A program made the position numbers and the translations under genes. Below the pieces are notes generated by a model, which worked only from the letters and a program-made list of their open reading frames with translations, did not search any database and was not told the DNA's origin. Shown here one piece after another: positions 1 through 64,000 of a stretch of DNA of 64,000 nt (its first letter is position 1; each line of letters opens with the position of its first letter). Location of the stretch: assembly GCF_018215265.2 (NCBI RefSeq), contig NZ_CP136562.1, positions 4,340,001 to 4,404,000 on the forward strand. The letters are read 5' to 3'. Source of the stretch: Paenarthrobacter sp. GOM3. GTDB lineage: Bacteria; Actinomycetota; Actinomycetes; Actinomycetales; Micrococcaceae.

Positions 1-240
1 CGCACCCTGGACAACGTCAAGGCCATTCTCGAAGCCGGCGGGTCCTCCGTTGAAGACGTCCTCATGTTCCGCGTCTACCTCACCACCCGCGACGACTTCG
101 CCGCCATGAACGAGGTCTACGGCGAGTTCATTCGCGAGAACGTCCCCAGCGGCCAGCTGCCCAGCCGCACCACGGTGTTCGTGGACCTGCCGCACGAGGT
201 CATGCTGGTGGAGATCGACGCCCTGGCCGTCACGGCCTAG
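1..240 (+). CDS. RidA family protein, 3' part only
   Basis: The reading frame is open from base 1 and ends at TAG 238-240, giving the last 79 residues. The text resembles the C-terminal half of RidA/YjgF/TdcF proteins: a stretch like NVKAILEAGGSS, then VEDVLMFRVYLT, a central SGQLPSRTTVFV strand with the family arginine, and a final VEIDALA strand. RidA proteins are small trimeric enzymes that hydrolyse reactive enamine/imine intermediates made by PLP enzymes. The N-terminal part lies outside the window, so the substrate subgroup cannot be judged. Confidence 0.85.
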   Translation, partial: RTLDNVKAILEAGGSSVEDVLMFRVYLTTRDDFAAMNEVYGEFIRENVPSGQLPSRTTVFVDLPHEVMLVEIDALAVTA

Positions 241-245
241 CCTTT

Positions 246-310
246 CCCCGTCGCTGCCCCGCTGATCCGTTGTTGCCCAACGACGCCGTAGCGGGGCAGC
301 AACGTCCGAC
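246..310. repeat. Intergenic cruciform element, copy A
   Basis: Between the convergent ends of the RidA gene and the mannosyltransferase gene there is an 11-bp perfect inverted repeat (253-263 with 290-300, GCTGCCCCGCT/AGCGGGGCAGC) enclosing a second small hairpin (CGTTG/CAACG). A related but degenerate copy lies at 44767-44830. It could serve as a bidirectional terminator, although no T-tract follows. Confidence 0.55.
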
Positions 311-313
311 GGC

Positions 314-325
314 GGCACTCACCGT
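314..325. repeat. Half copy of the GGCACTCAC palindrome family
   Basis: GGCACTCACCGT here also occurs at 1186-1197, and forms one arm of the two full palindromes at 12355-12385 and 13658-13696. All four sit at or just beyond a gene 3' end. The function is unknown. Confidence 0.4.
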
Positions 326-339
326 ACTGCCGGGCCACC

Positions 340-1068
340 CTACCTTTGAAAGCGAAGTTTCCACGGCGTGAGCGCGGACTCCAACTGCTCGCGGAGATTC
401 ATCTTGGAAGCACCTTCCACGCGTTCTTCAAAGTGGATGGGTACCTCGGCGATCTTCAGTCCCTGACGGACGGCCCGGTGGTTCATCTCTACCTGGAATG
501 AGTAGCCATCGCTGCGAACGGTTGCGACGTCAATCCGGTTCAAGGCATCAGCCGTCCAGGCTTTGAACCCCGCCGTTGCGTCCTTGATCTTCAAGCCCAG
601 GATCGCACTCACATAGAAGTTGGCCCAAGCCGAGAGTGCCTTGCGATGCCACGGCCATTCCGCGGCCGTAGACCCGCCGGCGACATAGCGCGAGCCGGTG
701 ACCAGCGCGGCCCCGGAGGTGCGGATCCGGTCAAGCATCGTGGGGATGGCCGAGACGGGGTGGGAGAGGTCTGCGTCCATTTGGATGACAACGTCCGAGT
801 TCTCGGCCAAGGCCTTGGTCATTCCTGCGACATAAGCCCGTCCCAGCCCATCTTTTTCTTTGCGGTGCAGGACGGACACGTTCCCCTTGGAATCCGATGC
901 CAGTTGGTCAGCCACCGCCCCGGTGCCATCGGGAGAACTGTCATCCACTACCAGGATATTGAGATTCGTGATCCCAAGTGCATCGAGCTGGGCAACAAGA
1001 ACCGGCAAGTTCTCCCGCTCATTGTAGGTAGGCACAACAATGGTGATTTTCGGATTTTCTGCAGTCAA
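340..1068 (-). CDS. Polyprenol monophosphomannose synthase (GT2)
   Basis: A 242-residue family 2 glycosyltransferase. PTYNEREN lies at residues 13-20, VVDDSSPDGT near 40-49 and the metal-binding DAD at 98-100, the pattern of dolichol/polyprenol-phosphate mannosyltransferases (Dpm1/Ppm1). The enzyme would transfer mannose from GDP-mannose to polyprenyl phosphate at the inner membrane face, supplying lipid-linked mannose for lipoglycans and protein mannosylation. It has no C-terminal membrane domain, so it is of the short soluble type. The start is TTG 1068-1066, with a GGGGAC stretch upstream. The gene stands alone, downstream on the same strand from an LssY_C protein. Glucose rather than mannose as donor sugar cannot be excluded. 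Confidence 0.82.
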   Translation of the reverse strand: MTAENPKITIVVPTYNERENLPVLVAQLDALGITNLNILVVDDSSPDGTGAVADQLASDSKGNVSVLHRKEKDGLGRAYVAGMTKALAENSDVVIQMDADLSHPVSAIPTMLDRIRTSGAALVTGSRYVAGGSTAAEWPWHRKALSAWANFYVSAILGLKIKDATAGFKAWTADALNRIDVATVRSDGYSFQVEMNHRAVRQGLKIAEVPIHFEERVEGASKMNLREQLESALTPWKLRFQR

Positions 1069-1185
1069 AACGTGGTCCCCAATTCAGTGTTCGGACCCGG
1101 CATGGCGCACATGACGGGCCCAGCCAGTCTATTGACCATTTCTTGTTGACCGAATCGGCCACCATGAGGCCTGGCGTTTCCCGGC

Positions 1186-1197
1186 GGCACTCACCGT
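1186..1197. repeat. Half copy of the GGCACTCAC palindrome family
   Basis: GGCACTCACCGT, identical to the copy at 314-325, abuts the stop codon of the LssY_C gene. See the full palindromes at 12355 and 13658. Confidence 0.35.
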
Positions 1198-2510
1198 CAG
1201 GAAGGCACGCGCCTGGACACCACCGACGGCGGGACCGCTGGGACCCGCTGCCGTTTGGCGTACACCCTGGCCCGCTGGCTCGACAACGCCAGGAGCACCA
1301 GGATGTCCGTCGCCAGACCGGACAGGCCGGCTTCGAGAGTGAGGTTGGCGCTCCCCGTGGAGTAGTCGACGGCTTGGGCCACGATCGAAATGGAGCTCAA
1401 GCCCATCGCAATCACGCGGGCACCGTTGCTGCCGAGGAAAATCCGCCAAGCAAGGAAGACTTCGCCGAGTCCGAAGAGCAGCACAATGACCGCCACGGTG
1501 ACCAGTGCCGCCGTCGTGGTTTGTGGGTCTGTTGAGCTGTCATCGAAGGTGACGCCCTCAATGTCGCCGCCCGAGGTCAAAAGGGTGAGCGCCAGGACGA
1601 AGGCGGCCAGGGACCTGGCGACAACCAACGCCGCGCCCATCATGATGGGCGCGGGCCGCCTGTCGCGGCTGTCGGTCTGACGAGGCAGTTGATCGGTGGG
1701 CACCCGGACGCTGCGGGCATCGACAATGGGAAGGTCGCCGTCGGTGGAGATCGAATCGCCGCCGCCGTTGCGCGAGTGGTAGCCGGTGGAAAAGTCCTCG
1801 ATGACCTGCACCGCGACTGCTGGCTCTGCAGCCGAAACGCTAGAGACAATATGGTCCCGTTCCACGTCTGTGTTCTGCTCGATCTTGTGTGTGACCTGCA
1901 GCGTGAAGAGCGAGAAGCCGACGCTGCGGTCGTAGGTTCCGGCGGCGAGCCAGTCCACTTTGTGCCCGCCGGGGAGGAGCCAACCTTCGGGGCAGCGCCA
2001 GAAACGGACGTGGTGACGTTTGCCCGGATTGTTGTCCACTTCCTGCTGGTAGGCGAAGTCCTGCTGGCGGTCGAAAAGGTAGAGAGGGCTCACCGGCGCC
2101 TCGGTATAACTCTGCCGGAAAATGGTGGAACTGATGATTCGGCGGCTGCTGGCGAAGGTGACGTCGTCGGCCATGGTCCAACCGGCGGCCCGCATGATGG
2201 CGTGGATCTGGGTTTCGGCGCCCAGCAACGCAACGTTCACGGGATCACCCAGCAGCCCATCACTGGTCCTGGCGCGTCCAATGAAATACCCGGGAACGTA
2301 AATCGTGGTGAGGATGCGGTGCAGTCGGGGCAGGAGCAAGTAGGCGAGGAACGCCCAGAAAACGACGTAGAACCAGACTTGGCCCCACCCCAGCTGAAAG
2401 CTTTCGCCCACCAGCAGGAAAGCAAGCCAAATAGTCGCCGCACCGCCCAGGATGAAGAACGCATGATCCAGCCGGCTGTCGGTCACGTTGAGGCGTGGCA
2501 CCTTATCCAT
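1197..2510 (-). CDS. Membrane protein with LssY C-terminal domain
   Basis: A 437-residue protein with two membrane segments near the N-terminus (about 17-36 and 44-62), a soluble domain at about 85-235 and about four further membrane segments to the C-terminus. The soluble part carries the LssY_C signature: GDPVNVALLG, an APVSPLYLF segment, RHHVRFWR, and a TYDRSVGF strand before THKIEQNTDVERD. The domain's role is unknown; in some proteins it is fused to PAP2 phosphatase or DedA membrane domains. The start at 2510 was chosen because AGGGGGAG precedes it; a longer frame to 2627 would overlap the next gene and has no ribosome site. A 12-bp repeat half-copy touches its stop codon. Confidence 0.72.
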   Translation of the reverse strand: MDKVPRLNVTDSRLDHAFFILGGAATIWLAFLLVGESFQLGWGQVWFYVVFWAFLAYLLLPRLHRILTTIYVPGYFIGRARTSDGLLGDPVNVALLGAETQIHAIMRAAGWTMADDVTFASSRRIISSTIFRQSYTEAPVSPLYLFDRQQDFAYQQEVDNNPGKRHHVRFWRCPEGWLLPGGHKVDWLAAGTYDRSVGFSLFTLQVTHKIEQNTDVERDHIVSSVSAAEPAVAVQVIEDFSTGYHSRNGGGDSISTDGDLPIVDARSVRVPTDQLPRQTDSRDRRPAPIMMGAALVVARSLAAFVLALTLLTSGGDIEGVTFDDSSTDPQTTTAALVTVAVIVLLFGLGEVFLAWRIFLGSNGARVIAMGLSSISIVAQAVDYSTGSANLTLEAGLSGLATDILVLLALSSQRARVYAKRQRVPAVPPSVVSRRVPS

Positions 2511-2575
2511 GAAGCTCCCCCTTTGCTTCTTAAGCTTCGGGGTTGGGGCTGGGGTTGTACATGGGGTAGGCGGGA

Positions 2576-3553
2576 TTAGGCCCTCAATGGGCTCTCCACG
2601 GGCAGCCTGTTGTTCCCGATCAGCCACTGCAGTGCCTCGCGGACAGCCTGTTCCGGTTCATACCTCGGCGCATACCCCAGCAGTGCCTTGGCCTTTTCGA
2701 TGCTGACGCAGTGGTTGCGGGAGAGGTGGGCCCAGCTCGTGTCAGCGTGTTCCGGGGTGGTCGTCCCGCGGAAATCGTCCCAACTGACCGTGTCAAAGTG
2801 CGGCTCCTGCCCGAACCACGACGCCGCAATTTCCAGGTAGCCGCGAACTGTCAGGGCGGACGGGGCAACGATATTGAAGTCCTCCCCGCCAGCCGCTTCC
2901 CGCCGCTGGATGGCCTTTTCGAAGGCTTGGGCTAGGTCGTCGGCGTGGACGTGGTGCATCAGTTCCGTGCCACTTCCCGGGATCTGGAGGGGCTGTCCGG
3001 CGGAAATCCGTTCCCAGACGGAAGGATCGAAATTCCCCAGTGGGCCTACCGGATGCCAGCCCGGCCCTACGATGTGGCCGGGGTGCAGCGACGTGGTGAC
3101 CAGACCGCCGTCGGCCGTCTCCTTTTTCAGCATCCGGGCGATGTCGCGTTTCTGGAGGCCGTATTCATCCAGCGGCTCCGCGGTGGAGTGCGAGTCCTCA
3201 GAGATGGGCAGCTTCCGGCTCGCACCGTAGCGCCAGATGGACCCGCAGTGCAGGAGATGACCCACCTCGCCGCGGAGCCGGTTCACCAAGTTCGTGGCTG
3301 AGTCGAGCGTGAAGCACACCAGGTCAACAACGACGTCGGCACCCAGGTCAGCGACCCGGTCACCAAAAGTGCCCTCCCGGTCCTCCTGCGCGCGGTCCGC
3401 GGTGACCTGGCGGACCTGCTGCCACTCGGGGGTGTCGATGTAGGGCGTGCTGGTTCCGCGGGTGATGTTGATGACCTCATGGCCGCCGCGCACTAGCCTG
3501 GGAACGAGGAACGAGCCGATGTGGCCACTGCCACCGATGACGACGATTTTCAT
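2576..3553 (-). CDS. NAD-dependent epimerase/dehydratase family protein
   Basis: A 325-residue extended short-chain dehydrogenase. The N-terminus MKIVVIGGSGHIGSFL is the NAD(P)-binding GxxGxxG fold. The middle has a DVVVDLVCFTLDSAT segment, and SIWRYGASRKLPISED takes the place of the catalytic-region strand; the canonical YxxxK is only loosely represented (DEYGLQKRD). C-terminally it looks like plant CSP41/NmrA-like epimerases that bind a nucleotide sugar or RNA. The start at 3553 is chosen because AGGAGAACC precedes the ATG. The substrate is unknown. It shares orientation with the two downstream genes (66 nt gap to the LssY_C gene), so co-transcription is possible. Confidence 0.75.
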   Translation of the reverse strand: MKIVVIGGSGHIGSFLVPRLVRGGHEVINITRGTSTPYIDTPEWQQVRQVTADRAQEDREGTFGDRVADLGADVVVDLVCFTLDSATNLVNRLRGEVGHLLHCGSIWRYGASRKLPISEDSHSTAEPLDEYGLQKRDIARMLKKETADGGLVTTSLHPGHIVGPGWHPVGPLGNFDPSVWERISAGQPLQIPGSGTELMHHVHADDLAQAFEKAIQRREAAGGEDFNIVAPSALTVRGYLEIAASWFGQEPHFDTVSWDDFRGTTTPEHADTSWAHLSRNHCVSIEKAKALLGYAPRYEPEQAVREALQWLIGNNRLPVESPLRA

Positions 3554-3678
3554 GGTTCTCCTGCGCTGGGTGGGGCGTGGGTGTTCACTGTACGTGACCG
3601 GATCTTGGCGCGCGATCCCCCGGCCCACTCGCCATCGGTTCACTAGGGTGGAGAGAAGCCCAGAGTGAGGATCACCAA

Positions 3679-5103
3679 ATGGACACCGCTGCCAGCGACA
3701 TCGCCGTGGACCGGCACTACGATTTGATCATCATCGGCACCGGGTCCGGGAACTCGATTCCCGGACCGGAGCTCGAAGACCGGTCGATCGCGATCATCGA
3801 AGAAGGAACGTTCGGTGGTACCTGCCTGAATGTCGGCTGCATTCCGTCAAAGATGTACGTTCACACTGCCGACACCGCACTGGACATTGCTGACTCCAAG
3901 CAGCTGGGCCTCGACGCCCAGGTCAACTCCGTGGACTGGCCGGGCATCGTCGAGCGTATCTTTGAAAAACGGATCGACCCCATTGCCGCTTCAGGCGAGG
4001 ATTACCGCCGTGGCCCGCGGAGCCCCAACATCGACGTCTACGACCACCACGCCGTTTTCGTCGGAGAACGTACTTTGCGCATAGGCGAAGGCGCCCACCA
4101 AAAAACCATCTCCGGTGACCAGGTAGTCATCGCCGCCGGCTCCAGGCCCATGATTCCCGATGCCATCGCAGCTTCGGGCGTGCGGTATTACACCAACGAG
4201 GACATCATGCGGCTGCCGGAGTTGCCCAAATCCTTGGTGATCATTGGCGGGGGCTACATCGCCATGGAGTTCGGCCACGTTTTCGACGCCCTCGGCGCCG
4301 ACGTCACCATCATTCCCCGCTCAACGCTCCTGCGGCATCTGGATCACGACCTCCACGACCGGTTCAACGCCCTGGCCGCCAAACGCTTCGACATCCGGCC
4401 GGCCCGGAGCACCGTAGGGGCCGAGCAGACAGCCCAAGGCATAACAGTCAGGCTCGACGACGGCACCTCCGCGACCGGCGAGGTACTGCTGGTAGCCACG
4501 GGGCGCGTCCCCAACGGGGACCTGCTGGATCCCGCCGCTGGCGGGATCGAGGTGAACGGGCATGGTCGCATCAAGGTCGACGAGTACGGGCGATCAACCT
4601 CCGCGCCCGGTGTCTGGGCCCTTGGCGACGTCTCTTCCCCCTACATGCTCAAGCACGTCGCCAACGCCGAGATGCGCTCCGCGCGCCACAATCTGCTGAA
4701 CCCGGACAACCTCCGAAAAATGCCGCACGACCATGTTCCCGCGGCCACGTTCACCAACCCGCAAATCGCAACCGTGGGCATGACCGAAGCCCAAGCCCGC
4801 GAAAACGGCTACGACGTGACCGTCAAGATCCAGGACTACGGAGACGTCGCATACGGCTGGGCTTTGGAGGACACCACCGGGATCTGCAAACTCATAGCCG
4901 ACCGCGACACCGGCAAACTCCTCGGCGCCCACTACATGGGACCCCAGGCGTCCACCCTCATCCAACAGATGATCACCGTCCTGGCCTTCGACCTCGACGT
5001 ACGCGACTTCGCCGCCAAACAGTATTGGATCCACCCCGCACTGCCCGAAGTCACCGAAAACGCGTTGCTCGGCCTCACGTTCAACGGGACGGGCCCGCAG
5101 TGA
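3679..5103 (+). CDS. mtr: Mycothione reductase
   Basis: A 474-residue pyridine nucleotide-disulfide oxidoreductase that would reduce mycothiol disulfide with NADPH in the cytosol, keeping the actinobacterial thiol mycothiol reduced. Visible are the FAD-binding GTGSGN (20-25), the redox-active pair C49/C54 in GGTCLNVGC, a second nucleotide-binding GGGYIAMEFG, the FAD-contacting ALGDVSSPY and the C-terminal HPALPE dyad (H452, E457). The N-terminal GTGSGNSIP, rather than GGGPGG, is typical of mycothione reductases as opposed to lipoamide dehydrogenases. ATG 3679 follows GAGGATCACCAA. It is divergent from the epimerase gene. Confidence 0.93.
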   Translation: MDTAASDIAVDRHYDLIIIGTGSGNSIPGPELEDRSIAIIEEGTFGGTCLNVGCIPSKMYVHTADTALDIADSKQLGLDAQVNSVDWPGIVERIFEKRIDPIAASGEDYRRGPRSPNIDVYDHHAVFVGERTLRIGEGAHQKTISGDQVVIAAGSRPMIPDAIAASGVRYYTNEDIMRLPELPKSLVIIGGGYIAMEFGHVFDALGADVTIIPRSTLLRHLDHDLHDRFNALAAKRFDIRPARSTVGAEQTAQGITVRLDDGTSATGEVLLVATGRVPNGDLLDPAAGGIEVNGHGRIKVDEYGRSTSAPGVWALGDVSSPYMLKHVANAEMRSARHNLLNPDNLRKMPHDHVPAATFTNPQIATVGMTEAQARENGYDVTVKIQDYGDVAYGWALEDTTGICKLIADRDTGKLLGAHYMGPQASTLIQQMITVLAFDLDVRDFAAKQYWIHPALPEVTENALLGLTFNGTGPQ

Positions 5104-5240
5104 TGTGGGTGGCGGCGTGAACGATTCGGGTCGGTGGATTCAGCTTTACAGAACGTTAGTTGTCGGCTCTTAAAGTACGGGAGTTCTCGCATCCAACGTG
5201 TCGGGTTGACGTATTTTGGACACTCCTCGCTCAACCGCAG

Positions 5241-6182
5241 TCAGTCGAGTAGCGCTACGCCGAACTCAGCGACGACGGCCCGCAACTCTCTGAGGTAGCG
5301 CTGTGCCTGGTCGGTGAGGGGGATTGAGGCGTGGCCGATCCAGCCGATCTCGATGCGTTCGTCAACGTCCAGCGGGATCGCGACGATCTCCGGGTCGAGC
5401 TGCCCGCTGATGATACCCGTCGAGATCGTGTAGCCGTGGAGTCCGATCATGAGGTTGAAGATCGTGGCACGGTCAGAGACCCGGATCTCCTGCTTACTGG
5501 ACAAGGTGGAGAGAATCTCCTCGGCGAAGTAAAAAGAGTTGTTCGCACCTTGATCGAAGGTTAGCCGCGGCATGTCGGCGAGATCGGCGAGAGTCGCACG
5601 CTCTTTTGAGGCCAGCGGGTTGTTCCGTGAAATGAAAATGTGCGGATCGGCGAGGAAAAGAGGAGTGAACGCGAGCCCGGATTCCCGGAGCAGCTTGTCG
5701 ATGACCTTCCGGTTGAAATCGTTCCGGTAGAGGATCCCTATCTCGCTGCGGAGCGTCCGGACATCCTCGATGATGTCCCAGGTACGGGATTCACGCAGCG
5801 AGAACTCGTATTCCGCCACATCACTGGCTTTGACCATCCTGACGAAGGCGTCCACAGCGAACGAGTAGTGCTGCGTCGACACACCGAGCAGGCGGCGCCG
5901 CGGTGGCCTGCCGAGGTAGCGCTGCTCGAGGAGTGCGAACTGCTCCACCACTTGCCTCGCGTAACCGAGGAACTCCACCCCGTCGGCGGTGAGGGTGACT
6001 CCGCGGGCGGAGCGAACCAGGAGCGCACGGCCCACCCGGGCCTCAAGGTCCTTCATCGCCGCAGACATTGTCGGCTGCGCTACGTAGAGAAGGTCGGCGG
6101 CCGCGGAGATCGAACCCTCAGCTGCAACTTCTATGAAGTAACGGAGTTGCTGCAGCGTCAATCCGCTCGAAATCTGGGCCAT
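5241..6182 (-). CDS. LysR family regulator of the mes operon (inferred)
   Basis: A 313-residue LysR-type regulator: N-terminal winged helix-turn-helix (about 9-66, with the typical AAADLLYVAQPTMSAAMKDLE recognition region) and a type 2 periplasmic-binding-like effector domain. It is transcribed away from mesX-mesD-flavin reductase, with a 120-bp shared control region, the standard arrangement for a local LysR activator. By context it probably senses homocysteine, methionine or sulfur state, but that is inference. The ATG at 6182 lacks an obvious ribosome site; TATAGAAT lies about 6 nt upstream on its strand, which would suit a leaderless transcript. Confidence 0.87.
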   Translation of the reverse strand: MAQISSGLTLQQLRYFIEVAAEGSISAAADLLYVAQPTMSAAMKDLEARVGRALLVRSARGVTLTADGVEFLGYARQVVEQFALLEQRYLGRPPRRRLLGVSTQHYSFAVDAFVRMVKASDVAEYEFSLRESRTWDIIEDVRTLRSEIGILYRNDFNRKVIDKLLRESGLAFTPLFLADPHIFISRNNPLASKERATLADLADMPRLTFDQGANNSFYFAEEILSTLSSKQEIRVSDRATIFNLMIGLHGYTISTGIISGQLDPEIVAIPLDVDERIEIGWIGHASIPLTDQAQRYLRELRAVVAEFGVALLD

Positions 6183-6194
6183 AGGAAGATTCTA

Positions 6195-6206
6195 TATGCA
6201 CGCATA
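6195..6206. promoter_or_regulatory. Palindrome in the lysR-mesX control region
   Basis: TATGC-AC-GCATA is a 5-bp perfect inverted repeat with a 2-nt centre, 13 bp upstream of the lysR start and about 100 bp upstream of mesX. It has the size and dyad form of a LysR contact site and overlaps the putative -10 (TATAGAAT on the minus strand) of lysR, which would suit autorepression. No binding evidence is available. Confidence 0.4.
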
Positions 6207-6302
6207 GCAACCATTAGTTACCTGATATCCCCCGGAAGGCTGCACCATGAATACATACCCCTCGGAAAGGCCGTCTCCGGCCCATCAACGGATTGGCATC
6301 AC

Positions 6303-7295
6303 ATGGCAGACGACTTCACCTTCAGTATCACCACGACTCCCTTCGACGAGGACTACTCCCCGTCGGAAGGCTCGCGGATCACCACGAATTTCGCCAACCT
6401 GGCACGGGGCGAGCACCGCCAGGAGAACCTCCGTAACGCCTTGACCATGATTCGGCGCCGCTTCAACGATCTCGCGAGCTGGGACAACCCGGACCGGGAC
6501 CGTTACACCCTCGAGCTTGAAATCGTTTCCGTGCAGATCGAGTTCACTGCAGAAGGTACGGATCAGCAGTTCCCACTGTTCGAGGTTCTCGACATCCAGA
6601 TCGTTGACCAGCTGAACGGGGTCCGCCACCAAGGGATCGTGGGGAACAACTTCTCCTCCTACGTCCGTGACTTCGACTTCAGCGTCGTACTGCCAGCGGC
6701 GTCCGCAGCGGCAGGCAAGCCCACCGTTCCCGAGGACTTCGGCGATCTTCACGGCAAACTGTTCCAGCAATTCCTCAATTCCCCGGCATGCCAGGAACGC
6801 TTCCCGCAGCCGCCAGTGGTGTGCATCAGCGTCTCCACGAGCAAGACGTACCGGCGAACGGAGAACCGCCACCCGGTCTTGGGCGTCGAGTACCAGCAGG
6901 ACGAGTTCTCGCTGACGGACGCGTATTTCGCAAAGATGGGCCTGCAGGTTCGCTACTTCATGCCACGCGGCAGCGTTGCGCCGCTCGCCTTCTACTTCCG
7001 CGGCGACCTGCTCAACGACTACTCCAACCTGCAGCTCATCGGCACGATCAGCACCATGGAGACGTTCCAGAAGATCTACCGCCCGGAGATTTACAACGCG
7101 AACTCCGCCGCCGCCGTCGTCTACCAGCCGAACCTGGGAGAGCAGGATTACTCGCGAACCCAGATCGCTTACGACCGCGTCGAGCGCAGTCAGCTCGCGA
7201 TCACTCAGGCGAAGTACACGGAGGAACACTTCATTACGCCCCACAAGGATCTATTGGACCAGTGGACCGCCAAATACCCCGCTCTCGTCAACTGA
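6303..7295 (+). CDS. mesX: MesX-like protein (DUF1852)
   Basis: A 330-residue soluble protein recognised as DUF1852, found almost only beside a short MetE-like protein. In the published description of folate-independent methionine synthases, as I recall it, DUF1852 (MesX) is needed together with oxygen for MesD activity; its chemistry is unknown. I see no nucleotide-binding, iron-sulfur or signal motif. Features are ITTTPFDEDYSP at the start, a central EFTAEGTDQQFPLFEVLDIQIVD-like block and RPEIYNANSAAAVVY near the C-terminus. ATG 6303 is the only plausible in-frame start but has no good ribosome site. An out-of-frame ATG at 6247 has one (see findings). mesD follows after 20 nt. Confidence 0.83.
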   Translation: MADDFTFSITTTPFDEDYSPSEGSRITTNFANLARGEHRQENLRNALTMIRRRFNDLASWDNPDRDRYTLELEIVSVQIEFTAEGTDQQFPLFEVLDIQIVDQLNGVRHQGIVGNNFSSYVRDFDFSVVLPAASAAAGKPTVPEDFGDLHGKLFQQFLNSPACQERFPQPPVVCISVSTSKTYRRTENRHPVLGVEYQQDEFSLTDAYFAKMGLQVRYFMPRGSVAPLAFYFRGDLLNDYSNLQLIGTISTMETFQKIYRPEIYNANSAAAVVYQPNLGEQDYSRTQIAYDRVERSQLAITQAKYTEEHFITPHKDLLDQWTAKYPALVN

Positions 7296-7315
7296 CCCAC
7301 GGAGAATCGTCAATC

Positions 7316-8362
7316 ATGAACACACTTTTGCCCACCACCGTTGTTGGAAGCCTGCCGAAACCATCGTGGCTCGCACAGCCGGAGACTCTGTGGTCCCCGT
7401 GGAAACTGGACGAAGACACGCTGATCGAGGGCAAGCAGGATGCGCTGCGCATTGCCATCCACGAGCAGAGCCGACGCGGCATCGACATCGTCAGCGACGG
7501 CGAACAAACCCGCCAGCACTTTGTCACCACCTTCATCGAGCACCTCAGCGGGGTCGACTTTGAACAGCGCAAGACCGTGCGCATCCGCGATCGCTACGAC
7601 GCGAGCGTGCCGACCGTCGTCGGACCGGTGCGCCGCGAGCGGCCGGTATTCGTCGACGACGCGAAGTTCCTCCGCGCAACCACCGACCGGCCGATCAAAT
7701 GGACTCTGCCCGGTCCAATGACCATGGTGGACACTCTTTTCGATGACCACTACAAGAGCCGCGAGAAGCTGGCCTGGGAGTTCGCTGCAATCCTGAACCA
7801 GGAGGCGAAAGAGCTGGAGGCGGCCGGCGTGGACATCGTCCAGTTCGACGAACCCGCGTTCAACGTCTTCCTCGATGAGGTCAAGGACTGGGGCGTGGCT
7901 GCGCTGGAGCGAGCGGCAGAAGGGCTGCGCGCGGAGACCGCCGTGCATATCTGCTACGGCTACGGGATCAAGGCGAATAATGACTGGAAGGCGACGCTCG
8001 GCTCGCAGTGGCGCCAGTACGAGGAAACGTTCCCGCTGCTTCAGAGGTCCAGCATCGACATCATCTCGCTGGAATCCCAGAACTCCCACGTGCCCATGGA
8101 CCTCATCGAGCTCCTCCGCGGCAAGAAAGTCATGCTCGGGGCAATCGACGTCGCAAGCGAGACGATCGAGACCCCGGAGGAAGTCGCCGACACGCTCCGC
8201 AAGGCCCTGCAGTTCGTCGATGCGGACAAGCTCATCGCCAGCTCCAACTGCGGCATGGCACCGTTCCCCCGCGACGTCGCACTGGCCAAACTGAGTGCCC
8301 TCAGCGCAGGGACCAGAATTGTCCGCGAGGAACTTGAGCGCTCCGCCCCCAAGGTGTCATAA
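7316..8362 (+). CDS. mesD: Folate-independent methionine synthase, MesD type
   Basis: A 348-residue protein equal to the C-terminal catalytic barrel of MetE without the N-terminal folate-binding half. The zinc ligands are visible: H211 and C213 (HICYG), E253 (LESQNSH) and C312 (SNCGMAP). It would methylate homocysteine to methionine using a methyl donor other than methyl-tetrahydrofolate; pairing with DUF1852 places it in the MesD group rather than MesA-C, which are tied to corrinoid proteins. ATG 7316 follows GGAGA. The next gene, a flavin reductase, starts 2 nt after the stop, so the three genes form one operon. The physiological methyl donor is not known from sequence. Confidence 0.87.
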   Translation: MNTLLPTTVVGSLPKPSWLAQPETLWSPWKLDEDTLIEGKQDALRIAIHEQSRRGIDIVSDGEQTRQHFVTTFIEHLSGVDFEQRKTVRIRDRYDASVPTVVGPVRRERPVFVDDAKFLRATTDRPIKWTLPGPMTMVDTLFDDHYKSREKLAWEFAAILNQEAKELEAAGVDIVQFDEPAFNVFLDEVKDWGVAALERAAEGLRAETAVHICYGYGIKANNDWKATLGSQWRQYEETFPLLQRSSIDIISLESQNSHVPMDLIELLRGKKVMLGAIDVASETIETPEEVADTLRKALQFVDADKLIASSNCGMAPFPRDVALAKLSALSAGTRIVREELERSAPKVS

Positions 8363-8364
8363 CG

Positions 8365-8937
8365 ATGTTTCACGCCTACCCCGCAGACACGTGGCTCGAG
8401 GCTCCGAAGCAAAGCTTTCCGTCCTCCCTCTCGGCCGACGAATTCAAAGCACTGTTCCGCGGCCACCCGGGGGGTGTCGCCGTCATCACGGCGGATGCCG
8501 GCGACGGACCGGTGGCACTGACGGTTTCGTCGGTGGTGTCAGTGAGTGCGGAACCTCCGTTGCTGATTTTCTCGGTCTCGGCACTGTCCTCTGCGTCCGA
8601 GGTGCTCTCGCGCGCCGAAACCGTCGTCGTGCACCTGCTGGACGCGCACGACGTCGACTTGGCGAAGTTTGGAGCGACCCCTGGCGCCGACCGCTTTGAC
8701 CAGACGCACCGCTGGTCGGCCCTTGCAACCGGCGAAGCGGTGTATGACGATGTCCGCGCATGGGTGCGCTGCGCCGTCATCAATCGCATGGAAGTGGGGA
8801 CCTCCACAATCATCGCCGTTCACGCCCTGGAGTCCCGCGTGATGCGTGACGTCCAAGCGGGCGAACCCGGCGACGCTCTGGTCTACCACAACCGTTCATG
8901 GCACCGGCTGGGCGAGCATTCCAAGCTTGAAGGCTAA
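8365..8937 (+). CDS. Flavin reductase family protein of the mes operon
   Basis: A 190-residue protein with the FMN-binding split-barrel flavin_reduct fold: FRGHPGGVAVITAD, then DGPVALTVSSVVSVSAEPPLLIFSVS, which is the family FMN-binding block, and a C-terminal strand ending ALVYHNRSWHRL. Proteins of this type use NAD(P)H to make free reduced flavin for a partner oxygenase. It is coupled to mesD with a 2-nt gap. Since MesD-type synthases need oxygen and MesX, this reductase is a natural candidate for the source of reduced flavin or electrons; that link is inference. Confidence 0.83.
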   Translation: MFHAYPADTWLEAPKQSFPSSLSADEFKALFRGHPGGVAVITADAGDGPVALTVSSVVSVSAEPPLLIFSVSALSSASEVLSRAETVVVHLLDAHDVDLAKFGATPGADRFDQTHRWSALATGEAVYDDVRAWVRCAVINRMEVGTSTIIAVHALESRVMRDVQAGEPGDALVYHNRSWHRLGEHSKLEG

Positions 8938-9081
8938 GCGCTGCGCCAACAATGCGGGGCGGCAAGCCGAACGACTCACGACGGCGGGAGGATAACTCCC
9001 GCGGTCCGCGCGCGGATCCCCGGAGCGACGGCATCGCCTTAGTTGCCAGCCAGTCCATCTAAAACCATCAACAAGCATGTC

Positions 9082-9110
9082 TGAGGGGTGGTCATAGAGA
9101 CCACCCCTCA
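9082..9110. other. Strong hairpin without T-tract
   Basis: TGAGGGGTGGTC pairs perfectly with GACCACCCCTCA (12-bp stem, 5-nt loop, 9094-9098). It lies 145 nt after the flavin reductase and 22 nt before the DUF1275 start. It may end the mes transcript or act in the 5' leader of the DUF1275 gene; there is no U-run on either side. Confidence 0.5.
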
Positions 9111-9132
9111 CGATTGAAGGATCCCTTAAACC

Positions 9133-9849
9133 ATGACATCAGCCGTAGCCAGCTCAGGTACCAAAATCGCCTCTACCCAACAAGAAGATGCGTCGTCTCC
9201 GGAAAAGTTCCGACTGATGCTCATGATGGCCCTCACGCTCGTTACGGGTGTGGTTGACGCGGTCGGCTACCTTGGACTTGATCACGTCTTCACCGGAAAC
9301 ATGACCGGCAACGTGGTGATTCTTGCGATGGCATTGGCCGGGGCGGCGAACCTGCCAACTTTGGGCCCACTGGTAGCACTTGGCGCCTTTTTCCTCGGCG
9401 CGGCGGGCGCCGGATTTACGCTCCAGTCAAGCCCGAAAGGCTGGAACCGCAGGGTCACGCTCCTTCTCACAGCGGGTTGTATCGCATTGACGGGAACCGC
9501 CGCGATCTCTCTCATCGTGGAAGACGTCGGCCGGCAGTCCATCAGTGCCATTGTTGCCGCCGTTATCGCCATGCATATGGGCTCCCAGGCTCTGATTGCG
9601 CGGCATTTGGGCGTACGAGACATGACCACAGTGGTCATTACTTCCACCATAACTTCCCTCGCCGGAGAGTCACTTGTGGGCAAGCAACGGCCCCGGTTAT
9701 TCAACCGACGGCTGGGCGCTGTCCTCGCCATGTTCGCCGGGGCCGCCATCGGAGTACTCCTGCTCCAGGTCCATCTCAGCGTCCCGATCGGACTCGGCAT
9801 CGCCATCACCGCCGTTGTGACGGTCCTGGGGAGTCGCCGCTGGCATTGA
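9133..9849 (+). CDS. YoaK/DUF1275 family membrane protein
   Basis: A 238-residue integral membrane protein with about six hydrophobic segments. The family block DAVGYLGLDHVFTGNMTGNVVILA in the first helices is characteristic of DUF1275 (YoaK); a conserved GSQALIARHLGVRDMTTVVIT block follows at about 150-175. Function is unknown; small-molecule transport is often supposed. A polar N-terminal tail of about 25 residues precedes the first helix. It stands alone between the mes operon and the GH13 gene. Confidence 0.82.
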   Translation: MTSAVASSGTKIASTQQEDASSPEKFRLMLMMALTLVTGVVDAVGYLGLDHVFTGNMTGNVVILAMALAGAANLPTLGPLVALGAFFLGAAGAGFTLQSSPKGWNRRVTLLLTAGCIALTGTAAISLIVEDVGRQSISAIVAAVIAMHMGSQALIARHLGVRDMTTVVITSTITSLAGESLVGKQRPRLFNRRLGAVLAMFAGAAIGVLLLQVHLSVPIGLGIAITAVVTVLGSRRWH

Positions 9850-10041
9850 TGCGCTGCTTCTCATGGATGACGCGTCGCCCTCCCCCTGACGCAACCCGCA
9901 CGACTCACTTCTCCTCGAGGTCGACAAACAGCTGCCAAGGATGCTTAGCATGATTACGCCGGGTGTGCCCGGGTACGTGACCTCTTGAATGACCCCTCGG
10001 ACGGTCGGCGCAGCTGCGGCGACCACGTAAAGGAGAATGCT

Positions 10042-12348
10042 GTGCGGGAGCCTGTAGTCAACGAGAGCGCGGCAGAAGTCGGCGCTGATCCAGCCGAAAC
10101 GCAGGAAGAAACACAGGAAGAACCGCAGGTAGAGCCCCAGGAATCCGAGGAAACCGCAACGGAGTCGCCGGAGATCACCTTCGACGAGCAGTTCTACCCT
10201 GCCCGTCCCAAAGCGCTACGGCCCATTGCCCGGCGTCGTCAGTTCTTCGCGGCGCGACCGTCACTTGAGTTCGACGGCCTCAACAAGACGTATGTGGACT
10301 GGCTGCGTAACCAGTCGATGCTCGGCGACGCCAACACCATGGCCCGGCAGCTTTCCGGCCAGGCGAGCATGTGGCAGAACTCGTATGCCAGGCCAAATCC
10401 GCGGGCAGCTGTGGAGCGTGCACCCGTTTGGTTCACCGCGTACCCCTTGTCCTTCATCACCAAGGATGGGCAGTCGTTCCTTTCGGCTCTGGGCGATCCG
10501 GAACTTTGGGACGCGTTCAGCCAGATCGGCATCCGGGGCCTGCACACCGGACCGGTCAAGCTGGCCGGCGGGATCCGGGGATGGTCGCAGACGCCCAGCG
10601 TGGACGGACACTTCGACCGCATCAGCATGGCAATCGACCCCGCCTTCGGAACTGAGGAGGAGTTCCGCCAGATGTGTGAGGTCGCAGTAGAGCACGGCGG
10701 CACGGTCATTGACGACATCGTCCCAGGCCACACCGGCAAGGGCGCCGACTTCAGGCTGGCCGAGATGAATTTCCGGGACTACCCGGGCATCTATCACATG
10801 GTCGATATCCCGGAAGAGGACTGGCACCTGTTGCCGGATGTTCCGGAGAATGCGGATTCGGTCAACATCAGCCCTGAGGCGGAGAAGGCCCTCCAAGAGG
10901 CGGGTTACATCATCGGCCGGCTCCAGCGCGTGATTTTCTACGAACCCGGGGTCAAGGAAACCAACTGGAGTGCCACCAAGCCGATCATTGACACCACGGG
11001 CAAGAAGCGCCGTTGGGTGTACCTCCACTACTTCAAGGCTGGCCAGCCTTCCATCAACTGGCTGGACCCTACCTTCGCTGGAATGCGCCTGGTGGTGGGC
11101 GATGCCTTGCACTCACTGCTGGACCTCGGCACGGGTGCCCTGCGCCTGGATGCCAACGGCTTCCTCGGCGTTGAGAAGAGCGCGGAGGAAGAGCCTGGCT
11201 GGTCCGAAGGACACCCGTTGTCTGAGGCGGCCAACCAGCTGATCGGCTCCATGATCCGCAAGGTGGGCGGATTCTCCTTCCAGGAGCTCAACCTCACCAT
11301 TGATGACATCAAGTCCCAGTCCGAGTCGGGCCCGGACCTCTCCTACGACTTCATCACCAGGCCCGCGTACCACTACGCGCTGGTCACCGGCGACACCGAG
11401 TTCCTCCGCCTTACGCTCAAGCTGGCCATGGAGATCGGCGTGGACCAGGCCTCGTTGGTCCACGCACTGCAGAACCACGACGAACTCACCTACGAGCTGC
11501 TTCACTTCGCAGCCGGCCACCGGGAGGACATTTTCGAGCTCGGAGGCGAGGAACTGACCGGTGCTGAGGTTGCCGAGAAGGTCCAGAACACCATGCGGGA
11601 ACGCCTCACTGGTGAGAACGGACCGTACAACGCGGTCTTCACCACCAACGGCATTGCCTGCACCACCGTGTCCTTCCTGATGGCGGCGTTGGGCGTCAAG
11701 GACCCGGATGCCATCACTCCCGAGCAGGAATCCCAGGTCCTGGACGCGCATGTGCTCCTGTCCATGTACAACGCACTTCAACCGGGCGTTTTCGCTTTGT
11801 CCGGCTGGGATCTCACCGGCATCACGGCGCTGGACCGCCAGACAGTGGGCGAGCTTACCTCGCAGGGCGATACCCGCTGGATCAACCGCGGCGCCCACGA
11901 CCTGATGGGCACCAGCCCGGACGCTACGACCTCGCTGGCGGGCATGCCCCGGGCCCGGAGCCTCTACGGTCCGCTGCCCGAGCAGCTGAAAGACTCCAAA
12001 TCCTATGCGCGGCGGCTCCAGCAGATCCTCGCGGTTCGGGAAGCGTCGGGGATTGCAACCAGCACACTCCTGGACGTGCCGGACGTGTCGAACAAGGGAT
12101 TGCTGGTCCTGGTGAACCAGCTCGCTGACGGAGCCCTGCAGGTCACGGTCCTGAACTTCTCTGACCAGGACATCGCGGGTAGCATCCAGTCCTCCCACCT
12201 TGTTCCGGGCGCCACTGTCCACGACCTGTTCAGCGGCGAGGACGTCGGCCAGGTGGACGACCTGGGCAGCTTCTTCCTGGAGCTCCGCCCGTTCCAAGGC
12301 ACTGCCCTTCTGCTGAAGGACCCTGTGGAGGAAGACGTCACCGAATAG
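10042..12348 (+). CDS. GH13 enzyme, TreS/maltose glucosyltransferase-like
   Basis: A 768-residue alpha-amylase-family protein. The probable catalytic triad is visible: nucleophile D370 in GALRLDANG, acid/base E415 in FSFQELNL and transition-state stabiliser D480 in LQNHDEL. These spacings and the large middle domain fit the maltose alpha-D-glucosyltransferase (trehalose synthase) group, which interconverts maltose and trehalose in the cytosol, but the protein is divergent and could be another transglycosidase. The first 45 residues form an unusual Glu/Gln/Pro-rich tail ([15 protein letters not shown] repeats) before the fold begins. GTG 10042 was chosen for its AAGGAG at good spacing; an upstream ATG (9985) has none. 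The usual treS partner genes glgE and pep2 are not adjacent. Confidence 0.75.
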
Positions 12349-12354
12349 GAGTAC

Positions 12355-12385
12355 GACGTCGGCACTCACGGTGAGTGCCGACGTC
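12355..12385. terminator. Perfect palindrome between convergent genes
   Basis: A 15-bp perfect inverted repeat around a single central G (GACGTCGGCACTCAC/GTGAGTGCCGACGTC) begins 7 nt after the GH13 stop codon and ends 33 nt before the stop of the opposing gene. Placement suits a bidirectional terminator, but no T-run follows. The same 31-bp core recurs at 13662-13692, so this is a dispersed element. Confidence 0.55.
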
Positions 12386-12417
12386 GAGGTTTGGCGTTGG
12401 TTGGGTCCCCTGCGTGG

Positions 12418-13083
12418 TTAGGGTAGCGGACCCCAATTCTGCACAAGGAATGCCGTCCCGGTTGGGGCGCACTCTCCCAGGTCCGTGTTTGCCGGTGAGC
12501 TTCCTCCGCCGAAAGCGAATTCCTGGCCGATGCTGATGACTGTTCCGTCGGGCAGAACCACCCCCGTCCCCGTGACTTGGGTTCCGCGAGGGAAAATGAG
12601 GCCGCTTGAACTGCCGTCGGGGTCCACACGGGCCATGCATCCGCCGCTGTTCAGGCCGAGCGTCCCCGTGTTGAGGGCCTCCATGTGGACGTCTGCTTCC
12701 GGGTCCGTGGCCACGGCGGCTTTGTTGCCGTTGACGCCGGTGACGATCCCGGCGTCGAACGTCGGCATCCGGACACCCGTGATTTCGGGCAGTGGTGAGC
12801 TGCTGCCTGGCGCCGCCTGCTGCACCGCTTGCGGGGGTGTTGTCGAGACCGCAACCCCAAGGATCACGGCAGCGGCAGCGACAGCGGCGACCAGGCCGAG
12901 CCCAGCCGCCGCCCTGAGCCGACGGGGAGGGGCCGGTGCGGAACTACCGACGATCAGTTGTTCCGCGTCAGTGCGCACGACGGCGAGGCTTTTCTCCCGG
13001 CTTCGGGCCAGGTCCTCTTCCGTGACCGCCAGGGCGGGGTCGGCCGCGGAAAGGCGATCCAGCGCTTCCTTGTTGTTCATCAC
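12418..13083 (-). CDS. Membrane protein coupled to ECF sigma gene, putative anti-sigma factor
   Basis: A 221-residue protein with a charged cytoplasmic N-terminus (MMNNKEALDRLSAADPALAV), one membrane helix at about 83-103 (AAAGLGLVAAVAAAAVILGVAV) and a roughly 115-residue outer part rich in Gly, Thr and Pro. Its start overlaps the sigma factor stop by 4 nt (ATGA), so translation is coupled. By position and topology it is the likely anti-sigma factor, but I see no zinc-binding HxxxCxxC motif, so it is not a classical zinc anti-sigma protein. The outer domain has two Cys residues (GGCMA and LGECAPTG) that could form a disulfide. Confidence 0.65.
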   Translation of the reverse strand: MMNNKEALDRLSAADPALAVTEEDLARSREKSLAVVRTDAEQLIVGSSAPAPPRRLRAAAGLGLVAAVAAAAVILGVAVSTTPPQAVQQAAPGSSSPLPEITGVRMPTFDAGIVTGVNGNKAAVATDPEADVHMEALNTGTLGLNSGGCMARVDPDGSSSGLIFPRGTQVTGTGVVLPDGTVISIGQEFAFGGGSSPANTDLGECAPTGTAFLVQNWGPLP

Positions 13084-13598
13084 TGCACATCCTCTATGGC
13101 TGGATCCGTCCGAAGTAGTTGGCTTAGTGACTTCCGCGCCCTATGCAGACGCATCCGGACGGCTGTGCCGGTGACACCAAGGAGCCCGGCAACCTCGGCT
13201 GAGCTGAATCCGTCCCAATAGGTCAGGAGGAGCACCTCCCGTTCCTCCGGCTTTAGCCGTTCCAACGCCTCCGCAAGCGGACCGTCTTCGGGAGCCCGCA
13301 GGGGTATCCGCTGCTCCAGCTGTTGGGTGAGGTGGAGGGAGCGCAGGTTCGAACGGTAGTGGTTGCGGAGGACGTTCCGGGCTATGCCGAACACCATCAG
13401 CACGGATAGTTCATGGTCCATGGACTTCTCCCACGCGATCCGAAAAACCTCTGCGCAAAGGTCCTCGGCCGCCGGCACCCCCTCCGTTCGACGACGGAAG
13501 TACCGATAAACCTGGTCATGGCAAGCCGCGTGTGCTGCCAGGAAATGCTTGTGCCTGGCCGACTCCACCCGATCCCCCTGCTCTGTTTGCGAGCTCAT
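13080..13598 (-). CDS. ECF-type RNA polymerase sigma factor
   Basis: A 172-residue sigma-70 family protein of the extracytoplasmic-function type. Region 2 spans about 20-90 (AACHDQVYRYFRRR, then AEDLCAEVFRIAWEK) and region 4 about 115-165 (LERLKPEEREVLLLTYWDGFSSAEVAGLLGVTGTAVRMRLHRARKSL, broken here only for naming). The C-terminus overlaps the start of the membrane-protein gene. It would direct polymerase to a stress- or envelope-related regulon; the target promoter is not evident here. A 39-bp palindrome lies 59 nt upstream, between this gene and ppk2. Confidence 0.88.
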   Translation of the reverse strand: MSSQTEQGDRVESARHKHFLAAHAACHDQVYRYFRRRTEGVPAAEDLCAEVFRIAWEKSMDHELSVLMVFGIARNVLRNHYRSNLRSLHLTQQLEQRIPLRAPEDGPLAEALERLKPEEREVLLLTYWDGFSSAEVAGLLGVTGTAVRMRLHRARKSLSQLLRTDPAIEDVQ

Positions 13599-13657
13599 AC
13601 CCGGTTAATGTCCGGCAGTAGGAAGAATGTAACCAACTTCCGAAAAATACGCGGAAG

Positions 13658-13696
13658 GCACGACGTCGGCACTCACGGTGAGTGCCGACGTCGTGC
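13658..13696. repeat. 39-bp perfect palindrome, downstream of ppk2
   Basis: 19-bp perfect arms (13658-13676 and 13678-13696) flank a single central G (13677). The core is identical to the 12355-12385 palindrome, here extended by GCAC/GTGC. It begins 8 nt after the ppk2 stop in the direction of transcription and precedes the sigma gene, so it can terminate ppk2; a short run ATTTTT follows about 15 nt later on the minus strand. Confidence 0.55.
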
Positions 13697-13703
13697 CCTG
13701 TTG

Positions 13704-14639
13704 TTAGTCGCCTACTGCGTCGCGGCCTCGGCGGAGGATGAGCGGATCGGCGTCGTAAACGACCGAGGTGTCCTTGTCCGCGTAGTCGAACTGGTTGAGG
13801 AAGAAGCGCATGGCGTTGATGCGGGCGCGCTTCTTGTCGTTGGATTTGACGGTGATCCAGGGCGCATGGTCCGAATCGGTGTGCAGGAACGTCTTTTCCT
13901 TGGCGTCTGTGTAGTCTTCCCAGCGGTCCAGTGACGCGAGGTCCATGGGTGAGAGTTTCCAGCGCCGCACGGGGTCGATCTGGCGAATCGCGAATCGCGT
14001 CCGCTGCTCCTGGCGGGTGACAGAGAACCAGAACTTGGTCACATGGATGCCTGCGTCCACCAGCATCTTTTCGAAGACGGGTGCCTGGCCCATGAAGGTG
14101 TTGTACTCATCCTCGTTGCAGAAGCCCATGACGCGCTCAACGTTGGCACGGTTGTACCAGGACCTGTCGAACATCACGATCTCCCCGGCGGTGGGCAGGT
14201 GTTGGACGTAACGCTGGAAGTACCATTGGCCCTGCTCCCGGTCGGATGGCTTGGCGAGCGCGACGGTCCTGGCCGAGCGAGGGTCGAGGTGCTCGGTGAA
14301 GCGCTTGATGGTTCCACCCTTGCCGGCGGCGTCCCGTCCCTCGAAGACGATCACGTGCTTCAACCCAAGGTCCTGGCCCCAGTACTGGAACTTCAGCAGC
14401 TCAATCTGGAGACGGTACTTCTCGATCTCGTACTCGTCACGGGTCATCCGCTCTTTGTACGGGTAACCCTCGTGCCAGGTTTCCACCGCGGATCCGCCTG
14501 GATCGATGAGGTCCGGGTCTTCACCTTGGCCGCCGCTGATGGTGTAGCCCATTTCCACCAGGTGATCGATGGTTTCGCGCAGGTTGTCCCTGACCCACCA
14601 ATTGTCCAACGATGCAGCGAGTGGGTTTGCCCCCGTCAT
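13704..14639 (-). CDS. ppk2: Polyphosphate kinase 2
   Basis: A 311-residue PPK2 family enzyme. Walker A is FEGRDAAGKGGT (about 99-110), Walker B lies in IVMFDRSWYNRAN, and a lid region with RFAIRQIDPVRRWKLSPMD follows. PPK2 enzymes transfer phosphate from polyphosphate to nucleoside di- or monophosphates in the cytosol; a single-domain enzyme with YPYKERM before the P-loop fits the class using GDP/ADP (class I), though class cannot be fixed by eye. The gene appears monocistronic with a palindrome directly after its stop. Confidence 0.92.
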   Translation of the reverse strand: MTGANPLAASLDNWWVRDNLRETIDHLVEMGYTISGGQGEDPDLIDPGGSAVETWHEGYPYKERMTRDEYEIEKYRLQIELLKFQYWGQDLGLKHVIVFEGRDAAGKGGTIKRFTEHLDPRSARTVALAKPSDREQGQWYFQRYVQHLPTAGEIVMFDRSWYNRANVERVMGFCNEDEYNTFMGQAPVFEKMLVDAGIHVTKFWFSVTRQEQRTRFAIRQIDPVRRWKLSPMDLASLDRWEDYTDAKEKTFLHTDSDHAPWITVKSNDKKRARINAMRFFLNQFDYADKDTSVVYDADPLILRRGRDAVGD

Positions 14640-14716
14640 GCGGTCCTCCTGGTCAGCCGGGTAGTGCCGGGCAGCCTAACAGCGCCGGATGACGGGAGGG
14701 TGAACAAGCCCTCGGG

Positions 14717-15253
14717 TCAGCTGAGGGTCGCCGGGATCTGGATCCAGTAGCGCCGGAAGTCCCGTCCGTCCGTCCCGGTGCGCACGTCCTCAAGCACTCC
14801 ACCGCAGCGCTCAATCGTCTTGGCGGAAGCCTCGTTCGCGTCATCACAGGTCAGGAGAACGCGTTCCGGCTTTCCCTGAGCTGACAACCGGTCACAGACC
14901 TCCCGCAAAGCCCACGACGCCGCTCCCCGCCCCCGGTCGGACGGCCGCACGCCGTAGCCGATGTGGCCTCCGGTGTTAAGGAGGTACGGGGTGAGGTAGT
15001 GGCGGAACGCAATGGCACCCACGTACCTTTGCCCCTCAGTAATCCAGCGGTAGGTGCACGGAACAATGCCATCCTTCTCGGGCGCATGCTCGGCGTCGAC
15101 CAGCCGCTTGACCCATGCAGCAAAGCCTTCAGGGGTGCTGACATCGTCGTTTGGGAACAGTCCCGCGCCGTCCTGGTGGGCACCGTCCCATTCGCGGTGG
15201 GACTCGATAAAGGACTGGTAGTAGGACACGTCGGGAGCTACGAGTTCGAACAT
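14717..15253 (-). CDS. GNAT family N-acetyltransferase
   Basis: A 178-residue RimJ/RimL-like acetyltransferase. The cofactor-binding region reads HIGYGVRPSDRGRGAASWALREV, the R/QxxGxG/A motif of GNAT proteins, and the C-terminal strand VLLTCDDANEASAKTIERCGG is the family ASxxxxEKxGF-like motif. The YYQSFIESHREWDG N-terminus resembles small GNATs of unknown substrate. The start at 15253 begins the family N-terminus; the longer open frame upstream lacks support. It is divergent from the GH3 gene. Confidence 0.82.
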   Translation of the reverse strand: MFELVAPDVSYYQSFIESHREWDGAHQDGAGLFPNDDVSTPEGFAAWVKRLVDAEHAPEKDGIVPCTYRWITEGQRYVGAIAFRHYLTPYLLNTGGHIGYGVRPSDRGRGAASWALREVCDRLSAQGKPERVLLTCDDANEASAKTIERCGGVLEDVRTGTDGRDFRRYWIQIPATLS

Positions 15254-15373
15254 GCAGACGACTCTATACGGACAGGAGTGCGGCGCCGACCCGCCCCTCG
15301 GAGACAAATCGACTTTCTTGTCATATACATGACTTAGCTCGTAAATACATCGCTGCTCCACCAACCGATTGGA

Positions 15374-17407
15374 ATGCAGATGCCCAGAAACGGAACCACC
15401 CTCTTGACGGCGGCCACGACTGTACTGCTCATGAGTGCCGCTGGCACTGCGGTCGCGGCCGTGCCCACCACCGTGGCACGTACGACGGCGACCAGCACCG
15501 CACCGGACATCGAGGCGATGATTGCGGGAATGTCCCTGGACGAAAAGATCGGCCAGATGACCTGGACCCACGTCTACGGCTCGTCGGCAGATGACACGTC
15601 CATGGCTGCAAGCAACCAGGAACGGTACGGCGTCAACACCCCAGGCGAAGTCGTGGAGAAGTACAACCTCGGCGGTGTCCTCTATTTCGCTTGGTCCGGG
15701 AACACCAACAACCCGCAGCAAGTCGCGGGACTTTCCAACGGCCTGCAGAAAAGGGCGGTGGGTGCTGACGGAAACGGCATTCCCCTAGCGGTGACCATCG
15801 ACCAGGAGGGCGGCCCCGTGGCCCGTATCGGGCCCCCTGCCACGGTCCTCCAGGGCAATATGGCCCTCGGCGCCGCGGCGGACAAGGACCTCGCCCGGGC
15901 ACAAGGAAATATCCTCGGGTCGGAGATGCGTGCGATGGGCATCAACGTGGACTTCGCCCCCGTGCTGGACCTGAACTCCAACCCCGACAACCCGGTCATC
16001 GGCATCCGCTCCATGGGTGAGGACCCGGCCCTTGTCAGCTCACTGGGCGTCGCCCAAATCGAGGGTATGCAGTCCCAGGACGTCGGAGCTGCCGCCAAGC
16101 ACTTCCCTGGGCATGGCGACACATCAGTGGACTCCCACTACGGGCTGCCCACTGTCACCTACGATCGCGAAACGCTGAACAAGCACCTTCAGCCGTTCAA
16201 GGCAGCCATCGATGCCGGCGTGGACATGGTCATGACGGCCCACATCATCGTCCAGGCCATCGATCCGGAGATGCCCGGAACCCTATCCCACAAGGTTCTG
16301 ACCGGATTGCTCCGTGATGAACTCGGGTTCAAGGGCCTGGTCACCACTGACGCCCTGGACATGGCGGCCATGGCAGCGGAGTGGCCGCAGGAAGAAATCG
16401 CGGTCAAAGCCATCCAGGCCGGCTCGGACATCCTGCTGAACTCCCCCGACGTGGACGCGTCGTTCGCAGGGGTTCGCGCCGCCGTCGCGTCCGGGGAACT
16501 GAGCGAAAGCCGCCTCGACGAATCCGTTCGGCGGATCCTCGAATGGAAGGTCAAGCGGGGAGTCTTCGAACAACCCCTTGCAGATACCGCCCGCGTCGAC
16601 AGTCTGGTCGGCACGGCAGGGAACCTCGCTACGGCCAACCTGATCTCGGACCGCGCCGTTACCTTGCTGCGGAACAAGGACCGGTTGTTGCCGCTGTCCC
16701 CGGGGACTTCGGTACTGGTGGTGGGTTCCGGTTCAGGTTGGCCGGAACTGGTAGGGCCGCAGCTGAAGGATCAAGGTTTCGCGGTCACCGAAGACTACGA
16801 AAACGGGAGTTCGCCCTCCGCCGCCTATCGGGCGCGTGCAGTCGCTGCGGCACGCAAGGTGGACGCAGTCGTCTTTACCTCGTACAACGCCACCTCCAAC
16901 GCGGCCCAGCAACAAATGGTGGCCGAGCTCGCCGCCACCGGCAAACCCATCATTGTGATCGCCACCCGCAATCCCTATGACATCAGCGTTTTCCCGGGTG
17001 CCGCGGCAGTGCTGAACAGCTATGGGGTGGCCAACGTCAATTTCCACGGCGTGGTTCGGGCCATCTCTGGCACGGTCAATCCGGGCGGCAAGCTGCCGGT
17101 CAACATACCAGCAGCCGACGGCGGCGGCATCCTTCTGCCTTTGGGCTTCGGTTTGAGCTATGACACCGCGACGCCGGCAGCCGTCACCTTCACGGACAAG
17201 CCGGGTCGCGGGCAGGACTCGTACACCGTACCCGCGGTGGCGGGCGTCGAGTATGTGCTTAACGGCAAGGTGATCGCCGCGGGGACCTACAGGAAGCCCG
17301 ACGGCGACCTGACCGTCACAGCAGTTCCCACGAAGGGGTACGTCTTCACTGAGGGTGCCGTGACCCGGTGGAACCACACGTTCACCACGGGACTCCCGAA
17401 CCCGTAG
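15374..17407 (+). CDS. Secreted GH3 beta-N-acetylhexosaminidase-like enzyme
   Basis: A 677-residue exported glycosidase with a signal peptide (about 1-33; TTLLTAATTVLLMSAAGTAVAA). The GH3 domain has the NagZ hallmark KHFPGHGDTSVDSH (K242-H255), which supplies the His-Asp acid/base dyad specific to N-acetylglucosaminidases of this family, and the nucleophile D326 in TTDALDM. A second alpha/beta domain (about 420-590) and a short beta-rich C-terminal domain (TVPAVAGVEYVLNGK) follow. It would remove GlcNAc from chitin fragments or peptidoglycan outside the cell, feeding a system like the 20-25 kb uptake operon. No lipobox is seen. Confidence 0.86.
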   Translation: MQMPRNGTTLLTAATTVLLMSAAGTAVAAVPTTVARTTATSTAPDIEAMIAGMSLDEKIGQMTWTHVYGSSADDTSMAASNQERYGVNTPGEVVEKYNLGGVLYFAWSGNTNNPQQVAGLSNGLQKRAVGADGNGIPLAVTIDQEGGPVARIGPPATVLQGNMALGAAADKDLARAQGNILGSEMRAMGINVDFAPVLDLNSNPDNPVIGIRSMGEDPALVSSLGVAQIEGMQSQDVGAAAKHFPGHGDTSVDSHYGLPTVTYDRETLNKHLQPFKAAIDAGVDMVMTAHIIVQAIDPEMPGTLSHKVLTGLLRDELGFKGLVTTDALDMAAMAAEWPQEEIAVKAIQAGSDILLNSPDVDASFAGVRAAVASGELSESRLDESVRRILEWKVKRGVFEQPLADTARVDSLVGTAGNLATANLISDRAVTLLRNKDRLLPLSPGTSVLVVGSGSGWPELVGPQLKDQGFAVTEDYENGSSPSAAYRARAVAAARKVDAVVFTSYNATSNAAQQQMVAELAATGKPIIVIATRNPYDISVFPGAAAVLNSYGVANVNFHGVVRAISGTVNPGGKLPVNIPAADGGGILLPLGFGLSYDTATPAAVTFTDKPGRGQDSYTVPAVAGVEYVLNGKVIAAGTYRKPDGDLTVTAVPTKGYVFTEGAVTRWNHTFTTGLPNP

Positions 17408-17413
17408 CCGGAG

Positions 17414-18424
17414 CTAGACTACCGGCGAGTTCATCAGTGCGACCGTGATGAGCAGGGCAATCCCGAACATTGGCAGGCAAAGCACCATATTCGTCAGGCG
17501 GTTGTCCCTCATCACGGCCACGAACTCGCGGAGGAAAGCACTGGGTACGAAATACCTGGCCGTCGGGGCGCCCACTACCTCGGCGTTGATCTTCTGCCGA
17601 CGTGACAGGAGCGCGGCGCGGAGCACATGGTAGTTGTTGGTGCACACCAGCAGCGGACCGTTGATGCCCTTCGCCGCCAGAAGGGCGACGGAATACGCCA
17701 GGTTCTCGCGGGTGGTGGTGGCCTGGTCCTCCTCCAGCACGTCGCCCGAAGCGGCACCCTTCGCTACCAGGTACTCCTTCATTGCCGCGGACTCCGGCCG
17801 GGGTTCGTCCGGGCCCTGGCCCCCGGAAGGCACCAATACGGGCCTGACCGGAGTGACGCCGTCGTAAATTTCCAGGGCCTTGTTCAAGCGCGCGGCGAGC
17901 AACGGCGGGACCTTGCCGTCGATCAGTCCGGAACCCAGGACGATGACAGCTGCGGGGTTGGGATTGAAGCGCATCCTCGAGTACACCACCGCGTACCCGA
18001 GGAACACCACGAACGCGCAGCCAAGGTAGGCGCAGAGGAAAAAGGCCAGGGCGGCGATGCCAGCCAAAACAGGTTGTCCGCTGACAACAAAAAGGAACGC
18101 GACGACGGGGGCCAGGAACACTGCCAACCCAACGGCAATCGGGAGGAAGCTGGTGATGCCTGGACCTTCCCTGCGGACCATCGTGATGCCGTTGGCGATC
18201 AGGAAGCTTGCGAACACGAAGATGCTCACCACGGGGACCACCAAAACCACCAGGTTGAGCCATTGGAACCAAGGGTTCAGGTCGATCAGGAAATCCAGGA
18301 TCGCCTGCAGGAGGAACCAGGCCGACACCAGCAGCAGCACGCCGTTACGCAACCGCCGCCGATCCGACTGGTAGGAGGCGAGGAAGAGGCCCGCGAAGAG
18401 AAGTCCAAGGACCAGGTTCAGCAT
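17414..18424 (-). CDS. YdcF/SanA-like (DUF218) membrane protein
   Basis: A 336-residue protein with about five membrane helices in residues 1-160 and a soluble DUF218 domain thereafter: AVIVLGSGLIDGKVPPLLAARLNKAL, VLVPSGGQGPDEPRPESAAMKEYLV, ATTTRENLAYS, then VCTNNYHVLRAALLSRR. These blocks match the ElyC/SanA/YdcF group involved in envelope or peptidoglycan-precursor homeostasis. A last helix ends the protein. It ends 6 nt from the GH3 stop, in convergent orientation. Confidence 0.85.
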   Translation of the reverse strand: MLNLVLGLLFAGLFLASYQSDRRRLRNGVLLLVSAWFLLQAILDFLIDLNPWFQWLNLVVLVVPVVSIFVFASFLIANGITMVRREGPGITSFLPIAVGLAVFLAPVVAFLFVVSGQPVLAGIAALAFFLCAYLGCAFVVFLGYAVVYSRMRFNPNPAAVIVLGSGLIDGKVPPLLAARLNKALEIYDGVTPVRPVLVPSGGQGPDEPRPESAAMKEYLVAKGAASGDVLEEDQATTTRENLAYSVALLAAKGINGPLLVCTNNYHVLRAALLSRRQKINAEVVGAPTARYFVPSAFLREFVAVMRDNRLTNMVLCLPMFGIALLITVALMNSPVV

Positions 18425-18501
18425 GGTCCAAGCCTATTAGGTGGCGTCGGTCCGCGAGGTCGGCACTGGAGCTATCCATGACGCCTTGGTAGCTTCGACC
18501 C

Positions 18502-18939
18502 ATGGCCATCAAACTTGAGAACGTCGGTATTGCGGTTCGGGACATCGAAGAAACCATCGCCTTTTTCACGGACCTCGGCCTTTCGGTGGTCGGTCGTGAC
18601 ACGGTCAGCGGCGAGTGGGCTGATACCGCCGTCGGGCTTGACGGCAACCACGCCAAAATCGCGGTGCTCGAAACGCCCGACGGCCAGGGACAACTGGAAC
18701 TCTTCGAGTACATCCATCCTGATGCGATCGAAACGGAACCAACATTGCCGAACGAGATCGGCATGCATCGGGTGGCCTTCTCCGTTGACGACATCGACCA
18801 CGCCCTGGAGATAGCGGCGAAGCACGGATGCACGCCGCTGCGTGGCGTCGCCACATACGGCGACGTGTACAAACTCACGTATCTCCGCGGGCCCAGCGGA
18901 ATCCTGGTGATGCTCGCCCAGGAACTGAAGAAGAGTTGA
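18502..18939 (+). CDS. VOC (glyoxalase-fold) family protein
   Basis: A 145-residue vicinal-oxygen-chelate protein. The two beta-alpha-beta-beta-beta modules are visible (KLENVGIAVRDIEETIAFFTDLGL and IGMHRVAFSVDDIDHALEIAAKHG). The last metal-ligand position lies in a KLTYLRGPSGILVMLAQEL strand, typical of dioxygenase- or glyoxalase-like members. An N-terminal Asn replaces the usual metal-binding His (ENVGI instead of xHVGI), so one metal ligand may be altered. The substrate is unknown. Confidence 0.8.
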   Translation: MAIKLENVGIAVRDIEETIAFFTDLGLSVVGRDTVSGEWADTAVGLDGNHAKIAVLETPDGQGQLELFEYIHPDAIETEPTLPNEIGMHRVAFSVDDIDHALEIAAKHGCTPLRGVATYGDVYKLTYLRGPSGILVMLAQELKKS

Positions 18940-18955
18940 CCTCCCTCGCTTCGAC

Positions 18956-19360
18956 TCAGGCCTTGTGCGCGGTCACCAGCGCGTCGGGGCTACTTCGAAC
19001 GATTCCTGCAGCTGTCTCCACTGGGAGCCCGTTCCGGATCCAGTACTCGATGCCACCGATCATTTCCTTCACCGGGTACCCCAACTCGGCAAATGCGAGC
19101 GCGGCGAAGGTGCTGCCGTTGCATCCCGGCCCCCACGAATAGACCACAATTTGCGATCCGGCCGGAATCAGTTCGGCCGCGAGCTCCGGGATCTGCGCGG
19201 TCGGGATATGTACGGCATCGGGAATATGTCCGTGGTCCCACGAGGAACGCCGGCGCGTGTCCACTATGACCAGGGAACCCGCCTCGGCGTCAGCCACGTC
19301 CATGACGTCAATCTCGCATTGCAGCTTTGCCCGGAAGTACGCTGCGGGATCCAGGCTCAT
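18956..19360 (-). CDS. Rhodanese-like domain protein
   Basis: A 134-residue single rhodanese domain: VIVDTRRRSSWDHGHIPDAVHIP, then VVYSWGPGCNGSTFAA with the active-site Cys in the loop position, and a GGIEYWIRNGLPVE C-terminus. Rhodaneses carry sulfane sulfur on this Cys. The gene overlaps the IclR stop by 4 nt and is the last gene of the amino-sugar operon, an unusual passenger whose link to sugar uptake is unclear. Confidence 0.82.
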   Translation of the reverse strand: MSLDPAAYFRAKLQCEIDVMDVADAEAGSLVIVDTRRRSSWDHGHIPDAVHIPTAQIPELAAELIPAGSQIVVYSWGPGCNGSTFAALAFAELGYPVKEMIGGIEYWIRNGLPVETAAGIVRSSPDALVTAHKA

Positions 19361-20172
19361 GCGAGCTTCGCCAGCTTCGCGCTTGCCCTGCGGGAACCCA
19401 GTTTCGCGGAAATGCGAAGGCTTGTTTCGGCCGCCATCGGTCCAACTTCACGCACGCGCTTGGCGGTCATGCGTGACGACAGGGAGGATACAGACAAAGC
19501 GGCCACCACGTGATCATCGTGGCCGAAGATTGGAGCGGCGACGCAGCGGACTTCCGGCTCGTTCTCACGGTCATCAATGGAATAACCCCGGCGTCTTATT
19601 GCCTCGAAGTCAGCGCGGAGCAATGCCGGATCGGTGATGGTCTTCTCAGTGAGGGGCACCAATTCGCCCGCCAGGATGGGACCAACCACCTCTTCTGGAC
19701 TGAACGCGAGCATGGCCTTGCCAACGGCGGTGCAGTACGCCGGCATGGTGGCCCCGACCCTCGACGCCATGCGCACCGTAGCCTCGTCCTCCACCTTGTC
19801 CAGATAGACAACGTCGTGCCCGGAAAGCACCACCAGGTGGCAGGTGCTCTCCGTGGCGCGCATGAGGGCCCGGAGTTCGCCGTTGGCGACGCTTCGCAGG
19901 TCTACGCGGTCAAGGTAGGACTGTCCCAGGCGCAGGCAGCCGTGGCCCAGCCGGAACTTGCCCGTCTCGTGGTCACGCTCCAACAGGTTTTCCTCGAGGA
20001 GCGGAGCAGCAAGGCGCAACAACGTGCTCTTGTTCAAGCCTGAGAGTCGGGCAAGCTCCACCAGCGCCAGACCATCACCGTTGCCGGGCTCCTCAGCCAC
20101 CACTGTCAGCAGCGCCAACGCCTTGCGTAGCGAGGCCGACGAGTTGCGGACCTCTTTGCCTTCAGTAGTCAC
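19357..20172 (-). CDS. IclR family transcriptional regulator
   Basis: A 271-residue IclR protein: winged helix at about 10-75 (ASLRKALALLTVVAE, ARLSGLNKSTLLRLAAPLLEENLL) and the effector GAF-like domain (about 90-250; ATMPAYCTAVGKAMLAF and GYSIDDRENEPEVRCVAAPIF are family blocks). It begins 1 nt after the GH20 stop and overlaps the rhodanese start, so it is produced with the hexosaminidase operon and probably controls it, with an amino sugar or derivative as effector. Confidence 0.88.
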   Translation of the reverse strand: MTTEGKEVRNSSASLRKALALLTVVAEEPGNGDGLALVELARLSGLNKSTLLRLAAPLLEENLLERDHETGKFRLGHGCLRLGQSYLDRVDLRSVANGELRALMRATESTCHLVVLSGHDVVYLDKVEDEATVRMASRVGATMPAYCTAVGKAMLAFSPEEVVGPILAGELVPLTEKTITDPALLRADFEAIRRRGYSIDDRENEPEVRCVAAPIFGHDDHVVAALSVSSLSSRMTAKRVREVGPMAAETSLRISAKLGSRRASAKLAKLA

Positions 20173-21783
20173 TCAGTTCCTCACGAGCTGCTCGGCGTCG
20201 TAATCGCGTTTCCAGCCCTCAACACCAGGACGCTGCTGCCAGGGTGCGGGGCCCGCAAGTGGTCGGTATTCCACACCCATTGCTTCGAGCCTCGCCAGAT
20301 GTGCATGTGTGAGCCGCTTCAGGAACTCATCGTAGTCCCGGTTTTCCGGGTTGGACCAGAACACTTCGGCGATCGCGCTCAGCCGCGGGAAGGCAGCGAA
20401 CTGCACGCGGCGCGGTGAGTCCAAGTGCTCGGTCCAGATGTTGGCCTGGGCTCCCAGCAGGCGGCCAGGGAAGTTCGTGCCGTCCACGCCGGGCAACGGC
20501 TCAAACTCGTAGACAGCCTGAAGCGTCGTCACGAAACCCACCGGCACCGGTTCGTCGTCGCCATCGGCTTGTCGGTGGTCCAGGTAAAGCTTGTGCTCAG
20601 GGCACATCACTACGTCATAGCCCTTGCGGAGGGCATCAATCCCGCCCTCGTATCCCCGCCAGGACGCCACGAGCGCGCCGTCCGGCAGTCCGCCGTCGCC
20701 AATTTCATCCCAGACGGATGTGGCGCGGCCATGGTTTTGCAGGTGCAATGCCAGCTGCCCGACGAACCAGCTATGCAGGCCTGAAACGTCGTCCAGCCCC
20801 AACTCGGCCGCCTTGGCCTGCGCCTGGGCACTGGCTTGCCATTGGGTCAGTGGGACTTCGTCGCCGCCAAGACTTATCCACGGGGAAGGGAAGATCTCCA
20901 CCACTTCGTCCAAGACGTTGCGGTAGAACTCGAGCGAAGTTTCGGAGACTTCCAGAACCGTCTCGTTGATACCCCAGCGCGTCCAGACCTCCACCGGCCC
21001 CTCGGCCATCCCAAGCTCCGGGTACGCCGCGATAGCAGCCTGGCTGTGCCCCGGAACATCGATCTCCGGGATGACAGTGATGTGGCGGTCAGCGGCAAAG
21101 GCCACGATTTCGCGAAGGTCATCCTGCGTGTAGAAGCCACCGTGCGGACGCCCGTCGAAAACGCCAGCACGCCAGGAACCCAGCGAAGACTCACGGCGCC
21201 AAGCACCCGTTTCAGTCAGCTTGGGATAGCGGTTGATCTGAACCCTCCACCCCTGGTCATCCGTTAGGTGCAGGTGCAGGACGTTGAGTTTGTGCATGGC
21301 CATCACCTCGATGAACCTCAGCACGTTCTCTTTGGGCATGAAGTGCCGTGCGACGTCCAACATGGTCCCGCGGTAACCGAAGCGTGGCTTGTCCTCCACA
21401 GAGACGCGCGGTACCGGCCACGCGTCGGAACCAGCAACAGGAGCTTGACGCAACGCTGCCGGTCCCAACAGCTGCAGAAGCGTCTGCGCACCGTAAAACG
21501 CGCCAGCGTCGCCGCCCGCGGAAATCACGACGGCGTCGCGCACCTCCAGGCGGTACGCCTCGGCGTCCAGTGCGGGGTCAAGCAGGAGTCGAATGGCCGC
21601 GCTCTGGGCGGGGGCAAGCGCCACGTCCCAGCCGGTCGCTGCCCCCAAAGCCCGGGAGAGCCAACGCCGTGCGCCGCTCAGTTCCGGGTCAGCACCCACA
21701 GTTGTTCCGGCGTCGAGCACCAGTTCGCCAGTCCCCGCAGAGAAGGACCACGGCGCAGGGACCAGCTGATGGAGCGCGCTCAT
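20173..21783 (-). CDS. GH20 beta-N-acetylhexosaminidase
   Basis: A 536-residue cytoplasmic enzyme (no signal peptide). An N-terminal GH20b-like domain (about 1-130) precedes the catalytic barrel; the D308-E309 pair in SLGGDEV is the substrate-assisted catalytic dyad, and HLTDDQGWR and IDVPGHSQAA are GH20 landmarks. It would hydrolyse imported chitobiose or chitooligosaccharides to GlcNAc. ATG 21783 overlaps the upstream permease stop (ATGA), which fixes the start; the longer frame to 22020 runs into the permease. Position in an ABC importer operon supports intracellular action. Confidence 0.91.
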   Translation of the reverse strand: MSALHQLVPAPWSFSAGTGELVLDAGTTVGADPELSGARRWLSRALGAATGWDVALAPAQSAAIRLLLDPALDAEAYRLEVRDAVVISAGGDAGAFYGAQTLLQLLGPAALRQAPVAGSDAWPVPRVSVEDKPRFGYRGTMLDVARHFMPKENVLRFIEVMAMHKLNVLHLHLTDDQGWRVQINRYPKLTETGAWRRESSLGSWRAGVFDGRPHGGFYTQDDLREIVAFAADRHITVIPEIDVPGHSQAAIAAYPELGMAEGPVEVWTRWGINETVLEVSETSLEFYRNVLDEVVEIFPSPWISLGGDEVPLTQWQASAQAQAKAAELGLDDVSGLHSWFVGQLALHLQNHGRATSVWDEIGDGGLPDGALVASWRGYEGGIDALRKGYDVVMCPEHKLYLDHRQADGDDEPVPVGFVTTLQAVYEFEPLPGVDGTNFPGRLLGAQANIWTEHLDSPRRVQFAAFPRLSAIAEVFWSNPENRDYDEFLKRLTHAHLARLEAMGVEYRPLAGPAPWQQRPGVEGWKRDYDAEQLVRN

Positions 21784-22691
21784 CCCTTCACCGCCCCAGC
21801 CAGGCCGGATACCAGCTTGCGCTGGACCGATACGAAGAAGATCAGCACAGGAATGGTCATGATGACCGAGCCGGCCATGATGGCGCCCCAATCGTTTTGG
21901 TCGGGCTTGAAGAACGTCAGGAGTGCCATGGGAAGCGTCTGGTTCTCCTGGGCGGAAATGATGAACGTCTTGGCGAAGAGGAAGTCGTTCCAGGTGGAGA
22001 TAAACGAGAACACCGAACACGCCACCACGCCCGGAGCCACCAATGGGAACAGGATGGAGCGGACAAACCGGAAGCTGCTGGCACCGTCCAAGCGGGCCGC
22101 CTCCTCCACTTCCAACGGAACAGCCGCCACGAAGCCGCGCAGCATCCAGATCGCGAACGGAATACTGAAACCGACATGGACAAGGACCAGCGAACCCAGC
22201 TGGTTCAGGCCAACCAACGGGATGGCCTCGCCGGCGTTGCGCAGCAGGAAGAACAGCGGAATCGTGAGGGCCTCAACGGGCACCATCTGCGAGACCAGGA
22301 TGATGACCAGAAGCTTGGTCCGCATCTTGAAGTTGTACCGGGTCAACGCCACCGCGGCGAGGAAGGCGAGGATCGTGGAGAGCACCACAACCACCAGCGC
22401 CACGATCACGCTGTTCAGGAAATACTGGCCAAAATTGTTCACGCCAAGGACGCGGCCGAACGAGTCCAGCGACGGTTCCAGCGTGTACGGGGCTGCATCA
22501 CCGGCGTCGAGCGCTGTTTTTGGCTTCAGCGCGGACAGCACCATCCAGAACAGCGGGAAGGCAACGATCAGCGCGATGACGATCGCGGCAGCATCGGCGC
22601 CGAAACGGCGTTTGCCCTGCTTGCGCAGCTTCTGCGGGACGTCGGCCTTGGTGTTTCGGCGTGCGGCCAATGAAACGTCGACGGCGGTCAT
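21780..22691 (-). CDS. ABC sugar transporter permease (MalG type)
   Basis: A 303-residue inner-membrane permease with six predicted helices and the EAA loop EEAARLDGASSFRFVRSILFPLVAPG that contacts the ATPase. The first helix begins after a long polar N-terminus. It overlaps the partner permease by 4 nt and is coupled to GH20 downstream. The operon has no ATPase gene, so a shared MsiK-type ATPase encoded elsewhere is expected. Confidence 0.9.
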   Translation of the reverse strand: MTAVDVSLAARRNTKADVPQKLRKQGKRRFGADAAAIVIALIVAFPLFWMVLSALKPKTALDAGDAAPYTLEPSLDSFGRVLGVNNFGQYFLNSVIVALVVVVLSTILAFLAAVALTRYNFKMRTKLLVIILVSQMVPVEALTIPLFFLLRNAGEAIPLVGLNQLGSLVLVHVGFSIPFAIWMLRGFVAAVPLEVEEAARLDGASSFRFVRSILFPLVAPGVVACSVFSFISTWNDFLFAKTFIISAQENQTLPMALLTFFKPDQNDWGAIMAGSVIMTIPVLIFFVSVQRKLVSGLAGAVKG

Positions 22692-23680
22692 AGGGCTTCG
22701 CCTGTTCTCTTGAGGATCCGGAGGTAGACAAGCGTGATGACCATGAGCAGCGCAGTCATGATCACGCCGAGCGCAGAACCGAGGCCATAGAGGCTCGCAG
22801 CGAACGCCTGCTGGTAGCCATAGACGTTGAGCACCAGGTTCTGGCCGGCAATCCCACCACCGTTGGTCATGATGTAGATCTGCGAGAAGATCTTGAAGTT
22901 CCAGATGATGGACTGGATGGTCACCACGATCACGATTGGACGGAGCATCGGGAGCATGATGCTGCGGGCAATGCGCGGCATGGAAGCGCCATCGATCCTG
23001 GCGGCCTCAATGACCTCGGTGGGGATTGCCTGGATGCCTGCGTAGACAGTGACCAGGACGAACGGGAACGAGCACCACACCACTTCGCTGGCCACGAGTC
23101 CGAAAGCTGACCATTTGTCGTACGTCCAGGAGTAGCCCTGGAACTGCGTCAGGCCGATTGAGACCAGCGTCTTGTTGACCAAGCCGAGCGTGGGCTCGAA
23201 GAGGAAGAGCCACACGGCGCTGCCCGTGACTGCCGGGGTGGCCCAGGCGCCGAGCGACACCACGAAAAGCATCGAACGGACCCAGGGGCGCAGCCTTGTT
23301 GCCAGCACTGCCAGCGAGCTGCCCACCAACAACGTGAAGACCACGCAAGCGGTGGCGAACACCACGGTGTTGCCCAGGACGGTCCAAAACTGTGGATCAG
23401 CGAAGAGCTTCTGGTAGTTCTCAAGGCCCACGAAGTTCAGGGGTGCCTTGCCGCTGACCTGGGCTTGGCGGTAGTCGTACAGCGAGACGTTGATCAGCTG
23501 GAAGATCGGATAGCCCAGCAATGCGATCAGGACAATGAACGCCGGGGCCAGGTAGAGCCACGGCTCCAGACCGCGCTTTCCGTTGGAGAAACGCTGGGAC
23601 TTGCGTGCCGCCGTCGTCGTTCCCTTACCGGGCGTACCGCCCTGGGGCGTATCGGGCAGAACCGGGGTCAGCGCCGTCAT
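22688..23680 (-). CDS. ABC sugar transporter permease (MalF type)
   Basis: A 330-residue permease with a polar N-terminal tail (about 35 residues), six helices and EAA loop EAARIDGASMPRIARSIMLPMLRP. It follows the binding-lipoprotein gene by 34 nt and overlaps the second permease. Together they would form the channel of an importer for chitobiose or GlcNAc-containing sugars, as judged from the GH20 partner. Confidence 0.9.
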   Translation of the reverse strand: MTALTPVLPDTPQGGTPGKGTTTAARKSQRFSNGKRGLEPWLYLAPAFIVLIALLGYPIFQLINVSLYDYRQAQVSGKAPLNFVGLENYQKLFADPQFWTVLGNTVVFATACVVFTLLVGSSLAVLATRLRPWVRSMLFVVSLGAWATPAVTGSAVWLFLFEPTLGLVNKTLVSIGLTQFQGYSWTYDKWSAFGLVASEVVWCSFPFVLVTVYAGIQAIPTEVIEAARIDGASMPRIARSIMLPMLRPIVIVVTIQSIIWNFKIFSQIYIMTNGGGIAGQNLVLNVYGYQQAFAASLYGLGSALGVIMTALLMVITLVYLRILKRTGEAL

Positions 23681-23714
23681 GCTGCGCCTCCGGGATGTGA
23701 TGGGGTGCAGCGCA

Positions 23715-25007
23715 TTACTTTGACCCGAATGCCGTATTCATGGCTGATGCAGCCTCGGTGGTAGCGGCGTTGACGTCAGCCTTGCCCGTGACCACCTTCT
23801 GGTACATGCCGGTGAAGACACCCTGGGCATCGATGGTGGACCAGTTCTCCGTGACCGGGACAAACTTGGTGCCCGCTCCAAGGGTGTTGATGAACGGTTC
23901 AACCTGCTTGTTGTTCTCCGCCACGGATTTCTGGACGTCGCTGAACGTGGGGAGGTTGCCCATGGAGTCGAACATTTTCTGCTGGTACTTCTTGCTGGCC
24001 AGCAGCTTCACGAAGTCAGCGGCGAGCGTGCGTCGTTCGCTGCTGTTGAAGACGCCCAGGTTGTTGCCGCCGGCGAAAGCGGGGGCGATGGAACCGGCAG
24101 TCTTGCCGGGAACCGGAACTACGGCGAACTTGTCCTTGATAGCGCTGGCGGCAACAGCCTTGTAGTTGAAGTCGCCGCCGATGGTCATGGCGGACTTACC
24201 TGCGATGAACTGCTGGACGCTTGCGTTACCGCCGAACTCCGCACATGTCTGGGCTGGGCAGATGTCGTCCTTGAGGAGGCGGGTATAGGCGGCAACTCCT
24301 TCGCGGGATTCAGCAGAGTCCAGTTTGGAGACGAACTTGTCGCCTTCCTTCGTGGCGATCTCGCCGCCGTTGGCCCACAAGTACGGCATGGCGGAGAACT
24401 GCGCGGCGCCGCCCACGGAAATACCCAGCAGGTCCGGGTTTGCTGCCCGAACTGCCCGGGCAACGGTTTCTACCTCATCCAAGGTCTTGGGGACCTGGAG
24501 GCCGAGCTGCTGCAGGAGATCCGTGCGGTAATAGAGGGCGCGAACGCCAACGAACCACGGGACACCGTAGTTCTTGCCGTCGATTTCGGTGGTGTCCAGG
24601 ATCTTTTGGTCAAGGTCCTTGGCCTCGTCCCAGGACTTGATGTCTCCTGTGACGTCGGCCAAACCGCCGGATGCAACGTAGCTGGCCAGGTCCGTGTTGC
24701 CGAACTCGGCAACATCCGGAGCGCTGGAGGGGTCATTGAACGCGGCCTTGAACCGTTCGGCGCGGCTGTCCACCGGAATGTACTGAACGTCGACCTTGGC
24801 ACCACTGTGTGCCGCTTCGAACTCAGTGACAGCTTCCTTGACTACGGCGGACTTGGGATCCTGGTTGACCTCGGAGAACAGCCAGACGCGGACGGTGCCG
24901 GTCTGCTCGTCCGAGCTTGAAGCAGCGTTGTTCGAGGTGGGTGGAGCGCAGGCGGTCAGTGCGAGCGCTGCGATGGCGATTGCCGCGGCGGAGCGTACGA
25001 GTTTCAA
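23715..25007 (-). CDS. ABC transporter sugar-binding lipoprotein
   Basis: A 430-residue extracytoplasmic solute-binding protein of the family 1 (MalE-like) type. The signal peptide has a lipobox LTAC (RSAAAIAIAALALTAC), so it is a membrane-anchored lipoprotein. Sequence blocks such as FEAAHSGAKVDVQYIPVD and GKSAMTIGGDFNYKA are typical of oligosaccharide binders. The start is TTG 25007-25005 with GGAGGA 4 nt upstream; the in-frame ATG at 25103 has no ribosome site, and the near ATG just upstream is followed by a stop. It is the first gene of the amino-sugar operon. Confidence 0.88.
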   Translation of the reverse strand: MKLVRSAAAIAIAALALTACAPPTSNNAASSSDEQTGTVRVWLFSEVNQDPKSAVVKEAVTEFEAAHSGAKVDVQYIPVDSRAERFKAAFNDPSSAPDVAEFGNTDLASYVASGGLADVTGDIKSWDEAKDLDQKILDTTEIDGKNYGVPWFVGVRALYYRTDLLQQLGLQVPKTLDEVETVARAVRAANPDLLGISVGGAAQFSAMPYLWANGGEIATKEGDKFVSKLDSAESREGVAAYTRLLKDDICPAQTCAEFGGNASVQQFIAGKSAMTIGGDFNYKAVAASAIKDKFAVVPVPGKTAGSIAPAFAGGNNLGVFNSSERRTLAADFVKLLASKKYQQKMFDSMGNLPTFSDVQKSVAENNKQVEPFINTLGAGTKFVPVTENWSTIDAQGVFTGMYQKVVTGKADVNAATTEAASAMNTAFGSK

Positions 25008-25152
25008 GTGTCCTCCATGGAAAAAGTTGGGTTCCGCGGGACTTCCCCCTCCGCGGCTATGAGACCAAACACTATGAACGCGAGGGTGTGGGCGGAAGCA
25101 CATTCACCAAAAGGTTTGCACTGCAAAACAAGAATCCAGATTTTCGGCATTT

Positions 25153-25187
25153 TGGTCTATACCTACTGGATTGTTTGGTCTAGTCCT
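25153..25187. promoter_or_regulatory. Two DasR-like (dre) operator candidates
   Basis: TGGTCTATACCT (25153-25164) and TGGTCTAGTCCT (25176-25187) each match 10 of 12 positions of the GntR-family DasR core TGGTCTAGACCA. They are 23 bp apart, about two helical turns, and lie about 150-180 bp upstream of the binding-protein start. A half site AGACCA is at 25062-25067. In Streptomyces, DasR controls chitobiose transporter genes, which fits the operon below. Confidence 0.5.
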
Positions 25188-25235
25188 TTGCTTTCGCGAT
25201 GCCTCTTGGTTGCAATCCCAGCGACGGGGTACCTA

Positions 25236-25276
25236 TACCCCTAGGGGGTACTTGACGTGATACCCCCGGTGGGTAT
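25236..25276. promoter_or_regulatory. Two CsoR operators over the csoR promoter
   Basis: Two G/C-tract palindromes of the CsoR type: TACCCC (25236-25241) with GGGGTA (25245-25250), and ATACCC (25260-25265) with GGGTAT (25271-25276). The second overlaps the spacer and -10 of the promoter, so apo-CsoR bound here would block polymerase and copper would release it. Confidence 0.8.
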
Positions 25277-25279
25277 AAG
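25252..25279 (+). promoter_or_regulatory. csoR-copZ-copA promoter
   Basis: -35 TTGACG (25252-25257) and -10 TATAAG (25274-25279) are 16 bp apart. Transcription would begin around 25286, only about 2 nt before the csoR ATG at 25288, so the mRNA is probably leaderless, in agreement with the missing ribosome site. Confidence 0.7.
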
Positions 25280-25287
25280 TTCAATTC

Positions 25288-25653
25288 ATGAGCACGCCAG
25301 ACCTGAGCATGAGCCATCCGGACGCACCCGTCATCGAGGCGGATCTGGAAACCGCCGCGCCACACGGGTACACCAGCAATAAGGACGCGTACCTCAAACG
25401 CTTGAAACGGATCGAGGGGCAGGTCCGCGGTATCGCGCGCATGGTTGAGGACGACAAATACTGCATCGACATCCTCACCCAGGTAGCCGCTGCCACGAAG
25501 GCCCTCCATGCGGTCAGCCTCGGACTCGTAGAGGAGCACATCGGCCACTGCGTCGTGGGTGCCGCCTCCGAACCCAACCCGGAAGCCCGTGCCGAACAGA
25601 TCGACGCCAAAGTGAAGGAAGCCACCGATGCCATCGGGCGCCTGCTGCGGTAA
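25288..25653 (+). CDS. csoR: Copper-sensing repressor CsoR
   Basis: A 121-residue all-helical DUF156/CsoR protein. The Cu(I) ligands are in place: C59 (DDKYC), H84 and C88 (EEHIGHC), with the 25- and 4-residue spacing of known CsoR proteins. RLKRIEGQVRGIARM (about 38-52) is the DNA-binding helix region. A 30-residue N-terminal tail precedes the core. It would repress its own operon through the two palindromes just upstream. Confidence 0.94.
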   Translation: MSTPDLSMSHPDAPVIEADLETAAPHGYTSNKDAYLKRLKRIEGQVRGIARMVEDDKYCIDILTQVAAATKALHAVSLGLVEEHIGHCVVGAASEPNPEARAEQIDAKVKEATDAIGRLLR

Positions 25654-25702
25654 CTCCGGCAACAAACACCACACCATCCAACTCGTCACCAAGGAGAGCA
25701 CC

Positions 25703-25936
25703 ATGAGCCAGACCATCCAGACAAACGTCAACGTATCGGGTATGACCTGCGGCCACTGCGTCTCCAGCGTGAGTGAAGAACTTGAGTCGCTCAACGGCGT
25801 CGAAAATGTGGCCGTCGACCTGAACCCCGGCGGCTTGTCCACCGTGACCATCACATCAACCAAAGAGCTCTCGCCGTCTGAAATTGGCGAGGCCGTGGCA
25901 GAAGCCGGCTACCTGGTGGTAGCCAACGAAGCTTAG
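25703..25936 (+). CDS. copZ: Copper chaperone CopZ
   Basis: A 77-residue heavy-metal-associated domain with the Cu(I)-binding MTCGHC loop near residues 14-19. It would carry copper in the cytosol to the CopA ATPase encoded 8 nt downstream. ATG 25703 follows AAGGAGAGCACC. Many actinobacterial loci have the same csoR-copZ-copA order. Confidence 0.93.
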   Translation: MSQTIQTNVNVSGMTCGHCVSSVSEELESLNGVENVAVDLNPGGLSTVTITSTKELSPSEIGEAVAEAGYLVVANEA

Positions 25937-25944
25937 GAGTCCTC

Positions 25945-28305
25945 TTGAGTAGCCAGGAGACTTTCAACCAACCCGCACACCGGGTCATCGAACTGGACAT
26001 CGAGGGCATGACCTGCGCCTCGTGCGTCAACCGGGTGGAACGAAAACTGGGCAAACTCGAAGGTGTCGAAGCCAGCGTCAACCTGCCCCTCGAATCGGCC
26101 CATGTATCCGTCCCTGCCGACGTGACGGATCAGCAGATCGTGGACACGGTCAACGCGACGGGCTACAAAGCCACCATCCGCCAGGCTCCGGCCCCAAGCG
26201 CCCGGCTTCGACACGATTCCATCAACCAAACCCACGAGCCCACCGAGCATGCCGAGCATGGCACCGGCGTCGCCGCGCACACGGAGCACACGGAGCACAC
26301 GGAGCACGAAAACCACATGGACCACGGTCCGTCAGCTTCTACGCTTCGCCCGCGCCTGATCGTTGCCGCGTTGCTGACCATCCCCGTTTTCGCGATCTCG
26401 ATGATTCCCGCCCTCCAGTTTGCCAACTGGGGTTGGGCGGTCGGAGCCCTGGCCCTGCCCGTGGTGAGCTGGGCGGCTTGGCCCTTCCATAGGGCCGCAG
26501 CCATCAACGCCCGGCATTTCGCTTCCACCATGGACACCCTGGTATCCATCGGTGTTATTGCCGCATACCTGTACTCGGCCTGGCAGTTGTTCGCTGATCC
26601 CCGGATGACTGAGCACCCCGGCATGGAAAGCATGTCCGGAGGCGGGCTGTACTTCGAAGTCGCAGCCGTGGTTACCTCGTTCCTGCTCTTGGGCCGGTAC
26701 CTTGAGGCCAACGCCAAAGCCAAGGCCGGGAATGCACTGAAAGCACTCCTGAATCTGGGCGCCAAGGATGCAACCATCCTGGTCGATGGCCAGGAGCAAA
26801 AAATACCTGCGGACCAGCTCCTTGTGGACGATGTCATCGTGGTCCGCCCGGGCGAGAAAATTGCCACCGATGGCGTTGTCACAGATGGCGCATCCGCGGT
26901 GGACGCTTCACTGGTGACCGGGGAATCCGTTCCAGTTGAGGTCGGGCCCGGAAGCGCGGTAACGGGCGCTACGATCAACACGTCCGGCCGCTTGTTGGTC
27001 CGGGCCACGCGCGTCGGCTCGGATACGACACTCGCCCAGATGGGCCGCTTGGTCAGCCAGGCGCAGACAGGCAAGGCTCCCATAGCCAGGCTCGCGGACA
27101 GGATCAGTTCGGTCTTCGTACCGATCGTCCTGGTCATCGCCCTGGTGACGTTCTTTGCGTGGCTGCTTTTCACCGGCGACCTCAACGCAGCTTTCACCGC
27201 GGCCGTTGCCGTTCTGGTGATCGCGTGCCCTTGCGCCTTGGGCCTGGCCACACCTGTTGGCCTCCTGACCGGAACGGGCCGCGGCGCCCAACTCGGCATC
27301 CTGATCAAGGGCCCGCAAGTACTTGAAGACACCCGGCACGTGGACACCATCCTGCTGGATAAGACGGGCACCGTCACCAGTGGCAAGCTCTCCGTAGACC
27401 ACACCGTGGCACTGAATGAATACTCCCCTGAAACCGTCCTCACGTTGGCGGGTGCTGTTGAGTCAGCGTCGGAGCACCCGATCGCCCATGCGATCGCCTC
27501 TGCAGCCAAGGACGCAATGTCCGACGGCGGCGCACTTCCCCGCGTTGACGGCTTCAGTTCCGCTCCCGGCGGCGGAGTCCGGGGAACCGTGACTCTCGAC
27601 GCCGCCACCCAGGCAGTGGTGGTTGGGCGCTCGGGCTGGCTCGAGGAGAACGGCATCTCCCTTGACTCGAACCAACGGGACGTCCTGTTGTCCGAGGAGA
27701 ACGGCGGCGCCACCGCAATTTGGGTCGCCGTCGATGGGCAGCCTGCCGGGATTGTGAGCCTGAGCGATACCATCAAGCCTGGTTCCGCCGCAGCCATCCG
27801 GAAATTGAAGGAGTTGGGCATCCGCCCCATTCTGCTGACCGGAGACAACGCTGCCGTAGCCGCGCAGGTGGCGGCCGCCGTCGGAATTTCACCTGACGAC
27901 GTTTACGCCGGCGTGTTGCCTCAAGGCAAAGTCGAGGCCGTTCGTAAGCTGCAGGAATCTGGGGCGACGGTCGCCATGGCTGGCGACGGCGTCAATGACG
28001 CTGCAGCCCTGGCGCAGTCGGACCTGGGAATAGCCATGGGCTCCGGGACGGACGTCGCCATCGAGGCCTCTGACTTGACCGTGATGGGAAGCGACCTTGG
28101 TCAGTTGGTTCAGGCCATCGAGCTCTCCCGCAAGACCCTGTCCACCATCAAGACCAACCTGTTCTGGGCCTTCTTCTACAACGCGATCGGCATCCCGGTG
28201 GCCGCATTGGGCTTCCTGAACCCGATGATTGCCGGCGCAGCCATGGCGGCGAGCTCCGTACTGGTGGTGGCCAACTCGCTGCGGCTCCGCTCCTTCGGGA
28301 AGTAG
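25945..28305 (+). CDS. copA: Copper-exporting P1B-type ATPase
   Basis: A 786-residue copper pump. An N-terminal HMA domain has MTCASC (C24, C27), followed by a His-rich linker (about 93-130) containing three exact Thr-Glu-His repeats. The membrane domain has the transport CPC motif (C428-P429-C430). The phosphorylated D472 lies in DKTGTVT, TGES is the actuator loop, HPIAHAI the nucleotide-binding domain landmark and GDGVNDAAAL the hinge. The start is TTG 25945, preceded by AGGAG at 5 nt. It exports Cu(I) across the membrane; copper control comes through CsoR. Confidence 0.95.
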   Translation: MSSQETFNQPAHRVIELDIEGMTCASCVNRVERKLGKLEGVEASVNLPLESAHVSVPADVTDQQIVDTVNATGYKATIRQAPAPSARLRHDSINQTHEPTEHAEHGTGVAAHTEHTEHTEHENHMDHGPSASTLRPRLIVAALLTIPVFAISMIPALQFANWGWAVGALALPVVSWAAWPFHRAAAINARHFASTMDTLVSIGVIAAYLYSAWQLFADPRMTEHPGMESMSGGGLYFEVAAVVTSFLLLGRYLEANAKAKAGNALKALLNLGAKDATILVDGQEQKIPADQLLVDDVIVVRPGEKIATDGVVTDGASAVDASLVTGESVPVEVGPGSAVTGATINTSGRLLVRATRVGSDTTLAQMGRLVSQAQTGKAPIARLADRISSVFVPIVLVIALVTFFAWLLFTGDLNAAFTAAVAVLVIACPCALGLATPVGLLTGTGRGAQLGILIKGPQVLEDTRHVDTILLDKTGTVTSGKLSVDHTVALNEYSPETVLTLAGAVESASEHPIAHAIASAAKDAMSDGGALPRVDGFSSAPGGGVRGTVTLDAATQAVVVGRSGWLEENGISLDSNQRDVLLSEENGGATAIWVAVDGQPAGIVSLSDTIKPGSAAAIRKLKELGIRPILLTGDNAAVAAQVAAAVGISPDDVYAGVLPQGKVEAVRKLQESGATVAMAGDGVNDAAALAQSDLGIAMGSGTDVAIEASDLTVMGSDLGQLVQAIELSRKTLSTIKTNLFWAFFYNAIGIPVAALGFLNPMIAGAAMAASSVLVVANSLRLRSFGK
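26281..26307 (+). repeat. Three tandem 9-bp repeats in copA
   Basis: ACGGAGCAC repeated exactly three times, in frame, encoding three Thr-Glu-His units inside the His-rich linker. Identical codon use in each unit suggests recent slippage expansion and possible length variation between strains. Confidence 0.8.
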
Positions 28306-28321
28306 GCAGCAGGATCCAGGG

Positions 28322-28594
28322 CTACGCGGTGCCGAAGCGGACCGCTGCCCTGGCCCTTGCCTTGGCTGCTTCCTCGTCGCGGTTCTTCGCCGGGGCATGG
28401 CTCACCAAGGAGTCCAGGAGATGCTGCGTAATGTGCGCGATCTCGTGGACAGCCTCGGCGAAGGCTTCCTCGTTGTCTTTGGACGGCTTGGTGGACCCGC
28501 TGATTTTGCGCACATACTGCAACGCTGCGGCCTCCACTTCAGCGGTCGTGGCATGCGGTTCAAAGTTATGAAGGGTCCTGATATTGCGGCACAT
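28322..28594 (-). CDS. DUF2277 family protein
   Basis: A 90-residue protein beginning MCRNIRTLHNFEPHATTAEVEAAALQYVRKISG, which is the DUF2277 signature. Function unknown. A lysine/alanine-rich tail (AKNRDEEAAKARARAAVRFG) ends it. The family is common as a single gene in actinobacteria. It converges with copA, 16 nt away. Confidence 0.85.
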   Translation of the reverse strand: MCRNIRTLHNFEPHATTAEVEAAALQYVRKISGSTKPSKDNEEAFAEAVHEIAHITQHLLDSLVSHAPAKNRDEEAAKARARAAVRFGTA

Positions 28595-28751
28595 AACCCC
28601 ATGCTAACTATGGGCAGTGCTGCATGGGGAGGGGTGCCCATCGACGGGTTTGTGAATGCCGGGATAGGTTTTAGCTATTGGATCTTCCGGATGAGCCGGA
28701 GGCCGCTGGGGATGCCGAAGAGCTCGGGTCCGAACAATGAAGGAGAATCTC

Positions 28752-29015
28752 ATGGCTATTTGGGGTGCAGATGTTGATCAGCTTCGTCAGCTCGGTAACA
28801 AGCTGAAGGCCGGTGCCGAGAACATCGAGCAGCAGCGCTCACAGCTCAAGGGTGCCCTTGACGGCACCGACTGGAAAGGCCCGGACGCTGACAAGTTCCG
28901 CGGTGAGTGGGACAGCCAGCACGCTTCCAACCTGAAGAAGGTTGCCGACGCACTTCGCGAAGCCGGCGATCGCGCTCAGAAGAACGCTGAGCAGCAGCAG
29001 CAGGCTTCCAACTAA
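28752..29015 (+). CDS. WXG100 family (EsxA-like) protein
   Basis: An 87-residue helical-hairpin protein with the W-x-G turn in GTDWKGPD (about residue 41) and long amphipathic helices on both sides. WXG100 proteins are secreted substrates of type VII (ESX) systems. ATG 28752 follows AAGGAGAATCTC, which decides against an in-frame start 15 nt earlier. No ESX secretion ATPase or partner WXG100 gene is in the window. The mRNA ends in a strong terminator right after the gene, so it is monocistronic. The C-terminus is Gln-rich (EQQQQASN). Confidence 0.87.
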   Translation: MAIWGADVDQLRQLGNKLKAGAENIEQQRSQLKGALDGTDWKGPDADKFRGEWDSQHASNLKKVADALREAGDRAQKNAEQQQQASN

Positions 29016-29025
29016 GACAGTTGGG

Positions 29026-29059
29026 AAAGGCCCGGACGCACACGCGTCCGGGCCTTTTT
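29026..29059 (+). terminator. Rho-independent terminator after WXG100 gene
   Basis: A 14-bp perfect stem (29026-29039 with 29044-29057) and ACAC loop is followed by a T-run. It starts 11 nt after the stop codon. Confidence 0.9.
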
Positions 29060-29082
29060 GCTCTTAAAGTGACGTGGTTCGG

Positions 29083-30117
29083 CTAGTTCCGGGGCGACTT
29101 GGTGACCGGTCCGGAAGGAACAGGTTCGACGTCGTTCGGGTGGTCCAGGACGGACGTCAACTCTGCGCGGGCCGCCCTTCGGTCGCCCCTCAACTCGTCG
29201 ACGCGGACCAGCACTACACCGCCCACAATGAGGAGTCCGCCCAGCAGTTGGATCGGTCCGGGGAGCTCACCCAGGAGTAGCCATGCCCAAATCACGGCGA
29301 ACAGGACTTCTGTCAGGGACACGAAAGACGCCACCTTGGAGCCAAGGCTGCGGGCGGCCATGATGCCGGTAACGTACGCGAGCACTGTGGCCAGGATGAT
29401 GAGGCCCACAGCGGATACCCACCACGGCGTGGTCCACGGCCCAAGGGTGGTGTCCGCAGTGCTGAAGGTCATGGGGAGCAGTCCCGAGAGGCCCACCAGC
29501 CACATCACAAGAGCCCCCACCAGGAGTCCGCCTGAAGCGAGCACCAGCGGAGGAAGGGTGTCATTTTCCTTGGCAGTGATGAAGAAGTAGATCACCAGGC
29601 AAACGGCGGCCGCCATGCCCCAGAGGACGCCAATAAAGTCCACCTTCACGGAACCGGTCAGGTCCAGCACCAGGACCAGCCCGCCCAACGACAACAGGGC
29701 GCCCGCGGCAGTGAGCGCGCGCGGGCGTCGCCGGCTGGCAATCCAAAGCCACAGCACGATCATCACTGGGGCAAGGTACTCAAGCAGCAGCGCCACCCCC
29801 ACGGACAAGCGGGCAACCGCGTTGAAGTAGAAAAGCTGGCAACCGGCAACTCCAATGAGCCCGAACAGCAGGATGGTGAGCCAGTTGTCCTTCAGCTGGT
29901 GCCAGCGGCCGCGAAGAACCACGACGGCGGGAATCACCAATATCAGTGCGGCGCCAGTCAGCCGCACGGCAACTGCTGCTCCAGGTGACCACCCGGTCTC
30001 CAGCATCGACTTGGCGAACGATCCGGATGTACCGAAAACGGCAGAAGAAAACAGTGCGATGCCGAGTCCTGATGCGAGGAAACCCTTCGCATCAGCCTTC
30101 GTCGTTGGAGCTGACAC
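29083..30117 (-). CDS. EamA (drug/metabolite) family transporter
   Basis: A 344-residue membrane protein with ten hydrophobic helices arranged as two EamA repeats (about 15-150 and 165-300). The start GTG 30117 has AGGAGG upstream. Family members export amino acids, metabolites or drugs; the substrate cannot be read from sequence. The C-terminal 40 residues are polar. It is divergent from the CGNR regulator, which could control it. Confidence 0.83.
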   Translation of the reverse strand: MSAPTTKADAKGFLASGLGIALFSSAVFGTSGSFAKSMLETGWSPGAAVAVRLTGAALILVIPAVVVLRGRWHQLKDNWLTILLFGLIGVAGCQLFYFNAVARLSVGVALLLEYLAPVMIVLWLWIASRRRPRALTAAGALLSLGGLVLVLDLTGSVKVDFIGVLWGMAAAVCLVIYFFITAKENDTLPPLVLASGGLLVGALVMWLVGLSGLLPMTFSTADTTLGPWTTPWWVSAVGLIILATVLAYVTGIMAARSLGSKVASFVSLTEVLFAVIWAWLLLGELPGPIQLLGGLLIVGGVVLVRVDELRGDRRAARAELTSVLDHPNDVEPVPSGPVTKSPRN

Positions 30118-30188
30118 AGCAGCCTCCTGTCAGGAGTAAAGTGGGCTTATGGTCATGACAGTACTCCCGAGCCTTGTAAGGAGTCAAA

Positions 30189-30737
30189 GTGCTTTTTGCG
30201 CCTGACACCGAGGTTGCACTCCGTAGCGTCGTTAATCTGATCAATACCGCCGCCAACGGGGAAGAATCGCTGGCCACATTGGAGGATCTCGACGCGTTCC
30301 TGGACGCCGAGGAATTCACGGGTTCCCGGACCAACTCGCCCGCGGAACTGGGCAGCATTAGACGACTCCGGGGCGAGCTGGCCGCCCTCTGGAGCTCCGA
30401 TGAAGACACGGCAGCCAAGTCCGTCAACAAGCTTCTCGCCGACGCCAAGGCGCTGCCGCAGCTCGTGAAGCATGACCACTGGGATTGGCATCTCCATGCC
30501 ACCACGCCGGAAGCGCCACTGGCGGACCGAATGGGAACCGAGGCCGCCATGGCCATCATCGACGTGATCCGCAGCAAGGAAATGGAGCGGATGCGGGTAT
30601 GCGCGGCAGAGGACTGCGACGCCGCCGTGCTGGACCTCAGCCGCAACCGGTCCAAGCTCTACTGCGACACGGGAAATTGCGCCAACCGGGCACACGTTGC
30701 CGCATACCGGGCGCGGAAGGCCGCGGGAACCGAGTAG
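30189..30737 (+). CDS. CGNR zinc-finger (ABATE domain) regulator
   Basis: A 182-residue protein with an N-terminal ABATE-type domain (about 1-130) and a C-terminal zinc finger: CAAEDC, then YCDTGNCANRAHVAAYRARK, where CxNR is the family's name motif and the basic tail binds DNA. Such proteins are probable transcription factors. GTG 30189 follows AAGGAG at 5 nt. It diverges from the EamA transporter, so control of that exporter is a fair guess. Confidence 0.82.
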   Translation: MLFAPDTEVALRSVVNLINTAANGEESLATLEDLDAFLDAEEFTGSRTNSPAELGSIRRLRGELAALWSSDEDTAAKSVNKLLADAKALPQLVKHDHWDWHLHATTPEAPLADRMGTEAAMAIIDVIRSKEMERMRVCAAEDCDAAVLDLSRNRSKLYCDTGNCANRAHVAAYRARKAAGTE

Positions 30738-30778
30738 AGCCCGGCAGAAGACCCGCGACTCCCCCAAGCGCCCCTCGG

Positions 30779-30794
30779 TGTGACTAACGTCACA
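30779..30794. promoter_or_regulatory. CRP/GlxR-type binding site before pilus locus
   Basis: TGTGA-CTAACG-TCACA is a perfect match to the TGTGA-N6-TCACA consensus of the CRP/GlxR family. It lies 111-126 nt upstream of the first pilus gene, beyond the CGNR gene, so it should control the pilus operon. Confidence 0.65.
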
Positions 30795-30904
30795 TTTAGT
30801 CCTGCAACACGATTCCCCAGCCCGCCCTACCTACCCCTCAGAAAGAAAATTCGGGCGGCTCCCAAGGAGTTCGCCCGGCGAGGGCGCCGGGGAAAAGGAA
30901 TCGC

Positions 30905-33652
30905 ATGCGGAAGCAATCGGAGCACACACGTGCTCGTGTTCGGGGCAGGCTGGGTGGTGGGCCCGCACATACAGTGCTGGGACTCCTGACATGCGTGCTT
31001 CTTGTTCTGGTAGGGATGACCGCTTACGGAGTGGTAAGCGCTCCCACACCTGTGGCAGCACTTCCTGGATCCCCGGGGGTGACCCAGCCGGGCACCCTGA
31101 TATACAGCGAAGATTTCTCCAACCAGAGCGCAGCAACGGCTCCGATTCCCCTTGGCTCCTACGTCGGCGGTGCTGCGGCGCAGAACGAGCAGTACACGGC
31201 CGATCCCGCCTGGCTTCCGGGTGCGCAGGAGTGCAACGGCTGGATCATGCGTGAAGGAACGCCGCTGCCCACCAATGGCGGTCTCCTCAACATCCTGACC
31301 AACGACCAATGCGGACGAAATACTGCATTCACTGAACTGGGCAAGATGGCTCACGCCATGGGCCTTTACCAAGGAATGACGGACACGCAAGCGGCACAAA
31401 ACCAGATCCTCAGCGAGTACACCAACAGCGTCACGGGTCTCCAGGCGGCGGGGATCCAGCTCCAGACCACGAAGAACAGCATCCCCACGGTTGCCGGGCA
31501 TTACTACGCGGTCTCCGGAATCTTCGGCGCCACCAGTTGCTTCGCCAGCCATGCGAGCCAGGAATTCTCCATCCTGGTCAACGGCGTACCAACTGTCGTG
31601 GGCGCAAACCTCGATCCCTGTACGGACGCCAGCCGGCAGAACATCACCTATAACGGGAGCAGCTTCAGCGTGGCCAAGCTGCAGTCCGGCGCCATCCAGG
31701 TTCCGCTGACCGGCACAACGCCCACGCTGGGCATCCGGGTACGGAACCTCACCGCGAACGGTAACGGCAACGACGTCGGATTCGACCTCCCGCAACTGGT
31801 GGATGTGACACCGCAACTGGACAAGGCCTTCAACCCGACGAGCATGTACCAAGGTCAAAACACCACCTTGACCTACACGGTGACCAACACCAGCGACTTG
31901 ATGGCCAAGAACGGCTGGCACTTCGTTGATACGCTCCCCACCGGCCTCACGGCTGTTGGCTCGCTCGGTGGTACCTGTGTGCGCACAGCTGGAACCGTCT
32001 CCGGCCGCACCGTCGATGTGACCGGAAACCTGGCTCAGGGCAGCGCTTCCTGCACCATTACGGTGACGGTCACCAGCAACACCCCCGGCGTTTACAACAA
32101 CTCCGGATGCGTGGCCAACAACGGCTCCGCCATTCCCAACTGCACCAACAACTTCCCCACCATCACGGGGCTGTACTCCCCTGGAACCGCGCCCCTTACC
32201 GTTCTACCCGTGGTTGACCTGTCCATCACCAAGAGCGTCAACCTGACGGCATACATCCCGGGCCAGCCCATCACTTACACGGTGGTTGTCCACAACAACG
32301 GACCGAGCGACGCCATCAACGCCACGTTTACCGATCCCCTGCCTGCTTCCATCCAAGGCGCAACCTGGACCTGTGCGGTGACGGCAGCAGGAACGTCCAA
32401 CCTCCCCCCTGCCGGACCTACAGCGTGCAACGCCGCCAGCGGAACAGGAAGCGTTTCCGGGACGGTAAGGATCAACATCGGCGGTACGCTGACGTACACC
32501 ATCAAGGGCACCGTCGCGGCCGGTACTACCGGCAACATTGCCAACACGGCCACCATCGTTCCGGCCGCGCAGACGTCAGTTCCCAACATGCCCGGCGGCG
32601 GCCCGAACCCAGTTACGGGTTCCACCACACAGGTCCCCACTGTGGACCCCGCGTGTCCGCCTTCTCCCGGAGTTGGATGCTCGGCAACCGTCACCACCCC
32701 CGTCGACCCCCAATGGACCATCGCCAAGACCGCATCAGTCAACGGCAAGGCTTCCACCGGTGATACGTCCGTCAAGCCCGGTGACACGATCAGCTACACC
32801 GTGACGGCCACCAGCAACCGCGGCCAGATCAACGGCGTTGTCCTGACCGATAACCTTGCCGACGTCCTGGACCAGGCCACCTTTGTTCCCGGCTCAGCCG
32901 TTCTGACCATCGGAACGGCCACCCCTGTAGCAGTTGCCAATCCAGCGGCCGGGTCGACGACACTGACAACCCAGCCCTTTACCCTTCCTGCCGGACAAAC
33001 CGCCACACTCACCTACAAGGTGAGTGTCAAGCAGGACGCATGGAGCGCAAAGCTGATCAACGTCGTTACAGGCACCGGCAGCGTCAACCCCGTCCGATGC
33101 GCCACCAACGTCACGCCGCTGGCACCTGAATGCTCCACCACCCACCACACACCTGCCAAGGTCCTCATCGAAAAGGTCGGCGAGTCGGCCAACGCAACGT
33201 GGGTCCCCATGGCTGGCTCCACGTGGTCCATCCTGAGCGACGCCAACGGCCTTCCCGGGGCAGTCAATGCAACCTACACCGTGGCACCCGTCCCGTCCCA
33301 GACCGGACAGTTCCAACTCGAAGGCATCGAGCCAGGCGTGTACTGGCTTGAAGAAACCACGGCTCCCACCGGCTTCAACCTTTTGGCAGAACCGGTGCAG
33401 TTCACCGTAGCCGCCAATGGGGCTGTGACACTCGGCAAGGGAAGCGGTTCCGGCGTTGTCACTGCCAGTGACTCGGACGCCAACGGCATCTACCTTGTGA
33501 CCGTCCGTGACGTCCCGGCATTGAAATTGCCCGAGTCCGGCGGTATCGGCTGGTGGCCCTTCACAGCAGGCGGAGCGGGACTGCTCCTGGCTGCCGGTGC
33601 CGCCCTGGCTTTCACCAACGTGAGGCGAATGCGAACCCGCGTATCCGCCTGA
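30905..33652 (+). CDS. LPXTG-type surface protein with DUF11 repeats, pilus-associated
   Basis: A 915-residue exported protein. An N-terminal signal peptide (about 1-52) follows a basic stretch. Residues about 60-290 form a lectin- or adhesin-like region. Two or three DUF11-type repeats (VDLSITKSVNL.., TIAKTASVNG..; about 300-770) follow, then a SpaA-type prealbumin domain (about 770-870) with E-box YWLEETTAPTGF. The C-terminus has the sorting signal LPESG (875-879), a hydrophobic segment and NVRRMRTR tail. LPESG differs from LPXTG by Ser for Thr. ATG 30905 has AAAGGAA upstream. It is probably the tip or minor pilin, acting outside the cell in adhesion. Confidence 0.85.
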   Translation: MRKQSEHTRARVRGRLGGGPAHTVLGLLTCVLLVLVGMTAYGVVSAPTPVAALPGSPGVTQPGTLIYSEDFSNQSAATAPIPLGSYVGGAAAQNEQYTADPAWLPGAQECNGWIMREGTPLPTNGGLLNILTNDQCGRNTAFTELGKMAHAMGLYQGMTDTQAAQNQILSEYTNSVTGLQAAGIQLQTTKNSIPTVAGHYYAVSGIFGATSCFASHASQEFSILVNGVPTVVGANLDPCTDASRQNITYNGSSFSVAKLQSGAIQVPLTGTTPTLGIRVRNLTANGNGNDVGFDLPQLVDVTPQLDKAFNPTSMYQGQNTTLTYTVTNTSDLMAKNGWHFVDTLPTGLTAVGSLGGTCVRTAGTVSGRTVDVTGNLAQGSASCTITVTVTSNTPGVYNNSGCVANNGSAIPNCTNNFPTITGLYSPGTAPLTVLPVVDLSITKSVNLTAYIPGQPITYTVVVHNNGPSDAINATFTDPLPASIQGATWTCAVTAAGTSNLPPAGPTACNAASGTGSVSGTVRINIGGTLTYTIKGTVAAGTTGNIANTATIVPAAQTSVPNMPGGGPNPVTGSTTQVPTVDPACPPSPGVGCSATVTTPVDPQWTIAKTASVNGKASTGDTSVKPGDTISYTVTATSNRGQINGVVLTDNLADVLDQATFVPGSAVLTIGTATPVAVANPAAGSTTLTTQPFTLPAGQTATLTYKVSVKQDAWSAKLINVVTGTGSVNPVRCATNVTPLAPECSTTHHTPAKVLIEKVGESANATWVPMAGSTWSILSDANGLPGAVNATYTVAPVPSQTGQFQLEGIEPGVYWLEETTAPTGFNLLAEPVQFTVAANGAVTLGKGSGSGVVTASDSDANGIYLVTVRDVPALKLPESGGIGWWPFTAGGAGLLLAAGAALAFTNVRRMRTRVSA

Positions 33653-33744
33653 CTCCAACCTGGTCCACAGATCTCCAGCTGGACCATAACTCCCTGAATG
33701 TTCGCTCCAGAGCATCGCACCATCAAAAAAGAAAGAGGATACAA

Positions 33745-35232
33745 GTGAGTAATCCGCTCTCCCGGCGTCTTTGGAAGACCGCCGCCGCCACCATTGCCGG
33801 GGCGGTGTTGGCAATGTCCTTCTCCGTCGCTCCAGCTTCGGCCGCACCGTTGGTTGACGGCACCAAGACCGGTTCCATCACCGTTCACAAGTTCGAGCGG
33901 CCCGCCACCCCCACGGGCCTGCCCAACAACGGCACAGCCGTTGACACCACCGGCCTGAAGCCGCTGGCGGGCATCGAATTCACCATCCAGCAGGTCAACA
34001 CCATCGACCTCTCAACCAACGCAGGGTGGGACAAAGCCAACACCCTGAGCAGCACCTTCTCAGCAGCCAACCCCACAGGTTCCATCACCGGCGCGGGATA
34101 CACCTTGGGCACCGCACAGGCCAAGTCCACCGATGCTGCGGGAACCGCGGCTTTCGGCAGCCTGCCGGTCGGCCTGTACCTGGTGACGGAAACCAACTAC
34201 CCCGCAGGCGTCACGCCGTCGGCCCCGTTCCTGGTTTCCGTACCGTTGACTGATCCGAACAACAAGGACAACTGGATCTATGACGTCAACGTCTACCCCA
34301 AGAACTCCGTGACCGGAGCAACGAAGACCGTCACCGACGCTCCGGCCGTCAAGTTTGGCGATGCCGTGAACTTCACCATCACCGGTGACATCCCGAACGA
34401 AGCCGTCATCGATGGCTACAAAATCGTGGACAAGCTGGACAGCAAGCTGACCTACGTCGGCGCTACCGCCACGCTGGTTGACGGCACGGTTATCACTGCG
34501 GGTACCGACTACACCGTTGCCTTCGATGCTGCCACCAACACCGTCTCTATCGTCTTCACCCCGGCCGGTCGCCTGATCCTCGCCGCTCACAACGCCACCA
34601 GCGTCCAGGTTGTTGTCAACACCACGGTCAACACCATCGGCGAAATCGAGAACGTTGCTACGGTTTACCCGAACGCAGGCAGCTTCACCGCTACCCCCGG
34701 CCAGCCCGGCGGCCCGATCGTCACTCCCCCGGTTGTCACCAAGTGGGGCGAAATGACGCTCAAGAAGGTTGACCAGAACGGTGCGGCCCTGTCCGGCGCT
34801 TCCTTCTCCGTATACGCCAACCAGGCTGACGCGAAGGCCGGCACCAACCCGATCAGCCTTAACGGCAAGACCACCTTCACGGTTGCAGCAGACGGCACCC
34901 TGACCCTCTCGGGCCTGCGTTACTCTGACTGGGCCAACGGCGCTGCAGTAGCACCGGGCTCGCCCAACTACCGCACCTACTACCTGGTGGAGACCACCGC
35001 ACCGGCAGGCTACGAACTGCTCGCCGAGCCGGTTTCCTTCCTGATCAACTCCGCCAGCACCGCGGTCGGCATTGACCTGCAGGTCAAGAACGTACCGTCC
35101 AACAGCGGCTTCCAGCTGCCCCTCACCGGTGGTGTGGGAACCGGCGTTCTCTACGCAGCCGGCGCCCTGCTGGTAGTTGGCGCAGGACTGCTGTTCGTCC
35201 GCTCACGCCGGAGTGCTGACAGCAACAGCTAG
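33745..35232 (+). CDS. Backbone pilin, SpaA/D2-type, LPLTG anchored
   Basis: A 495-residue sortase-polymerised pilin. Signal peptide to about residue 34 (AMSFSVAPASAA). The pilin motif is WIYDVNVYPK, with K186 as the residue joined to the next subunit's Thr, and an E-box YYLVETTAPAGYELL (E416) makes or shields the isopeptide bond. It contains fimbrial D2 and SpaA prealbumin folds. LPLTG at 458-462 is followed by a hydrophobic stretch and RSRRS tail. GTG 33745 follows AGAGGAT. It lies 92 nt after the surface protein and before a class C sortase, so it should form a pilus shaft. Confidence 0.9.
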   Translation: MSNPLSRRLWKTAAATIAGAVLAMSFSVAPASAAPLVDGTKTGSITVHKFERPATPTGLPNNGTAVDTTGLKPLAGIEFTIQQVNTIDLSTNAGWDKANTLSSTFSAANPTGSITGAGYTLGTAQAKSTDAAGTAAFGSLPVGLYLVTETNYPAGVTPSAPFLVSVPLTDPNNKDNWIYDVNVYPKNSVTGATKTVTDAPAVKFGDAVNFTITGDIPNEAVIDGYKIVDKLDSKLTYVGATATLVDGTVITAGTDYTVAFDAATNTVSIVFTPAGRLILAAHNATSVQVVVNTTVNTIGEIENVATVYPNAGSFTATPGQPGGPIVTPPVVTKWGEMTLKKVDQNGAALSGASFSVYANQADAKAGTNPISLNGKTTFTVAADGTLTLSGLRYSDWANGAAVAPGSPNYRTYYLVETTAPAGYELLAEPVSFLINSASTAVGIDLQVKNVPSNSGFQLPLTGGVGTGVLYAAGALLVVGAGLLFVRSRRSADSNS

Positions 35233-35273
35233 TACCTGAGGACCCGCTTCAACGGTCCACAGCACGAACACCG

Positions 35274-35317
35274 AAGTGGGGAAGAACGCTTACATGCGGT
35301 CTTCCCCACTTTGTTTA
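35274..35317 (+). terminator. Terminator/attenuator between pilin and sortase
   Basis: A 12-bp stem (35274-35285 with 35300-35311) and 14-nt loop, followed by TTTGTTT, stand 42 nt after the pilin stop and 48 nt before the sortase start. Partial termination would give more pilin than sortase. Confidence 0.75.
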
Positions 35318-35364
35318 CACCTGTAAGCCCCTGCCAACCCAGCACAAGCCTCCCCAGGATCCCA

Positions 35365-36321
35365 ATGACACAGCCCCCCTTTTCCCGGCTGCAGCCGCAG
35401 CGAAAACTCCGCGACGCATGGACCCGGCAGCGCCTCTTCATTGTTGTGGCAGCCATCCTGGGCATCGGTGTTTTGTTGTACCCAACTGCTGCGGCCTGGT
35501 TCTCAGACCGGGTTCACGCCACAGAGATCAGCGGCTATGCGGACACGGTCAAGAACCTCGCTCCATCCGCGCAGGAAGCCCTGCTGGAAGAGGCACGCCA
35601 GTTCAACAGGGAACTTCCCAACGGACCCCTCCGCGATCCATATTCCCTGAACGACAAGGGTGAGCAAACCGTCGTCGGGGCCGGTTCGGAAGCCTACAAG
35701 AAGCTGCTGGATGTCGGGCCCGAGGGAATGATGGGACGTATCAGCATCCCCTCGATCCACGCCGATCTGCCGATATTCCACGACACTGATGACTCCACGC
35801 TGGCCAAAGGGGCCGGGCACCTTTTCGGCTCGGGACTGCCTGTGGGCGGAGCTGACACGCACAGCGTGATCACCGCCCACTCCGGCTTCGTCAATGCCAC
35901 GCTCTTCGACAACCTGGACAAGGTAAAGGAGGGAGACGTCTTCTCCGTTACGGTGCTCGGCGAGACGCTGTACTACAAAGTGGGCCAGATCAAGACGGTT
36001 CTGCCCGAGAACACCGACGACCTGCGGAAAGTTCCGGGAAAGGACCTGATCACGCTCGTCACGTGCACTCCAAAGGGCATCAACAGCCACCGGTTGCTGG
36101 TCCGCGGTGAGCGAATCGATGCGCCTTCGGGCGACGCCGCGCAGTTGGTGCCCAGCCAGGCGCTGGATCCCGGCTTCCCCTGGTGGGCTCTCGGCCTGAT
36201 CGGCAGCGCCACCTTGATGGTCGTGGTCACCAAACCGCGAAAGGCTCCGTCGGAAGAAGCGGAGGAACCGGAAACCCCGGACGCGCCCACCGACGACCTC
36301 GCGGATGCCCTGCTGGGCTAA
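35365..36321 (+). CDS. srtC: Class C sortase (pilin polymerase)
   Basis: A 318-residue membrane-bound transpeptidase. N-terminal helix (about 19-38), lid motif DPY (91-93) that plugs the active site in class C enzymes, catalytic H172 (TAHSG), C234 (LVTCTP) and R243 (HRLLVRG). A second helix near the C-terminus (WWALGLIGSATLMVVV) is usual for class C. It would join pilin monomers through the YPKN Lys; cell-wall attachment would need a housekeeping sortase elsewhere. The ribosome site (AGGAT) is weak. Confidence 0.92.
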   Translation: MTQPPFSRLQPQRKLRDAWTRQRLFIVVAAILGIGVLLYPTAAAWFSDRVHATEISGYADTVKNLAPSAQEALLEEARQFNRELPNGPLRDPYSLNDKGEQTVVGAGSEAYKKLLDVGPEGMMGRISIPSIHADLPIFHDTDDSTLAKGAGHLFGSGLPVGGADTHSVITAHSGFVNATLFDNLDKVKEGDVFSVTVLGETLYYKVGQIKTVLPENTDDLRKVPGKDLITLVTCTPKGINSHRLLVRGERIDAPSGDAAQLVPSQALDPGFPWWALGLIGSATLMVVVTKPRKAPSEEAEEPETPDAPTDDLADALLG

Positions 36322-36779
36322 GCCGCATTCTCCGGCCAGGTAACCCGGTCCCCTGCCACCAAGGACATACGTCCGAGGCTCACGTCCCTGCCTGGAATCA
36401 GGAGATAGGGCTGAACCAAGCCCAGCGCGAAGCCGACTGAGTGTTCCAAGGCGAAGTGCATGGCATCACCACCCAGCCCGGCAAGCCGGACATCTGAAAC
36501 AACGACGGCGGCCCTTAGGTCCTCGCGCTGTGCGGTGAGCGCTTCGTAGCATTCTGCGATGACGGACTTGGCCGGTAGGTGCTGATCGGCCAACATTGTT
36601 TCCGTGGCAAGGTACACGTGCTCGCCGTCGTCCTTGATCGCCGCCGCGAACGGATACAGCTCCCCGTAGGCGGTGAGGCAGCGAACGGCGAAAGGTAAGG
36701 CCTCGCTAAGCAGGGAATCCACATCATCCTGCGCCGTCTGATCCACGGATTCCCGCCATGAAGCCATCTGTTCCCCCAA
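36318..36779 (-). CDS. Hypothetical protein, 153 residues
   Basis: A soluble protein of about 16 kDa starting MGEQMASWRESVDQTAQDD (start could be the second Met). I do not recognise a family. Hydrophobic patches FAAAIKDDGEHVYLAT and RAAVVVSDVRLA suggest an alpha/beta fold with a possible small-molecule pocket. Its stop shares 2 bp with the sortase stop (convergent, tail-to-tail overlap), so neither gene can be terminated before the other. No operon partner. Confidence 0.7.
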   Translation of the reverse strand: MGEQMASWRESVDQTAQDDVDSLLSEALPFAVRCLTAYGELYPFAAAIKDDGEHVYLATETMLADQHLPAKSVIAECYEALTAQREDLRAAVVVSDVRLAGLGGDAMHFALEHSVGFALGLVQPYLLIPGRDVSLGRMSLVAGDRVTWPENAA

Positions 36780-36906
36780 GAAACGTCGTCCTGCCGTTTG
36801 CCGTGCGGCTCACCCTACTCCCGGCGGTCCTCCAGCGAAATGCCTTGCAGAATCAGAACGGCGGGCCAGGCACAGTTCCGGCCGGCAAAGGACAGCGTGG
36901 GCGCAA

Positions 36907-36941
36907 CAAAAAACGCTCCCCCACCTCGGTGGAGAAGCGCT
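36907..36941 (-). terminator. Terminator of small membrane protein gene
   Basis: On the minus strand an AGCGCTTCTCCACC/GGTGGGGGAGCGTT stem (imperfect) is followed by TTTTT, just after the gene ending at 36948. Confidence 0.65.
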
Positions 36942-36947
36942 TGAAGG

Positions 36948-37298
36948 TTACCGGCCGGCGTCGGGCGTTTCGGTCTTGTCGGGCGAATCAGGTGAACCAG
37001 GCGAACCGGGCGAACCGTGGCCGCGCTTGGAACTGAGGTTCACACCCGAACCCTTGCCGAGATAGTCGGCGTTCTCTTTGTGGCTCATGGAGAGCATTGC
37101 CGCAACAACCAGGCTCACGATGAAGGCGATACCGGCGCCGGTGAAGGCGAGGTCGAACCGCGGAGCCCGTGCGCTGCCGCCCGAAGCAAAGATGAGTACG
37201 GCTACGAAGGCCAGTACTGCAAAGAACGCGGAGAACATGAGGGGTCCCTTGACCGAGGTCCGCATCTTGCGCGGTTCTCCTGGTGTCTGGTCTGCCAC
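36948..37298 (-). CDS. Small two-helix membrane protein
   Basis: A 116-residue protein with two membrane helices (about 21-39 and 52-70), and a cytoplasmic tail with GSPGSPGSPDSPD repeats. No recognised family. The GTG at 37298 has GGAGG 7 nt upstream; the ATG two codons before (37304) directly abuts that site and is the alternative start. A terminator follows directly. Confidence 0.72.
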   Translation of the reverse strand: MADQTPGEPRKMRTSVKGPLMFSAFFAVLAFVAVLIFASGGSARAPRFDLAFTGAGIAFIVSLVVAAMLSMSHKENADYLGKGSGVNLSSKRGHGSPGSPGSPDSPDKTETPDAGR

Positions 37299-37373
37299 GG
37301 TCATTCCTCCAATGATGGCGGTTGGTGTTCCGCCGGTCTGCAAAAGTTCTACAGCGAGTAGAACGTCCAGCTA

Positions 37374-37958
37374 CTAGTTTACGGCCTCGGGCGAAGCTCC
37401 CGGCGCAGAGGCCGTTGCGGACCCAGCGGCGCCCGTCCGTGCGTCGTGCCTCAGGGTCAACCCGGAGAGCATCCACAGCACTCCCGAAAGGATGGCGCCG
37501 CCGCCGGCCACACCAAGCAACGCATGGGCCCCCAGCGCGGTGAAGAACGGCAGCAGTACAGCGGTGCCAACGGAAATAATTCCGGAAAAAAGCCAGTCGC
37601 GGGCTACCGCGTCCCGCTTGCGGAGGCCGTGGACCAACTCAAGCAGGCCCAGCACCAGCAACGCCAGCATTGCCGATAAAGCCACACCCGCATCCGACTG
37701 GGTGGCCAAAGCGCCCGCACCGCCGGCGGCGACAACCACGGGAACAGCAATCGGCAGGGCCCGCGACAGCCACAGGGCCGCGGCTGTTCCCAGCAGGTAC
37801 AACCCCACGGCCCAGGCAAGGACCTGCACCGAAGGCGAAGCCCAGAAGATAGTGACGGCCCCGAAGATCAGCGCAACCGTGGCACGGATCAGCACGGGTT
37901 TCCAGAGCCCCGCCGCAGCGGCAGAAGAAGTCTTGGCGGGAGTTGTTGGGAGAGTCAC
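37374..37958 (-). CDS. Hypothetical membrane protein, about six helices
   Basis: A 194-residue protein with about six hydrophobic helices and an arrangement resembling the HdeD/DUF308 group (GLYLLGTAAALWLSRAL and LELVHGLRKRDAVARDWLFSGI are suggestive), but I am not certain. The Ala-rich C-terminal tail is polar. It lies 10 nt after the MATE stop on the same strand, so it may be co-expressed with the exporter. Confidence 0.65.
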   Translation of the reverse strand: MTLPTTPAKTSSAAAAGLWKPVLIRATVALIFGAVTIFWASPSVQVLAWAVGLYLLGTAAALWLSRALPIAVPVVVAAGGAGALATQSDAGVALSAMLALLVLGLLELVHGLRKRDAVARDWLFSGIISVGTAVLLPFFTALGAHALLGVAGGGAILSGVLWMLSGLTLRHDARTGAAGSATASAPGASPEAVN

Positions 37959-37967
37959 CCGTCCAGT

Positions 37968-39308
37968 TTAGTGCGAACCCAGCACCATCCAGCGATCGGT
38001 CCGTGCCCGCAACCCCAACGTCACGCCACGGGCCAGCATGTAGCCCAGCGCGAAGGCGGCCCACAGCCACAGCAGCCCCGCCTCGCCGTCGGGCCTTATT
38101 TGGTGGATGGCGTACAGCAGCGGCAAGTAAACGGCCAGGTTAACGACGCCGGCAATCGCCAGATAGCGCGCGTCACCGGCGCCAATGAGGACTCCGTCGA
38201 GGACGAAGACGTACCCGGCCAGTGGCTGCCCGAGTGCCAGCACCCACAGCGCAACGGTCAAAGCGGACCGGACGCCGGAATCGGCGGTGAAAAGGTAGCC
38301 CGCCCAGGGTGCCGCGAGCGCAAGCAAGACCCCTGTGATCACGCCAAATCCGAGGCCCCAGCGGACCATGGTGCGCGTCAGTTCACGGACCCGGCCAGCG
38401 TTCCTGGCACCGAGTTCCTTGCCGACCAGGGCCTGCGCGGCAATTGCCAGTGCGTCGAGGGCGAAGGCGAGGAAGGAAAAGATTGTCATGGCCAATTGGT
38501 GCGCTGCCAGGTTGACGGCACCTTGCGCGGTGACCACCAGGACGGTAGCGAGGATGGCGAGGCGCAGGCTGAGCGTTCGAAGCATGAGCCAGGAGCCGAC
38601 TCTTGTCATGGCCCTGATGCCATGCCAGTCGGGCCGTAGGGACACGCCGTGTTGCCGCGCGTTCCGGCTGACCATCACCAGGTAGACGGCGGCCATGGCC
38701 CACTGGGCAATGCTGGTGCCGATCGCCGAACCCGCAACGGACAAGTTCAACCCATAGACAAGGAACCAGTTGAGGGCGATGTTCAGCGCAAACCCCGCCG
38801 TTGCTACGAGGAGCGGCGTGCGGGTGTCCTGGAGTCCGCGGAGCACGCCTGTCCCGGCAAATATCAAGAGCATGGCGGCCAGGCCGGGCATGGACCACCG
38901 CAAGTAGTCGACGGCGAATGCGCGCACATCCCCGGTTGCGCCCATGAAACCCACCAGCGGCTCGGCGGCAACAAAGCCGATCGCCGCGAGCGCCAAACCG
39001 AGCAGCAGCGCCAGCCAAACGCCGTCGCGCCCTGCTGCCAAAGCCTTCCCCAGCTTGCCGTCGCCGATCGCGCGGGCGACTGCCGGCGTCGTCGAGTACG
39101 CCAGGAAGACCATGAGCCCCACCGCGGTGTGCAAAATGGTGGAGGCGAGCCCGACGCCGGCCAGTTGGTCCACCCCCAAGTGGCCCACGATCGCGGAGTC
39201 GGCCAGGAGGAACAGGGGCTCGGCGATCAGGGCGCCGAAGGCCGGAACCGCCAGGCGCAGGATCTCGCGGGCGTTGGAGCGGGGTGTGGTGGTTGTGGTC
39301 TCAGGCAC
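37968..39308 (-). CDS. MATE family efflux transporter (DinF-like)
   Basis: A 446-residue protein with twelve predicted helices. N-terminal IGAALIAEPLFLLADSAIVGHLG is the MATE starting block (here EILRLAVPAFGALIAEPLF) and VYGLNLSVAGSAIGTSIAQ the second-half repeat. MATE proteins export cationic drugs by H+ or Na+ antiport. It is divergent from the ABM-fold gene and precedes the 194-residue membrane protein. Confidence 0.88.
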   Translation of the reverse strand: MPETTTTTPRSNAREILRLAVPAFGALIAEPLFLLADSAIVGHLGVDQLAGVGLASTILHTAVGLMVFLAYSTTPAVARAIGDGKLGKALAAGRDGVWLALLLGLALAAIGFVAAEPLVGFMGATGDVRAFAVDYLRWSMPGLAAMLLIFAGTGVLRGLQDTRTPLLVATAGFALNIALNWFLVYGLNLSVAGSAIGTSIAQWAMAAVYLVMVSRNARQHGVSLRPDWHGIRAMTRVGSWLMLRTLSLRLAILATVLVVTAQGAVNLAAHQLAMTIFSFLAFALDALAIAAQALVGKELGARNAGRVRELTRTMVRWGLGFGVITGVLLALAAPWAGYLFTADSGVRSALTVALWVLALGQPLAGYVFVLDGVLIGAGDARYLAIAGVVNLAVYLPLLYAIHQIRPDGEAGLLWLWAAFALGYMLARGVTLGLRARTDRWMVLGSH

Positions 39309-39350
39309 TAAACCAGCCTAGTGGGCCACGGGGCGGGTACATTTGAGGCC

Positions 39351-39947
39351 GTGTCCAACGAGCATCCCGTCACAGTTTCCGTGGCCCGCACTATCCTTCC
39401 CGGCTATACGCGGCAGGCAAATGCGTGGGCGCACGCGGGCCAGGAACTTGCGCGTGAATGGCCCGGCTACCTCGGATCCGGGTGGGTGCGAAACGGCGCG
39501 GGCTCGAACGAGTGGCACATGCTGTACCGCTTCGCCGATGCCGGCGCGCTGCAGGCTTGGGAAGATTCCGAGGAGCGCCGCTGGTGGATAGACAGCGCCA
39601 GGGACATGATGGAGACCACCCGGGTGGAGCGGCACACGGGAATCGAGGGCTGGTTTTCGCGGCCCGGTGATGTTTCGGTGGTGGTCCCCGAGACCGTCGC
39701 GCCACCCCGCTGGAAGCAGGCCATCAGCATTTTCCTGCCGTTCTTCCCGCTCAGCCTGTTGGCGAACTTCCTGTTGCATCCGGTGACCCAGCATTGGCCG
39801 TTGGTCCTCGCGGTACTGCTCAATATCGTCATCCTGACCCCGCTGATGACGTATATCTTCCTGCCGATCACTACCCGTTTGCTTCAACCGTGGCTGCAGA
39901 AGCCGCCCAGGAAGCGCCGGATACAAGCCAAAGGGACTGCACGATGA
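39351..39947 (+). CDS. ABM-fold protein with C-terminal membrane helices
   Basis: A 198-residue protein: an antibiotic-biosynthesis-monooxygenase-like (dimeric alpha-beta barrel) domain at 1-105 (VTVSVARTILPGYTRQANAWAH, GYLGSGWVR, WHMLYRFADAGALQAWEDSEER) followed by two hydrophobic helices (about 125-145 and 150-175). Such proteins occur near exporters; function unknown. The start is taken as GTG 39351. It overlaps the following GNAT gene by 4 nt (ATGA). Confidence 0.75.
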   Translation: MSNEHPVTVSVARTILPGYTRQANAWAHAGQELAREWPGYLGSGWVRNGAGSNEWHMLYRFADAGALQAWEDSEERRWWIDSARDMMETTRVERHTGIEGWFSRPGDVSVVVPETVAPPRWKQAISIFLPFFPLSLLANFLLHPVTQHWPLVLAVLLNIVILTPLMTYIFLPITTRLLQPWLQKPPRKRRIQAKGTAR

Positions 39948-40354
39948 CGTACGTTCTTTCCACTGACAAGGACCGCGTGGATCGCGATTGGCTCTGGACC
40001 GAGCTCTCCACCAACGTCTATTGGGCCAGGTGGCGCACGCGGGCGGACGTCGAGGCCCAACTGGAGAACGCCTGGCGGATTGTGGGCGCTTACGACGCCC
40101 GGACCGGCGCCATGGTGGGTTACGCGCGGGCGTTTTCCGACGGCGTCGCCCTCGCCTACCTGGCCGACGTCTACGTGCACGAATCCGCGCGGGGCCAGGC
40201 CCTGGGCAAAGCGATGGTGCGGGAAATGATCGACGCCGGGCCGGGGGCCAACTTCCGCTGGATGCTGCACACCAGCGACGCCCATGGGCTCTATCGGCAG
40301 TTTGGATTCGGCGATCCCGACACCCGGTATTTGGAGCGACCCGAAGTTCGGTAG
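39944..40354 (+). CDS. GNAT family N-acetyltransferase
   Basis: A 136-residue compact GNAT. The acetyl-CoA pocket is ARGQALGKAMV (RxxGxG-type) and the last strand MLHTSDAHGLYRQFGFG is typical of the YkkB/EamA-side GNAT group acting on small molecules. ATG overlaps the ABM gene's stop (39944-39947). The substrate is unknown. Confidence 0.85.
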   Translation: MTYVLSTDKDRVDRDWLWTELSTNVYWARWRTRADVEAQLENAWRIVGAYDARTGAMVGYARAFSDGVALAYLADVYVHESARGQALGKAMVREMIDAGPGANFRWMLHTSDAHGLYRQFGFGDPDTRYLERPEVR

Positions 40355-40423
40355 TTCGCGGCCTTCGTCACAATGGGCCACGATTAGTTGACACTTCAAC
40401 TTACTTCCGTGAGTGTTGAAGAT

Positions 40424-40858
40424 ATGAACAAGTCCAGCTTAACCACCACAGCCCTGACCATCCTGCGCGTTATTGCAGGATTTCTCTTCGCCGCGCACGG
40501 TTGGCAGAAGTTCAACGAATTCACCATCGCCGGCACCCAGGCATCATTCGCCGAAATGGGCGTTCCGGGTGCGTCCGCAGTCGCCCCGGTCGTCGCAACC
40601 CTCGAGCTCGTAGGCGGCATCGCCCTGATCATCGGCTTCCTGACACGCGTCTTCGCCGCCCTCCTGGCCGTCGACATGCTCGGCGCACTGTTCCTGGTGC
40701 ACGCCCCGGCCGGCGTTTTTGTCGCCAATGGCGGGTACGAGTTGGTGCTGCTCTTCGCGGGCGCCGCGTTGGCACTCGCACTCGCGGGCGCGGGCAGGAT
40801 CTCAGCCGACGCCGCACTCTTCGGTCGGAAGGGATCGAAGATCCGCGTCCTCGCATAA
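40424..40858 (+). CDS. DoxX family membrane protein
   Basis: A 144-residue protein with four predicted helices: ILRVIAGFLFAAHGWQK, VVATLELVGGIALIIGFLTR, VDMLGALFLVHAPAGVF and ELVLLFAGAALALALAG. The GWQKF block and GGxxLIIGxxTR are DoxX/YphA hallmarks. Function is not settled, with redox-linked membrane roles proposed. A GTG at 40406 is an alternative start. The repeat array begins 8 nt after its stop. Confidence 0.87.
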   Translation: MNKSSLTTTALTILRVIAGFLFAAHGWQKFNEFTIAGTQASFAEMGVPGASAVAPVVATLELVGGIALIIGFLTRVFAALLAVDMLGALFLVHAPAGVFVANGGYELVLLFAGAALALALAGAGRISADAALFGRKGSKIRVLA

Positions 40859-40865
40859 GCCCCCC

Positions 40866-41002
40866 GGACGCTCTCTCACGAAACACCCCATTCCCCCGGA
40901 CGCTCACTCACTCCCTCCGGGGATGTGAGAGAGCGTCCGCCGTTAACGGGCGGGATGTGAGAGAGCGTCGGCGATTAACGGGCGGGATGTGAGGGCGCGT
41001 CC
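40866..41002. repeat. Head-to-head array of 32-bp-period repeats
   Basis: A 14-bp box GTGAGAGAGCGTCC occurs in three direct copies starting at 40925, 40957 and 40989 (exactly 32 bp apart) and two inverted copies at 40866-40879 and 40898-40911, again 32 bp apart. The 18 bp between boxes are near-identical within the direct copies (GCCGTTAACGGGCGGGAT type) but different on the inverted side. The array ends on the stop codon of the AztD gene. It can fold into large hairpins; the opposing copies would sit between two convergent genes. Confidence 0.85.
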
Positions 41003-42315
41003 TAGCCCGTGATGCCCGTGAGCTCGTTCGGGACGTGGGGGAGCTTCGCCGATTTGGTCACCTTGCCGGACTTCAGGTCCACGGCGTGAAGTGCCCGTGA
41101 GGCAGGTTCGGTGACGAACGCCGTCGAGCCTTGAACGAAGAGCGTCGGGCGCGGGTCCTGCCATGTTGCCGACTCTTCCCATGCGGCCACGACGGGGATG
41201 GAGGATGTGACGGCGCCGGAAAGCGGGTCGATGACCCGCAGCCCACCATCAGTGCCAAGCACCAGCGCTTCGCCCGAAGGACCGCGACCCAAGGAGCGGA
41301 AGGAATAGCTGGTGCCGATGTCGACGAGCTGCATGGTGGCGGTTGCGGTGTTGACCAGCGAGATCCGGGTGGGCCGTTCAGGTTTTGCGGCCTTGTCCAC
41401 CTTGTAATCGCCCAGGATCACCGGGGATTTTTCCGAGCCGGCCTGGTTGCCCAACCGCCCGTAGGCGTCAGGGCTGGGCACCTTGGTGATGGCGCCGTCC
41501 TTGTAGATCAGCATGCCGTTTTCGCACCCCACCACAACGGCTTCACCTGCGGCGACGGCCTCGCCATGAACACCCGGGCAGTCCTCGTTGCGCACGATCT
41601 CCGTGCGTTCCTGCCCCTTGCCAGCTGAGAGCACCGCGATTCCGGAGCGGCTTTCCTCGTTGCCAAGGGTCACCAGCAGCTTGCTGTCCTCCAGCTCGAC
41701 AGCCACCCCATGGTGCGCCTCCGGCGTCACGTAGGTGTCCGTCGTCGGCAGTTTCCCACCCTCCACCGCGGCGGACAGGGCCGATGTTTCGAAGCTTTCC
41801 ACCTTGCCCGAGCCGTCGTTGAAGAGCACGGTCTTGTCCGCGTGCAACACCACATGGCCGGCCTTATCCGCCTCAAAGGCCAGCTCGGTCAGCTTGGGGA
41901 CTGCCACATAATGGTGGCTGTGATCGCCGTGCGGCTCGGTCCAGGCGCCTGCGTCGAACAGCCGGAAAGCGTCGCCTGTGGAAACAAAAACGTGTCGGCC
42001 GTCGCCGGCAGGATTGAGCCGGTTGAAGCCGGACATTTCCGCACTTCCCACCTGCTCCAGAGAGGTGGCATCGAGAACTCCGATGCCTCCGTCGTGAGTG
42101 TAAACGAGACGCGGCGTCGGCGCACCCGCCTCCTTGGGGCTCGTTTCCGCGGCAGCTGAAGGCGATGCCTCTACGGCGTTACCGGCGTGGCCGCCCGGGG
42201 TTGCGCAAGCCGTCAGGAGCAGAGCGGAAAGTCCGACGGCGGCCATCGGCTGCGCGTGGACGCGTCGCCGGCGGGTGGGATGGGCAGGGGTCATGAGGGT
42301 TGAGTGATGTGGCAT
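41002..42315 (-). CDS. aztD: AztD-like zinc metallochaperone (lipoprotein)
   Basis: A 437-residue exported protein with a basic start, hydrophobic stretch and lipobox LTAC (about residue 36) and a beta-propeller-like body (repeats such as GGIGVLDATS, DAFRLFDAG, GGLRVIDPLSG). The His-rich loop HGDHSHH (about 130-138) is typical of AztD, which hands zinc to the periplasmic binding protein of a zinc ABC importer. No such importer is adjacent. Expression should be zinc-repressed through a Zur-like box at 42320-42342. The transcript is likely leaderless at ATG 42315; an in-frame ATG at 42294 is the alternative. Confidence 0.78.
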   Translation of the reverse strand: MPHHSTLMTPAHPTRRRRVHAQPMAAVGLSALLLTACATPGGHAGNAVEASPSAAAETSPKEAGAPTPRLVYTHDGGIGVLDATSLEQVGSAEMSGFNRLNPAGDGRHVFVSTGDAFRLFDAGAWTEPHGDHSHHYVAVPKLTELAFEADKAGHVVLHADKTVLFNDGSGKVESFETSALSAAVEGGKLPTTDTYVTPEAHHGVAVELEDSKLLVTLGNEESRSGIAVLSAGKGQERTEIVRNEDCPGVHGEAVAAGEAVVVGCENGMLIYKDGAITKVPSPDAYGRLGNQAGSEKSPVILGDYKVDKAAKPERPTRISLVNTATATMQLVDIGTSYSFRSLGRGPSGEALVLGTDGGLRVIDPLSGAVTSSIPVVAAWEESATWQDPRPTLFVQGSTAFVTEPASRALHAVDLKSGKVTKSAKLPHVPNELTGITG

Positions 42316-42319
42316 GGCT

Positions 42320-42350
42320 TAAATGATATTGATTCTCATTTAGACCGCAA
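42320..42350 (-). promoter_or_regulatory. Zur/Fur-like box and promoter of aztD
   Basis: TAAATGA (42320-42326) and TCATTTA (42336-42342) are a perfect 7-bp inverted repeat with a 9-nt spacer, of Fur-family form. On the minus strand TTGCGG (42350-42345) and TATCAT (42328-42323) are -35 and -10 candidates 16 bp apart, placing the start of RNA at the ATG 42315. The box covers the spacer and -10, so the repressor would block the promoter. Confidence 0.6.
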
Positions 42351-42427
42351 CCTGCGACGGAAACATGGCGCCTAGGGGGCATCAACATGATGTTGACAAC
42401 AGATTGTTGATGTTCCAAGCTGAAGCA

Positions 42428-42829
42428 ATGACCCCTCTCACTGACGCCGAGGCGGCTGACCTTCAAGCCCAAGCAACTCGGCTGCTTCTGGACAGGGGCG
42501 GTGCGGACCTCCCCGCCCGTCCATGGCTTCATAAAGACCAGCCACCCTCCGCGGCGGACCTCATTCAGCACGTACTGTGGCGTTCCCGGCGCACAGACGC
42601 CGCTCCTGAGCCTGATGCCTTGGACCTCCGCGCGGCCCTCGCGTTGGTGTCCGCCGCGCGGGGCGAGATGGACGCCGTCGAATCCGCGCTGTTGTTCCTT
42701 GCCAGAGCGGAAGGCCTGACGTGGCAGCACATCGCGGACAGCCTCGGGCTCCGCTCCGCGCAGGCGGCGCAGCAGCGGCTGGACCGGCTGGCAGACCGCC
42801 CGCACACAACTGCAAGGAGCGCACGGTGA
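42428..42829 (+). CDS. Putative HTH DNA-binding protein (cassette gene 1)
   Basis: A 133-residue soluble protein starting MTPLTDAEAADLQAQATRLL. The C-terminal third has a helix-turn-helix-like segment, AEGLTWQHIADSLGLRSAQAAQQRLDRLADR, which resembles a sigma-like or ArsR-type recognition helix. The N-terminal two thirds are unrecognised. Its stop overlaps the next gene's start (GTGA). It is part of a three-gene cassette; the AztD gene is divergent. Confidence 0.68.
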   Translation: MTPLTDAEAADLQAQATRLLLDRGGADLPARPWLHKDQPPSAADLIQHVLWRSRRTDAAPEPDALDLRAALALVSAARGEMDAVESALLFLARAEGLTWQHIADSLGLRSAQAAQQRLDRLADRPHTTARSAR

Positions 42830-43152
42830 CCGTCCTGGCAGGAACTGCTGCGAGCGCCGGCACCGCCCAGGGGAGGGCCCGGCTCATTCACGGACCCGAC
42901 GAGTTCGGCCTTTTCCAGGCAGGCGACGTCCTGGTCTGCCGCACCACGGACCCTGCGTGGACGCCGCTCTTCGGGCTGGCATCGGCGGTGGTCACGGAGA
43001 CTGGCGGAATGTTGTCGCACGCCGCGATCGTCGCCCGGGAGTTTGGCATTCCTGCCGTGCTGGGCGTGCGTGACGCGCTGGCATTGCTCGCTGACGGTGG
43101 CGCGATAGCCGTGGACGGAGCGCGTGGAACCGTCACCCTGATGGACGCCTGA
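42826..43152 (+). CDS. Stand-alone PEP-utilising (swivelling His) domain
   Basis: A 108-residue protein consisting of just the phosphohistidine domain of PEP-utilising enzymes. The active-site block is TETGGMLSHAAIVAREFGIP, with H65 as the phosphorylated residue; VCRTTDPAWTPL precedes it as in PEP synthase. Normally this domain sits between an ATP-grasp and a PEP barrel domain (or in rifampicin phosphotransferase); here both are absent. The start GTG 42826 and the stop both overlap neighbours, so the partner proteins are made in step. Function is unknown. Confidence 0.85.
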   Translation: MTVLAGTAASAGTAQGRARLIHGPDEFGLFQAGDVLVCRTTDPAWTPLFGLASAVVTETGGMLSHAAIVAREFGIPAVLGVRDALALLADGGAIAVDGARGTVTLMDA

Positions 43153-43718
43153 TGACGCTGCTGACCCTGCACGCCGTTCGCCTCCTCGGGTTCGCTGACA
43201 CACAGGCCGTAGCGGCCCGCTTCGCCCAGGACACGGGTCTGGTGGAGGCCCAGCTTATCGACGCCGGAGTGAACGGTTTCGTTTCGCGCAGCACTTTCGC
43301 TGGGTTCAGTGGTTGGTCGTTGTCGGGTGCCGGCCGGGTCGAGAATGAACAGCTTCTCGCTGATGAGCTGGACCGGACGGGTGCGCGAAGCCTGGTGCTG
43401 GCTGTGCACGACGATTTCGCGGAATCCAACACGGGCGTCGTAAGCGCGTGCGGTGCCATCCAGCTTCAGGCACCGATCAGCGCCGATGCCATGCACCTCC
43501 TGGCGGAGGCCGTGGCCGCGTGGCGCCCTCTGGAAGCCCGGCTAATTGAAGTGCTGCCTCGTTTTGAGGGCTACTCGGGGCGTTTCCAACACGCACTCCA
43601 ACAAGCAGCAAGGGACTCTGCGTGGATTACCGCGACCGATCGGGATTCCTTCCACCGCGCCTGGTTCGAACTGCACGAGGACCTCATTGCCACCCTCGGC
43701 ATCCAGCGTGGGCTGTGA
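43152..43718 (+). CDS. Unknown protein with winged-helix-like N-terminus (cassette gene 3)
   Basis: A 188-residue protein. The first 75 residues look like a winged helix (VRLLGFADTQAVAARFAQDTGLVEAQLIDA, then a GWSLSGAGRVENEQLLADEL wing like the LTxxG(R/K) segment of PadR/MarR regulators). The C-terminal part has an LLPRFEGYSGRFQHALQQ helix. No family assigned. The start overlaps the swivelling-domain gene stop by 4 nt. By context it should be the effector or partner of that domain. Confidence 0.65.
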   Translation: MTLLTLHAVRLLGFADTQAVAARFAQDTGLVEAQLIDAGVNGFVSRSTFAGFSGWSLSGAGRVENEQLLADELDRTGARSLVLAVHDDFAESNTGVVSACGAIQLQAPISADAMHLLAEAVAAWRPLEARLIEVLPRFEGYSGRFQHALQQAARDSAWITATDRDSFHRAWFELHEDLIATLGIQRGL

Positions 43719-43791
43719 AGCGTCTGTCCGCCGAGACGTCCGGCGCTGACTTAGTCACGTAACAGAAACCTGCCAACAGTAAACTTCCAGC

Positions 43792-44766
43792 ATGAGCGAC
43801 GCTGCCGGCAATTCCGTGACCCTCCGCTTCCTTGCGGCCCCCACCGACGTCGGGCACAGCGGGTCTGTCGACGCCGGGACCGTCCTTGAGTGGGTGGACA
43901 AGGCCGCCTATGCGGCGGCGGTGGGCTGGGCCAAGTCCTATTGCGTCACGGCCTACGTGGGCAACATCCACTTCACCGATCCGGTGAACAGCGGAGACAT
44001 GGTGGAAGTGACCTCCACGATTGTTTACACTGGCCGCTCCTCCATGCACATCCACACCGTGGTCAGTTCCCGGGATCCCAAAGGCGGGCCCGAGACGATG
44101 CACAGCCAGTGCATGGTGATCTTCGTGGCCGTTGGTCCGGACGGCAAGCCGATCCCGGTTCCGCAGTTTGAGCCTTCCACGCCTGCGGAGATTGAGCAGC
44201 GGGACCATGCGCTGGCGCGCATCGAAGTCCGTGAGCAGATCGTCAATGCGATGAACGCGCAGGAATATACCGACGCCGGGACAGCCGAGCGCGTCGTCCT
44301 GCGGTTCATGGCGTCCCCCACTGATGTGAACTGGGGCGGCAAGGTCCACGGCGGCATCGTGATGAAGTGGATTGACGAAGCAGCGTACGTTTGCGCGTCA
44401 CGCTACTGCGGCAAGGACACCGTGGCAGTTTTCTCCGGCGGTGTGCGCTTCTACCGCCCATTGCTGATCGGCGACGTCGTCGAAGTCGAGGCGCGTCTGG
44501 TCTACACCGGCGCCAAGGGTATGCACATAGCGGTCCACGTCCGTTCCGGTGATCCCAAAACCCGCGAAATGAACCTGACCACGTACTGCCTCACTGTAAT
44601 GGTGGCCCGGGACGAGACCGGGACGGCCGTGCCCATCCCGGCCTGGGAACCGGTGACCGACGAGGACAAGAAGTTGCACGCCCACGCCCGCGAACTGCTG
44701 GAAATCCGTGGTCGCGCACCGGGAAACCGGCTGCCGGATCACCTCCTGAAGGCCGCCGGCGCCTAA
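43792..44766 (+). CDS. Acyl-CoA thioesterase, double hotdog
   Basis: A 324-residue protein with two hotdog domains (about 8-135 and 168-300). Each has an active-site helix block: VDAGTVLEWVDKAAY and VHGGIVMKWIDEAAY. Such BFIT/ACOT-type thioesterases hydrolyse acyl-CoA to free acid and CoA. The first helix has Asp (VDAG) where the second has HGG, so the two sites may differ in activity. Confidence 0.87.
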   Translation: MSDAAGNSVTLRFLAAPTDVGHSGSVDAGTVLEWVDKAAYAAAVGWAKSYCVTAYVGNIHFTDPVNSGDMVEVTSTIVYTGRSSMHIHTVVSSRDPKGGPETMHSQCMVIFVAVGPDGKPIPVPQFEPSTPAEIEQRDHALARIEVREQIVNAMNAQEYTDAGTAERVVLRFMASPTDVNWGGKVHGGIVMKWIDEAAYVCASRYCGKDTVAVFSGGVRFYRPLLIGDVVEVEARLVYTGAKGMHIAVHVRSGDPKTREMNLTTYCLTVMVARDETGTAVPIPAWEPVTDEDKKLHAHARELLEIRGRAPGNRLPDHLLKAAGA

Positions 44767-44830
44767 GCCCGTCGCCGCCCCGCTCCTACGTCGCTGCCCA
44801 GCAACGGCAAAGCGGGTTAGGAACGTCGCT
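44767..44830. repeat. Intergenic cruciform element, copy B
   Basis: A degenerate relative of the 246-310 element: the shared segments are CCCGTCG, GCCCCGCT, a GCTGCCCAGCAAC core, AGCGGG and AACGTC in the same order. The inverted arms are partly lost. It lies just after the thioesterase stop codon. Confidence 0.45.
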
Positions 44831-44845
44831 GGAGCTCATGCCACC

Positions 44846-44892
44846 AAAAAGGGCCGTGTCGGTGAGAATACCTCCCACCGATACGGCCCTTG
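44846..44892 (-). terminator. Terminator of lipoprotein gene
   Basis: On the minus strand, AAGGGCCGTATCGGTG pairs with CACCGACACGGCCCTT (one mismatch), followed by TTTTT GG. It starts 8 nt after the stop of the lipoprotein gene. Confidence 0.85.
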
Positions 44893-44899
44893 GGTGCGG

Positions 44900-45625
44900 C
44901 TACTTGATCAGCGCTGCGGCCTGGTCCATGAGTGCACCGAGTGCTTCCGGTCCGCCAGTTGCAGCTTCGCTAGAGGATGCGGAGCCTGAAATCAGGACGC
45001 CGTTCTTGAGAACGTATGCATTGTAGATGGCTCCAGTCCGTCCGCCCGGTATGGTCATGAGGGTCTTGGACGCCACCGTTCCGGGTACAGTGCCGACTCC
45101 ATCGATCTTTTCCGTGGAAGCTGTCATGGTGTCCCCCTCCGCGGAAAGGGTCATTTTCTTGCACGCCTCGATGTGCGCCGTGCTCTTGTCCAGGCTCGCC
45201 TGCAGCTGTGCGGGTTCGACGCCGGACGTCAGCGCCACACTTGTGATGAACTCACCTGTCTTGGCCCTGGTAGTGCCTGCGGATGTGGCACCGTCCAGGG
45301 GCTGATACATTCCAAGCGTGCCGAGATCCGCGCATTCCGCGGGTTCGATGGTTGCCTTGTTAAGCACGCGGATCGGTTCGTACTGGGCCACAATGTCCTG
45401 GCCAGAAATTACGGCGCGACTGCTGCCATCAGCTTCCTTGATCTGCCCGGCGACACTGACAAGCTCTTCGTTGGTGTACTTCTTCACGGGCGTCGGCGTC
45501 GGAGTGGCGGTCTCGCTGGCCGAACCAGCTGCTGGTTCCGGTGATGCCGTGGCCCCACCGCATGCCGACAGCGCCATGATGACCAGTGCCGATGCCCCGA
45601 ATCCGAGAAGTGCATTCTTCTTCAT
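44900..45625 (-). CDS. Secreted lipoprotein, function unknown
   Basis: A 241-residue lipoprotein with lipobox LSAC (FGASALVIMALSAC, about residues 8-21). A Pro/Thr/Glu-rich linker and about 185 residues of globular domain follow. Two Cys, in PAEC and IEAC, could form a disulfide, and the layout recalls PknH-sensor-like lipoproteins, but I cannot prove it. ATG 45625 has GGGGA upstream; a TTG 12 nt earlier is less likely. Confidence 0.72.
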   Translation of the reverse strand: MKKNALLGFGASALVIMALSACGGATASPEPAAGSASETATPTPTPVKKYTNEELVSVAGQIKEADGSSRAVISGQDIVAQYEPIRVLNKATIEPAECADLGTLGMYQPLDGATSAGTTRAKTGEFITSVALTSGVEPAQLQASLDKSTAHIEACKKMTLSAEGDTMTASTEKIDGVGTVPGTVASKTLMTIPGGRTGAIYNAYVLKNGVLISGSASSSEAATGGPEALGALMDQAAALIK

Positions 45626-45722
45626 GTGTTTCCCCAATAAGTCTTAGTGATGCGCCCGCAGACGCGGACCTTGTCAACACTACTGTCCCGGCATGACCGC
45701 CTGGACCTACTCATTCTGGGGG

Positions 45723-47111
45723 CTAGAAGCCGCCGCCGCCACCACCGGCGTCGCCCGCCATGTTGGCAAAGCGTGAGTAGTGGCCCTGGAAAGCGACAAC
45801 GATGTCCTTGGTAGGACCGTTACGGTGCTTGGCGATGAGGATGTCCGCTTCACCGGCCCTGGGTGATTCTTTGTCGTAGACGTCTTCACGGTGCAAGAGG
45901 ATGACCATGTCAGCGTCCTGCTCGATGGAGCCCGATTCACGGAGGTCGGACACCATGGGGCGTTTGTCCTGGCGCTGCTCGGAACCACGGTTCAGCTGCG
46001 AGAGCGCAATAACGGGAACCTGCAATTCCTTGGCCAACAGCTTGAGCGCACGCGAGAACTCGGAAACTTCCTGCTGGCGTGACTCCACCTTCTTACCCGA
46101 GCTCATGAGCTGGAGGTAGTCGAGGATCACGAGCTTGAGATCGTGCTGCTGCTTGAGGCGCCGGCACTTGGCCCGAATCTCCATGAGGGACATGTTTGGA
46201 CTGTCATCAATGAACAACGGGGCATCATTCATGCGACCCATGGTGGTGGCGATCTTGGACCATTGCTCGTCCTTGATGGTGCCCTTGCGGAGGTCCTGCA
46301 GTCCGATGGTGGCTTCTGCGGACAGCAGGCGCATGGCGATTTCGTTCCGGCCCATTTCGAGCGAGAACATCACTGTGGCCAGGTTGTTCTTGATGGCAGC
46401 GGAACGGGCGAAGTCCAGAGCGAACGTCGACTTACCAACGGCGGGACGGGCTGCGATGACGATCATCTGGCCGGGGTGGAGGCCGTGCGTCAGTTCGTCC
46501 AGTTCGTAGAATCCCGTGGGGACGCCAGTCATGCCTTCACCGCGGTGGCCGGAGGCCTCGATCTCGTCCACGGTGGACTCCATGACGTCCTTCAACGCGA
46601 CGTAGTCCTCGGCGGTGCGCTTTTCAGCAACCGCGTACACCTCGGCCTGGGCCTGGTTTACGAGGTCTTCCACTTCGCCGTCCTGGCCGTAGCCCATCTG
46701 GACGATCTTGGTGCCTGCGTTGACGAGGCGGCGGAGCACAGCGCGTTCTGCCACGATCTCGGCGTAGTAGCCCGCGTTGGCCGCCGTGGGAACCGTCTGG
46801 ATGAGCTCGTGAAGATAGGCCGGTCCGCCGATCCTGTTGATCTCACCGCGCTTGGTCAGCTCATCGGATACCGTCACGGCATCGGCAGGCTCACCACGTC
46901 CATAGAGGTCGATGATGGATTCGTAGATGGTCTCGTGCGCCGGACGATAGAAGTCGTGCCCGCGGACGATTTCGACGACGTCGGCAATCGCGTCCTTGGA
47001 CAGCATCATGCCGCCGAGGACCGACTGTTCAGCCGGGATGTCCTGCGGCGGTTTCCGGCTCGAGTCTGAAGCGCGAGTGCCCTCGATTGAGTCCAAGTGC
47101 GTAACTGACAA
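45723..47111 (-). CDS. dnaB: Replicative DNA helicase DnaB
   Basis: A 462-residue DnaB helicase. N-terminal domain (about 25-125; PPQDIPAEQSVLGGMMLSKDAI), then the RecA-like motor with Walker A ARPAVGKST (about 216-224), Walker B VILDYLQLM, and SQLNRGSEQRQDKRP plus DADMVILLHRED C-terminal motifs. No intein interrupts it, unlike in several mycobacteria. The start is TTG 47111-47109 with GGAGG 6 nt upstream; the longer frame to 47309 is unlikely. The glycine-rich tail (DAGGGGGGF) ends it. Its upstream region has clustered DnaA boxes. Confidence 0.96.
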   Translation of the reverse strand: MSVTHLDSIEGTRASDSSRKPPQDIPAEQSVLGGMMLSKDAIADVVEIVRGHDFYRPAHETIYESIIDLYGRGEPADAVTVSDELTKRGEINRIGGPAYLHELIQTVPTAANAGYYAEIVAERAVLRRLVNAGTKIVQMGYGQDGEVEDLVNQAQAEVYAVAEKRTAEDYVALKDVMESTVDEIEASGHRGEGMTGVPTGFYELDELTHGLHPGQMIVIAARPAVGKSTFALDFARSAAIKNNLATVMFSLEMGRNEIAMRLLSAEATIGLQDLRKGTIKDEQWSKIATTMGRMNDAPLFIDDSPNMSLMEIRAKCRRLKQQHDLKLVILDYLQLMSSGKKVESRQQEVSEFSRALKLLAKELQVPVIALSQLNRGSEQRQDKRPMVSDLRESGSIEQDADMVILLHREDVYDKESPRAGEADILIAKHRNGPTKDIVVAFQGHYSRFANMAGDAGGGGGGF

Positions 47112-47699
47112 AGCCGTCCTCCATTTGTGTACCGCTGCTGGTGTGCAATCCCGGCGGCCCGTAAAGCGCTGTATGCGGGTAGGGATCCCGCCGGTTGCAC
47201 CTGACCATGTCAGGGACGTCCGACAAAATAGCGTTCCGTATCCACAAGTTATCCACAGCCGGTTCCGCAGGGGCGTCCTCGATAGTTGGTGAGGACGAGG
47301 CTTGGGCATACCGACAGGGGATAAATGTGCCCAAAATGGACACTTCAGACACGTTACAGCAGGTGCCGGAACACCCCTGTGGATAACCTGTGGAATAGCA
47401 CCGCCACGTTGTGCACAGACTGTGGGTTACTCTGTGGATAGAGAAATTCTTTCGACGGAAACCAGGCCCTGACCTGCGGAAACGTTCAAAACAGGCTGTG
47501 GACTGAAGAAAGATTTTGCACAAAATCATCCACAGACAATCGGCCGCGTCGAGCCCGTCAGGCAGTGAAGGGGCCCTAAACATGCCAAAAATGTGATGCA
47601 TCTTACAGCTCGGCCTTGAATTTGACAGAGCCCTCTCAGAAGCTTATGCCCGTAATGGAATGTGCTGTGGATAACCAACTTCTGGCATAAGCTCTAGGC
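47112..47699. other. Intergenic region with DnaA-box cluster
   Basis: The largest gene-free stretch (588 bp), between divergent dnaB and the 159-residue protein gene. TTATCCACA is present exactly at 47249-47257 and, as TGTGGATAA, at 47378-47386 and 47666-47674. One-mismatch copies lie at 47238-47246, 47433-47441 and 47526-47534, two-mismatch copies at 47389 and 47421. The last perfect box lies inside a 10-bp inverted repeat AGCTTATGCC (47641-47650)/GGCATAAGCT (47684-47693). It may regulate dnaB, titrate DnaA or belong to an origin region. Confidence 0.75.
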
Positions 47700-48179
47700 A
47701 TGGGGATGAACTTTGGTGACGTGCTGACGATTGTCCTTCCACTACTAATCCTGGTGGGCCTGCTCTGGGCCTTGACTGCGGCCTTCAAACCCCGCGATAC
47801 CGGGCTTTCTGACGCCGAGAGGTATCAGCGCGAATTGGCCGCCCGCTCCGCTGCCCACCAAGCCTCCCAAGCGCAGGCTGCGTTGGCCCTGCGGGCCCGC
47901 ATCGAGGCCTCCACCAAGCCCAGCCAGAACGCGGCCAGCCAAAATGAGCAGGCACAGCATCACAAGGCGTCCATTCAAGCCCAAAACGGACCATCCCACA
48001 CGACTGGCCGTCCGAACCAGCAGCCAGCGGTCCTTCCCAATGGGGAGCTCAACCCGCAGCTGGCTTTTGAGCTGCAAAACCTCGTCCGCAGCGGCAAGAA
48101 GATCGAAGCCATCAAAGTCCTACGCCAAGCTACCCACTCAGATTTGCTTACTGCCAAGAACTACGTAGATCGGCTCTGA
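47700..48179 (+). CDS. Membrane-anchored protein with L7/L12-CTD-like repeat
   Basis: A 159-residue protein: one N-terminal helix (about 9-28), a coiled Ala/Gln-rich linker (to about 115) and a final LQNLVRSGKKIEAIKVLRQATHSDLLTAKNYVDRL segment that matches the ribosomal L7/L12 C-terminal fold (KIEAIKxxRxxTxxxLxxAKxxVD). It is predicted to have its domain in the cytoplasm. The similar next gene begins 7 nt after the stop, so they form an operon and probably a paralogous pair. Function unknown; interaction with translation or GTPases is speculation. Confidence 0.75.
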   Translation: MGMNFGDVLTIVLPLLILVGLLWALTAAFKPRDTGLSDAERYQRELAARSAAHQASQAQAALALRARIEASTKPSQNAASQNEQAQHHKASIQAQNGPSHTTGRPNQQPAVLPNGELNPQLAFELQNLVRSGKKIEAIKVLRQATHSDLLTAKNYVDRL

Positions 48180-48186
48180 CACCGCT

Positions 48187-48762
48187 ATGGATTCCATCCT
48201 CATTCCGCTCCTGATCCTGATCGCGGTCGTAGCGGGCGTACTCCTGCTTATCCGGTCGTTCACCAAGCGCACCGCAGAAACCAAGTCGGGTGTCGCCACG
48301 GCGAGCGCTTCAAAGGACCCGGTCGAATTGGCCAAGGAGTCTGCAGCGAAGCTGAACCAGGAGCAGCACCGCCAGATTTACTCACTCATCGCCCGGGGAC
48401 AAGGCATGGCGGCAATCAAGCTCTACCTGCAGGCAACAGGCGACGGACTGCGTGCCTCGCGGGATGCCGTGGGTGCCCTGGCCGCCCACCCGCAACCGTT
48501 CACCCCCGAAGGTCCAGCCAAGGACCCGCTGGCGGATGATGACGATGAGCCCGAGCGCTTCCCGTACAGGTACCGTGCAATCGTCAGCAAGGGAGAAGTC
48601 ACCCGGGAAGTGAGCAGCAACATGCTCAATGACGAGATCTACGGCCGCATCAGGACCCTGGCTAAGAGCGGTGACGTCGAGGGCGCGGCACTGGCCCTCA
48701 CGCGCCACTCCGACATCACCATCAAGCAGGCCCGCGAGTTCATCGAGCTCCTGGACGACTAG
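48187..48762 (+). CDS. Membrane-anchored protein with two L7/L12-CTD-like repeats
   Basis: A 191-residue protein with an N-terminal helix (about 4-22) and two repeats: IYSLIARGQGMAAIKLYLQATGDGLRASRDAVGAL and IRTLAKSGDVEGAALALTRHSDITIKQAREFIELL, each like the L7/L12 C-terminal helix hairpin. An acidic linker (DDDDEPE) and a YRYRAIVSKGEV strand separate them. It is the second gene of the pair. Confidence 0.73.
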   Translation: MDSILIPLLILIAVVAGVLLLIRSFTKRTAETKSGVATASASKDPVELAKESAAKLNQEQHRQIYSLIARGQGMAAIKLYLQATGDGLRASRDAVGALAAHPQPFTPEGPAKDPLADDDDEPERFPYRYRAIVSKGEVTREVSSNMLNDEIYGRIRTLAKSGDVEGAALALTRHSDITIKQAREFIELLDD

Positions 48763-48768
48763 CAGGAA

Positions 48769-49149
48769 TCAGAAGTCGAAGAGGTCGCCCAGGAAGCCTT
48801 CCTTCTTCTTGCGCTTGCGACCGTATTGGTCGCGGCGATCGTAGTCGCCCCTACGGTCGTAGTCGGGCCGGTCATAGTCTCCACGGCCGTCACGCCTGTC
48901 CCGGTCGTCGTACCGTGGCTGCTGCGGACGGGACTCGAAGGGGTTAAAGAGGGGCGGCGGGGCTATCGGAGGTTGGGCCGGAGCAGTGGCCGATCGCGGG
49001 GCGGGGCCTGAGTCGGCAGCCACACGATCGATGATCTTGTCCAGCTCCCCACGATGCAGCCACACTCCCCTGCATTGGGGGCAGTAGTCGATCTCGACGC
49101 CGCCTCGTTCGCTCATCACCAGGTCAATGGAATCCACAGGACATTTCAT
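48769..49149 (-). CDS. TFIIB-type zinc-ribbon protein
   Basis: A 126-residue protein: the N-terminal zinc ribbon MKCPVDSIDLVMSERGGVEIDYCPQCRGVWLHRGELDKII matches the zf-TFIIB/DUF domain (only three Cys are visible in the ribbon: C3, C23, C26, with a D in the fourth position). A Pro-rich linker and an Asp/Arg/Tyr-repeat (DYDRRGDYDRRD) tail follow, which is low complexity and probably disordered, and a FLGDLFDF end. Function unknown. Confidence 0.78.
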   Translation of the reverse strand: MKCPVDSIDLVMSERGGVEIDYCPQCRGVWLHRGELDKIIDRVAADSGPAPRSATAPAQPPIAPPPLFNPFESRPQQPRYDDRDRRDGRGDYDRPDYDRRGDYDRRDQYGRKRKKKEGFLGDLFDF

Positions 49150-49202
49150 GTTTGCCCCAACGTTCGGCGGAACGGAATAGTTCAGGCCCGGCCACGTCCG
49201 GG

Positions 49203-49829
49203 TTACCTGCCCGCTGAGATCCCGGCCAGCAGCTGTTCGAACGGCAGTGATTCCAGCGCTTCGCTCTTGCGGTGCGGCTGGTTTCCGCTGAGCAACTGCA
49301 CCAGCTCGCCCGCTGCCCGGTCCACGCGCGACGAAAGGGGCGAGCCGCCGTCGTCGGTGTTTCCCCAGTCCTGGGGCCCGGCGAACACGCCGGTCGAAGC
49401 GATCCTGGTCCGCAGGTAGCTGAAGAGTGGGCGCATGGCGTAGTCGAGGACCATCTGGTGGCGGTCGGTGCCGCCGGTGGCGCCGAGCAACACGGCCTTG
49501 CCGTCCAAGGACTTGGGATCGAGAACGTCGATGAACGACTTGAACAGTCCGCTGTAGGAGGCGCTGAAGACGGGGCTGACGGCGATGATGGCGTCGGAAT
49601 CCTCGACGCCGGCGATTACCTCCGCGAGGCGCGGGGCGGCGTAACCGGTTACGAAGTTGTTGGCGATGTCCACGGCGAGGTCGCGCAGTTCAACGACGTC
49701 GATCTTTGCCTCGTAGCCTGCCGCGCGTAGCTGCCGACCGGTGGACGCTGCCAGCTGGTCAGCCAGCAAGCGGCTCGACGACGGCACGCCCAGACCGGCG
49801 GAAAGTACGGTGATGCGGCGGGTTTCCAT
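49203..49829 (-). CDS. NAD(P)H-dependent FMN reductase (CE1759-like)
   Basis: A 208-residue flavodoxin-fold reductase: SAGLGVPSSSRLLADQL is the phosphate-binding loop and AVSPVFSASYSGLFKSFIDVL contacts the flavin, with GGTDRHQMVLDYAMRPLFSYL later. It matches the CE1759 FMN reductase group, which often pairs with flavin monooxygenases. A palindrome in its promoter region (49860-49877) suggests repression. Start ATG 49829 with AGGAGA. Confidence 0.83.
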   Translation of the reverse strand: METRRITVLSAGLGVPSSSRLLADQLAASTGRQLRAAGYEAKIDVVELRDLAVDIANNFVTGYAAPRLAEVIAGVEDSDAIIAVSPVFSASYSGLFKSFIDVLDPKSLDGKAVLLGATGGTDRHQMVLDYAMRPLFSYLRTRIASTGVFAGPQDWGNTDDGGSPLSSRVDRAAGELVQLLSGNQPHRKSEALESLPFEQLLAGISAGR

Positions 49830-49847
49830 GGCATTCTCCTATTGCTC

Positions 49848-49888
49848 GTTCATTCAGTTTACATGCATTTGCATCTACATCAATGAAC
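49848..49888. promoter_or_regulatory. Concentric palindromes before FMN reductase gene
   Basis: GTTCATT (49848-49854) and AATGAAC (49882-49888) are a perfect inverted pair; nested inside, TACATGCA-TT-TGCATCTA (49860-49877) is a near-perfect palindrome. The centre is about 40 nt upstream of the ATG, where a repressor would block a promoter (TTGATG...TAAACT on the minus strand). Confidence 0.5.
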
Positions 49889-49921
49889 AGGGCCGCCTCT
49901 CGATGTATTCCCGCGGTTGCG

Positions 49922-50878
49922 CTACTTCGCCGCGAGCCCTGCCATGAACGCCGCGGTGGCGGACGATATCTGCTTTTGGGCTACATCCCGGGCCACCGTC
50001 GGCTCACCATCGCCAGGCTGCGGACCGTAGTCCCCGAAGTAGGCATGGTTGGCACCCTGCACCGCCAGGAATGCGGCGTCGGAGGGAAGCAATTGACGGG
50101 ATGCGTCGATCTTGCCTGGCGTACTCAGTCCGTCCTCAGTACCGGAAATGGAAAGCACCTTCAGGTCCGCACGATCCTGCATGGAGTCAAGGGGATAGGA
50201 AGCGAAGAGCAGCAAACCGGCCACGTCCTTGTTGTTCAATGCGAAGGAACTCGCGCTGACGCCGCCCAGGGAATGTCCCCCAACGGCCCACGAGCTGATG
50301 CCCGGATGGTCCGACATGGCGCTCCTGGCCTGGTTGCCGTCAAGCAGGCTGAGATTCAGGGGTGTCTTCAGGATGACCACCAGGAATCCGGACTCGACAG
50401 CGGGCTTCAGGATGTCGGCATAGGCCCGGGCCTCCACCTTGGCTCCCGGATAGAAAACCAGTCCCTCCGTGGCTTGCCCGCCATCCGGCGACAACGTGAT
50501 CGCCGTCGGGGTTTCCACCACGGAAAGCTCCGATGTGGGACCCGCGGGGGCCGCCTGATAGGCGAAGGGGTTGAGCCAGGCCAGGATTGCCACCAACACC
50601 AGGACGGCCCCCCTCCCCAACCACGCCCCGACAGCACGAAGAGTGGAGCGGCGCAGGCGCACATTGCGCCCTCGCCAGAGCAGGGCCGCCCAAAAAAGTC
50701 CGACGACGGCGGCAGTCACCAATACCGCTGGCAGCAGCGGGTGGCCACGCAGGACAGCCGGGTTCCCGGTCAGCATTACGGCGGGCACCGATATCAGGGC
50801 TGCCGCGCAAAGCCAGGAGGCCCAGAAGAGCGCAGGGCGGCGAGTGGTGACTTCTGAGTGAGCCGAACGTAGAACCAT
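49922..50878 (-). CDS. Membrane-anchored alpha/beta hydrolase
   Basis: A 318-residue protein with three to four N-terminal helices (about 20-115), and an alpha/beta-hydrolase domain: GLVFYPGAKVEARAYADIL, nucleophile Ser in GGHSLGG and His in QGANHAYFGDYG. The lipase-like GYPG is replaced by YPGA, resembling DUF-type carboxymethylenebutenolidase relatives (alpha/beta hydrolase of unknown substrate). It may act on the outer face of the membrane. Confidence 0.78.
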   Translation of the reverse strand: MVLRSAHSEVTTRRPALFWASWLCAAALISVPAVMLTGNPAVLRGHPLLPAVLVTAAVVGLFWAALLWRGRNVRLRRSTLRAVGAWLGRGAVLVLVAILAWLNPFAYQAAPAGPTSELSVVETPTAITLSPDGGQATEGLVFYPGAKVEARAYADILKPAVESGFLVVILKTPLNLSLLDGNQARSAMSDHPGISSWAVGGHSLGGVSASSFALNNKDVAGLLLFASYPLDSMQDRADLKVLSISGTEDGLSTPGKIDASRQLLPSDAAFLAVQGANHAYFGDYGPQPGDGEPTVARDVAQKQISSATAAFMAGLAAK

Positions 50879-50935
50879 ATCTCAAGAATAGTTCCATCAT
50901 GGAGATAATTTCGACATGGCGGCCAGCCGCCGGAC

Positions 50936-52015
50936 CTACTGCTTCCTGGCGGCGTTCGTGGACAGGAAATCGAGCAGCTTGTCCCGGGCCTCCCGGGCCT
51001 CGGCAAAGTTCAGATGGAACTGGTACTCGTGGGGAAGTTCTGGCTGATGGTCAGCAGGCCAGAACAGCTCCGTGACTGGAACGCCGGCCTCTTTCAAACG
51101 GTTGCTGTACGGAACCGACTGAAGCCACGTCAGCCCGTCGCCGTTTCCGCCACTGATGAACGTCGGTGGAAAGTCGTTCTGCACGAAGTCGATCGTGGAC
51201 ATGGTGGCGCCTGCGTAAGTTGCGGACCAGTCCTTGGTGCCGGTGTAAGCCCACAGGGAGGTCTTGAAGCCCCAGGCGACAATGCCGTTGAGATCCGCCA
51301 TGGCCCGGAGATCGTACACACCACAGTGCAGGATGGTCGCGGCCAGGTCTGATTTCTGCAGCGCTGGCTGAATTCCCAGAAGGTTGGCGTACTCGGGATT
51401 CACAGTGAGCGTTGTCATTTGGCTGGCCAACTGTGCGCCGGCAGAGTCCCCCGCCAGGACGATGCGGCCCGCGTCCACGTTCAGCTCCGCCGCGTGCGCC
51501 TTGATGTAAGCGAGCGCATCGTTGATGTCGCGAACGGCTGTGGGATACGTCGCCTCAGGCGCGATCGGGTAACTCAAGCCGATGGTGGTGTAACCCTCTG
51601 CTGCCAGAATCCGAAGGTAGGGCTCGACGTCCCTCTGCGCGCCGGAGATCCAGGCACCTCCGTGGATCCACACGATGGTGGGAAGCGCTGCGGCAGTCCC
51701 GGCAGGACTAAAGGCATCGAAGGTGGATCCGGGTTTGTAGACGATACCTGTCTGGGCCTGCAGCGGAGTATCGGGAACGTACGGGGTCATCTCGTCGATG
51801 GTGGACTGCGCACCCCGTTCAAAGACGCTTCGAATCAACATCGCCGACGGCCAGGGCGTTGCCGAAAGCGCCAGAAGCACAACCAGGACGACGAGGATCG
51901 CCAGGTCCAGTTTCCTGAGGCGCAAAGAGCGCTTTCGGGGTGCGCGCGGACCGGCACCCGTTCCTGTTGCCACATGCTTCTCCGCGCTGGCCTGGATCGA
52001 TTCCAACGGTCCCAT
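50936..52015 (-). CDS. Alpha/beta hydrolase, HSL-type esterase, exported or anchored
   Basis: A 359-residue hormone-sensitive-lipase-like esterase. One helix at about 40-58 (LDLAILVVLVVLLALSATPW) and a large alpha/beta domain: oxyanion HGGAW, nucleophile GDSAGAQ, and HQPELPHEYQFH near the end. ATG 52015 has GGGGGAG; the 8 residues upstream in the open frame are less likely. Substrate unknown; short acyl esters are usual for this family. Confidence 0.82.
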   Translation of the reverse strand: MGPLESIQASAEKHVATGTGAGPRAPRKRSLRLRKLDLAILVVLVVLLALSATPWPSAMLIRSVFERGAQSTIDEMTPYVPDTPLQAQTGIVYKPGSTFDAFSPAGTAAALPTIVWIHGGAWISGAQRDVEPYLRILAAEGYTTIGLSYPIAPEATYPTAVRDINDALAYIKAHAAELNVDAGRIVLAGDSAGAQLASQMTTLTVNPEYANLLGIQPALQKSDLAATILHCGVYDLRAMADLNGIVAWGFKTSLWAYTGTKDWSATYAGATMSTIDFVQNDFPPTFISGGNGDGLTWLQSVPYSNRLKEAGVPVTELFWPADHQPELPHEYQFHLNFAEAREARDKLLDFLSTNAARKQ

Positions 52016-52098
52016 CACACACTCCCCCGGTCGGTGCACCTGTGGACCATGCTAAGGGCAAAGACCGGCCCGCGTGGGGGAACCGGCGCGCGTCCACG

Positions 52099-52611
52099 TC
52101 AGGCCAGCGGCCGTGCCGCTCCGAGCAGGACTCCTTCGCCGCCGTCGAACGTCACTGAATGGAATCGCGGCCCGCGGGCCACCTCCAGGAAGCCCGATGT
52201 CCGGTGCAATGCCAGTGACGCCTGGTTGCGGGCATTGACCACGTACCAGGCCCTATCGGCACGTTGCCAGATCCATGCAAGCCGGGCCTCGGTGAGCTTC
52301 CCCGCAACCCCTCTTCGCCTGAAGTCGGGCAGCACCGTAATCCCGGCGAGGTAGTGGCCCGCGGGCGCAGCTCCCTCATCAGAATCCCAATGGTGTGTCT
52401 TGGCCCAGCCCACCACGGCCGGCGTACCTTCCCTCGGAGTGCACTGGGCCATCGCTGCCACCAGGACCAAGCGGGCAGGGTCTGCAATCGCGGCCGAGAT
52501 GCTGGAGGAGAAGTTCCCTTTCCTCGCACCGTCAACGCGACCGGCGGCAAGATCGACCTCAACAATCCCGGGCACATCGGCTTCGACGGCGGTGCGGATC
52601 ACGACAGTCAT
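52099..52611 (-). CDS. GNAT family N-acetyltransferase
   Basis: A 170-residue GNAT: DVPGIVEVDLAAGRVDGA start, acetyl-CoA loop RRRGVAGKLTEARL, and a NQASLALHRTSGFLEVARGP end, all typical. No partner gene; substrate unknown. Confidence 0.83.
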   Translation of the reverse strand: MTVVIRTAVEADVPGIVEVDLAAGRVDGARKGNFSSSISAAIADPARLVLVAAMAQCTPREGTPAVVGWAKTHHWDSDEGAAPAGHYLAGITVLPDFRRRGVAGKLTEARLAWIWQRADRAWYVVNARNQASLALHRTSGFLEVARGPRFHSVTFDGGEGVLLGAARPLA

Positions 52612-52672
52612 GTTTCCAGCCTAGTTGCGGTGAAATCTTGCAGTACGAGTCCAAGATCATAGTCTGGGAGGC

Positions 52673-53923
52673 ATGACACAGGAAGCAATCGCCCCGTTGG
52701 ACGGCGTCCGGGTCCTTGAGCTCGGAAATTACATTGCCGCCCCCACCGCCGGCAGGCTGCTGGCCGACTTCGGTGCGGAAGTCATCAAGGTGGAGCGCCC
52801 CGGGACCGGAGATGAGCTCCGCAACTGGCGCCTCCACAAGGGGACGACGTCCATGCTGTACCGCACGTTGAACCGCAACAAGAAGTCCGTGGTCCTGGAC
52901 CTGCGCACTGAGGCGGGAAAGCAGGCCGTGCTGGAGCTCGTCGCCCACTCCGACATACTGCTGGAAAACTTTCGGCCCGGCACCTTGGAAAAGTGGGGCC
53001 TCGGGCCGGAGGTCCTCAACGAGGCCAACCCGAACCTCATCGTCACGCGTATCTCTGCCTTCGGGCAGACGGGGCCGCTGTCCGGGCGGCCCGGTTTTGC
53101 CGCCGTCGCCGAAGCATACGGCGGGTTCCGCAATCTGGTGGGAGACCCGGATCGGGCGCCGGTGCGGGTGGGTGTCTCCATTGGTGACTCGATCGCCGGC
53201 CTTTATGCCGCCTTCGGCTCCGTGATGAGCCTTTACCAGCGTGAAGCACGACGGCGGGACGCGGCTGGTGCGGTTCCGCTCGCCGAACGCATCATCGACG
53301 TCGCGTTGAATGAGGCAATGTTCTCCATGATGGAGTCACTGATCCCGGACTACCAGGCCTACGGCGTGGACCGGCAACGCGTCGGTGGCCGCATGGAGGG
53401 TATTGCACCTTCGAATGCCTATGTGTGCGGGGACGGGGCGAGCATCGTGGTGGCGGGAAATGGCGACTCGATTTTCCAGCGGTACATGCACACCATTGGG
53501 CGGCCCGACCTTGCCGGGGATCCCGGGCTGCAGTCCAATGCAGGCCGCTGGGCCCAACGTGAAGAGTTGGACCAGGCCATCGGTGAGTGGGCCTCGACCT
53601 TGGGCGCTCCGGAGGCCCTTGCCGTCCTTGAGGCCGCCGGAGTCCCGGCCGGACCTATCTATACGGCGGCGGACATCAGCACGGACGGCCAGTACGCGGC
53701 CCGAAACATGATCCAAAAGTTCGATGTCTCTACGGGCGAGGAAGTCCTCCCGGGTGTGGGTTTCCCGGGCATCGTTCCCGTGATCGGTGAGCAGTCCCTG
53801 CCCATCCGGAACCTTGGCCCGGATCTTGGCGAAAACACGCAGGAAATCCTCGGCGGCCTCCTGAACATGGACGCGGCCCAGATCAGTGCGGCATCAGGAA
53901 CCGAGGAGGTACACCTGCCATGA
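52673..53923 (+). CDS. CaiB/BaiF family CoA-transferase
   Basis: A 416-residue class III CoA-transferase. N-terminal block APLDGVRVLELGNYIAAPTAGRLLADFGAEVIKVERPG is the family signature; the Asp nucleophile is D172 (SIGDSIAG); NRNKKSVVLDL and LLENFRPGTLEKWGLG follow. It would move CoA from a donor such as succinyl-CoA to a carboxylic acid. It overlaps the lyase gene by 4 nt, so the two act together: the acid is made into a CoA thioester and then cleaved by the lyase. The acid might be hydroxymethylglutarate, citramalate or another branched acid. Confidence 0.9.
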   Translation: MTQEAIAPLDGVRVLELGNYIAAPTAGRLLADFGAEVIKVERPGTGDELRNWRLHKGTTSMLYRTLNRNKKSVVLDLRTEAGKQAVLELVAHSDILLENFRPGTLEKWGLGPEVLNEANPNLIVTRISAFGQTGPLSGRPGFAAVAEAYGGFRNLVGDPDRAPVRVGVSIGDSIAGLYAAFGSVMSLYQREARRRDAAGAVPLAERIIDVALNEAMFSMMESLIPDYQAYGVDRQRVGGRMEGIAPSNAYVCGDGASIVVAGNGDSIFQRYMHTIGRPDLAGDPGLQSNAGRWAQREELDQAIGEWASTLGAPEALAVLEAAGVPAGPIYTAADISTDGQYAARNMIQKFDVSTGEEVLPGVGFPGIVPVIGEQSLPIRNLGPDLGENTQEILGGLLNMDAAQISAASGTEEVHLP

Positions 53924-54873
53924 ACGGCATCGACAATCCGCTCTCCAGCACCCTCGGCAACGCGATCCTGAGGGATGTGACGCTGCGCGACGGACTCCAA
54001 CTCACCGGTAAAATCCTGCCGACGGAACGAAAGATCGAAACAGTCCGCCAGCTGCTGCGCCTGGGCGTACCAGCGATCGAGCTGGGTTCAATGGCCCGGG
54101 CCGACCTGGTACCCACCATGGCCAACACGCTTGAAGTGGTCCAGGCACTGACTGCGGACGAGCTGGAAAGATGCTGGATCTGGGTGGCGACGCCGGGCCA
54201 TGTCGCAAAGGCCTCGGCCGCGGGAGCACGGAATTTCCAGTACTGCCTGTCGGCCTCGGATTCCCATAACAAGGCCAACATCGGCCGGACCACGGACCAA
54301 AGCCTGGATGCCTTGCCGGAAGCCGTTGAACTGGCGCAAACGGTGGGTGGAAATATTCAGCTGTGCATCGCGACGTCTTTCACATGTCCGTTCGAAGGCT
54401 ATGTTCCGGAGGAACGCGTCCTGTCAATCGCCAACGATCCGCGGGCGGCGGGCACCACGGACATCGTCATCTGCGACACTTTGGGCCAAGCAGTTCCGGC
54501 ACAGGTCTCCCAGTTGATCACCCGGGTCCGCAACGAGTCTCCTGCCCGTCGGATCGTCTACCACGGCCACGACACCTGGGGGCTGGGCGTGGCTAACACG
54601 CTGGCAGCGATCCAAGCCGGCGCCGCGATGGTGGACGGTGCCCTCGGCGGTTTGGGAGGCTGCCCGTTTGCTCCGGGCGCCAGCGGCAACACCTCCAGCG
54701 AGGACATCCTGTTCGCCACCCGGCCTGGCTGGTTGAACCCGGAAGTCTTCGGCGAACTGGTGCACCTGTCCGGTAAGTTGCTGGAGGAGCTGGGCGAACC
54801 CAACCGCTCCAAGGCAGCACAGGGCGCCCACTCCAAGGCTGCAGCCTTTGAGTGGGTGATGCCCGTTCTCTAG
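53920..54873 (+). CDS. HMG-CoA lyase-like DRE-TIM protein
   Basis: A 317-residue lyase. The substrate-binding RDVTLRDGLQ (about 18-27), SASDSHNKANIGRTTDQSLD (about 110-130), and the HMG-CoA lyase loop GGLGGCPFAPGASGN (about 243-257) with the active Cys are present. Metal ligands are expected in YHGHD. It would cleave a 3-hydroxy-3-methyl-acyl-CoA to acetyl-CoA plus a keto acid. The specific substrate is open. The stop overlaps the convergent SRPBCC gene stop by 4 nt. Confidence 0.88.
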   Translation: MNGIDNPLSSTLGNAILRDVTLRDGLQLTGKILPTERKIETVRQLLRLGVPAIELGSMARADLVPTMANTLEVVQALTADELERCWIWVATPGHVAKASAAGARNFQYCLSASDSHNKANIGRTTDQSLDALPEAVELAQTVGGNIQLCIATSFTCPFEGYVPEERVLSIANDPRAAGTTDIVICDTLGQAVPAQVSQLITRVRNESPARRIVYHGHDTWGLGVANTLAAIQAGAAMVDGALGGLGGCPFAPGASGNTSSEDILFATRPGWLNPEVFGELVHLSGKLLEELGEPNRSKAAQGAHSKAAAFEWVMPVL

Positions 54874-55319
54874 CCGTTTCCTCCAGCCCCACCAACGGCC
54901 ATCAGTCCCAGGCGCTTGAGGGTTTCACGGTTCCGAACGCCGATCATAGGATCCCGTAATGCCTTGGGCACGAACTTTCCGGGGCCACGGACGGCGTCTT
55001 CGGAAATGGAGACCCGGCACTGGGCGCTGCCGAGGGGCTCCAAAGTGATGAGCACTTCCGCCTCACCCATGGGCCAGCCCCTCGCCAGGAGCTTGAGTTC
55101 CCGCTTGGGCTCCATGCCGGTGACGCTGGTGCTGTCGTCGATGAGGAACGGCCAGGCCCCCACGGAGTGGTGGAGCCGGGCACCTACCTGCGGCCACTGA
55201 TCGTCCACAGCACGGATCCGCGATGCGCCCACCACCCAGCCAGAGTAGAGCCATCCGTCGGCGATCACGCCCCAAACGCGGTCAGCCGATGAGTCGAGTA
55301 CTTCGGTCACTGTTGACAT
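54870..55319 (-). CDS. SRPBCC (START-like) family protein
   Basis: A 149-residue protein: MSTVTEVLDSSADRVWGVIADG begins the AHSA/polyketide cyclase fold, and PWPFLIDDSTSVTGMEPKREL, LARGWPMGEAEVLITLEPLG are internal strands. The ligand pocket binds a hydrophobic molecule in known relatives. ATG 55319 follows GGAAGGG. It overlaps tail-to-tail with the lyase gene; the same four bases CTAG carry both stop codons. Confidence 0.8.
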   Translation of the reverse strand: MSTVTEVLDSSADRVWGVIADGWLYSGWVVGASRIRAVDDQWPQVGARLHHSVGAWPFLIDDSTSVTGMEPKRELKLLARGWPMGEAEVLITLEPLGSAQCRVSISEDAVRGPGKFVPKALRDPMIGVRNRETLKRLGLMAVGGAGGNG

Positions 55320-55403
55320 CTGTAGCCCTTCCACGCATTGTCCGGCACCATCGGTGACCATAAGCTAAGCATGCTTACTGTCTGCCTGCCAGCGACCGCG
55401 CAA

Positions 55404-55697
55404 TTATGGCGAGGGCTTGCTGGCCTTACCGTCCAGCCAGAGCGTGTCCGATTCATCCCGGTGCGTCCCATCCGTACCCACGTGCTTGCTGTCGATCTTC
55501 GGGCCGTTCTTGATGACGTGGACCAACGCCATCCCATGTCCACGCCCCAGGCCGTAATCCGTCTTCAACCATTCAAGGATGGTTCCCGCCTTAACGGATG
55601 GGTCGTTGAAGCCCTTGCTTTCCGCAATGTCGACCAATTGCCTCGGCGTCAGCCCTGTCTTGTCCTCGACGGCGTCGAGGTATGCCTGGAAGGACAT
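55404..55697 (-). CDS. DUF4287 family protein
   Basis: A 97-residue protein starting MSFQAYLDAVEDKTGLTPRQLVDIAESKGF, which is the DUF4287 signature, followed by WLKTDYGLGRGHGMALVHVIKNG. Relatives are small proteins of unknown function in many bacteria, sometimes fused to DUF5655. The start (ATG 55697) has AAAGG upstream. Confidence 0.85.
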   Translation of the reverse strand: MSFQAYLDAVEDKTGLTPRQLVDIAESKGFNDPSVKAGTILEWLKTDYGLGRGHGMALVHVIKNGPKIDSKHVGTDGTHRDESDTLWLDGKASKPSP

Positions 55698-55845
55698 CAA
55701 TAGTGCCTTTCGTCAGTCGCCGCGGGCCTCCTGGCGAGGTCCGCCGGGGAAGGAAATCCCAAGTACGCGCGACTCTACTGGATGCCGCCGACATGGGGCA
55801 CTGGAGAGGGGTGTCGAGCTGTTTCCAACCGCCTACACTGGCAGC

Positions 55846-56751
55846 ATGCGCGGAGAGCTGGCGGTGCGGGCTTCGGCTTTCGTCGTGGCCTTCTTCTGTG
55901 CCATTCCCCTTCTGGCGGGATGTACCGGGCCTGGTGCCACCGCGCCAGCCGTGGAGACGCCCTCCACCGCCAAGCAACAACCCATCACCGTCGAGGTCAA
56001 CCAGTCCAGGGACCAGTACGGCAAGCAGGCCATCCAGATCCAGCTGACCAACACCTCCGATGCGCCGCTGACCGTGAGCAGCGCCCAACTGGACTCACCC
56101 CTGTTCCAGGAAGACATCGTGTGGAGGCCGTCGGAAGGCAGGCTGGTCCTGCCGCCCAACCAGCCCAAGAGTGTTCCCACGGCCCTGCCTGCGCCGGCAT
56201 GCGATACGCCCAAAGGCGCCACCACGGATCTCCAAGCCAAAATCGACTACCAAGAAGCCGGCAAGGACCCCGGTCAACAAACTTCCGATGCTTCCGACCC
56301 CTTTGGTGTCCTCCCCAGGAACGCCGGCGAGCTGTGCCTCGCAGCCCAAGCAGCCGACGTCGCCACCATGGTCCTGGACCCGAAACTGGAGGTTGCCGCT
56401 GACGGCGGCACCGCCGTCGTGCGTCTTCTGATCACGCCAGCAGCCGACGGCGGTTCCCATCGGACGCTGACCATCCAGGGCATCGACGGCACAACCCTGC
56501 TGGCCGAGGCCGACAATCAGCCGTGGCCGCGGAACGTCAAAATCAGCCAAGGCACTGCCCCCATGGAACTGTCCCTGGGAATCCGTCCGGCACGCTGCGA
56601 TCCACACGCCGTGGCTGAGGACAAAGTAGGGACGCTGCTGCCGCTCAGGGTAACAGTGGGTGACCGCGAAGGCCTGCTGAAAATCGCGGCCTCAGTGGAC
56701 CTCCGTGGCCGCATCTATGACTTCGTTACTGCCGCGTGCGGTGACGGATAA
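55846..56751 (+). CDS. Putative lipoprotein, function unknown
   Basis: A 301-residue exported lipoprotein with signal peptide and lipobox LLAGC (ASAFVVAFFCAIPLLAGC, about residues 9-26). The remainder is beta-rich (VEVNQSRDQYGKQAIQIQLTNTSDAPLTVSSAQ, IPLTVGDREGLLKIAAS). No family recognised. ATG 55846 is chosen because it starts the signal peptide; the open frame extends further upstream without a ribosome site. Confidence 0.7.
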   Translation: MRGELAVRASAFVVAFFCAIPLLAGCTGPGATAPAVETPSTAKQQPITVEVNQSRDQYGKQAIQIQLTNTSDAPLTVSSAQLDSPLFQEDIVWRPSEGRLVLPPNQPKSVPTALPAPACDTPKGATTDLQAKIDYQEAGKDPGQQTSDASDPFGVLPRNAGELCLAAQAADVATMVLDPKLEVAADGGTAVVRLLITPAADGGSHRTLTIQGIDGTTLLAEADNQPWPRNVKISQGTAPMELSLGIRPARCDPHAVAEDKVGTLLPLRVTVGDREGLLKIAASVDLRGRIYDFVTAACGDG

Positions 56752-56758
56752 GGCGGTT

Positions 56759-57496
56759 TCAGTCGTCGAAATGGGCCACGGCATCCGGCTGCCCGGAAAT
56801 ACGGTCCACCATGGACTGCGCAACGGAATGGAGCTTTTGGTTTCGATCGCTGGATGCCCTGCGCAGGACATCGAAAGCTTCTTCCTGGGTGCAGCGGTTC
56901 TGGGCCATGATCATTCCGCAGGCAAGGTCAATAACAGTCCTGGTATCCATGGCGGCCTTCAGGTCATCGCCGCGCTGATGTGCGGCTGCAAGCCTGATCG
57001 CCAACCGCATGGCTTTACTGGCCATTTCAACAAAGAGCACAGCATCCGAGATGGCCTGCTCCGTGAAGAGTCCCGGCTCGGGCGCAAAGAAATTGAGTAC
57101 CGCGGCGGAGTCATCTCCCAAGGTCATGGGCACGCCCAAGGCACTCTTGACTCCCGCCGCGGCAAGGGCCTTCCGATACTCGGGCCAGCGCGGATCGGAA
57201 TCAACATCCCCCAGGAGGACCGGCACACCACTGTCCAGCGCGTCGACGCACGGCCCCGAACCCAAGGACTGTTCAATCCGGTCCAAGATCAGGGCACGTT
57301 CGCTGCTGCCGCCAATCGTGGCGGTCCGTTTACGGCGCCTCAGCGTCACGGCACACTCAATATGTGCGGCGCACACCCTGGTCATCATGCCTGCGGCGAA
57401 GCCGGTCAGCCCGTCCAGGAATGCCTTGACGTCCTCGGTCCCGGCAATGAGATCGACCAGCTGCTCGAAATCTTCCGCCCAGTCCCCTTCACCCAT
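56759..57496 (-). CDS. GAF and ANTAR domain protein
   Basis: A 245-residue regulator: a GAF-like sensory domain (about 30-170) and a C-terminal ANTAR RNA-binding helical domain (about 183-238; LKAAMDTRTVIDLACGMIMAQNRCTQEEAFDVLRRASSDRNQKLHSVAQSMV). ANTAR proteins prevent transcription termination by binding dual hairpins in nascent RNA. The stop lies 7 nt from the lipoprotein's stop (convergent). The signal is unknown. Confidence 0.86.
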   Translation of the reverse strand: MGEGDWAEDFEQLVDLIAGTEDVKAFLDGLTGFAAGMMTRVCAAHIECAVTLRRRKRTATIGGSSERALILDRIEQSLGSGPCVDALDSGVPVLLGDVDSDPRWPEYRKALAAAGVKSALGVPMTLGDDSAAVLNFFAPEPGLFTEQAISDAVLFVEMASKAMRLAIRLAAAHQRGDDLKAAMDTRTVIDLACGMIMAQNRCTQEEAFDVLRRASSDRNQKLHSVAQSMVDRISGQPDAVAHFDD

Positions 57497-57553
57497 GACC
57501 TCAATCTAGAGAACCCTGGGGCTGGCCACAACAGTCGGGCGGGAATCGCCTGG

Positions 57554-58471
57554 CTAGCCGATGATGGGGAGGGCAGATGGGGCGCTTTCCACCCTGACTG
57601 TGACGTTCGCTTCCACCCTCTTGACTTCGCCATCCATCTGGTACGGCAACGGCTTGAGCGTGGTGAATTCGTAGCTGCTGACGCTCGGCTGATCCCCCAA
57701 ACCCTGGGTGGTGGCGCGCAACGCTGTCAGCAGCACGCGCCACTTGGGCATGTGCGGAAACACGATGACCTCGAACTTGCCGTCCTTTGGCAGGTTGTCC
57801 GCTTCGCTCAGCGTGGCGTACTTGGCCATCTCCGGAATGTTGGCGAAGACGAGGCTGTCGAATTTGTGACGCTTCCCGTCCTCGAGGCGGATCGCGAAAG
57901 GCTCGAATTTGGAGAAAGTCTGTATAACCGTGACCATTTCCTTGAGCGCGCCTTTGCTGCCTTTTTCCAGTTCGGTGGCCACAACCGGGGTCAGGCCAAA
58001 TCCGATATAGGAGTGCGCATATTCCAGGGGCTCATGGTCTTTTTGGCCCGTGTGGATACGGAGAAGGTCGATCGAGTGCACACGGCCCTCGGCAATGGCC
58101 TCTTCCAAGGGTTTTGTGGCAGTAATCCGGCTATGGTCGTTGGCATTACCTGCAGCCCTCACGGCACAAACGGCCCGGGGGTTGCCGGCCTGCATGACAC
58201 CGTTCACCACCTCGTTGTATCCGCCGTCCCCACTCACGGAAACCACAAGGACGTCCCCTCCCTTAGCCGCTGCTTCGCGCGCCAAGTCCACGGCGTGGCC
58301 TGCATGCTCGGTGGGCTGGAGGATGATCTCGGGTTGATACGTGAGGAGACTCTTCAACTTGTCGTGCAACTGCTGCGCCAACTCAGGCGCATCCCCCGTG
58401 CTGTTGGGATTGAAAATAATGACGATCGACTCAAAGGTCCGGGCAGAATCCACGATGCGCTCCTGATTCAT
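57554..58471 (-). CDS. Diacylglycerol/sphingosine kinase-like protein
   Basis: A 305-residue protein of the DAGK catalytic (LCB5) fold: IFNPNSTG at about 19-26, SVSGDGGYNEVVNGVM at 78-92, and later VRAAGNANDHSRIT. Family enzymes have GGDGT in the P-loop; here it is SGDGG (80-84), so the first Gly is Ser and the Thr is Gly. A lipid- or diphosphate-related role is possible, but activity is in doubt. ATG 58471 follows AAGGGA weakly; a long open frame to 58675 is not supported. Confidence 0.7.
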   Translation of the reverse strand: MNQERIVDSARTFESIVIIFNPNSTGDAPELAQQLHDKLKSLLTYQPEIILQPTEHAGHAVDLAREAAAKGGDVLVVSVSGDGGYNEVVNGVMQAGNPRAVCAVRAAGNANDHSRITATKPLEEAIAEGRVHSIDLLRIHTGQKDHEPLEYAHSYIGFGLTPVVATELEKGSKGALKEMVTVIQTFSKFEPFAIRLEDGKRHKFDSLVFANIPEMAKYATLSEADNLPKDGKFEVIVFPHMPKWRVLLTALRATTQGLGDQPSVSSYEFTTLKPLPYQMDGEVKRVEANVTVRVESAPSALPIIG

Positions 58472-58644
58472 TGCGAGGTCCCTTACAGGCGGCTGTTTTC
58501 CTCGAAGTTCCCATAGTATTCGCAAACGCGGTGGGGTTTCGGATGGGGCGTGAACGTGAAAGCATGAAACGTGCCCGCAGAAGCCGGGGTACACGACAAT
58601 CAGCCTGACGCAGTCCGGTGCTGTGTCAGCGGTGGGGGGCTTGA

Positions 58645-58854
58645 ATGCAAGACTCACGGGAAACAGCGCGAACACTTGTCCTGGACCATGAAATCACCCT
58701 TGAGGATTTATGGGCCTGGTACTGGGCCAACGGCGGAAACGCCAGGCAGTGGGACTTTGACGCCTACCTGTTCGGAATCGAAGAGCGTGATCCTTTCGAA
58801 TTGAAGATCCTCGCCTGGGCCATGGAAGACCTCGAGGCCCGATCACTTCTGTGA
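58645..58854 (+). CDS. Small hypothetical protein (69 aa)
   Basis: ATG 58645 is preceded by GGGGGG at 5 nt. The protein MQDSRETARTLVLDHEITLEDLWAWYWANGG is acidic and Trp/Leu-rich, with no recognised motif. It lies 41 nt before the ABC ATPase gene on the same strand and could be its leader gene. Protein-coding nature is supported by the ribosome site and the actinobacterial codon pattern only. Confidence 0.6.
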   Translation: MQDSRETARTLVLDHEITLEDLWAWYWANGGNARQWDFDAYLFGIEERDPFELKILAWAMEDLEARSLL

Positions 58855-58895
58855 CATAGCAAAACCGGACCAAACACCCCCGGTAGGGTTACACC

Positions 58896-59573
58896 ATGGG
58901 GACGGTTCTTGAGGTTGAAAACTTGAGCGTGGGCTATGCCGGCGATCCGGTGTGTGGCGAGGTTACTGCGACCGTGGCGGCCGGAGAAGTGCTGGGGATC
59001 GTGGGCGTCAACGGCGCAGGGAAGTCCACGGTAGCGCGCACCATCGCCGGGCGGCAGTCCCCCTTGGCAGGAGACGTCAAAGTCAATGGCCTCCTGATCG
59101 ATCCGGACGCCGTTCCGTTCCGCCGGCAGGTTTCGGCTGTTTTCGATGACGACCTCTTCTTTCCCTCCCTCACAGTCCGGGAGCACTTGCTCCTGATCGC
59201 CCGCGGGCACTCGCTGGAGAACCCCGAGACGAAGGTCGAGGAGGAGCTGGAGTTCTTCGGCCTCCTGGGACGGGCCCACGCGATACCCGACGCATTGTCT
59301 TCGGGCCAGCGGCGGCGACTGCTCCTGGCCGCTGGATTGATCCGACCGTCGTCGCTCCTGATCCTGGACGAGCCTGAACAACGGCTCGATCCGCAGATGC
59401 GCGTCGCAGTGGGTGCCCGCATCGCGGAGCACGCCGATCACGGTGGAGCGGTGGTCCTTGTCACCCACGATCCCCAACTGCTGCTCGCTATTGCCTCCAC
59501 CTGCCTAGTCATTGACGAGGTAGTCCGGGAACTCGCCCCGGAGCACGGCGCTTCGATCATTTCCGGATCCTGA
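58896..59573 (+). CDS. ABC transporter ATP-binding protein
   Basis: A 225-residue ATPase: Walker A GVNGAGKST (37-45), signature SSGQRRRLLLAAGLI, Walker B LLILDEPEQRLD, and H-loop VLVTHDPQ. In the signature, SSGQ replaces LSGGQ at the first position, a mild variation. The partner is the membrane protein 4 nt after its stop, so they form a heterodimer-type exporter with a single permease. Confidence 0.88.
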   Translation: MGTVLEVENLSVGYAGDPVCGEVTATVAAGEVLGIVGVNGAGKSTVARTIAGRQSPLAGDVKVNGLLIDPDAVPFRRQVSAVFDDDLFFPSLTVREHLLLIARGHSLENPETKVEEELEFFGLLGRAHAIPDALSSGQRRRLLLAAGLIRPSSLLILDEPEQRLDPQMRVAVGARIAEHADHGGAVVLVTHDPQLLLAIASTCLVIDEVVRELAPEHGASIISGS

Positions 59574-59577
59574 CACG

Positions 59578-61107
59578 ATGAGCACGGACACTTCCCGGCA
59601 GGACCGGTTACTCACGGCCGACATCGTTCGGTTCACACGCCGGTCCGCCCGACGCTACAGGCGCAGCCAATCCTCGTGGGGCGACCGCTTCGTGGATGCC
59701 TACAGCTGGGGCCTGGGCATTGGCGTTTCCCTGACCATCGCGGCCTCGTTCGTGCTTGCGTTGCGCAACGAGATTGCCAGTAGAGCCTCAACCTCAGGCA
59801 GCATCATCCGGGAGCAGTGGCTTGTCCTACCGGAACCTGTCCTGTGGACCTGCCTGACGTTCGTTGTCCTGCTCGCCGTGGGTAACCTCGCCAGGAAGCT
59901 TGGCCCCTTGGCGGTCAATGGGCCGGAGAGCTCGTGGTGGCTCCCCCTTCCGCTGGACCGCCGGCCCATGGTCCTGCCTCCATTCCTCCGCAAGGCGGCG
60001 CTTACCGCCGCGGGATCCGTGATCGCCTACGTGCCGTTCAGCATGGTGACAGCCGTTGACCGGGGCCCCTTGGAGCACCTTTGGGCTGCCCTCACCTTCG
60101 GGGCGGCTGCTGTCAACGCGGTGGTCCTGGCGGCCGCCCAGCAGCTCGGTTTGCTGGGTCGATGGAGCGGTCGCATGGTCACCGCGGTAATACTTGCCGT
60201 GTGCTCGGCCGCCACCTTGATGTCGGCCTCTCCATGGCCGACGGCGTTCGCCGCCGTCGTCGCCGTCGGGCTCTTAGCCGTGGTGGGGACGCGCGCCGGT
60301 GAGGTGCCCGGTGAGGAGCTGGTGCGGGGCGGTGCCGTCGCCGGGCACGCCGGCGCATCACTGTTCATGATGGATTCCAACGAGGTACTCCGCGCCCTTG
60401 GTGCCGGACGGAAAAAGGTCGACGGCGGCCGTGCGGCCAGGTTCTACACGCGCCCGCCGCGTAGCCCGCTCGGGGCGCTGATCCGGGCCGATACTGTGGC
60501 TTTCCTCAGGTTGAACCCGCCACTGGTCCCACCGATCATGTGGCTTGCAGGCAGCATTGCGATACTCCTGGTGGAGGGCGGGCTTCCCGAGTTCGTCCAA
60601 CTAGCCGTGCTGGTCATCGCCGGCTGCGCCACGGCTTCCGGCATGGGCACGGTGGCGCGCAGGACGGCCATGGTTCCGGAAATCGACGCGCTATTGCCGA
60701 TCCACGCGGCACTGGTACGGACCAGCCGGATGCTCATGCCGTGCGCCGCGATGGCCGTGTGGATGGGCATGCTGAGCGGGGTCCTGGTTTTCCTCGGTGC
60801 AGCCAATCCCGCGTTGATCGGAGTGGGCGCCATGGCAGGAATCGGCATGGGCGCGGGCAGTATCCGCGGGGCGCTCCGGACCCAGCCCGACTGGTCGGCG
60901 CCACCGGTGGAGACCCCCTTTGGTCCGGTCCCCCGGGCGCAGCTGGGATCCCTGCTCCGCGGGCTGGACGTGACCGTCCTGGCCATGATTCCACTCATGG
61001 TGGCTTTGTACCTCGGGTACGTACCGTCACTCGTGGCTGTTGTGCAGCTGGCGTTCAGTGCCGGCATAGTCCTGGTGGTTGCCCTATCCCGCCCCAAGCA
61101 CGCCTGA
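59578..61107 (+). CDS. ABC exporter membrane component (DUF6297-like)
   Basis: A 509-residue membrane protein with about ten hydrophobic segments arranged over the full length and a polar N-terminus (about 45 residues). It resembles the large actinobacterial permease family I know as DUF6297, though I am not certain of the number. It has no ABC-2 permease text I can recognise. Tight linkage with the ATPase supports an exporter of unknown cargo. Confidence 0.72.
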   Translation: MSTDTSRQDRLLTADIVRFTRRSARRYRRSQSSWGDRFVDAYSWGLGIGVSLTIAASFVLALRNEIASRASTSGSIIREQWLVLPEPVLWTCLTFVVLLAVGNLARKLGPLAVNGPESSWWLPLPLDRRPMVLPPFLRKAALTAAGSVIAYVPFSMVTAVDRGPLEHLWAALTFGAAAVNAVVLAAAQQLGLLGRWSGRMVTAVILAVCSAATLMSASPWPTAFAAVVAVGLLAVVGTRAGEVPGEELVRGGAVAGHAGASLFMMDSNEVLRALGAGRKKVDGGRAARFYTRPPRSPLGALIRADTVAFLRLNPPLVPPIMWLAGSIAILLVEGGLPEFVQLAVLVIAGCATASGMGTVARRTAMVPEIDALLPIHAALVRTSRMLMPCAAMAVWMGMLSGVLVFLGAANPALIGVGAMAGIGMGAGSIRGALRTQPDWSAPPVETPFGPVPRAQLGSLLRGLDVTVLAMIPLMVALYLGYVPSLVAVVQLAFSAGIVLVVALSRPKHA

Positions 61108-61115
61108 ACGACTCA

Positions 61116-61967
61116 CTACAGGAGCACGGTGCCCTCGATGCAAGTGGCCGAGGCCCCGCCAACCCAAATCTCGCCGTCTTCGGCCTTGACGTGGATACGC
61201 CCGGCGCGGCCCAACACGGTGCCCTGAGCCGCCGTGTACTCGTCCGGCGCGCGCCCGCTGCCAATCAGCCACTGGGCTGCGCCCGCGTTGAAACTGCCCG
61301 TCACCGGGTCCTCGGTCACGGCGTCGTGGGCGATAAAAGTCCGGACTTCAAAATCGACGTCGGAACCCGCCTCATGCGGGCCGATCACGCCCACCTTCAA
61401 GTCACCCATGGCTGCGAAATCAGGCTCGATTCCCAACACCTGCACGGCCGATTCCAGGAGCACGCCGATCCACGCCGGGCCGTTGACCAGCCACGACGTA
61501 TCCAGCAGCGCTTCCTCCGGTAGCCGCAAACCGGCGGCAAGCTGCGCGCGAACATCGTCCGATACCGGCCCAAAGCGCGTCAGCGGCGGCGCAGCAAAAG
61601 CCAACCGACCGGCGTCGTGCTTCACCCGGACCAAACCAGCGCCGCACTCCTGGACCACCTCGCCGTCCGTCTTGGGCACTCCCCCGGCTTGGAGCCAGGT
61701 GTGCGCGGACCCCAGGGTGGGGTGCCCGGCAAAGGGGAACTCCTCGCTACCCGTGAAGATGCGAACCTTGTAGTCGGCAGCGGGGTCGCTGGGCGGCAGG
61801 AGGAACGTGGTCTCGGAAAGATTGGTCCAGTTGGCGAAGTGCTGCATGGTCTCGCCGCTGAGCCCTTCCGCATCCACGACGACGGCGAGGGGGTTGCCGA
61901 GGTAAGGCCGGTCGGAGAAGACGTCGACCTGATGGAACGGTCGGTTACGGGGGGCTTCGGAAGTCAC
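61116..61967 (-). CDS. PhzF family isomerase
   Basis: A 283-residue PhzF fold protein: FHQVDVFSDRPYLGNPLAVV at the start, catalytic Glu E52 in LSETTFLLPP, EFPFAGHPTLGSAHTW and a FNAGAAQWLIG second-half block. PhzF proteins catalyse isomerisation or cyclisation, and only some act in phenazine synthesis; here no phenazine genes are near. Start GTG 61967. Confidence 0.87.
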   Translation of the reverse strand: MTSEAPRNRPFHQVDVFSDRPYLGNPLAVVVDAEGLSGETMQHFANWTNLSETTFLLPPSDPAADYKVRIFTGSEEFPFAGHPTLGSAHTWLQAGGVPKTDGEVVQECGAGLVRVKHDAGRLAFAAPPLTRFGPVSDDVRAQLAAGLRLPEEALLDTSWLVNGPAWIGVLLESAVQVLGIEPDFAAMGDLKVGVIGPHEAGSDVDFEVRTFIAHDAVTEDPVTGSFNAGAAQWLIGSGRAPDEYTAAQGTVLGRAGRIHVKAEDGEIWVGGASATCIEGTVLL

Positions 61968-62025
61968 TGGTGCAGGCTATCACCGGGTGCTGGCTGGTCC
62001 ACGCCACGTCTGGGAGACTACGGGA

Positions 62026-62448
62026 ATGGCAGAGAACAAGACACAGCCCACGGACGTCTCGGTTGAGGATTTCCTGGCGGCGGTGGAGCACCCCCAACGG
62101 CGGAAAGACGGCTTGGAGCTGCTGAACATGATGCGCCGGGCCACCGGCCAGGAAGCTGTGATGTGGGGGCCAACGATCGTAGGTTTCGGCAGCTACCACT
62201 ACAAGTACAGCAGCGGGCGCGAAGGCGACGCTGCCGCCGTCGGGTTTTCTCCGCGCAAGGCGAACCTGGTGCTGTACGGACTCACGGACGGACCCGATGC
62301 CGACCGCCTGCTGCCGGAACTCGGAAAGTACAAGACCAGTACCGCGTGCCTGTACATCAACAAGCTGGGCGATGTGGACCGCGATGTCCTCGCCGAGATG
62401 ATCCGCAGTGGGTACCACCACACCATGACGGAAGTCCACACCCCCTAA
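62026..62448 (+). CDS. DUF1801 domain protein
   Basis: A 140-residue protein: FLAAVEHPQRRKDGLELLNMMRRATGQEAVMWGPTIVGFGSYHYKYSSGREGDAAAVGFSPRKANLVLY is the DUF1801 pattern (YdhG-type), with conserved WGPTIVGFG and FSPRKxNLVLY. Function unknown; relatives appear near iron or cytosolic metal genes. A bidirectional terminator follows. Confidence 0.87.
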   Translation: MAENKTQPTDVSVEDFLAAVEHPQRRKDGLELLNMMRRATGQEAVMWGPTIVGFGSYHYKYSSGREGDAAAVGFSPRKANLVLYGLTDGPDADRLLPELGKYKTSTACLYINKLGDVDRDVLAEMIRSGYHHTMTEVHTP

Positions 62449-62477
62449 ACCCCTCCGAGGTTTTGGGGAACAGAAAA

Positions 62478-62513
62478 CCCCCACCTCCGGAAACCGGAAG
62501 CGGGGGCCTTCTT
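62478..62513. terminator. Bidirectional terminator between DUF1801 and rplI
   Basis: A stem built of CCCCC/GGGGG and CCGG/CCGG segments with short internal mismatches and a 3-nt loop lies between two convergent genes; T-rich runs are on both sides (GGGGTTTTC on the minus strand, CTTCTTT on the plus strand). Confidence 0.75.
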
Positions 62514-62525
62514 TGCAGTCAGGGA

Positions 62526-62978
62526 CTACTTGCTGGCTACGACCTCGAGGTCGATGACAGCGGAAACGTCCTCGTGCAGGCGAACGTTGGCCTGGTACGA
62601 ACCGACAGACTTGATGTGGTTCGGCAGTTCAACGTTGCGCTTGTCGATGGAGCCGAGGCCAGCGGCCTCAACAGCAGCAGCGACATCAGCAGGCTTGACG
62701 GTGCCGAAGAGACGACCGGACTCGCCGGCCTTCACCTCGAGCTTGACCTTCTTGGAGGACAGTGCCTGAGCCTGGGCCTGTGCAGCTTCAACGGAAGCGT
62801 GCGCACGAGCAGCGCGTGCAGCCTTGATGGACTCAACCTGCTTCTCGCCACCCTTGGACCAGGTCAGGGCGAAGCCGCGGGGCAGCAGGAAGTTACGTGC
62901 GTAACCGTCCTTGACCTCGACAACGTCGCCAGCAGCACCGAGACCGGTTACTTCGTGGGTCAGAATGAGCTTTGCCAT
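62526..62978 (-). CDS. rplI: 50S ribosomal protein L9
   Basis: A 150-residue L9 protein: N-terminal [37 protein letters not shown] is the L9 signature, then a long helix ([29 protein letters not shown]) and the C-terminal RNA-binding fold. It lies 18 nt after rpsR on the same strand and ends in the terminator at 62513. Confidence 0.97.
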
Positions 62979-62996
62979 GTTAGTTAATCCCTTCCC

Positions 62997-63236
62997 TTAG
63001 CCGCGGCCAGCGCCGGAGTAAGGCAGCAGAGCAACTTCGCGGGCGTTCTTGATTGCCTGGGCGATCTTGCGCTGTTCCTGAACGGTAACGCCAGTGACGC
63101 GACGAGCGCGGATCTTTCCGCGGTCGGAGATGAACTTGCGCAGCAGTGCTACGTCCTTGTAGTCGATGACAGTGATGTCAGCGGCCTTCAAGGGGTTGGA
63201 CTTTGGTTTGGGCTTACGGAGTTCAGCCTTAGCCAT
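62997..63236 (-). CDS. rpsR: 30S ribosomal protein S18
   Basis: A 79-residue S18: [55 protein letters not shown] is unmistakable. It lacks the zinc-ribbon Cys residues (C- form), unlike the C+ paralogue in actinobacteria that is zinc-dependent. AAGGAG precedes the ATG at 9 nt. Confidence 0.97.
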
Positions 63237-63259
63237 CGTGGAGCTCCTTTTCTATGGAG

Positions 63260-63281
63260 CCCGTGGATATTGATCCACGGG
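63260..63281. other. Hairpin in the ssb-rpsR intergenic
   Basis: CCCGTGGAT/ATCCACGGG with ATTG loop lies between ssb and rpsR. It could attenuate or stabilise the operon mRNA; no T-run follows. Confidence 0.5.
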
Positions 63282-63364
63282 ATGGTGGTGTTCGACGGCG
63301 GTGATCGCCAAGGTGCCTTTCGGCAGTCCCGGAGAGCGACCGGCGTCGGACGTTTATGTGATGT

Positions 63365-63949
63365 TTAGAAGGGAGGTTCGGAATCCGGGCCGTTGCCCCA
63401 ACCGCCGCCTGCATTGCTGACCCCGGGCGTGGCCCAAGGATCATCCTGCTGTGCGGGCTGGTTGTTGCCGCCCCAGTTTCCACCGGAGTTGCCGCCACCC
63501 TGGTTTCCACCAGGAGCGCCACCTCCAAAGCCACCGGAATTACCGGCGTTACCGCCACCGAAGCCACCCTGGCCACCGCCGGAGCGCTGGGTACGGTTGA
63601 CTTTGGCGTTGGCGTAACGCAGGCTGGGGCCGATTTCGTCGACCTCAAGCTCGATAACGGTGCGCTTCTCGCCTTCTTTGGTTTCGTAAGAACGGCTCTT
63701 CAAACGGCCGGAAACGATGACGCGCATACCCTTGGTCAGGGATTCGGCCACGTTCTCGGCTGCTTCGCGCCATACCGATGCGCGGAGGAACAGGGTTTCC
63801 CCGTCCTTCCACTCATTGGACTGGCGGTCAAAGGTCCGGGGAGTAGAAGCGATGGTGAAGTTCGCTACTGCTGAGCCAGACGGGGTGAACCGCAGCTCGG
63901 GGTCATTGGTGAGATTACCGATGACCGTAATAGTGGTTTCGCCTGCCAT
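63365..63949 (-). CDS. ssb: Single-stranded DNA-binding protein
   Basis: A 194-residue SSB: OB-fold (about 1-115; [60 protein letters not shown]), a glycine/asparagine-rich linker and the acidic tail DSEPPF that recruits partner proteins. The start has GGAGG 6 nt upstream. The gene is followed by rpsR and rplI. rpsF is expected just beyond the window edge. Confidence 0.97.
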
Positions 63950-64000
63950 CTACTGCCTCCTTGTTCGTTCCTGCGGGGTAAAGATCTGAAAGGGGCTGAT

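Follow-up and report, generated by a model that had tools for sequence, protein, structure and literature searches.

We consider it probable that MesX and MesD constitute the methionine synthase of the soil bacterium Paenarthrobacter sp. GOM3, the sole one found, that the flavin reductase encoded behind them is a lineage-specific helper, and that the divergent LysR-type regulator controls the operon. The genes lie within a stretch of 64,000 nucleotides from contig NZ_CP136562.1, hereafter the window, and are listed together with the associated control elements in Table 1. The original prediction of a lysR divergent from mesX, mesD and a reductase gene was borne out by ORF and family searches, which confirmed all four genes and their spacings. 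The longest mesX ORF begins upstream at 5640, and we place the start at ATG-6303, since homologues align from residue 1 of that version. At 93 mesX loci, a set in which the window's own place is counted twice (as L001 and L003), mesD follows directly on the same strand in every case, and a divergent lysR homologue of at least 235 bits is present at 78 (own place again counted twice).

Table 1. Genes and putative control elements of the mesX-mesD locus (window positions)
Feature	Positions	Strand	Description
lysR	5241-6182	-	313 aa; divergent LysR-type regulator; HTH_1 3.3e-20, LysR_substrate 9.1e-07
LysR-type operator candidate	6180-6207		half-sites CATAG, CTAT, CATAG; overlaps lysR start
Conserved TTACCTGAT box	6218-6226	+	putative activator site or -35 region
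-10-like CACCAT	6243-6248	+	putative mesX promoter
Leader hairpin GGCCG-TCTC-CGGCC	6269-6282	+	stem of at least 5 pairs in 61/77 leaders, shuffled mean 16.3
Conserved GGATTGGC	6290-6297	+	just 5' of mesX start, at Shine-Dalgarno place
mesX	6303-7295	+	330 aa; DUF1852/PF08908 'Putative oxygenase MesX', 1.1e-169
mesD	7316-8362	+	348 aa; PF01717 1.7e-41; 20 nt downstream of mesX
Flavin reductase gene (accessory)	8365-8937	+	190 aa; PF01613 1.9e-27; 2 nt downstream of mesD

The MesXD methionine synthase

MesX matches the PF08908 profile over its full length (positions 1-323 of 323; 564 bits, gathering threshold 25) and is 98% identical to a protein of Paenarthrobacter aurescens TC1. Among Pfam families it matches PF08908 only, no solved protein was retrieved by sequence at E ≤ 1, and a confident predicted model found no clear match to any solved fold, including known flavin or oxygenase folds. 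MesD is assigned to NF006589 'methionine synthase' (662 bits, cut-off 392), and its closest solved relative is 3rpd (E = 3.8e-179). The proposed zinc ligands H211, C213, E253 and C312 are all found at these positions. The main text of PMC7857596 gives His-Cys-Glu-Cys as the zinc ligands of the family and Ser22, Glu73 and Asp188 as homocysteine-binding residues of 3RPD; S12, E63 and D178 of MesD, compared by eye, lie 51 and 115 residues apart, as do their counterparts in 3RPD. The catalytic barrel and zinc site are common to MesD and the cobalamin-independent methionine synthase MetE. In contrast to MetE, MesD is without the N-terminal folate domain: a profile search found no PF08267 in it, and it scores 113 bits on TIGR01371, for which the cut-off is 930.

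MesXD is the only methionine synthase detected in this strain. The single PF01717 match in the genome is mesD itself, and profile searches returned no PF08267 (MetE N-domain), PF02219 (MetF) or PF02965 (MetH activation domain). No MTHFR-like paralogue that might serve as a hidden MetF was found in the genome, the flavin-independent mycobacterial type not having been sought by name. One PF02574 match is present in a 346-aa frame, and a whole MetH is excluded for this gene because the frame is too short. MetH was judged by PF02965, supplemented in 59 relatives by the length of the PF02574 frame; other MetH types lie outside this test, and completeness is unstated for genomes G059-G104. Within the genus (37 genomes), all five genomes without a PF02219 match carry MesX (one-sided Fisher p = 0.001, kinship uncorrected).

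The mesX-mesD system is already known as a two-protein enzyme that works without vitamin B12 and without folate. According to the main text of Price, Deutschbauer and Arkin 2021 (PMC7857596), MesD requires MesX and oxygen, not methyl-folate, and mesX plus mesD of S. koreensis complement E. coli mutants of metE and of metF when these are grown in air and not anaerobically, with both genes being needed and metF dispensable. The same text names P. aurescens TC1 as a MesD-only organism and regards a flavin reductase encoded in the vicinity as pointing to redox chemistry with flavin, so that this suggestion is likewise in print. The system described there shares with our locus the gene pair, the zinc ligands, the nearby flavin reductase, an aerobic host and the absence of MetF. 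Judged by locus tags (Ga0059261_2931 for the reductase, 2929 for mesD), one gene may intervene in S. koreensis, whereas the two genes are 2 nt apart here. The predicted single oxygen-dependent, folate-independent methionine synthase system matches this published picture, and the present genome, in which no MetE N-domain, MetF or MetH activation domain was detected, fits it; the statement that its methyl donor is unknown agrees with that picture as well.

Distribution of the flavin reductase

The reductase belongs to PF01613 (96.7 bits, gathering threshold 27) and resembles RutF, HsaB, FerA and HpaC, yet it falls under every equivalog cut-off listed, the best being RutF with 66.8 bits against 254.75. 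A PF01613-type reductase is encoded within the fetched flanks of 41 of the 93 mesXD loci and none was found near the other 52, with the reservation that the flanks 3' of mesD are short in L002-L013 (412-434 nt) and L059 (655 nt) and that L053 has none, its contig ending inside mesD, so that presence is not judgeable there. Genome neighbours thus conserve the mesX-mesD pair throughout and the trio in a minority of loci, and the general rule that the reductase is a conserved trio member is rejected on its patchy occurrence in loci and genomes. No consistent substitute gene was seen 3' of mesD at the reductase-less loci, where ORF calling, done greedily on GC-rich sequence, was noisy.

At the genome level, MesXD is the sole synthase detected and a reductase ortholog of at least 190 bits is missing in 17 of 47 tested genomes. 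These 17 contain more distant reductase matches (26-44% identity) and include two Glutamicibacter genomes in which the reductase is broken. Two Xanthomonas genomes, searched with this reductase only, gave no match at E ≤ 0.001; both have MetH. Conversely, MesX occurs in 11 of 13 carriers of a reductase ortholog (at least 189 bits) versus 20 of 284 other genomes (p = 1.8e-10, kinship uncorrected), and in 10 of these 11 the reductase adjoins mesX-mesD; the remaining two of the 13 carriers are without MesX. Both bit cut-offs, 189 and 190, were chosen after the scores were known, and at most 11 candidates per genome entered the ortholog scoring. Over the whole E ≤ 1e-40 list, MesX is present in 11 of 23 reductase carriers versus 20 of 274 others. 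Unlinked reductase genes in L099 and L100 are situated amid genes of the O-acetylhomoserine sulfhydrylase / cystathionine gamma-synthase family; at 11 of 13 places with the reductase away from mesXD, one query found no sulfhydrylase gene beside it. In A. baumannii, B12 lowers expression of the DUF1852 gene (log2 -8.3) and of a flavin reductase gene two locus tags away (-2.5).

The control region upstream of mesX

By score the divergent regulator is not MetR (NF011950, 41.4 bits, cut-off 382). Its putative target region was compared across 77 distinct actinobacterial leaders, a set that leaves out 13 proteobacterial ones, the duplicate L001, and L075 and L078 with their uncertain starts. CATAG-N5..8-CTAT is found in 76 of these leaders and CTAT-N6..9-ATAG in 73 (0.11 and 0.40 on average over 100 base shuffles), TTWCYYGAT in 71 (shuffled mean 0.2), and CAnnAT[TG] at the expected region in 67 (counted without shuffle control). 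The last motif stands immediately 5' of the mesX ATG in L030 and L031, as for leaderless mRNA. A generic sigma-70 scan found no promoter. LysR-type control of PF08908 and a metE-like partner has a precedent: the passages of Leyn et al. 2014 on MetR (PMC4239095) describe PF08908-metE2 as MetR-regulated in Proteobacteria. The MetR consensus given there, ATGAA-N5-TTCAT, differs from the CATAG/CTAT boxes of our locus, and the regulator itself scores far under the MetR cut-off. The words LysR and riboswitch are absent from the main text of PMC7857596, and MesD, MesX and DUF1852 from the main texts of two 2025 papers (PMC12366255 and PMC12478193); we found no description of the conserved control region before mesX in the literature.

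Closer to mesX, GATTGG recurs with at most one mismatch in 70 of the 77 leaders (shuffled mean 2.5) and exactly in 54. Model R1 matches positions 6255-6305 with 50.1 bits, this leader being its training sequence L003. Support for an RNA structure at the leader element is mixed. Covariation in the hairpin amounts to 8 cells changed on both sides, a value reached by 0 of 500 shuffles, which ignore relatedness; double changes in 3 of 5 pairs were reached in 28 and 32 of 500 shuffles (two runs), and further pair types in 12 of 500 in the first run and 92 of 500 in the second. Alignment A2 comprised 49 of the 77 leaders, picked by eye for element presence and diversity, and alignment A3, of 51 rows, had been fitted to the structure and includes 5 weak matches outside mesX leaders. 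RNAalifold returned no consensus structure for the leaders, folding z-scores of eight leaders ranged from -1.64 to +0.38, and two of these eight, L036 and L058, prefer another fold. Rfam 15 had 0 matches in the window, and none of the three leaders scanned (window, L036, L058) came near gathering score. Given the RNAalifold null, the weak z-scores and a stem of only five pairs, a role of the element as an RNA switch is not established; a protein-binding palindrome in the DNA would resemble this hairpin.

Across 59 relatives, the 11 strongest R1 matches all precede mesX, several of them being training sequences, and the mesX leader of G042 scores only 24.6 bits, under some chance matches. The strongest match elsewhere (G046, 35.7 bits) precedes an ORF resembling, by eye, an aldo/keto reductase, and was set aside as looking like GC-rich chance. 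In total, 7 plus 20 places outside mesX were inspected and none was convincing. The hairpin together with TAGATTGGC was also seen ahead of an ORF in L123 and L128, the ORF in L123 resembling an EamA transporter by eye. TAGATT can be merely the -10 box of a leaderless gene.

Discussion

We propose that MesD, being a zinc barrel of the MetE type that lacks the folate domain, would transfer the methyl group to homocysteine held at the zinc, and that MesX would consume oxygen in making or presenting the methyl donor. The most likely role of the reductase is to provide reduced flavin, with MesX as the probable recipient, and other cellular reductases could substitute for it. The divergent LysR would act as a MetR analogue that controls the operon via the conserved box array, probably answering to a metabolite of the methionine pathway. 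We infer flavin use by MesX, the partner of the reductase and the effector of LysR. More tentatively, and with some doubt on our part, MesX may be an oxygenase of a fold unseen among solved proteins, which would use reduced flavin and oxygen to derive the methyl donor for MesD from a common metabolite; its electrons would then come from the PF01613 reductase as an exchangeable partner, which some lineages would have retained as a gene of its own and others lost, a general reductase being sufficient there.

Three other readings are less probable. The reductases of two-component flavin monooxygenases, HpaC, HsaB, RutF and FerA, have the PF01613 family in common with this one, which adjoins a putative oxygenase, whereas that putative partner, MesX, matches only PF08908 in Pfam. 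MesX and the reductase could form an obligate pair comparable to HpaB/HpaC, in which case the system would require the reductase as its third subunit and owe its oxygen dependence to it. The tight spacing after mesD, the HpaC/HsaB/RutF-type family, the co-occurrence with MesX and the oxygen need, along with the redox suggestion in the main text of PMC7857596, would all fit such an enzyme. We nevertheless regard it as improbable: the same text reports that mesX and mesD suffice in E. coli, though reductases of that host could stand in; the 17 MesXD-only genomes lack an ortholog at the 190-bit cut-off, yet possess distant matches; and the two Xanthomonas genomes have no match to this reductase, though MetH is present there. 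That the reductase supplies flavin, as originally predicted, remains in keeping with the published redox hint; that it accounts by itself for the need for oxygen does not hold, because the E. coli rescue proceeds without it, none was found near 52 of 93 loci, and 17 genomes are without an ortholog, two of them with broken copies.

At the other extreme, the reductase could be functionally unrelated to the genes beside it and retained there by chance or through sharing their promoter, as might be suspected from the many mesXD carriers without it nearby or elsewhere in the genome, and from unlinked copies that mostly lie beside other genes. The association of ortholog carriers with MesX and the adjacency in 10 of them argue against this, as do the sulfhydrylase-family surroundings in L099 and L100 and the joint lowering of the A. 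baumannii genes by B12, and we find this reading hard to credit. Very improbable indeed is the idea that methionine is made mainly by the PF02574 homocysteine S-methyltransferase-like gene through S-methylmethionine salvage, with mesXD being secondary. The genome does contain one such match, in a frame of 346 aa, and its product could form methionine given a supply of S-methylmethionine, but this type of route depends on S-methylmethionine from outside, and MesX is present in each of the five genomes of the genus that gave no PF02219 match. For the reductase, the best reading is that of a replaceable helper specific to certain lineages.

The locus described here offers a clean host in which to approach the biochemical question of where the methyl group of the MesXD pathway comes from: no other methionine synthase was detected, and the strain is near P. 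aurescens TC1, an organism able to grow in defined medium. Our survey suggests that mesX and mesD are the core of the pathway and the reductase a helper, and reconstitution should therefore not start from the premise that the reductase is a required subunit; genomes without the gene, or with a broken copy, constitute natural controls. The LysR-type boxes and the leader element, in turn, provide a handle on the signal to which the pathway answers.

Locus architecture and relation to the published system

The gene order put forward in the original prediction, with a LysR-type gene divergent from mesX, mesD and a flavin reductase gene, was borne out at 5241-8937, including its spacing, as mesX and mesD are separated by 20 nt and mesD and the reductase gene by 2 nt. 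MesX matches the Pfam family 'Putative oxygenase MesX' over its full length and is 98% identical to MesX of P. aurescens TC1. MesD carries all four of the zinc ligands claimed for it and is closely related to 3rpd, a solved protein regarded by Price et al. as a MesD structure (PMC7857596).

Features of the mes locus and its surroundings
Feature	Position	Strand	Remarks
Mycothione reductase gene	3679-5103		TIGR03452, 788 bits; upstream of lysR
lysR	5241-6182	-	
Leader element	6269-6297		Hairpin, then GATTGG
mesX	6303-7295	+	PF08908
mesD	7316-8362	+	
Flavin reductase gene	8365-8937	+	PF01613
Inverted repeat	9082-9110		Perfect, 12 bp (TGAGGGGTGGTC/GACCACCCCTCA), without a T run; between the reductase and DUF1275 genes

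MesD and MesX were named by Price et al. The portions of that study considered here describe mesX and mesD as both needed, according to transposon fitness and E. coli complementation, metF as dispensable for this route, and the pair as failing without air; the E. coli rescue plasmids are described as carrying mesX and mesD and nothing else, and oxygen, MesX and MesD as required and sufficient in that host (PMC7857596). The oxygen-dependent, folate-independent synthase that had been predicted is a proposal already in print there, and the locus illustrates this published system well. Excerpts of more recent reports state that a DUF1852 gene and a flavin reductase are lowered by B12 in Acinetobacter baumannii (PMC12892962, 2026) and that strains with MesD apparently escape nitrous oxide (PMC13059711, 2026). 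Our literature search (DUF1852, MesX/MesD, PF08908 and related terms), with subscription papers mostly outside its scope, found no later paper on the methyl donor. The limits on the role of the reductase and the shared control region were not found in the literature searched.

Methionine synthases in the genome and genus

The genome is a single contig of 4.46 Mb, 100% complete by score. Its one PF01717 match is mesD, profile searches returned no MetE N-domain (PF08267), MetF family member (PF02219) or MetH activation domain (PF02965), and no MTHFR-like paralogue was found in it. Its one PF02574 match, in a 346-aa frame, resembles a homocysteine S-methyltransferase more than a complete MetH. 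This content fits the published MesXD picture. MesX is present in 11 of the 37 genomes of the genus, including all 5 that lack a PF02219 match; of the 7 that lack a MetE N-domain it occurs in 6, versus 5 of the 30 with one. The seventh, G018, a relative 99% complete, has neither MesX nor a PF02574 match.

Gene order and the LysR-type regulator

The comparison covered 93 loci: one from a search of the genome itself (L001), 12 from the genus and 80 named loci, with the window's own place counted twice (L001 and L003) and a possible overlap of unnamed with named genomes. In 93/93 mesD is the next gene after mesX, in the same orientation, and a close LysR relative is divergent in 78. At L090 this relative lies on the same strand, L067 has no close relative, and the 13 proteobacterial loci gave only weak LysR-type matches (24-36 bits). 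Genes of the O-acetylhomoserine sulfhydrylase/cystathionine gamma-synthase family lie upstream of the mes locus at L048, L052, L058, L059, L061 and L067, so homocysteine synthesis and MesXD are clustered there.

In Proteobacteria, according to the parts of the source considered, PF08908-metE2 belongs to the regulons of MetR, a LysR-type protein that senses homocysteine (PMC4239095). The regulator in the window is likewise LysR-type but is not a MetR by score, falling below the MetR level; a regulator comparable to but distinct from MetR is therefore likely here.

A shared control region

mesX leaders were compared in 77 distinct actinobacterial cases. A CATAG/CTAT/CATAG box array overlaps the lysR start, its two halves occurring in 76 and 73 leaders; a TTWCYYGAT box occurs in 71, and a CAnnAT -10-like box, counted without a control, in 67. 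GATTGG with at most one mismatch stands just before the mesX start in 70 (shuffled mean 2.5) and a hairpin is found in 61 (shuffled mean 16.3), both parts being present in 58.

This leader element could function as regulatory RNA, as a site for a protein on the DNA, or as an unusual element in translation. In the leaders of the window's own locus, L036 and L058, hairpin plus GATTGG matched no Rfam family. On a role as RNA the evidence is divided: the hairpin shows some compensatory changes, but RNAalifold gave no consensus structure and the folding energies of eight leaders are ordinary. The literature search found no paper on mesX together with a riboswitch. At L030 and L031 the element is gone and a -10-like CACCAT stands just before the mesX ATG (just upstream of 5001), so mesX looks leaderless there. 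The leaders of L053, L055 and L060 are different, GC-rich and without GATTGG, and by eye L053 and L060 contain a plain Shine-Dalgarno-like GAGAGGAG. In G018 (L123) and G022 (L128), two relatives that lack mesX, a hairpin with TAGATTGGC also stands before an ORF, where it may be only a -10 box; the L123 ORF reads by eye like an EamA transporter.

A linked, probably replaceable flavin reductase

The expected tight, conserved mesX-mesD-reductase trio was not borne out: with an iterated profile, a PF01613 reductase lies within the fetched flanks of 41 of the 93 loci. These belong to the Arthrobacter group, part of Microbacteriaceae, Demequina and three Rhizobiales, the last with a more distant type; at L029 the gene lies upstream on the opposite strand. 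In Glutamicibacter soli (L061) the reductase is fragmented, with pieces in different frames, and in G. protophormiae (L059) only residues 21-72 can be recognised, spread over two frames, in the 655 nt that precede the contig end. At both, mesX, mesD and lysR score much as they do at L048, an intact Glutamicibacter locus. Draft errors are possible, but would need to have hit the same gene twice.

A reductase ortholog of at least 190 bits was found in 17 of 47 genomes queried, and was below that level or absent in 30. Seventeen of these 30 (G042, G059, G060, G062-G066, G068, G069, G071, G072, G079, G086, G088, G100 and G101) also lack a MetE N-domain over the cut-off and the MetH activation domain, and MesXD is therefore their sole detected synthase without this reductase; distant reductase matches (26-44% identity) exist in them. 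Two Xanthomonas genomes, both with MetH, gave no reductase match at E <= 0.001.

Among 297 genomes drawn evenly from the order, 31 carry MesX and 13 a reductase ortholog of at least 189 bits; 11 of these 13 have MesX (Fisher p 1.8e-10, uncorrected for kinship). The reductase gene adjoins mesX-mesD in 10 of the 11 and lies 12.6 kb away in G370. Two genomes of the order, G262 and G297, carry a mes-type reductase without MesX. In two Microbacterium genomes (L099 and L100) an unlinked reductase gene sits amid sulfhydrylase/synthase family genes of the kind named above, the family gene being typed for L099 alone; the other 11 of 13 fetched unlinked places showed no sulfhydrylase-family gene beside the reductase with one sulfhydrylase query.

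MesX would use reduced flavin from whatever reductase is available, and a dedicated reductase would increase the supply. Taken together, the co-occurrence with MesX, the adjacency, the patchy presence and the neighbours at L099 and L100 indicate that the reductase belongs with methionine synthesis, yet can be replaced.
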